DNA from: a virus
Length of the DNA stretch: 23,547 nt
IMG/VR virus record: IMGVR_UViG_3300033388_003509
Coordinates: 1-23,547 of that record
Strand: one strand, 5' to 3'
Shown: one piece after another, positions 1 through 23,547 of the stretch
Layout: every line of letters begins with the position of its first letter
Position numbering within the stretch: the first letter of the stretch is position 1
Notes under the pieces: generated by a model
The model's database searches: none
Seen by the model: the letters and a program-made list of their open reading frames with translations, nothing else
Told to the model about the DNA's origin: nothing
Program-made: the position numbers and the translations under genes

Positions 1-1
1 A

Positions 2-415
2 TACATGCAAGGAGAAGGACAAAATATCACTTATAACTTTGCATTTGATGCAATGGTTACAAGAGAGACAGGTCGAGTTGAATTAATTCACTTGAAAGAA
101 CTTGATTTACCACAAACTAATTTAGAGTTTGGACAAAACATGAAATCTACTCCAGTATTTATGGTGTTTGATGTTTCTCCACTATCTGATGGTGCAATGG
201 TAAACAACATCCGAGAAGTTCGTATGAAGGGTGCTCCTTCTATGACTTGGGGTTATATTGACGGAACTCGTTCCCACCTAGGCTTTGCTAAGTCTCAAGG
301 AATGCAGTCTGCTAATAAATTCCCAGGATACGAAATCTGGATGAAAGATAGATGCGATGTATTTATCGAGGATTTATCAAGAACTGTACTTATTGAAGAA
401 ATTCCACAGTTCTAA
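2..415 (+). CDS. Major capsid protein, C-terminal part (crAss-like), 5' end outside window
   Basis: The frame is open to the left edge (TAC at 2-4, ATG at 5-7), so this is the end of a longer gene and the ATG at 5 is probably internal. About 137 residues are visible. The last third (around GYIDGTRSHLGFAKSQG and the ending KDRCDVFIEDLSRTVLIEEI) matches my memory of the C-terminus of crAss-like major capsid proteins, which are roughly 500 residues and form the HK97-fold shell. It is followed by a large hairpin and then by genes that usually sit downstream of the capsid gene in this group, which supports the call. The identification rests on recall and gene context, without an alignment. Confidence 0.75.
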   Translation, partial: YMQGEGQNITYNFAFDAMVTRETGRVELIHLKELDLPQTNLEFGQNMKSTPVFMVFDVSPLSDGAMVNNIREVRMKGAPSMTWGYIDGTRSHLGFAKSQGMQSANKFPGYEIWMKDRCDVFIEDLSRTVLIEEIPQF

Positions 416-454
416 AAACAGAATAGGTGAATTATTGCTAGCGTAATACTCACC

Positions 455-527
455 CTTCACAGAGAAGTAGTCCCCTCACCCACACTGTCCCTCCTCAGAG
501 GGGACAGGCTTCTCAATCAGAGTGAAG
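455..527 (+). terminator. Three-tier GC-rich hairpin after the capsid gene (terminator or processing element)
   Basis: Three nested inverted repeats share one axis: CTTCAC 455-460 with GTGAAG 522-527, GAGAAG 462-467 with CTTCTC 509-514, and GTCCCCTC 470-477 with GAGGGGAC 498-505. An alternative inner hairpin, CTGTCCC (485-491) with GGGACAG (501-507), competes with the innermost stem. There is no clean T-run behind it, so it is not a textbook intrinsic terminator. It could be a 3' stabilising or processing structure for abundant capsid mRNA. The remaining intergenic DNA (416-454 and 528-606) is AT-rich and I see no clear promoter in it. Confidence 0.6.
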
Positions 528-606
528 AATTAAGTTTCTACCCATTCAATTGGATCACTCTACTAAGTAAAATAAAACCAAAAAGAATAATTAATTAAAC
601 TACATT

Positions 607-1575
607 ATGGGTAAATTAGGAAAAATCTCTACGATTAAGAAAGAGTATAATAGCAGTCAACTACAGACCCTTCAAAGTGGTCTATCTAAACAAGGTATGA
701 CAAGGATTCCTGGAACAGGGGTATTTAAGTACCCTTACAAGGAATTAGATGGTAAGTACCGAACAGGTTTAGATCCTGAAGCTGGGTATATTAAAAGGAT
801 TCAAGATCCTCTTGAAAAAGAACTAGAGATAGAAAGAGTTACTGAGCTTAAAGATAAACTTCAAGCTGCTCTAGGAGATATAGATTTAGGACCAAGATCA
901 AAGTTTTGGAACTACGGACTATCAACTGGATCACAAGATCTCTTACATGTAAAAGCAGTTAAACTTTTAGATGGAGATAATCTTTACGATTTAACTGTAC
1001 CTATTCAAGAACTTTCTTTTGCATGGTTAAGAGTACATCCAACCATTGCATCTTCTTACCAAGCGTGGGAAAGAGGTGAGTTTCCAGCAGATACACAGTT
1101 TTATGTTGTAAATGATGAGGTTGAAAGTCAAATAGTTTATAAAAAGAAACAACAAATTAATAAAGCTATCATTAAGTTCGATGGCATGAGTATGGAGAAG
1201 AAGAGAAAAGTTGCAAGACTACTCGGATTACCAGTTACATCAGATTCCAAAGAGGAAGTTGTTTATAATTTAGTTGATAACATGTTAAAACAATCTGAAG
1301 TTAAAAGTGGTTCTTTCAAAGGATTAAATCCTGTAGAAGTGTTTGGCAGATTTGCAGACATGAAAGATAATTTACTACATATTAAAGATTTAGTTAAACA
1401 AGCTATTCAACATTCTATCTATAGAATCAAACCGAGCGGTAAGATATACGAAGGAGATTATGAAGTAGCAATGGATGAAGATGAATTAGTTAAGTATCTA
1501 ATTGATGAAGATCACCAAGATGACTTACTAGTACTCGAAAAGAAATTAAAATCTAAGAAACTAGCTGCAGTATAA
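607..1575 (+). CDS. Conserved protein downstream of the capsid gene, probable virion-associated protein
   Basis: 322 residues, soluble, with no signal peptide or membrane segment. The middle (about residues 60-180) is mixed alpha/beta. The last 140 residues are helical and highly charged, ending in a Lys-rich tail (KKLKSKKLAAV). A short helix around residues 194-230 (MEKKRKVARLLGLPVTSDSKEEV) resembles a small helix-loop-helix motif. I do not recognise a named domain. Its position directly after the capsid gene, in the same direction, suggests a role in the head or the head-tail connection, or an assembly factor. The start ATG lies behind an A/T-rich leader, and the stop codon sits inside the loop of a terminator-like hairpin. 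Confidence 0.7.
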   Translation: MGKLGKISTIKKEYNSSQLQTLQSGLSKQGMTRIPGTGVFKYPYKELDGKYRTGLDPEAGYIKRIQDPLEKELEIERVTELKDKLQAALGDIDLGPRSKFWNYGLSTGSQDLLHVKAVKLLDGDNLYDLTVPIQELSFAWLRVHPTIASSYQAWERGEFPADTQFYVVNDEVESQIVYKKKQQINKAIIKFDGMSMEKKRKVARLLGLPVTSDSKEEVVYNLVDNMLKQSEVKSGSFKGLNPVEVFGRFADMKDNLLHIKDLVKQAIQHSIYRIKPSGKIYEGDYEVAMDEDELVKYLIDEDHQDDLLVLEKKLKSKKLAAV

Positions 1576-1599
1576 GTAGCTAGTTTTTTATAAAACTAG
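1558..1599 (+). terminator. Intrinsic terminator overlapping a stop codon, with an alternative second hairpin
   Basis: AAACTAGCT (1558-1566) pairs with AGCTAGTTT (1578-1586) and is followed by further T residues up to 1589, so the stop codon TAA at 1573-1575 lies in the loop. A second, mutually exclusive hairpin forms from CTAGTTTT (1580-1587) and AAAACTAG (1592-1599) around the loop TTAT. The next gene starts only seven bases later, so termination is probably partial. Confidence 0.55.
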
Positions 1600-1605
1600 T
1601 TAAAT

Positions 1606-2337
1606 ATGATACCAGTCGATAGTTTATTATACAAGATTGATCAAAAACTAAATAAACTATCAACTAACGAGCATCAACAAATTGCACTAGAAGACAAAAT
1701 CTTGAGTTTGAATGAGGCTCAGATTAAGTTGATAAAACAAAAAGTTGATGGTTTTCCAATTCCTAACAGATTAGGTTTTGATGCGTTTAAAAAAAGGTAT
1801 GAGGATTTACAAAACTTAGTTGTAGATTTTACAAACCAACCATTACAATTAGTAGAAACTAATACACAATTACATCAGTGGGATGCTGACCTTACACAAC
1901 TCAAACCTAAATACATGTTCTATGTAGATAGTTATTTGCTAGCTGATAAAGGAAGATGCAAAGATCGTAAGATTTGGATTAATAAAGATCTAAGTAAACA
2001 TGGAGACATATCCTTATTACTTAACAATGATCATTATAAACCAAGCTTCGAGTATCAGGAAACAATGAACTCATTGTCTTCTAATAGTCTAAGTGTCTAT
2101 ACGGACGGTACATTTACCCCCACAATGATATATATAATGTATATGAGATATCCTGTATATATAAATAAATCAGGATATATTATGTTAGATGGTACACCAT
2201 CTACAGACGTAAATTGTGAACTAGAAGAATATCTAGAGGATGAAATTGTAGATTTAACAGTTCAGAATCTAGCTATGTACACAGAGAATGCTGCTGCTGT
2301 ACAAAGTGCACAATTTAGAATTCAAACAAATGAATAA
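1606..2337 (+). CDS. Conserved crAss-like structural protein, function unknown
   Basis: 243 residues. The N-terminal third (residues 1-75) is strongly helical and charged and could form a coiled coil (around DQKLNKLSTNEHQQIALEDK). The remainder is mixed, with many aromatic residues (around TPTMIYIMYMRYPVYI at roughly 168-185) and a C-terminal helical stretch. There is no signal peptide. I recall similar proteins next to the capsid gene in crAss-like phages, where they are treated as virion components, possibly head-tail connector or neck proteins, but I cannot name the homologue with confidence. It starts seven bases after the preceding hairpin and lies 28 bases before the next gene, as in one transcription unit. 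Confidence 0.7.
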   Translation: MIPVDSLLYKIDQKLNKLSTNEHQQIALEDKILSLNEAQIKLIKQKVDGFPIPNRLGFDAFKKRYEDLQNLVVDFTNQPLQLVETNTQLHQWDADLTQLKPKYMFYVDSYLLADKGRCKDRKIWINKDLSKHGDISLLLNNDHYKPSFEYQETMNSLSSNSLSVYTDGTFTPTMIYIMYMRYPVYINKSGYIMLDGTPSTDVNCELEEYLEDEIVDLTVQNLAMYTENAAAVQSAQFRIQTNE

Positions 2338-2365
2338 TTATTAACCCTTAAATATAAATTAAATT

Positions 2366-3505
2366 ATGAGTACATTCGCATTAACCACGTTATTCGTGGT
2401 GCCAGTAGGTTCTACAATACCTAGCTCTGGTTCGAAATCTACCCAAGACTTGACCGCTGGTGAAGTTGGTTTTTTTAGCAATACATATGCAGCAGTTGAT
2501 GCTACAGATATTGCTGATTCACCATATTTCTATGTCGCACAAGGTAGAGCAAATACTTATTTGCAAGGATCTAAAAGATCTGACAAAATTAAAGGATGCC
2601 CAACAGCTGGTGCATCTTGTAACTCTAACGTAACAGAATGGTATAAAGTTTCTGGTTGTGCAACTGCAGCTAATCAGATTACTGACATCACAGACTTCAA
2701 AGTACAATGTGGTGAAATACTAACTGTAACGCTTAGAGCTTTTTCAAATTATATTAATACGTTATACTTCAACGGATTTACACGTTCGGTAACTGTCCAA
2801 GCTCCATGTTGTGAGTGTGGTGGTGATGTATGTACTGATGTTGACACTAATGCATTAATCAATTCAATTATTGCTGCTTTCAATAAGAAAGCTCCTGGTA
2901 ACAACCCAGACAATATTTCTTTCAGCACTTTCTTTACTTTTGAAAATGTTGGTGGAACTATCTTACGAATCCACGGAAAACCATTAACACAATATGGTCA
3001 ACCATGTGATGTCGCTGCATTCCCATTTGAATATGACAGAATGTACTTCAATTCATTTGTATACGAAGGACCAGCTACTACTGCTGACTTTATCGTAGCT
3101 GACGCATGTAACATTGTTGCAACTTCTTCTATCATCCAAAACTCTACTTACCCTTCAGGATTATCTACTGAATGGAAGCAAGCAGAAATTAACTACTATA
3201 GCTACCAAGCTGGGTATTTAAAATCTCTTTATAGAATGGGTGGTTACAATGAGAACTTTGAGTCTTATGTAACTGATGGAGCTGTGTACGATAGCTACAC
3301 AATCAGATTCAATGAATATGACAAAGCTGCTTACCAATGGGGTGATTATATCCACATGGACAATATTGTAATAATTGCTGTACCTAATGAAGATTCTTCT
3401 GCTGGACTATCTACAGCTGTATCTGCTGTCCTAGAGGCTGCTCTTGGAACTGTTGTTGATAATAATGTTTGTATTACAACTACAACTACAACTACTGCTC
3501 CCTAA
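2366..3505 (+). CDS. Probable virion structural protein with bare Thr-rich C-terminus
   Basis: 379 residues of mainly beta-type sequence. A Cys-rich centre (PCCECGGDVC, about residues 148-157) separates an N-terminal domain (1-145) from a C-terminal domain (about 165-350). The last residues are a run of Thr followed by Ala-Pro, exactly like the linkers that join domains in the appendage proteins downstream, but here nothing follows. No enzyme motif is visible. Location in the capsid-proximal cluster suggests a decoration or tail-barrel component, and the terminal linker would suit a surface-exposed protein. Stops are tandem (TAA then TAG at 3503-3508), and a strong terminator follows. Confidence 0.65.
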   Translation: MSTFALTTLFVVPVGSTIPSSGSKSTQDLTAGEVGFFSNTYAAVDATDIADSPYFYVAQGRANTYLQGSKRSDKIKGCPTAGASCNSNVTEWYKVSGCATAANQITDITDFKVQCGEILTVTLRAFSNYINTLYFNGFTRSVTVQAPCCECGGDVCTDVDTNALINSIIAAFNKKAPGNNPDNISFSTFFTFENVGGTILRIHGKPLTQYGQPCDVAAFPFEYDRMYFNSFVYEGPATTADFIVADACNIVATSSIIQNSTYPSGLSTEWKQAEINYYSYQAGYLKSLYRMGGYNENFESYVTDGAVYDSYTIRFNEYDKAAYQWGDYIHMDNIVIIAVPNEDSSAGLSTAVSAVLEAALGTVVDNNVCITTTTTTTAP

Positions 3506-3538
3506 TAGACAGAGTTACATAAAACAATACTAACCTAT

Positions 3539-3588
3539 AATACCAGAGGTGAGAGGATTAAATACTCAATCCTCTGGTATTTTTTTTT
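3539..3588 (+). terminator. Strong intrinsic terminator
   Basis: AATACCAGAGG (3539-3549) pairs with CCTCTGGTATT (3571-3581), and the T-run continues to 3588. An alternative inner stem AGAGGATT (3552-3559) with AATCCTCT (3568-3575) is possible. This is the clearest intrinsic terminator of the left half. The next start codon is only 12 bases beyond the T-run, with no room for a promoter between them. Downstream expression must therefore come from read-through or from a start site within the hairpin. Confidence 0.8.
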
Positions 3589-3599
3589 AAATAATTCTT

Positions 3600-4166
3600 A
3601 TGTCAGCTATTTTACAGTTAGATATTATTGTTCCTCCTAGTTATAGTGTTAATTTACTAGCAGTTACTGATGCATCAGTGTATCCAGATGATCCACCGTT
3701 GGTCTCATCACCTACGATTGAAATAGAGATACCTGGATTTGGAACAAAAGTCTTACCTTTCAAACCTTTAGAAACAAATATTTTTGCGTCAGATACTTTA
3801 GGAATTACTGAAGCTGGATGCAAACAACCTATTCCAGATGGTATATACTATCTGAAATATTCTGTGGCACCTGCCTACAAGAATTATGTAGAAAAGACTA
3901 TAATGCGTATTGATAAACTTCAACAAAAGTTTGACGATGCGTTTTTAAAGTTAAATATGATGGAGTGTGACAGTGCTCTGAGAACACAGTCTAACGTTAC
4001 TTTAAATACAATTAACTTCTTTATTCAAGGGTCATTAGCTGCTGCTAATAACTGTGCTGAGAAAGAAGCTTTAAAACTATACAATCAAGCTAGTAATATG
4101 CTTGATACATTTATAAAATCAAATTGTGGTTGTACTGGAAACAACTACCAAATAAACTTTATTTAA
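3600..4166 (+). CDS. Conserved crAss-like tail or neck protein
   Basis: 188 residues in two parts. The N-terminal half (1-100) is beta-rich (around EIEIPGFGTKVLPFKPLETNI). The C-terminal half (about 100-180) is helical, with KLQQKFDDAFLKLNMMECDS and LKLYNQASNMLDTFIKSNCGC, and ends in NNYQINFI. This two-part layout and the C-terminal signature are ones I remember from a protein conserved across crAss-like phages near the tail and neck genes. The exact role (ring, hub or chaperone) is unclear to me. It is followed within two bases by a tiny Cys-rich gene, suggesting co-translation. Confidence 0.7.
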   Translation: MSAILQLDIIVPPSYSVNLLAVTDASVYPDDPPLVSSPTIEIEIPGFGTKVLPFKPLETNIFASDTLGITEAGCKQPIPDGIYYLKYSVAPAYKNYVEKTIMRIDKLQQKFDDAFLKLNMMECDSALRTQSNVTLNTINFFIQGSLAAANNCAEKEALKLYNQASNMLDTFIKSNCGCTGNNYQINFI

Positions 4167-4168
4167 TT

Positions 4169-4279
4169 ATGGCACAGTGTGCAGGATGTGGAGCAAAAGT
4201 GGGGTGTGGCTGTAGACTTTCAAATGGTCTATGTGCTACCTGTAAAGCTAAGTTAGAAAAACAGCAAGGTAAAAAGTAA
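4169..4279 (+). CDS. 36-residue Cys-rich zinc-ribbon-like protein
   Basis: Starts at ATG 4169, two bases after the previous stop, and ends TAA 4277-4279. The protein begins MAQCAGCGAKVGCGC and continues RLSNGLCATCKAK before a Lys-rich tail. Six cysteines are arranged as CxxC, CxC and CxxC, a pattern that suits binding of one zinc ion. Similar tiny Cys-rich proteins occur at this position in crAss-like genomes, as far as I recall. It could stabilise a virion protein or act in regulation; nothing in the sequence decides this. The tight spacing on both sides (5 bases to the next start) supports a real gene. Confidence 0.7.
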   Translation: MAQCAGCGAKVGCGCRLSNGLCATCKAKLEKQQGKK

Positions 4280-4284
4280 GACAT

Positions 4285-5964
4285 ATGATCTCACCAAGAC
4301 TAACGAATTGTAAGGAGTGTGCAAACATTCCTGATCTATTACGAAAAATAGACTGTAAACTTGCAGAGCTAGGGAATAACTTATACAACAATGTTGTATT
4401 TATGTTAAACAGACCCATAGCTGTTAGTGAGATTTCAGAACTGTTAGTCTATAAACGTATATTACAACATAGATTTTGTGATAGTCATTATGCAAAAGAT
4501 TGCAATAGTATATCTACAGAAGACATTGCAAGTAAGGTAATACGTCTTACAGCTGGTTGTGTACCATTCTGTAACGAACCAACTGTATGTGAAATAACTA
4601 CATGTGCAATCAAACCTTGCCCTAATCCAACAACAACAACAACTAGTACCTCTAGTACTACTACAACTAGTACATCATCAACAACTACTACAACTAGTAC
4701 AATCTATCCAGACTGTAGAGTGGAAGGATGTTTTACAACACCAACTACTACCACAACTAGTTCTACTAGTACAAGTACATCAAGCACAACAACAACTACC
4801 ACTACCAATCCTATTACCACTACAACTACTACTACTCTAATAGCAGTCACAGGAAACTCATACTTTACTTTCTGGAGTGATACCTCAGGTTCTATGGATT
4901 CTACAATTGCAGTGACAGCACAAATAGCTAGTGTTACAGGTGTAAAGTCTCTAGTTTCAGGTATTTTACCAGCAGGATCAACAACAGTCCAACTATCATC
5001 AGGTAATCAGCAAAATAAAGTTACTGTGTCAGCTGTTAGTGGAGACACTACAAGTAAGGCATATTTATGTCTTGTACCTGGTATGGAAGCTATACATCCT
5101 GCAATACCTGCAGGAACTTTTATTGCAGTAGCAGGTACTACTACATTTAATCTTGTAGACATTAATGGAAGCCCTGTTGCAACAACAGCGGACATTGTCC
5201 AGGGAGCTAATGGTGTTATTACTTTTAATCTAACAGATGCTCAGAAAACTGCTGATTACCAAAACCCATCTAATTTAAGAAACTTACTTCAAGATTTTTA
5301 TGCAACAGGTGGAACTGAAGCAAGTGGAAATACAGACAGAGCTACTAACGGTAGTGATGAGTTTGAAGCTCGTGTATATTGGTGTCATAGTGGTCAAGAG
5401 AGACAAATTCAAATGCTCTCAAACAAAGGTCTTGGGGACACTATAGGCCCAACAGGATATTTTCCTGATGCAGATAATTTAGTAATTATGGCATTCGGTG
5501 ATGAGTCAGGTTATGGATATAATATGGATGGTGGTTTCGGAGTTTCAGGACCTGCCTGGTCAACTCGAGCGAGTCAAACAAATTCAAGAATAGTAGATGA
5601 TATAGCAAGTGTAAGAACTTTTGTTACGAATGTAGAAAATGCAAAAGGTAACACTAATGTATATAGAGCTAAGTTTTTCCATCCAGAAGCTACAAGTCAG
5701 TACACATTATCAACAATAAAACCTCTAGTTTCACCTGAAGGACTTCTTAATGCAGGAAATAATGGTGTAGCTGTAGTTGCAAGTATTGGTAATGTTCCTG
5801 CTAGTGCTTACAACAGTTCTACAGATAATCTAGTAAACTACCCAAGTGCAAGTCCTGCAAGATTTGCATGGTCAGCGGATCTAGATAATAATCCTGCTAA
5901 CCCAGAGCAGTACTGGTATGATGAAATAAGAAATACATTAATAAGCTTTGGATATGGAGTTTAG
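4285..5964 (+). CDS. Structural adaptor domain fused through Thr-rich linkers to a von Willebrand A-like domain
   Basis: 559 residues. Residues 1-110 are a helical, Cys-rich domain (starts MISPRLTNCKEC; Cys at 9, 12, 24, 65, 73, 92, 96, 102, 107, 112) that resembles a small stand-alone crAss structural protein. Two Thr/Ser-rich linkers follow (residues 116-139 and 154-184, separated by an YPDCRVEGCF segment). From about residue 190 a von Willebrand A-like fold is suggested by FTFWSDTSGSM: Asp199, Ser201 and Ser203 form the DxSxS part of a metal-ion-dependent adhesion site. A beta-rich insertion (about 215-320) interrupts it. Later segments such as NLVIMAFGDESG and GVAVVASIGNV look like further core strands. 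The likely role is metal-dependent binding to a host or matrix surface. Stop TAG is followed at once by TAA. Confidence 0.75.
   Translation: MISPRLTNCKECANIPDLLRKIDCKLAELGNNLYNNVVFMLNRPIAVSEISELLVYKRILQHRFCDSHYAKDCNSISTEDIASKVIRLTAGCVPFCNEPTVCEITTCAIKPCPNPTTTTTSTSSTTTTSTSSTTTTTSTIYPDCRVEGCFTTPTTTTTSSTSTSTSSTTTTTTTNPITTTTTTTLIAVTGNSYFTFWSDTSGSMDSTIAVTAQIASVTGVKSLVSGILPAGSTTVQLSSGNQQNKVTVSAVSGDTTSKAYLCLVPGMEAIHPAIPAGTFIAVAGTTTFNLVDINGSPVATTADIVQGANGVITFNLTDAQKTADYQNPSNLRNLLQDFYATGGTEASGNTDRATNGSDEFEARVYWCHSGQERQIQMLSNKGLGDTIGPTGYFPDADNLVIMAFGDESGYGYNMDGGFGVSGPAWSTRASQTNSRIVDDIASVRTFVTNVENAKGNTNVYRAKFFHPEATSQYTLSTIKPLVSPEGLLNAGNNGVAVVASIGNVPASAYNSSTDNLVNYPSASPARFAWSADLDNNPANPEQYWYDEIRNTLISFGYGV
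4630..4836 (+). repeat. Thr/Ser-codon repeat tracts (linkers)
   Basis: Two tracts (4630-4701 and 4744-4836) made almost only of ACA, ACT, ACC, AGT and TCA codons, with repeats of ACAACTAGT type. They encode Thr/Ser linkers in the von Willebrand A-like protein. Low complexity keeps other frames open here, which creates spurious ORFs. Confidence 0.85.
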
Positions 5965-5988
5965 TAAAATCAAAAATTGTAGATAAAG

Positions 5989-8739
5989 ATGACAATAATA
6001 ATAACATTAAGTTTTGCAGGTGCAGACACAGGTCCTTTTGATCTATACTCGAACGTAGATGGGTTTATTACTCCATTTGAGACAGGTGTGAGTAAAGCGG
6101 ATCTATTGTCTGGGTATGAAACATCATTAGCCCCTGATGGAACTATAACTGTTAGACTGTTGGACTTGGGTGCATTGTGTACACCTAATACAACAGATAT
6201 TTATTCTTGTGCTACACCAAACTGTGATTTTTCTGGATCTATTCTTTGTGATGTTACAACAACAACAACCACGTCATCATCAACAAGTACTACAACAAGT
6301 ACTAATTATCCAGGTGTAGCACCTTGTACTTGGTCAACTTATGGAGGTAACTCTGGAGAAATAGCTGTATATGACTTTAATACTAATTCCTCAACTGTTG
6401 TGCTTGTACCTAATGACTTTACCACTACTGTAGGAATCAACAGACCTATCTGCTCTACAGGAGATAAGTTATGGTTGGCTAGTGTTACAACTGATGATAC
6501 AGTAGCATACATTAAAGAGTGGGACATAACTACATCTGGTCCTGTACCAACTTTATCTTATGTTAGAGAAATAACAATTGCTGTAAGTTCACTTAGTTAC
6601 AAAAGTATATGGGGAACTAAAATATCTACAATAGCTACAACCTCTGATAATAACACATTACTTGTAGGGTTTGGTGATAGATTTAATGGAAACGCTCTTA
6701 TGGGTGTTTACGAATGGGATATTTCTACAGTTGGAGATATTGAATTAACTGAATCTAATAGTACTGATGAAGTCAATGTTAATTTTGGTAATACCTCTGG
6801 ACACACAACAGAGCTTACAGGTATGTTTATTACTAATGATGGTGATGTTATTCTTTCTAGTAGATATTATGAAAACGAAAGTGATTTCAATGCCTCAAAT
6901 CGAATTAAACAATATCCAGGCTTACCTTCATCTGGTAGTTGGTCACCAAATCCTAACACTCCTATAATCAACTTACAGAATTCTGGTGTTCCTGAATTTA
7001 CATCTACATGGACTGGTTCAACTAAAGCTATGCCTGTATGGGGTGTAAATGGATTAATACAAGTAATTCAACCAGAAACACTTGAAGTATATAACATAAG
7101 TCAAACAGCACCATATAATGCTACATTAGAAACTACAGTGGCTGATGATAGTGTTTGGATACATACATCAACTGGTTGTGCAAATGTTGGTATTAAATTA
7201 ACAGATCCTGATTGTGAGGCTACTTGGATACCTGCACTAACTGAACGAGATGCTGGAAATAACCTCTTCTATATTGGGCCTGTTACTTTTACATATCAGG
7301 GAATTCAGGTTACAGCTAGTGCTGACGATAACTTCTTAGCATTACTACCAGGAAATCCAGTTGGAGGTATACCTAATAGCGGATGTAGTGGATTATCTAA
7401 TCCAGCTGCAACTAATAAGTTAACAACTGTTCAAGGTAATGATTTTAGTATTACTCTAACTTTTGAAAGTCCTATTAATAATCTTCCTATTAGAGCTGCT
7501 GTACTTAACACTTCTCCTGACTTTAGTTCTGGGGACGTTTATGAAATTACTACAAATACAGGAACACCTTCTATATCAATAAGTAATGGATGTAACGTAC
7601 AAGTACAAGGAAATAGAATAGGTGGAGGTGTGCCAGATTACAATACAGAAGGTGATGGAGAGTTTATTGTAACAACTCCTACCAACTTTACTGTTATAAC
7701 TATATCCGGTAATGCACCAACTGGGGGACCAATTCTGCTTGGTTGTGTCACTCCTCCTTTAAGTTGTTCAAGAATATTTACTAGTAGGGGTGTATTGAGC
7801 TGTAGTGATGGAATATGTGCCCCTGATAATTTGAATGGAAGCTATAATAGAGTTTATTCACAAAATACTGTAACAAATACTATAGAGGAAATTGCTCTTC
7901 CAGGAGGTAGCTATTTCCAACTACCTAATTCAGATATTACTAATAATTATTTTATTGGTCAAGTTAACAATAAAGATGCAGAAGGAGATTTAATTCGACA
8001 ATTTACAAGATGGAGTTATGATACCACATTACCAAGTGGTACACCTTCAAACTTTACATGGGAGGGTATACTTTATACTATAGATCAAAGTGAGTTACCT
8101 AATATAGGACCACCTTTTTACTATGGAGTAAGTACGGTTAATGACAACTTAATGGTACTATCGTATAGTATCTCTTCCTTTGCTGGAGGAGGTCAACAAG
8201 TGTTTGAAGCTGAATTTGTAGATGGATCTACAACATTAGCAGTTGCACTTAAATTCTTTATACCTGAACCATTTAATGGTTCTGGTGAACATGTGGTTAC
8301 CCTTAAAGAAGATGGAACACCAAATAAATTTATAGCACTCAAATCATCATATGTACTTGCTCAGTTTGATTATGACACAGGTAATCTAGAAGTAGAGATT
8401 CCAGGACCAGTTGGTAATTGGCAACAAGGTGGAGACATGGCTGTAGTTGATGATTATTTATATGTAACTTTACGTAGTACTACAGGAGGATCACTTAGCT
8501 TATATAGAGTTAATCTACAAACACATGTTTGGGAAGAAGTAGCAAACGAATCTGAATACTTTGGTGGAAGTTCAGGAAGTTTACCATTATGTAGAACAAA
8601 TGATGGATTTGCAGTACTTGGTACAACTACCACTACTACAACAGATCCTGATATAACAACAACAACTACCACTACTACATCTATACCTGGTGTAAGAACA
8701 ATATTTACTAAATTCAGTGCAGGGTCAGAACCAGCATAA
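5989..8739 (+). CDS. Large appendage protein: shared N-terminal domain, Thr-rich linker, two beta-propeller-like regions
   Basis: 916 residues. Residues 1-65 are the domain shared by five genes here (GPFDLYSNVDGF, then PFETGV and SGYETSLAPDGTITVR). A Thr/Ser linker (90-105) follows. Residues about 108-400 contain recurring strands of the type GEIAVYDFNTN, YIKEWDI and GVYEWDIS, typical of beta-propeller blades. A beta-sandwich-like part (about 400-600) precedes a second propeller-like region (about 605-875; blades such as VYSQNTVTNTIEEI, LAQFDYDTGNLEVEI and LSLYRVNLQTHVWEEV). Another linker (879-898) ends in only 18 residues. It is probably a tail or capsid appendage that binds surface glycans or proteins. 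No enzyme motif is seen. Gene spacing is 24 bases upstream and 9 downstream. Confidence 0.7.
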   Translation: MTIIITLSFAGADTGPFDLYSNVDGFITPFETGVSKADLLSGYETSLAPDGTITVRLLDLGALCTPNTTDIYSCATPNCDFSGSILCDVTTTTTTSSSTSTTTSTNYPGVAPCTWSTYGGNSGEIAVYDFNTNSSTVVLVPNDFTTTVGINRPICSTGDKLWLASVTTDDTVAYIKEWDITTSGPVPTLSYVREITIAVSSLSYKSIWGTKISTIATTSDNNTLLVGFGDRFNGNALMGVYEWDISTVGDIELTESNSTDEVNVNFGNTSGHTTELTGMFITNDGDVILSSRYYENESDFNASNRIKQYPGLPSSGSWSPNPNTPIINLQNSGVPEFTSTWTGSTKAMPVWGVNGLIQVIQPETLEVYNISQTAPYNATLETTVADDSVWIHTSTGCANVGIKLTDPDCEATWIPALTERDAGNNLFYIGPVTFTYQGIQVTASADDNFLALLPGNPVGGIPNSGCSGLSNPAATNKLTTVQGNDFSITLTFESPINNLPIRAAVLNTSPDFSSGDVYEITTNTGTPSISISNGCNVQVQGNRIGGGVPDYNTEGDGEFIVTTPTNFTVITISGNAPTGGPILLGCVTPPLSCSRIFTSRGVLSCSDGICAPDNLNGSYNRVYSQNTVTNTIEEIALPGGSYFQLPNSDITNNYFIGQVNNKDAEGDLIRQFTRWSYDTTLPSGTPSNFTWEGILYTIDQSELPNIGPPFYYGVSTVNDNLMVLSYSISSFAGGGQQVFEAEFVDGSTTLAVALKFFIPEPFNGSGEHVVTLKEDGTPNKFIALKSSYVLAQFDYDTGNLEVEIPGPVGNWQQGGDMAVVDDYLYVTLRSTTGGSLSLYRVNLQTHVWEEVANESEYFGGSSGSLPLCRTNDGFAVLGTTTTTTTDPDITTTTTTTTSIPGVRTIFTKFSAGSEPA
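6256..6303 (+). repeat. Thr/Ser-codon repeat tract (linker)
   Basis: Sixteen codons, nearly all ACA, ACT, ACC, TCA or AGT, joining the shared N-terminal domain to the first propeller-like region of the 916-residue appendage protein. Confidence 0.8.
8623..8682 (+). repeat. Thr-codon repeat tract near C-terminus
   Basis: Thr-codon run interrupted by DPDI. It is followed by only 18 more residues and the stop, so this linker leads to no recognisable domain. Confidence 0.8.
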
Positions 8740-8748
8740 CACATAGAT

Positions 8749-11700
8749 ATGAAAGGACTATTAACACAAGAAATAAAAGATAGAATATTAGAGTTGTCTC
8801 AGCAACTTCCTAATGTAACTAGTGTTGCTTGGGGAAGAAAAGTTGTTAATGGAACGTGGACAGGTGACTTTGCTATAGTTATAGCTGTAGAAAAAAAGAA
8901 GCCTCTTTCTGAGATTTCAATAAATGAACATATTCCATCACGTGTTATAGTATCTGGAAAAAGTATAAAAACAGATGTAATAGAAATAGCAAAGCATGAA
9001 GTTATAGGTACATGTTCTTCAACTTGTGGACAAACAAATAACACTGCATTAGCAAACAGACAATTCTTTCAACATTTACAAGGTGGTATTTCTTTTTCTA
9101 GTAGAAATAATGGAAATAGTGTAGGTACTCTTGGAGGTGTAGTTATACATTCAGAAACAGGCTGTTCAGTTGGTTTAACAAATAATCACGTTACTATTCA
9201 AGATGCATTTTATACATCTGATAGAAGTGTTACTGGAGCTCTTGTAAATGAATATAGTCCAGTAGATTATGTATATCAACAAGGAGAATTTGGAAGTGCA
9301 TCCACACCTGCAAGTTATAACTGTGGTGTAAGTTTACAGTATGTTCCTATTCATGCAAAGTCTACAGGTTTATTTAATCAGGTAGATGCAGCTATAATTT
9401 CTATTGATCCAACAAGATGGGACCCAACAGTTGCATGGAATCAAGTAGGACTAGAATCTATACTAGGTAGTAATCCACCACCATTTGCTTCTACATTAGA
9501 AATAGATAATCTATTAGCTACAAACCCTCGTGTATATAGTACTGGAAGAACTACTGGACCTAAAGGTATTGTACCAGATTGTCCTATGGTAATTCAATCA
9601 ATAAGTGCTACGCTTGAAAATATAGCTTATCCTAGTTCACAAGCAGCTAGTGTAAATTGTAAGTTTACTGATGCTATTAGATTTATTAAACCTCCTCAAG
9701 AAGATCCTGATAATGCGAATACAACAGAATATTGCTGTAATCCTATATATTCAGGAGATTCAGGATCATTCCTCCTCGCAGATATAAATGGAACTATCAA
9801 GATAATAGGACTATGTTATGCTGGTGGAGCTCAGGTGGTACCTGGTTGTTATCTATATGGTTATGCCTGTAGAATAGATATGGTTGCAGAACAAATGGGT
9901 ATACAGCAGTTTGTTACTCCTGGTCCACTAGTAGATCCAGATACAATTGAGTATATAACTATAGAGGGACAAAGTGACCAGAAAATAATATATTGTGAAA
10001 GTGAAGCGTACTGGCAAGTAGGATTTACAGGTAGTTTAGAAAATAACTGTGGTTCTGAAACCACTACCACCACCACTAGTTCAGCTCCTATTTCAGGTAA
10101 CTGTAGCCAACCTTATAACTTTGATGCTCCAGAGGGATTCCCAGGAATAAGCACTGGAAATGGAGTTAAAACATTAAGTAATGGGTTTGTACTGACATTA
10201 TCATCTGATAATGCTGATTGTGATACAGTATATGTTCCAAGTTCTTCTCCGCAACTTCTTCCAAATAATGGAACTGATCCAGATTGTGCACTACAAGGTT
10301 TCCACAATAATCAATATAATAATCAGGGTACATATTCTATAGGTGGTGGAAGGTGTTCTTCATCTACAATGTCATTTGATAACTCAATATCATCTATGGC
10401 ATTTTACTGTAGTGGTATAGGGTATTATCCTAATCCAGGAATATATGAAACAGTGAGAGTAACATCTGACGTAGATCTTAATATATCATTTATACAGGTG
10501 TGTAGAGAAAATCCTGATAGTTTTATAGTTTCTAATGAGACAGATGGTAGTGTGATATTTAAAGCAAAGTTGAATACAGGAGATCAACCAGCTCGTGCTT
10601 TATTTAATATATTTCCTAGAAACAATGGTGATAGAATTAATGAACTAACATTTACACATGTAGGAGATAAGTTAGCAGGTTGCCTTCTTGATTTTTATTT
10701 ATGTCCAGATGATCAGTTAACAACAACTACAACAAGTTCGTCTAGTACAAGTACTACCAGTACTACAAGTACTACAAGTACAAGTACAAGTACTACCAGT
10801 ACCAGTACAACCAGTACCAGTACAAGTACAAGTACTACTACTACATCAACTACTCTACCACCGCCTCCAGTTTGTCCTGATAAAGTTTTTGTTCTTCAAG
10901 TTTGTAATGAGAACTCAGATAGGGATGATGATTTTGATTTGTACTTAAACAATCAATATATCGGAGCTCTTGATTTAAACCAAAATGCTCAAATAGGCTC
11001 TATTTTCATTGGAAGCACAGACACTAATAAACTTGTAACTCAACCAGATTTTGTTTGCCCTTTAGCCGGAATGGTAGTTTATCATTTTGATCCGAGTATT
11101 TTAACAACAGGGATAAATACTATATTTATGGATAACACCCAGGATAATGGAAATGGTAATGCTGGAACAATTCAAATTAGAAATTACGAAATAGATCCAA
11201 CCGACCCCAACAGTCTTATAAATCCTTGTGTAGTATCTAACCAGGCCTTTAGCCCACCCAATGGGCAAGATTGGACAGCAACATTTGATTATACAGAATG
11301 TTGTCCATTTACAACAACAACTACAACCACGGTTGCTCCTACAACAACTACTACTAGTACTACTCCTGTACCAACAACAACAACTACTACTACTCCTGTG
11401 CCTACTACCACTACTACAAGTAGTTCTACTAGCACAAGCACAAGTACATCCACAAGTACAAGTACTAGTACGTCCACAAGTACTTCTACAACAACAAGTA
11501 CAAGTAGTACAACTACAACAACTACTACTGTTGATCCTAAACAGTATGCATTTAATTGGGTGTTTAATGGATCATCTAATCCAAGTACAGCAGGTCTATT
11601 TAGGAGTGCGAATCTTAAGATATCAGTTAATAACGTAGCAGTTGTAAATTCTGTTATAAACACAACTAATACATCAGACAGTGGCACTATAATGACAGCG

Positions 11701-12270
11701 TTGGGTGACATTATTAGTGCATCAATAACAACTGAAAACACATCAAGTGATACTGTTTTTGTTGAACACAAAGAAGACGCTAGTACTAGACCACCACAAT
11801 TTGCATCAAGTCTTGTATCTGCATCTAGTGACTATACATTTCTATTTTCCAACTGGACTCAACCAGGTGTAAGTAATAGTACTTGGAATTATGATACTAT
11901 TACTACTGCAACTGCACCTGCAAGTCTTATAATAGACTTTGAAGATGCTGGAGACGGAGTTCAGTTTGTATCTTTTGATGGTGAAGACGGTAATGTTTCA
12001 GAGACTTATCTTGCTGATCCAAGCAGTAATGGAACTTACAACTTTACTTTAGTAAACGGAAAGAGTTATGATCTACAAGCAACTTATCAATCACTTAACC
12101 CAGGACAAAACTGCACTTTAACAGTAAGTGGTCTTCAAGTTAGTGGATTTACTAGTTTTAGTGATACCGATACTGGAGCTGCTCAAACATTAATAGGTCC
12201 AGTGCTTGGAGGCTTTACAGTAACAGGAACAGGTGCTATTTCTCTAAACGCAACACAAACATCACCATAG
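8749..12270 (+). CDS. Multidomain appendage protein with N-terminal trypsin-like serine protease
   Basis: 1173 residues. Residues 1-85 (VTSVAWGRKVVNG, FAIVIAVEKKKP, IPSRV) resemble the small domain preceding the protease in Nal1-like bacterial trypsin-fold peptidases. Catalytic motifs follow in family order: His147 in GLTNNHV, Asp213 in QVDAAIISI and Ser338 in YSGDSGSFLL. After a short linker (438-443) come a Cys-containing beta domain (about 450-655), a long Thr/Ser linker (658-702), a domain shared with the gene at 15724 (706-845), a second long linker (855-927), a domain shared with the gene at 14012 (930-1035) and a C-terminal beta domain (about 1045-1173). No signal peptide is seen. I infer a virion-borne protease that cuts host surface proteins or matures virion proteins. 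Stop TAG; the next gene is in the same frame 24 bases on. Confidence 0.8.
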   Translation: MKGLLTQEIKDRILELSQQLPNVTSVAWGRKVVNGTWTGDFAIVIAVEKKKPLSEISINEHIPSRVIVSGKSIKTDVIEIAKHEVIGTCSSTCGQTNNTALANRQFFQHLQGGISFSSRNNGNSVGTLGGVVIHSETGCSVGLTNNHVTIQDAFYTSDRSVTGALVNEYSPVDYVYQQGEFGSASTPASYNCGVSLQYVPIHAKSTGLFNQVDAAIISIDPTRWDPTVAWNQVGLESILGSNPPPFASTLEIDNLLATNPRVYSTGRTTGPKGIVPDCPMVIQSISATLENIAYPSSQAASVNCKFTDAIRFIKPPQEDPDNANTTEYCCNPIYSGDSGSFLLADINGTIKIIGLCYAGGAQVVPGCYLYGYACRIDMVAEQMGIQQFVTPGPLVDPDTIEYITIEGQSDQKIIYCESEAYWQVGFTGSLENNCGSETTTTTTSSAPISGNCSQPYNFDAPEGFPGISTGNGVKTLSNGFVLTLSSDNADCDTVYVPSSSPQLLPNNGTDPDCALQGFHNNQYNNQGTYSIGGGRCSSSTMSFDNSISSMAFYCSGIGYYPNPGIYETVRVTSDVDLNISFIQVCRENPDSFIVSNETDGSVIFKAKLNTGDQPARALFNIFPRNNGDRINELTFTHVGDKLAGCLLDFYLCPDDQLTTTTTSSSSTSTTSTTSTTSTSTSTTSTSTTSTSTSTSTTTTSTTLPPPPVCPDKVFVLQVCNENSDRDDDFDLYLNNQYIGALDLNQNAQIGSIFIGSTDTNKLVTQPDFVCPLAGMVVYHFDPSILTTGINTIFMDNTQDNGNGNAGTIQIRNYEIDPTDPNSLINPCVVSNQAFSPPNGQDWTATFDYTECCPFTTTTTTTVAPTTTTTSTTPVPTTTTTTTPVPTTTTTSSSTSTSTSTSTSTSTSTSTSTSTTTSTSSTTTTTTTVDPKQYAFNWVFNGSSNPSTAGLFRSANLKISVNNVAVVNSVINTTNTSDSGTIMTALGDIISASITTENTSSDTVFVEHKEDASTRPPQFASSLVSASSDYTFLFSNWTQPGVSNSTWNYDTITTATAPASLIIDFEDAGDGVQFVSFDGEDGNVSETYLADPSSNGTYNFTLVNGKSYDLQATYQSLNPGQNCTLTVSGLQVSGFTSFSDTDTGAAQTLIGPVLGGFTVTGTGAISLNATQTSP
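10720..10854 (+). repeat. AGTACA/AGTACT-type hexanucleotide repeat encoding Ser-Thr linker
   Basis: 45 codons of Thr and Ser, with many near-perfect AGTACA, AGTACT and AGTACC units. This is the most regular tandem repeat of the window. It separates a beta domain from the next module of the protease-bearing protein. Such repeats are prone to replication slippage in multiples of three or six, which would change linker length without breaking the frame. Confidence 0.85.
11311..11529 (+). repeat. Longest Thr/Ser/Pro linker tract
   Basis: 73 codons: Thr runs separated by VAP and PVP, then a nearly pure Ser-Thr alternation and a final Thr run. It joins two shared modules of the protease-bearing protein. 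The composition is mucin-like. Confidence 0.85.
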
Positions 12271-12294
12271 TGTGATAAACAAATAAATAAAATT

Positions 12295-13434
12295 ATGTCA
12301 ACACAAAATTGCTCAAATTGTTATAACGGATGTACTGAAATTACTTCAGACAAGTGCGTTAAATACACAGGTGTAGACGTTCCTATACTAGGAATAAAGA
12401 ATGGAGACTCCCTATCATTTGTGGAGCAAGCTCTTATTACCTTTTTAGGATCTACACTAGACGGAACAGGTATAACACCTGTGGTTCCCCCATCAGATAT
12501 ATGCCCTGCAGTGCAGGCTAATCTAGATGACTGTAACCCATTAACTTTAAATAACTACCTAGTAGGTATAATCAAAACTATCTGTAAATTACAGGAAGAA
12601 GTAAGTGAGATAGAAGGTGGTTCAGGAAGACCAAGTGTAAACTATGATGTAGGCTGTGTATCTGGAGTAACAGATACTACAAGTACATCAGATGTATTAC
12701 AACAAACTATAAATAAGTTGTGTGAAGTTGAGCAGTCACTGAACACTTTTATTACTGATGTTACAAACAACTACGTACAAATTGTTGATATTAATACGTA
12801 TATAGAAAACTATTTAAACACTAATCCTCAGCAACAGCTTATTAGTAATCGAATGGTTCCATTTTCTGCACAGCCATACTTTGGAGACTTAACACCATTT
12901 GATGCATCAGGTGCAGGAATAGGTATTTGGGATAGAATATTTCTATGTAATGGAAATAATGGTACACCAGATATGAGAGGAAGAGTAGCTGTTGGAGCTA
13001 CTGATATGCCAGGTCAAACTATGGATAACATAGTTGATCCGTCTGTTAGTGGAAATCCTACATATAACCTAAATGACCTTACTGGAACAAATCAAGTTGT
13101 ATTAACAACAGCACAAATACCTTCACATACACATACTAATAGGGTAGTAGCTTCACTTAGTCCAGCTTCTCACACCCACCTTGTTGCAACTTTAGGAAGT
13201 TCAAATGAATCAAATCCTCCTACAAGCAATAGCTATATTCGCCAGTCAAAAAGCACAGGTGGTAACTTAGGATATGCACTTAGAGGAGCAAGTAATCCAG
13301 CTACTGTAGGAAAAACTAGTGAAGTTAGTCAAAGTGTAGCTACAACTGTTACAATAAATTCTACTGGTGGAGGGTTACCACATAATAATTATCAACCTGG
13401 AATTGGATCATATTATATAATTTACATACCTTAA
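12295..13434 (+). CDS. Tail-collar-domain fibre protein
   Basis: 379 residues. The N-terminal part (1-110; Cys at 6, 9, 13, 21, 70, 80, 97) is a Cys-rich adaptor. Residues 135-175 are helical (LQQTINKLCEVEQSLNTF) and suit a trimer stalk. The C-terminal part has features of phage tail-collar / microcystin-dependent-type domains: GIWDRIFLCNGNNGTPDMRG (210-229), RVAVGATDMPG, two His-x-His motifs (His278/His280 and His293/His295, as used for metal binding in T4 gp12-type short fibres), and the ending LPHNNYQPGIGSYYIIYIP. The likely role is a trimeric receptor-binding fibre. It follows the protease-bearing gene in the same reading frame, separated by a TAG and eight codons. Confidence 0.8.
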   Translation: MSTQNCSNCYNGCTEITSDKCVKYTGVDVPILGIKNGDSLSFVEQALITFLGSTLDGTGITPVVPPSDICPAVQANLDDCNPLTLNNYLVGIIKTICKLQEEVSEIEGGSGRPSVNYDVGCVSGVTDTTSTSDVLQQTINKLCEVEQSLNTFITDVTNNYVQIVDINTYIENYLNTNPQQQLISNRMVPFSAQPYFGDLTPFDASGAGIGIWDRIFLCNGNNGTPDMRGRVAVGATDMPGQTMDNIVDPSVSGNPTYNLNDLTGTNQVVLTTAQIPSHTHTNRVVASLSPASHTHLVATLGSSNESNPPTSNSYIRQSKSTGGNLGYALRGASNPATVGKTSEVSQSVATTVTINSTGGGLPHNNYQPGIGSYYIIYIP

Positions 13435-13445
13435 TACTAAAAACA

Positions 13446-13757
13446 ATGGCATACTTACCCACTAATCCTTGTTGTACAAATATAGCAGTGAACACTACTT
13501 GTGGTTGTTCTACTTCTGTAAGTAATGATCCATGTGAAACTGGAATACATTATTCAAAATCTATTACATACAATGGACCAATATTACCTTGTTCTAATGT
13601 AGAACCTTGTGATGATTTAAACGTTGCTTTGTCTAAAATTGACGAACTTCTTTGTATATTGAAGACTCAACAAGCAACTAATACATCAGATATTTCTGCT
13701 ATAAAAGAACAAGTTATAAATATAAATAACACACTAAATACTTGTTGCGGATCATAA
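13446..13757 (+). CDS. Small Cys-rich coiled-coil adaptor protein
   Basis: 103 residues. Residues 1-55 are Cys-rich (NPCCTNIAVNTTCGCSTS, then NDPCETG and ILPCSNVEPC). Residues 58-98 form a heptad-like helix (LNVALSKIDELLCILKTQQA, SAIKEQVININNTL), and the protein ends in CCGS. This resembles the N-terminal part of fibre proteins without a receptor-binding domain, so it may be an adaptor or trimer seed for neighbouring appendages. Its stop overlaps the next start (TAATG, 13755-13759), which points to translational coupling. I know no named family. Confidence 0.7.
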   Translation: MAYLPTNPCCTNIAVNTTCGCSTSVSNDPCETGIHYSKSITYNGPILPCSNVEPCDDLNVALSKIDELLCILKTQQATNTSDISAIKEQVININNTLNTCCGS

Positions 13758-14008
13758 TGGAAGCATTTATAAAACTAACAACTGCAGGAAACAATACTGG
13801 ACCCTTCGATCTGTTCTCAGATGTAGATGGGTTCACTACTGCTTTTGAAACTGGTGTAACTAAAGTTAATTTATTAGCTGGCTATACTAGTACTGTAGTT
13901 CCTGATTTTACTACTATAATAAGAGTAACGTCAGATTCATTATGTGAAAATAGTTTTGATATTGTATTAGAACAAACTACAACTACCACAACAACACCAA
14001 CACCATAA
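13757..14008 (+). CDS. Stand-alone copy of the shared N-terminal domain with bare Thr-rich tail
   Basis: 83 residues from ATG 13757. A TTG 15 bases upstream is possible, but the TAATG overlap favours the ATG. The protein is the shared domain (NTGPFDLFSDVDGF, AFETGVTK, AGYTSTVVPDFTTIIRV) followed by seven Thr and PTP, then the stop. It is thus the adaptor plus the beginning of a linker with no cargo domain. The next gene starts three bases after the stop, in the same frame, and begins with another copy of the same domain. Confidence 0.75.
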   Translation: MEAFIKLTTAGNNTGPFDLFSDVDGFTTAFETGVTKVNLLAGYTSTVVPDFTTIIRVTSDSLCENSFDIVLEQTTTTTTTPTP

Positions 14009-14011
14009 GAT

Positions 14012-15148
14012 ATGTTGATACAAATAAACATAACCATACCTCCAGGAGGCTCTGCTGGACCTTTTGATTTATACTCAGATGCAGATGGATATACTAATCC
14101 ATTTGAAACACAAGTTCCTGCTTTAACTTTAACTAATGGATATGTTATTGAACTTCCTACAGGAGCAACTATTATAAGAGTATGTTCTGTTGATATATGT
14201 GAAAATTGTATTGACCTACCAACTAATTGTCCTACAACAACTACAACAAGTAGTTCTAGTACATCAACTACTACAAGTACTTCAACATCAACATCAACCA
14301 CTACAACGGAACAGCCCCCTAACAGATTTAACTGGGAGCTTATAACCAACACACCAAGTTCTTTAATTGCATCACAACCACAGAGCAGTAACTTAAAAAT
14401 AGATGTTAATGGAAATAATGTTGTAGATGCAACTATTACAGGTAATGCATCTTCACAAAGTGGAACTATTCAAATCTTACCAGGAGATGTAGTTTCTGCT
14501 ACAATAGATAGTAACAGAGTCGGAGTTTACAATTTTATCAATACAATTCAAAAAGACGGAATACTATATCAAGGACAGGATGTGTGTACTTTCTGTAATG
14601 ATAGTTTTGTAACTGCCCTAAGTCCTAATTATACTGGAGCAGGAGTTGATGTAGACTTCTCCTTTATAGCTGATACTTATAAAGAAGTTACAACAACAAC
14701 TACTAGTTCTACTAGTTCTACTAGCACTACAACTACTACCAGCTCTTCTTCAACAACAACTACAACTACTACATGTGATTGTTCCTTAAATAATCCTACT
14801 GTAACACTTACTGGTACTACAACAACTAGAATTCCATTTACGACAACTACTAGTACAACAGCTAGTGCATCTCTTGCAGCTGGTATAAGATCAATAACTA
14901 GTAATTCAAATCTAAATATTGGTTTATGTACTGCTGACCTTGCCGCATTCCTATGGAAAAATGGATCACTTGTTGAACCACAAATAAATGATTTTACATA
15001 TGATGTAATATTTCCAGCACTTCAAACATTTAACGGAGACAACAAATGGTACAAGTTTCAACTGTCTATAACTACAGTTGATCCAGGAAATTGGCTTATA
15101 AAAATTGATACAAATGGACGTATTACTAACATTGAGGAGTGTCCATGA
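14012..15148 (+). CDS. Mosaic appendage protein: shared N-terminal domain plus two linked modules
   Basis: 378 residues. Residues 1-72 are the shared domain (SAGPFDLYSDADGY, NPFETQV, PTGATIIRV). A Thr/Ser linker (75-99) leads to a beta module (about 103-225; FNWELITN, NLKIDVNGNNVVDATI, GTIQILPGDVVSATI) that is clearly related to residues 930-1035 of the protease-bearing protein. A second linker (227-254) and a Thr-rich piece (269-284) precede a C-terminal module (285-378; FLWKNGSLVEP, GDNKWYKFQL, IDTNGRITNIEEC). That module resembles the C-terminal part of the next gene product and a repeat common in flavobacterial surface proteins. It is probably an exposed virion appendage. Stop TGA. Confidence 0.7.
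   Translation: MLIQINITIPPGGSAGPFDLYSDADGYTNPFETQVPALTLTNGYVIELPTGATIIRVCSVDICENCIDLPTNCPTTTTTSSSSTSTTTSTSTSTSTTTTEQPPNRFNWELITNTPSSLIASQPQSSNLKIDVNGNNVVDATITGNASSQSGTIQILPGDVVSATIDSNRVGVYNFINTIQKDGILYQGQDVCTFCNDSFVTALSPNYTGAGVDVDFSFIADTYKEVTTTTTSSTSSTSTTTTTSSSSTTTTTTTCDCSLNNPTVTLTGTTTTRIPFTTTTSTTASASLAAGIRSITSNSNLNIGLCTADLAAFLWKNGSLVEPQINDFTYDVIFPALQTFNGDNKWYKFQLSITTVDPGNWLIKIDTNGRITNIEECP
14234..14308 (+). repeat. Thr/Ser-codon repeat tract (linker)
   Basis: 25 Thr/Ser codons between the shared N-terminal domain and the first module of the 378-residue protein. Confidence 0.8.
14690..14862 (+). repeat. Thr/Ser-codon repeat tracts (linkers)
   Basis: A main Thr/Ser tract (14690-14773) followed by a short CDCSLNNPTVTL segment and a second Thr-rich piece (to about 14862). 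It joins the two cargo modules of the 378-residue protein. Confidence 0.8.
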
Positions 15149-15151
15149 TCC

Positions 15152-15176
15152 ATAAAATAAAAATATAAAATGGCAA
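15152..15176 (+). repeat. Duplicated leader, copy 1
   Basis: 25 bases of A/T-rich leader plus the start ATGGCAA, identical to 15706-15730. It precedes a gene of the shared-domain family, suggesting that leader and gene start were duplicated together. Confidence 0.7.
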
Positions 15177-15709
15177 CACTAACAATAAAACTAGAATCCG
15201 CAGGCAGTTGCTCAGGACCAGTTGATCTATATTCAAATGCAAATCTTTATACAACGCCCTTTGCTACGAATGTTTCTATAACTATTCTAACAAGTGCACT
15301 AGGTTATAACATATCTACAAGTTCTGTTCCTATTGGAACTACCATTGTGAGAATAAAAAATAACAATGCTGACTGTGATAATTATGTTGACGCATCAATT
15401 GTCCCACAGTATACATCTGGATTTGGACTTTTTGATGCTCCAGCACCTCATAATAATGCTATAGATGCATGTTCAGATACATCTGTAACACCGGTAACTG
15501 AGTACTGGCACAATGGTGATAGTTTTAATTATACTCCACCTATTGGATCTTTTTTATATGATGGTCCAGACCCAGCAACAGCAAGTCTATTAGGATTGGA
15601 TGCAGGATGGTATAAAATAGGACCGAGTGCAACTGACGCAAGTGTAGCAGCAATACAGATAGCTTTAAATGGATATGAAGTTTTATGTTGTACTACTCTT
15701 TGTGAATAA
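15170..15709 (+). CDS. Appendage protein: shared N-terminal domain plus YWHNG-type C-terminal module
   Basis: 179 residues. Residues 1-77 are the most diverged copy of the shared domain (CSGPVDLYSNANLYTTPFAT, SSVPIGTTIVRI). Residues 80-179 form one module with TEYWHNGDSFNYTPPIGSFL, DAGWYKIG and IQIALNGYEVLCC. This type (Cys, an xYxHNG motif, a WYKI motif and a final NGxxxxxxC) recurs in flavobacterial surface proteins and in the preceding gene. There is no Thr-rich linker here; the domains join directly. The role is probably surface attachment. The stop TAA lies inside a repeated leader that also precedes this gene. Confidence 0.7.
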   Translation: MATLTIKLESAGSCSGPVDLYSNANLYTTPFATNVSITILTSALGYNISTSSVPIGTTIVRIKNNNADCDNYVDASIVPQYTSGFGLFDAPAPHNNAIDACSDTSVTPVTEYWHNGDSFNYTPPIGSFLYDGPDPATASLLGLDAGWYKIGPSATDASVAAIQIALNGYEVLCCTTLCE

Positions 15710-15730
15710 AATAAAAATATAAAATGGCAA
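15706..15730 (+). repeat. Duplicated leader, copy 2
   Basis: Identical 25 bases to 15152-15176. Here the repeat also contains the stop codon of the preceding gene (TAA 15707-15709). Confidence 0.7.
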
Positions 15731-16389
15731 TACTAATACAAGCTAGTAACATAGGAGCAGATGCTGGACCTTTTAACTTGTTTTCTCAGGTTGATGGTTT
15801 TACTGAAGCTTTTGAAGTAGATGTAACAAGCAATCAACTACTTGCAGGATTTGTTTCATATAACGTTCCTTTTGGAACTGCTGTAGTTAGAATTATATCT
15901 ACTAGTCCTGACTGTGATACTTATGTAGATAGAGAAATAGACGCACCTCCAAGTTGTCCAAATACTGTCACTGTCTTTCAGGTTTGTAATGAAAACGCAT
16001 CCAGGGATGACAATTTTGATGTATTCCTAAATGGGAACTTAATAGGGAATTTAGATCTAAATCAAGATGCTCAAGTAGGATCGATATTTATTGCTAGCAA
16101 TACACCGTTAGTAATAACTGAACCAGACTTTCCTTGTCCCTTGAGCAACATGCAGTTGTTCTTTTTTGATCCAGATATAATAACTCTGAGAAACACTGTA
16201 CAAATGATAAACACACAAAATAATGGAAACAATAATCGAGGTACATTATCAATACGCAACTACGAGATATCAGGGAATACATTAATAAACCCATGTTTTG
16301 TTGAAGATCTTGAGTGGGTAGGATCGTCTGGAGTAGACTTTGAGTTTTCATGGATCTATGACGAATGTTGTGGAAGTGATGTGAGATAG
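15724..16389 (+). CDS. Appendage protein: shared N-terminal domain plus a module also found in the protease-bearing protein
   Basis: 221 residues. Residues 1-73 are the shared domain (DAGPFNLFSQVDGF, AFEVDVTSNQLLAGF, VPFGTAVVRI). Residues 78-216 form a module related at roughly half of positions, by eye, to residues 706-845 of the protease-bearing protein. Matching blocks include QVCNEN, RDD.FD, LDLNQ.AQ.GSIFI, PDF.CPL, NNGN or DNGN, IRNYEI, LINPC and a final ECC. The stop is TAG, followed seven bases later by two terminator hairpins, so this is the last gene of the appendage block. Confidence 0.7.
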   Translation: MAILIQASNIGADAGPFNLFSQVDGFTEAFEVDVTSNQLLAGFVSYNVPFGTAVVRIISTSPDCDTYVDREIDAPPSCPNTVTVFQVCNENASRDDNFDVFLNGNLIGNLDLNQDAQVGSIFIASNTPLVITEPDFPCPLSNMQLFFFDPDIITLRNTVQMINTQNNGNNNRGTLSIRNYEISGNTLINPCFVEDLEWVGSSGVDFEFSWIYDECCGSDVR

Positions 16390-16395
16390 AATAAA

Positions 16396-16460
16396 AAGTT
16401 CTCTTTTGTTGGTTTTAGAGAACTTCTCCCAGGGGCAAAACGCCCCTAGGGAGTTTTATA
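16396..16460 (+). terminator. Tandem intrinsic terminators closing the appendage block
   Basis: Hairpin 1: AAGTTCTCT (16396-16404) with AGAGAACTT (16417-16425). Hairpin 2, directly adjacent: CTCCCAGGGGC (16426-16436) with GCCCCT-A-GGGAG (16442-16453, one bulged A), followed by TTTT and an A/T-rich stretch. Hairpin 2 is a strong rho-independent terminator. Hairpin 1 also has a T-rich flank when read on the minus strand. Confidence 0.85.
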
Positions 16461-16462
16461 TA

Positions 16463-16499
16463 TAACCAAATTAGTTATAAAGAATAACTCTCATGGTTA
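16463..16499 (+). other. Nested inverted repeats between terminator and promoter
   Basis: TAACCA (16463-16468) pairs with TGGTTA (16494-16499), and inside it AGTTAT (16473-16478) pairs with ATAACT (16484-16489); the two stems are separated by symmetric four-base internal loops. As DNA this could be an operator for a dimeric regulator; as RNA it would be a third hairpin. Function unknown. Confidence 0.4.
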
Positions 16500-16529
16500 A
16501 GTTTTTTATGTTAAGTTAAATAATTTATC

Positions 16530-16537
16530 TATCTTTG
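16530..16537 (+). promoter_or_regulatory. Possible Bacteroidota-type promoter -7 element
   Basis: TATCTTTG matches the TAnnTTTG -7 consensus of Bacteroidota housekeeping promoters, 28 bases before the next ATG and downstream of strong terminators, where a new start would be needed. No good TTG -33 element is seen at the usual distance, so the call is weak. Confidence 0.35.
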
Positions 16538-16565
16538 AGATATTTTCTAATTAAATACGATACAT

Positions 16566-17807
16566 ATGTCTGAGAATCAGAGTCTTCTTAATCAACTTAA
16601 AGAGTTGTTAACAAGAAAAAGAAGTGAAGAGTGGTATGCAGAAAAGCTAAACGTTACAGTTAATGAAGTAAAAGAGCTGAAAAAGGAACTAAAAGGAAAG
16701 AAATATGACGACAGTAATAAATTTCTAGATGGGGCAACAAATAGTAAACAGATTGAGGAAGCAGTAAGAAAAGTTAGCAATGAACAGGGCACAATTGAAA
16801 GTACAATAACTCTAGACTTCGAACCAAAAAGTGATATAGAGTTAGCACAATTACACAAGATAGATCTAGAAAAGTATATAATTACTAACTATTGGTCTAA
16901 AGTTCTTCCCAGTGGGAAGTTTACATCTTCAATCTTTTCTAAAAGAAAAGGTCCAAAAGATTATACAGCTGATGACTTCAGCAAGTTCCTAGAGAACTAT
17001 AAGTCAAACTACATTCCTATTCCTGCTCCTCAGATGGAGCTGAAACCTCTGGTAGATATTGAGTTATCTTTATCAGATTATCACTTAGCTAAAAGATACG
17101 TTGATGGAGATAATGATCCAAAAACTAGAGCTAATAGATTTGTGCAAATAGCAGAAGCTTTAACTTATAAAGTTAGATCTATTTACAATATAAACAAAGT
17201 AGTGTTTCCTATATCTAATGATTTCTTTCATACAGATAATTATCAGAACACTACAACTAATGGTACTCCTCAAGATATAATATTAGATTATGCGTCAGAG
17301 TACGAGATGGGATTTGATCTTTTAGTAGATACTATTAAAATGTTAAAGACTAATTCTAAACATGTTGAGGTTATTTTAGTACAAGGTAATCACGATAGAA
17401 CTAAATCATACTACTTAGCCCATGCGTTAGACATATATTTTAAGGAAGATAAGAATATATCTTTTGTAAGAGAAGAAGGTTTAGTAAAAGCTACTGTAGT
17501 AGGTAATACATTTATTGGCTTTCATCATGGTAATTGTAAAATTGATGCATTACCATTATTGTTTGCAACGCATCCAAAATATAGTAAGTGGTTTGGAGAT
17601 GCTACATATAGAGAAGTTCATACAGGTGACAAGCATCACTATATGGCAAAGGAAATAAAAGGAGTTAGGATACAACAAATGCCTAGTTTATCTGGAACAG
17701 ATAGGTGGCATAAAGATAATAATTTTGTACATAGTGTACGAGCTGCCTTAGCTTTAGTTTACGATAGTAAAGTTGGCAAGGTTGCTGAATTTGAAGAAAG
17801 AATATAA
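16566..17807 (+). CDS. Calcineurin-like metallophosphoesterase with N-terminal helix-turn-helix-like region
   Basis: 413 residues. Residues 5-42 (NQLKELLTRKRSEEWYAEKL, TVNEVKELKKEL) look like a small helix-turn-helix or winged-helix region; a charged helical linker follows to about 155. The catalytic part has the metal-binding motifs in order: SDYH (Asp171, His173), NDFFHTD (Asp219, His222, Asp224; usually GDxxD or GDxxH), GNHD (274-277), FHHG (His320, His321) and HTGDKHH (His352, His357, His358). The expected substrates are phosphodiesters, possibly DNA ends, as in SbcD-like or phage phosphoesterases. It is the first gene of the right-hand transcription unit. The deviation at the second motif makes the substrate uncertain. 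Confidence 0.8.
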   Translation: MSENQSLLNQLKELLTRKRSEEWYAEKLNVTVNEVKELKKELKGKKYDDSNKFLDGATNSKQIEEAVRKVSNEQGTIESTITLDFEPKSDIELAQLHKIDLEKYIITNYWSKVLPSGKFTSSIFSKRKGPKDYTADDFSKFLENYKSNYIPIPAPQMELKPLVDIELSLSDYHLAKRYVDGDNDPKTRANRFVQIAEALTYKVRSIYNINKVVFPISNDFFHTDNYQNTTTNGTPQDIILDYASEYEMGFDLLVDTIKMLKTNSKHVEVILVQGNHDRTKSYYLAHALDIYFKEDKNISFVREEGLVKATVVGNTFIGFHHGNCKIDALPLLFATHPKYSKWFGDATYREVHTGDKHHYMAKEIKGVRIQQMPSLSGTDRWHKDNNFVHSVRAALALVYDSKVGKVAEFEERI

Positions 17808-17809
17808 TT

Positions 17810-17950
17810 ATGGCAACAAAGTATGGAAAGCCTACACCAGGCAAGAATGTAAAAGCTCCCAAGGTGCGTCCTTATAATATGAAAAAGAATTATATGAGAG
17901 AGGCTGACCAAGAGGGAGGAATAAAAGGCTTCGGTAATTATAAAAAATAA
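17810..17950 (+). CDS. 46-residue basic protein
   Basis: ATG 17810 lies two bases after the preceding stop, and TAA ends at 17950, four bases before the next start. The product begins MATKYGKPTPGKNVKAPKV, continues with YNMKKNYM and ends GGIKGFGNYKK. It is Lys/Gly/Tyr-rich with no cysteines. Tight packing between two conserved genes supports translation. It may be a small virion or DNA-binding protein; I do not recognise a family. Confidence 0.6.
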   Translation: MATKYGKPTPGKNVKAPKVRPYNMKKNYMREADQEGGIKGFGNYKK

Positions 17951-17954
17951 AACA

Positions 17955-18683
17955 ATGGCAACATTAAGAAAATTGGTTTCGGATGTGAGAGGTACACATA
18001 AGATTTTATCAACAGATGCTTTGATAACGGATAGAGTTATTGCTTCTGAGATAAGAAACGCATCTCAAATGTTGATAAAAAGAGAAACCAATTTAAGAAA
18101 ACTATGGGCTAGTGATACATTATATACCACTATTCCTTGTCTAGAGATGAAAGAAGTTCCCATCTCAGAATGTTGTGAGTATGCAGACGAGTGTAATGTA
18201 TCCAGAACTGCACATAAACTACCTAGAATATCGGAAGGTAACTACCAATATGTAATACAGGGTGTATATTCTGTAGATGCTATGGGAGGAAGAGGAACTA
18301 AATTAAAGGAGATAACTATAAATAGATATTTGAATTTATTGAAACTACCAATAGTAAAAAATGATTATTACTTCTGGATATCTAATGGATACTTATATGT
18401 AAACAATCCTTTACTAAAAGCAATCAGACTATCTGCATTTTTTGAAGAAGATGTACCTAGTGAAATTATGTATCCAGATTGTGATTGTGGTGGTGTGAAT
18501 GTTACAGATGAAGAATATTGTAAAAACCCTTTGGATAAAGAGTATGCTCTACCAGGTTATTTAGAGTCTTCAGCTTTAGGATTAGTATCACAAAAACTCT
18601 TAGCTACATACTTCCAAATTAAAACCGACATGAGTAACGAAGGCATAGATGGACAAGCTCCAAATGCCCAACCAACTCAGTAA
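17955..18683 (+). CDS. Conserved crAss-like neck or tail structural protein
   Basis: 242 residues. Residues 1-55 are helical (ISTDALITDRVIASEIRNAS-type helix; HKILSTDALITDRVIASEIR). Residues 56-180 are beta-rich with a Cys cluster (Cys62, 73, 74 and 80, later CDCGG at 176-180), and the last 60 are helical. I recall this architecture, with an IPCLEM-type motif, from a structural protein conserved in crAss-like phages beside the IHF-like and tail tubular genes. It may be one of the ring proteins under the portal, but the exact assignment is uncertain. The stop is doubled (TAATAA). Confidence 0.7.
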   Translation: MATLRKLVSDVRGTHKILSTDALITDRVIASEIRNASQMLIKRETNLRKLWASDTLYTTIPCLEMKEVPISECCEYADECNVSRTAHKLPRISEGNYQYVIQGVYSVDAMGGRGTKLKEITINRYLNLLKLPIVKNDYYFWISNGYLYVNNPLLKAIRLSAFFEEDVPSEIMYPDCDCGGVNVTDEEYCKNPLDKEYALPGYLESSALGLVSQKLLATYFQIKTDMSNEGIDGQAPNAQPTQ

Positions 18684-18693
18684 TAAATTATAT

Positions 18694-19173
18694 ATGTCAA
18701 GAGTAGCAGTTGACTGGCGAAGTGCAAGTAAAAAGAATTACGAGGACTTCTGTAAGAAGCACCCTTTAATATCTCTAACTTTTGATGAGTGGAGAAATAT
18801 CCTGTATGGTTTCAATGAGTCATTCAAACACTATATTTTAGAAACAGGAGAGAAAGAAAAGCTTCCAACTGGTTTTGGAGAGTTTTCAATTAATAAGAAG
18901 AAAAGAAGAAAAACTAAAGACATCAATGGAAAGGAGTTTGTAAATCTTCCTATTGATTGGCAGAAGACACGAAAGAAAGGAAAAGTTGTATATAACTTTA
19001 ACTATCATACGGAAGGTTATTTTTTTGGTTGGATGTGGTTTAAATCTACAGCAAGATTTAGAAACTCAGACTTATGGTATTTTAAACCATCTAGAAGAAC
19101 TTCCAGAGACCTTTCTCATTATATAAAAGCAGATCCTAAATATCAACAGACCTATCACGAATGGAAAAAATAA
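18694..19173 (+). CDS. IHF/HU-like protein of crAss-like phages
   Basis: 159 residues from ATG 18694. A longer reading frame starts inside the preceding gene at 18649, but its first 15 residues are not HU-like and would overlap that gene. Residues 27-57 are helical (LTFDEWRNILYGFNESFKHY). PTGFGEFSINKKKRRK (58-73) matches the GFGxF hallmark of HU/IHF subunits, followed by a basic arm. Residues 108-145 (GYFFGWMWF, WYFKPSRRTSRDLSHYIK) would form the C-terminal strand and helix. Two IHF-like proteins are known in the structural cluster of crAss-like phages. The role may be DNA bending at packaging or ejection, or a structural one. Confidence 0.75.
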   Translation: MSRVAVDWRSASKKNYEDFCKKHPLISLTFDEWRNILYGFNESFKHYILETGEKEKLPTGFGEFSINKKKRRKTKDINGKEFVNLPIDWQKTRKKGKVVYNFNYHTEGYFFGWMWFKSTARFRNSDLWYFKPSRRTSRDLSHYIKADPKYQQTYHEWKK

Positions 19174-19176
19174 GTT

Positions 19177-20193
19177 ATGTCATACTATTATAAATACGAT
19201 TTTGTATCCCCAGAACCACTATACGCTACAGTAAAAGAAGAGCTTAAAAGTTACTTCGATACTGGTGCTGTAGATGATTTACTATTTCCTACATACTTAG
19301 ATAAGTGTCTTAGGAAAATGGGAAGAACAACATATAAGATTACTACAGAGGTTCTATTTATAGAAGACTTTGAAGCAAGGTTACCAGACAACTTTCATGC
19401 TGTGAGAGAAGCTTGGATGTGTGCAGTTATTCCAGGAAACCCTTATCCTGCAGCATCTTCTTTTTATAGTCAGGCTGCAAATGCTACAACTATTCAAATT
19501 GCTCCTTTAACTATTGGTGGTACTCCCTGTAATAACCCTGATTGTCAACATCCTAGTTGCGATGGGACATGTATGCCTGAGATAGTACAAGCTGTATATA
19601 AAACAAACAGTGAAATACCTAGAGCATATAGAAGAACATACCTACTTAAACCAGGTAACATCTCAGCTAGAAAGAGCTGTAATTTAGCATATACAGATTC
19701 TTGGGACCAATACAATCAGTTAGCTCTATCAGGACGTGAGTTCACTCCAGGATCTTCTTCTTACGATTCTTTTGATGTAAGAGACAATAAGTTTGTTACT
19801 AACTTTAGAAAAGGAGTAGTTCATTTAGTATTCTATTCTACAGACTATGACAAGATAGGAAATCAATTGATTCCAGATAATTATCGTGTAAGAGAATATA
19901 TAGAATCGTTTATTAAGTTTAAGGTATTTGAAACTCTAACAAATCAGACAAATGATGAAACATTTAATCAGCTACAACAAAAACTAGTTTATTATAAACA
20001 AATGTCTGATGAGGCCTGGATTATGGCAGAAACAGAACTTAAGAAAGAAACAGTATATCAAAAACAAAGAAGAGTTATTACTGATCTCAATCGTAATAAT
20101 ATGTATGAATTACCTGATGCAAAATCTCAAGTGTCAGGAAGATATTCAAACAGATATGGATATGGTTTGTGGAGAGGTAACGGTAGGAGTTAA
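19177..20193 (+). CDS. Tail tubular / ring protein (P22 gp4-like, crAss-like)
   Basis: 338 residues. The N-terminal helical part (SPEPLYATVKEELKSYFDTG, LDKCLRKMGR) and FIEDFEARLPDNFHAVREAW (61-80) are a signature I recognise from crAss-like tail tubular proteins, which are compared with P22 gp4 rings. A Cys-rich loop at 118-132 (CNNPDCQHPSCDGTC) has zinc-knuckle spacing. The C-terminal helix region (about 235-310) is charged. It sits between the IHF-like gene and the muzzle gene, the expected order for a head-tail adaptor. The precise ring position is not known to me. Confidence 0.7.
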   Translation: MSYYYKYDFVSPEPLYATVKEELKSYFDTGAVDDLLFPTYLDKCLRKMGRTTYKITTEVLFIEDFEARLPDNFHAVREAWMCAVIPGNPYPAASSFYSQAANATTIQIAPLTIGGTPCNNPDCQHPSCDGTCMPEIVQAVYKTNSEIPRAYRRTYLLKPGNISARKSCNLAYTDSWDQYNQLALSGREFTPGSSSYDSFDVRDNKFVTNFRKGVVHLVFYSTDYDKIGNQLIPDNYRVREYIESFIKFKVFETLTNQTNDETFNQLQQKLVYYKQMSDEAWIMAETELKKETVYQKQRRVITDLNRNNMYELPDAKSQVSGRYSNRYGYGLWRGNGRS

Positions 20194-20203
20194 CAAATAG
20201 CAT

Positions 20204-22528
20204 ATGGCTACTAGAAAAGAAATGGAAGACGCAAAAGCTAAAAAAGCTGCTGCTGCTAAAAAAGATGACAAAGCTCAGAAAGGCCAAGTTAGACTTGAAT
20301 ATAATCAAGCTACTACTGGTCTTAACATGGATAGCACCATCAATCAAGTAAAGACAGGAAGTCTTACCTATGCATTGAATGCTACTATAGAGAACTTTGA
20401 TTCTAGTTCAGTCAACTATCAAAATGAACCTGGTAATGAGCCTTGTTTAAGTTTTCCTGATGGGTACGAACTCATTGGAAAATATACAATTCCAGAGAAA
20501 AAGAAAAACATATTCTTTCTAACAAACCCTTTAACTGGTGATAGTGAAATTGGTTTCATGTTTAATAATGATTGTCAATATCAAACATTAGTAAATGCTC
20601 CTTGTTTAAACTTTAGTATAGATTATCCTATACATAAAGTAGTTCATAGAATAACAAATTGCAGTACAGAGATATACTGGACAGATGGATTTAATGCTAG
20701 GAGATATTTAGATATAGATAACATTCCATATGTTATTGATCCTAACTCAGACCCTGGATGTGATCCTGTATATACTGATCAAGTGGATTGTAATCAACTT
20801 AAGATACAACCTAATTTCGACATACCTTTTTTAGAAGTAAAAGATATACTAAACGTAGGCTCACTGGTTGCTGGAACATATCAATTTGCTGTACAGTATT
20901 CAGATGCAGCTGGTAGCGATCTTACTTCTTACTATTCAGTTACTAACCCTACACCTATTGCTGATCCGTTAAACACAACAGTAAACTTTAACTATCCAGT
21001 AGGTAAATCAATAGAAGTAAGGGTATCAAACCTGGACTTATCAGGACAATATAACTACTTCAATTTAGCAGTAATAAAAACTATTAATGATATAACCTCT
21101 GTAGAGTTAGTAGGTACATATAACATTACTGAAGATCAACAGATAATTACATATACTGGTGCAGATGCAAATCCTATACAATTATCTATTGCAGATATTT
21201 TTGAGAAGTATCCATATTATGATGTAGCCAAGGATATAACTTCTGCACAAGACACACTGATATGGAGTGACTTAGCTTCTGTAGATAGAATTAATTATCA
21301 GAATATTGCTAGTCAAATAACATTACAATGGGAAACACATAGACTCCCACCTGGAGAAGACTACAGTGATGAATTGAATGCTACTAATTATCGTGGATAC
21401 ATGCGTGATGAAGTGTATGCATTTGAAATAGTATTTCTTTTAAGAAATGGAAAACAGACAGACTCATTTCACATACCAGGCCCACTTAATCTAAACCCTC
21501 AACCGGATGTTCCTAATACCAATGATGACTTTATTGGAGAACCTGATTACTTTGAAAGTGGTATTGGTTATAGTCCTTATTGGAAGATATATAACAATGC
21601 TACAAACTTAGGATTTTCACCTGAGTATAATGGAGATGCTAATTATAAAGGACCTTTTGAATACGGAAACTTTGCATACTGGGAATCTACTGAAAAGTAT
21701 CCATGTAATACTGAGTTGTGGGGAAAACTTGCAGATACACCTATACGACATCATAAGTTTCCAGATGTATTAGTAAGTCCTATTGTAGAAAATCCACAGA
21801 TTGTTTATGAAGGTACTAGTATTGTACCCACGATGCAAGACTCTGATGCTATCTATCCTATAGGAGTTAAGATTAACAATACTCAAATAACAGGACTAAT
21901 AGCAGCTTCTAATCTTACTCAAGAACAGAAAGATGATATTGTAGCATTTAAAATAGTAAGAGGGGACCGTGGTACAAACAAATCAGTAATAGCAAAAGGT
22001 ATTCTTAGAAATGTAGGTAAATATTCTAGACAAGATCAAGAGTACTACTATCCTAACTATCCATATAATCAAGTATCAGGAGAAGACTCTTTTTTACAGG
22101 AAAACAACAATGCTTGGAATATTGAGTCTAAACCATGGTTAATATATTATTCAGATACAGACACAAGACAAATCTTTCCAGGGTATAACATAGAGATTTC
22201 TGTACAGGAAGATGAAGGTGTGTTTCAGTATGTAAGTATTGACAACGGTAGACCAACACAAAGAAAAATCCAGCCTAATTGTATTGTAGAAGTGTGTTCT
22301 CTTACTAGACCAGTTGCACTAAAGGGAGTAATGACTATAGGACCAGCAGACTTTGATGTGTGGCGAGGGTATCATGGAAGAGGGTTGTTTGGTATATTGT
22401 CTGGGTGGGCAATCGAATGGCAAAATCCATTTAATAATTTTAATTTTGACGGAACAGTTTACAACAAAAAGTTTCTTAATGCCACTGGTTGGTTTGGTAG
22501 AGAACTTTGTACTGGATGGTCATATTAA
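20204..22528 (+). CDS. Tail stabilization / muzzle protein, first part (frame broken)
   Basis: 774 residues in this frame, ending at TAA 22526-22528. After a Lys/Ala-rich start, the protein has hallmarks I remember from the crAss 'stabilization' protein (P22 gp10-like; the muzzle at the end of the tail): VRLEYNQATTGLNMDSTINQ, SVNYQNEPGNE, NPLTGDSEIGF, ITNCSTEIYWTDGFNARRYL and RGYHGRGLFG. The conserved segment NATGWFGRE ends at 22504. After it the frame gives only LCTGWSY before the stop, while the +1 frame continues with family-like sequence to the window end. The true protein is therefore longer, either through frameshifting or because of an indel here. Confidence 0.8.
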   Translation: MATRKEMEDAKAKKAAAAKKDDKAQKGQVRLEYNQATTGLNMDSTINQVKTGSLTYALNATIENFDSSSVNYQNEPGNEPCLSFPDGYELIGKYTIPEKKKNIFFLTNPLTGDSEIGFMFNNDCQYQTLVNAPCLNFSIDYPIHKVVHRITNCSTEIYWTDGFNARRYLDIDNIPYVIDPNSDPGCDPVYTDQVDCNQLKIQPNFDIPFLEVKDILNVGSLVAGTYQFAVQYSDAAGSDLTSYYSVTNPTPIADPLNTTVNFNYPVGKSIEVRVSNLDLSGQYNYFNLAVIKTINDITSVELVGTYNITEDQQIITYTGADANPIQLSIADIFEKYPYYDVAKDITSAQDTLIWSDLASVDRINYQNIASQITLQWETHRLPPGEDYSDELNATNYRGYMRDEVYAFEIVFLLRNGKQTDSFHIPGPLNLNPQPDVPNTNDDFIGEPDYFESGIGYSPYWKIYNNATNLGFSPEYNGDANYKGPFEYGNFAYWESTEKYPCNTELWGKLADTPIRHHKFPDVLVSPIVENPQIVYEGTSIVPTMQDSDAIYPIGVKINNTQITGLIAASNLTQEQKDDIVAFKIVRGDRGTNKSVIAKGILRNVGKYSRQDQEYYYPNYPYNQVSGEDSFLQENNNAWNIESKPWLIYYSDTDTRQIFPGYNIEISVQEDEGVFQYVSIDNGRPTQRKIQPNCIVEVCSLTRPVALKGVMTIGPADFDVWRGYHGRGLFGILSGWAIEWQNPFNNFNFDGTVYNKKFLNATGWFGRELCTGWSY

Positions 22529-23547
22529 TAAACCAGGCATTACAGATACAGGAGGTTGTTGTGAGAAACCTAGAATTGCTTTAAATGCAATAAGAGCAGG
22601 TAATTGTTTTGGAGAACCGTTACCAGATTCAACTGATGAGTTTAATTATAGTGATCCAATAATCGAATATCCTCCTGGGAGTTTTGATCCTGATTATCCT
22701 TGTCAAACTGATGGTGCTGGTACAGCTTGTGACTCATGTATAAAAACAGAAAACCCAGAAAACCTTACACCTTGGCCAGCCCCTGCTTTTGGGCAACCTA
22801 CAAATCCTCTACCATCGATTGATAGTATTACAAACTTTCCTCCACCTACAAATTCACGAAATACTTTTACTCCTGCTACAAGTATTACTAACACAGGTGG
22901 TGGCTCATTAAGTGGTACTGACAGTAGATGGAGCAGAAGATCTTGTTTAAGATGTAACAGAGATATTCCTATTACTCCATTAGATGATTCAGACTATGAA
23001 GAAGTAAAAGATATTTTATCTAAACAAATATTCAACTCTCCTGATACGTCATTTGGTCAGCCTTTTCTAGGTAGCGTACTTAAGTTAGAAAGTGTAATGT
23101 TTGGAGCAGGAAAGGCTCACTTTGTAGAAGTTAAAGACAATGCTAAGTACAAACTTCTAAGTAAAGAAGCTCAAGAAGATGCGTTAAACAGTGCTGAGAG
23201 AGTGGCTTCTATGGGTTCAGGTGGATTTAATGCTGGTATAATGTTTACAGTATACCAATCCTATCTTACTATATACATAAATGGTATTACAAGAAAGAAT
23301 TATGCAATGTCTTTCAACTCAAGAGCAAACTATGATTATCATTTTCCTATCAATAATAATACGAACGGTGGTATCAAACAAAGAGAAATAGAACTTACAA
23401 GATACCTTATACCAGGTGTACAATCTTTTAATAATAGCCAACCTCCAATTAATAATTGGAATAGAGAATCTTCTGTATATATTAATACTACTATTAGTGA
23501 TGATATTTTAGCACTTCCTTTACCTCAAAATACTGAAAGTTTAATTG
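22506..23547 (+). CDS. Tail stabilization / muzzle protein, continuation in +1 frame, 3' end outside window
   Basis: This frame is open from 22341 to the window end without a stop and gives about 347 residues after the proposed junction. It starts FVLDGHINKPGITDTGGCC, passes a Pro-rich stretch with several CxxC-like pairs (CDSC, CLRC) and continues through KDILSKQIFNSPDTSFGQPF, FVEVKDNAKYKL and GGIKQREIELTRYLIPG. The sense, composition and style are those of the upstream part, and DGHINKPG follows naturally on NATGWFGRE. There is no convincing start of its own; the in-frame ATG at 22479 would lie inside the upstream coding sequence. Confidence 0.7.

Follow-up and report, generated by a model that had tools for sequence, protein, structure and literature searches.

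Enzymes on phage appendages are known chiefly as depolymerases directed against sugars. Among proteases of the chymotrypsin fold, HtrA proteases such as DegS are switched by the C-terminal peptides of outer-membrane proteins, which bind the PDZ domain. In plant NARROW LEAF 1 (NAL1), a pre-domain precedes a chymotrypsin-fold domain; according to one report, ZmNAL1a degrades the corepressor REL2 (PMC12915138). Both the fold and the enzyme class treated here are already known; a literature search limited to open-access papers turned up none that deals with a phage NAL1-like protease or with a peptide tag of the kind described below. We analysed a viral DNA of 23,547 nucleotides (IMG/VR record IMGVR_UViG_3300033388_003509; hereafter, the window), in which a preliminary description had noted a trypsin-like serine protease.

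Fold and family of the protease

The predicted protease and its C-terminal modules are encoded in one ORF, in which the interval 8749-10062 corresponds to residues 1-438. Its parts are:

8749..12270, + strand: whole ORF, 1173 aa; match to PHROG 20754 ('protease'), E 2e-11
8749..9006, + strand: NAL1_N-like pre-domain, residues ~1-86 (profile alignment with NAL1 chains; VIA-align range 1-399)
9070..9918, + strand: chymotrypsin/trypsin-fold domain, residues 108-390 (predicted structure, fold search)
9187..9189, + strand: triad residue His147 (TNNHV), 58/58 homologues
9385..9387, + strand: triad residue Asp213 (NQVDAA), 58/58 homologues; the sole invariant acidic residue between His147 and Asp337
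9760..9762, + strand: triad residue Ser338 (GDSGS), 58/58 homologues
9934..10050, + strand: conserved C-terminal tail of the protease, residues 396-434 (alignment; mostly beyond the NAL1 match)
10060..10092, + strand: Thr/Ser linker 1, residues 438-448
10093..10719, + strand: C-terminal segment A, residues 449-657
10720..10854, + strand: Thr/Ser linker 2, residues 658-702
10855..11337, + strand: C-terminal segment B, residues 703-863
11338..11532, + strand: Thr/Ser/Pro linker 3, residues 864-928
11533..12267, + strand: C-terminal segment C, residues 929-1173; matches in L003-L005

The C-terminal part had been described as four linked beta domains; we recognize three segments instead (residues ~449-657, 703-863 and 929-1173 of ORF 8749-12270). 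The conserved tail (residues 396-434) was considered as a module common to virion proteins and rejected as such, being absent from the other ORFs of the loci compared.

For the alignment and for structure prediction, we used 58 representative homologues obtained from scans of viral contigs. With these 58 sequences, AlphaFold2 produced a protease model with a mean pLDDT of 88.7 and a pTM of 0.91; a model built on just six near-identical sequences had a pLDDT of 27.8. In a Foldseek search against the PDB, ranks 1-34 were all occupied by rice NAL1 chains (best E 1.7e-16). VIA-align superposed residues 1-399 of the model on rice NAL1 (7y77_C; Z 29.5, rmsd 3.3, 323 residues aligned), that is, on the pre-domain and protease domain that characterize the NAL1 family fold, whereas the bacterial enzymes S. 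griseus protease B and alpha-lytic protease (Z ~17.4) matched the protease domain alone, over residues ~108-390; the lack of a fold family in the VIA list is not evidence of its absence. A profile search of PDB sequences backed the fold search independently, as NAL1 came first in both (E 0.0003), with TNNHV and GDSGS aligned to the corresponding NAL1 motifs. Searched as a single sequence, the window protease found nothing useful in Pfam, NCBIfam or the PDB, whereas profiles did match.

The predicted two-barrel chymotrypsin fold, the order His, Asp, Ser and the GDSG around the serine (58/58) are the features of clan PA. The Pfam NAL1 families were not reached: the window protease had no match at E up to 1, NAL1_N gave weak matches in 6 of 26 phage members (best E 0.0035), and the NAL1 Pfam scores shown for phage members were 11.7-14.4 bits against cut-offs of 26.1-27. 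The match to PHROG 20754 covered residues 21-248 only. Two relatives from bacterial plasmids bridge the gap to the Pfam cut-offs, L230 passing NAL1_N and L231 passing Nal1_C. On the strength of the fold match and of these relatives, we assign the window protein as a predicted remote NAL1-type serine protease.

The Nal1-like pre-domain and trypsin fold proposed earlier for residues 1-438 were thus borne out by the predicted fold and its match to NAL1, and the fold search recovered both NAL1 and trypsin-fold structures. His147, Asp213 and Ser338 (in GDSGS) were found where they had been placed, and none of the 58 aligned homologues had lost any of them. That the three residues superpose as a triad we infer from this invariance, taken together with the profile alignment and the match of folds.

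Four cysteines of the ORF (Cys89, Cys93, Cys278 and Cys329) were likewise invariant in 58/58 homologues and might form a metal site or disulfides. Residues 89-96 are the sole long stretch of the protease model with a pLDDT below 50.

Genomic context and distribution

The neighbours of the protease gene match tail and virion structural families. The following features surround it:

5989..8739, + strand: partner gene immediately upstream of the protease gene; product of 916 aa with the C-terminal tag
8689..8715, + strand: tag GVRTIFTKF, partner residues 901-909, 7 residues from the end, after a Thr-rich linker
12295..13434, + strand: downstream gene, its C-terminal part matching phage tail proteins (PHROG 8763, E 1.4e-19)
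5989-6200, 13757-14005, 14012-14220, 15170-15400 and 15724-15915: N-terminal modules of the GPFDLYS type

Near relatives commonly have the same order: of the 78 loci in which the gene before a member of the downstream-gene family was readable, 63 had the protease in that place. Within segment B, residues 706-852 share 54% identity over 147 residues (E 1e-31) with residues 75-216 of ORF 15724-16389, and other homologues carry varied extensions, among them one (L082) with PKD and DUF285 matches. From this context of tail and structural genes, we infer that the window protease probably belongs to an appendage of the virion.

The GPFDLYS-type modules (GPFDLYS or a similar sequence, ~60-70 aa) are common to five window ORFs with pairwise identities of 36-51%, and are perhaps a common attachment domain. 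ORF 4285-5964 contains the stretch DTSGSMDST, which we take to resemble the metal-binding motif of von Willebrand A domains; Pfam gave no family for this ORF. It belongs to the family, here called MISPRL, in which members adjoining the protease acquire the tag.

The relatives considered here are those among the matches listed in the scans of viral contigs. After four of 91 rows had been dropped (L157, L007 and two pieces of L006), 87 distinct ORFs remained. Among these matches, 69 of 87 terminate at most 5 residues from the protease domain, 17 continue for another 157-848 aa, and one is truncated. Since most homologues stand alone, what the family conserves is the protease, with the appendage modules as optional additions. 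The earlier view that the protease is built into a phage appendage was therefore supported by the gene context and failed as a rule for the family. In two phage types (L024/L028 and L106), two protease copies lie side by side.

A scan of genome contigs gave one remote match (L157, 25%), and no close homologue was found among the isolate genomes searched. The putative host group of these phages is the Bacteroidota. Phages phi17:2 and Lbo-JY46, both of which have a relative of the structural gene 20204-22528, gave no protease match. A match in Rhizobium phage RHph_Y68 (E 0.2) covered three small unrelated genes and was judged to be due to chance. The uncultured huge phage LR756508 (484 kb; L232) has a remote NAL1-like gene of 335 aa at 5989-6993, outside any visible tail cluster and preceded by a gene without the tag. 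The nearest module-free homologue (L006/L014, 1160-2460; 75% identical) has a frame break near codon 123, which may be a sequencing error or mark a broken gene.

A C-terminal tag on the gene preceding the protease

The genes directly 5' of the protease encode otherwise different proteins with a common C-terminal motif, T[IVLM][FWY]xx[FYIL]. We compared these genes for 81 non-identical proteases (5' frames of 93-2667 aa, some cut by locus ends), counting the pattern [ST][IVLM][FYW]..[FYIL] within the last 25 residues. Among the matches listed, the tag was present in 76/81 genes directly 5' of the protease, which corresponds to 58/63 distinct 25-residue tails, against 2/572 distinct tails of the other genes of the same loci; as the tag sequences are related by descent, Fisher p-values overstate the case. 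The strict tag was missing in five upstream genes: L082, L060, L061, L106 copy 2 and L024 copy 2.

Because the pattern had been read off the same 81-protease set on which it was counted, a prediction was written down, before the upstream genes of the new loci had been inspected, and tested on these held-out loci. Removal of 37 proteases with at least 95% identity to the discovery set and of one without a readable upstream gene left 13 of 51 new proteases. The predicted tag was present in 10 of these 13. The three misses (L164-L166) were of the type of L106 copy 2, two having the variant FTAFVSF and L166 having none. In L106, the C-terminus of the first protease copy itself ends in FTSFVTFESYNC, a variant of the FTAFVSF type, just before the second copy. 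A tag hidden by a frame change was considered for L082, L060, L061 and L166 and rejected, as reading in three frames showed none.

The 30 residues before the tag include 12 or more T/S/P residues in 53 of 58 tagged tails. Between the tag and the C-terminus lie only 1 to 7 residues. Position 3 of the tag is encoded in 36 distinct tag DNAs as F in 16 (TTT/TTC), W in 10 (TGG) and Y in 10 (TAT/TAC). The distance from the tag to the protease start is variable, from 25 to 51 nt. Judged from these sequences, the tag is conserved at the peptide level. Among the clades, three have tags that read TIFTKF, TIYTHF and TIWTWF.

In L104 and L110, the gene 5' of the protease has the tag twice in tandem (first TVFVKY... 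or TVFAKY..., second TVFVKY), which might allow the holding of two proteases.

Association of the tag with the protease

Three partner families allowed comparison of members with and without the protease next to them. MISPRL proteins were tagged in 13/13 distinct cases with the protease next and in 2/30 elsewhere; the MISPRL-type ORF 4285-5964 in the window is untagged. Long GPFDLYS proteins were tagged in 26/28 cases beside the protease versus 0/3 otherwise. Six FFIKK proteins adjoin the protease, of which three have the strict tag, two a variant and one none; in five others with a gene in between, 0/5 FFIKK proteins were tagged, and the intervening gene was tagged in all five. By sequence, then, the tag goes with the position beside the protease and not with the protein family.

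We also read 12 contigs piecewise. Several of them hold discovery-set loci; fresh material for the tag counts came from the held-out loci and from six added contigs. The 12 contigs contained 13 proteases and 12 tags, 11 of which were on a gene adjoining the protease. The remaining one is in contig G001, which has two proteases: copy 1 is adjoined by TIFTYF, and copy 2 follows copy 1 and has no adjacent tag. In the family tree, copy 2 groups with five other proteases, each of which has TIYTHF (clade support 100/99). The sole other G.xT-type tag of the contig is TIYTHF, on a MISPRL-type gene ~52 kb away. The match argues for a tag that would act in trans in this phage. As regards the protease residues that might touch the tag, tag type and protease phylogeny are confounded. 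With the stricter G.xT pattern, six contigs gave six such tags and one other match, in an unused frame. With the strict pattern, there were twenty further matches in the 1203 genes of the 12 contigs, which we read as chance, partly because they lack the linker or the adjacency. In G006 (L082; a 122 kb contig with one protease), no clear tag was found anywhere, only the doubtful relaxed match ITIFPTV.

The adjacency of the tag, its tracking of the protease across partner families and the match in trans in G001 together suggest a putative specific recognition between protease and tag, which we regard as likely.

Possible function of the tag and the protease

We see about even chances that the NAL1-type protease sits on a tail appendage, that the tag docks the partner, and that host surface proteins are cleaved at adsorption. 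The partner would be a long adhesin-like protein, usually with a floppy Thr- or Pro-rich linker followed by the tag. As a docking strand, the tag would bind the cognate protease and hold it on the appendage; in some phages, including that of the window, the protease would also have binding modules of its own. During adsorption, the tethered protease would cut host surface proteins. We prefer docking to cleavage of the tag because, with the tag at the extreme end of a flexible linker, a cut there would release nothing. Pure docking does not require an invariant triad, which counts against the docking explanation; since the triad never varies, catalysis should matter too, most simply on host surface proteins. 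More broadly, and with a probability that we put at one half, tag and protease may form an exchangeable lock and key: a clade-specific tag moved between unrelated adhesins and recognized in trans by one cognate NAL1-type protease, which would be loaded, or would process or even covalently join (through the acyl-enzyme) the tagged protein, on the virion surface.

The main rival to docking is that the tag is a substrate, so that the C-terminus of the partner is cut at assembly or adsorption as a maturation or release switch. The invariant triad (58/58) would suit this, as would the extended, hydrophobic character of the tag with an aromatic residue at position 3 (16 F, 10 W and 10 Y among 36 distinct DNAs); S. 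griseus protease B and other bacterial relatives of the fold accept such residues at P1. However, with only 1 to 7 residues after the tag and a mostly long floppy linker before it, a cut would free no domain, and we give this reading roughly one chance in four. It is still less probable that the tag serves another partner, attaching the adhesin to the tail or to an unseen protein, and that the protease just happens to be the gene that usually comes next in the operon. The tag gene does adjoin the protease in 11 of 12 tagged cases in the 12 contigs, but the tag is lost from these partner families where another gene takes the place of the protease, and the unlinked tag of G001 matches the clade of the orphan protease.

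A role of the protease inside the infected cell rather than in the virion, for example as a maturation protease from a late operon, appears similarly unlikely to us. That most homologues stand alone (69/87 among the matches listed) and that cellular NAL1-like relatives exist speak for it; the position of the gene among tail genes, the module in common with a neighbouring ORF and the varied C-terminal extensions, such as PKD and DUF285 in L082, speak against it. We strongly disfavour the idea that the conserved stretch is a DNA or RNA expression signal for the protease gene and a peptide by accident. The stretch does lie 25-51 nt from the protease start codon, but this distance varies, F, W and Y are exchanged via different codons, and an exact tag copy occurs ~52 kb from any protease, all of which speaks against such a signal.

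If true, a NAL1-type protease paired with a dedicated peptide tag would be another kind of means to get across the host surface, and, if confirmed, a natural tag-and-protease pair on a virus surface. As the tag occurs on several unrelated proteins, varies with the clade and in one phage appears in trans, its specificity code is directly testable. The pair would also show how the NAL1 fold recognizes peptides, which is relevant to the plant NAL1 proteins.

Comparison with known systems

PHROG 20754 ('protease', category other) matches the window protein (E 2e-11) as well as 7/7 divergent members scanned, but its annotation makes no mention of virion, appendage or tag. The structure BFVD A0A7S9XDX3 from Virus NIOZ-UU157, an uncharacterised protein, resembles the window protease over its full length (TM-score 0.93 by query length, 42% identity); unlike it, this protein is stand-alone, with 449 residues and no function assigned.

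NAL1-like proteins encoded on Rhizobium and Rubrobacter plasmids (L230, L231 and L233; 4 plasmid records) were found with tblastn at E 4e-10 to 5e-7 over 79-95% of the phage query. In contrast to the phage protease, they have 317-329 aa and lie outside phage structural genes. Proteins of ~80 aa adjoin these bacterial genes (4872-5105 in L231, from the Rubrobacter plasmid; 3593-3838 in L230; 4900-5145 in L233). The one in L231 can be aligned to its neighbour's pre-domain (38% over 53 aa; pairwise E 1e-5), and those of L231 and L230 do not align with each other. The L230 gene is also near a radical SAM gene and an HEXXH peptide-modification gene.

DegS shares the chymotrypsin fold with the phage protease (Z ~13) and, if docking is true, the recognition of a short C-terminal peptide. 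The phage protease differs in that no PDZ domain is seen and in that the tag ends 1-7 residues before the C-terminus.

Plant NAL1 has the same order of a NAL1_N-like pre-domain and a chymotrypsin-fold domain, with His and GDSGS aligned, although identity is only ~16% and the scanned phage members fall below the Pfam cut-offs for NAL1_N and Nal1_C. Unlike plant NAL1, the phage family has the additional conserved region 396-434, four invariant cysteines, a context of tail genes and a tagged partner.
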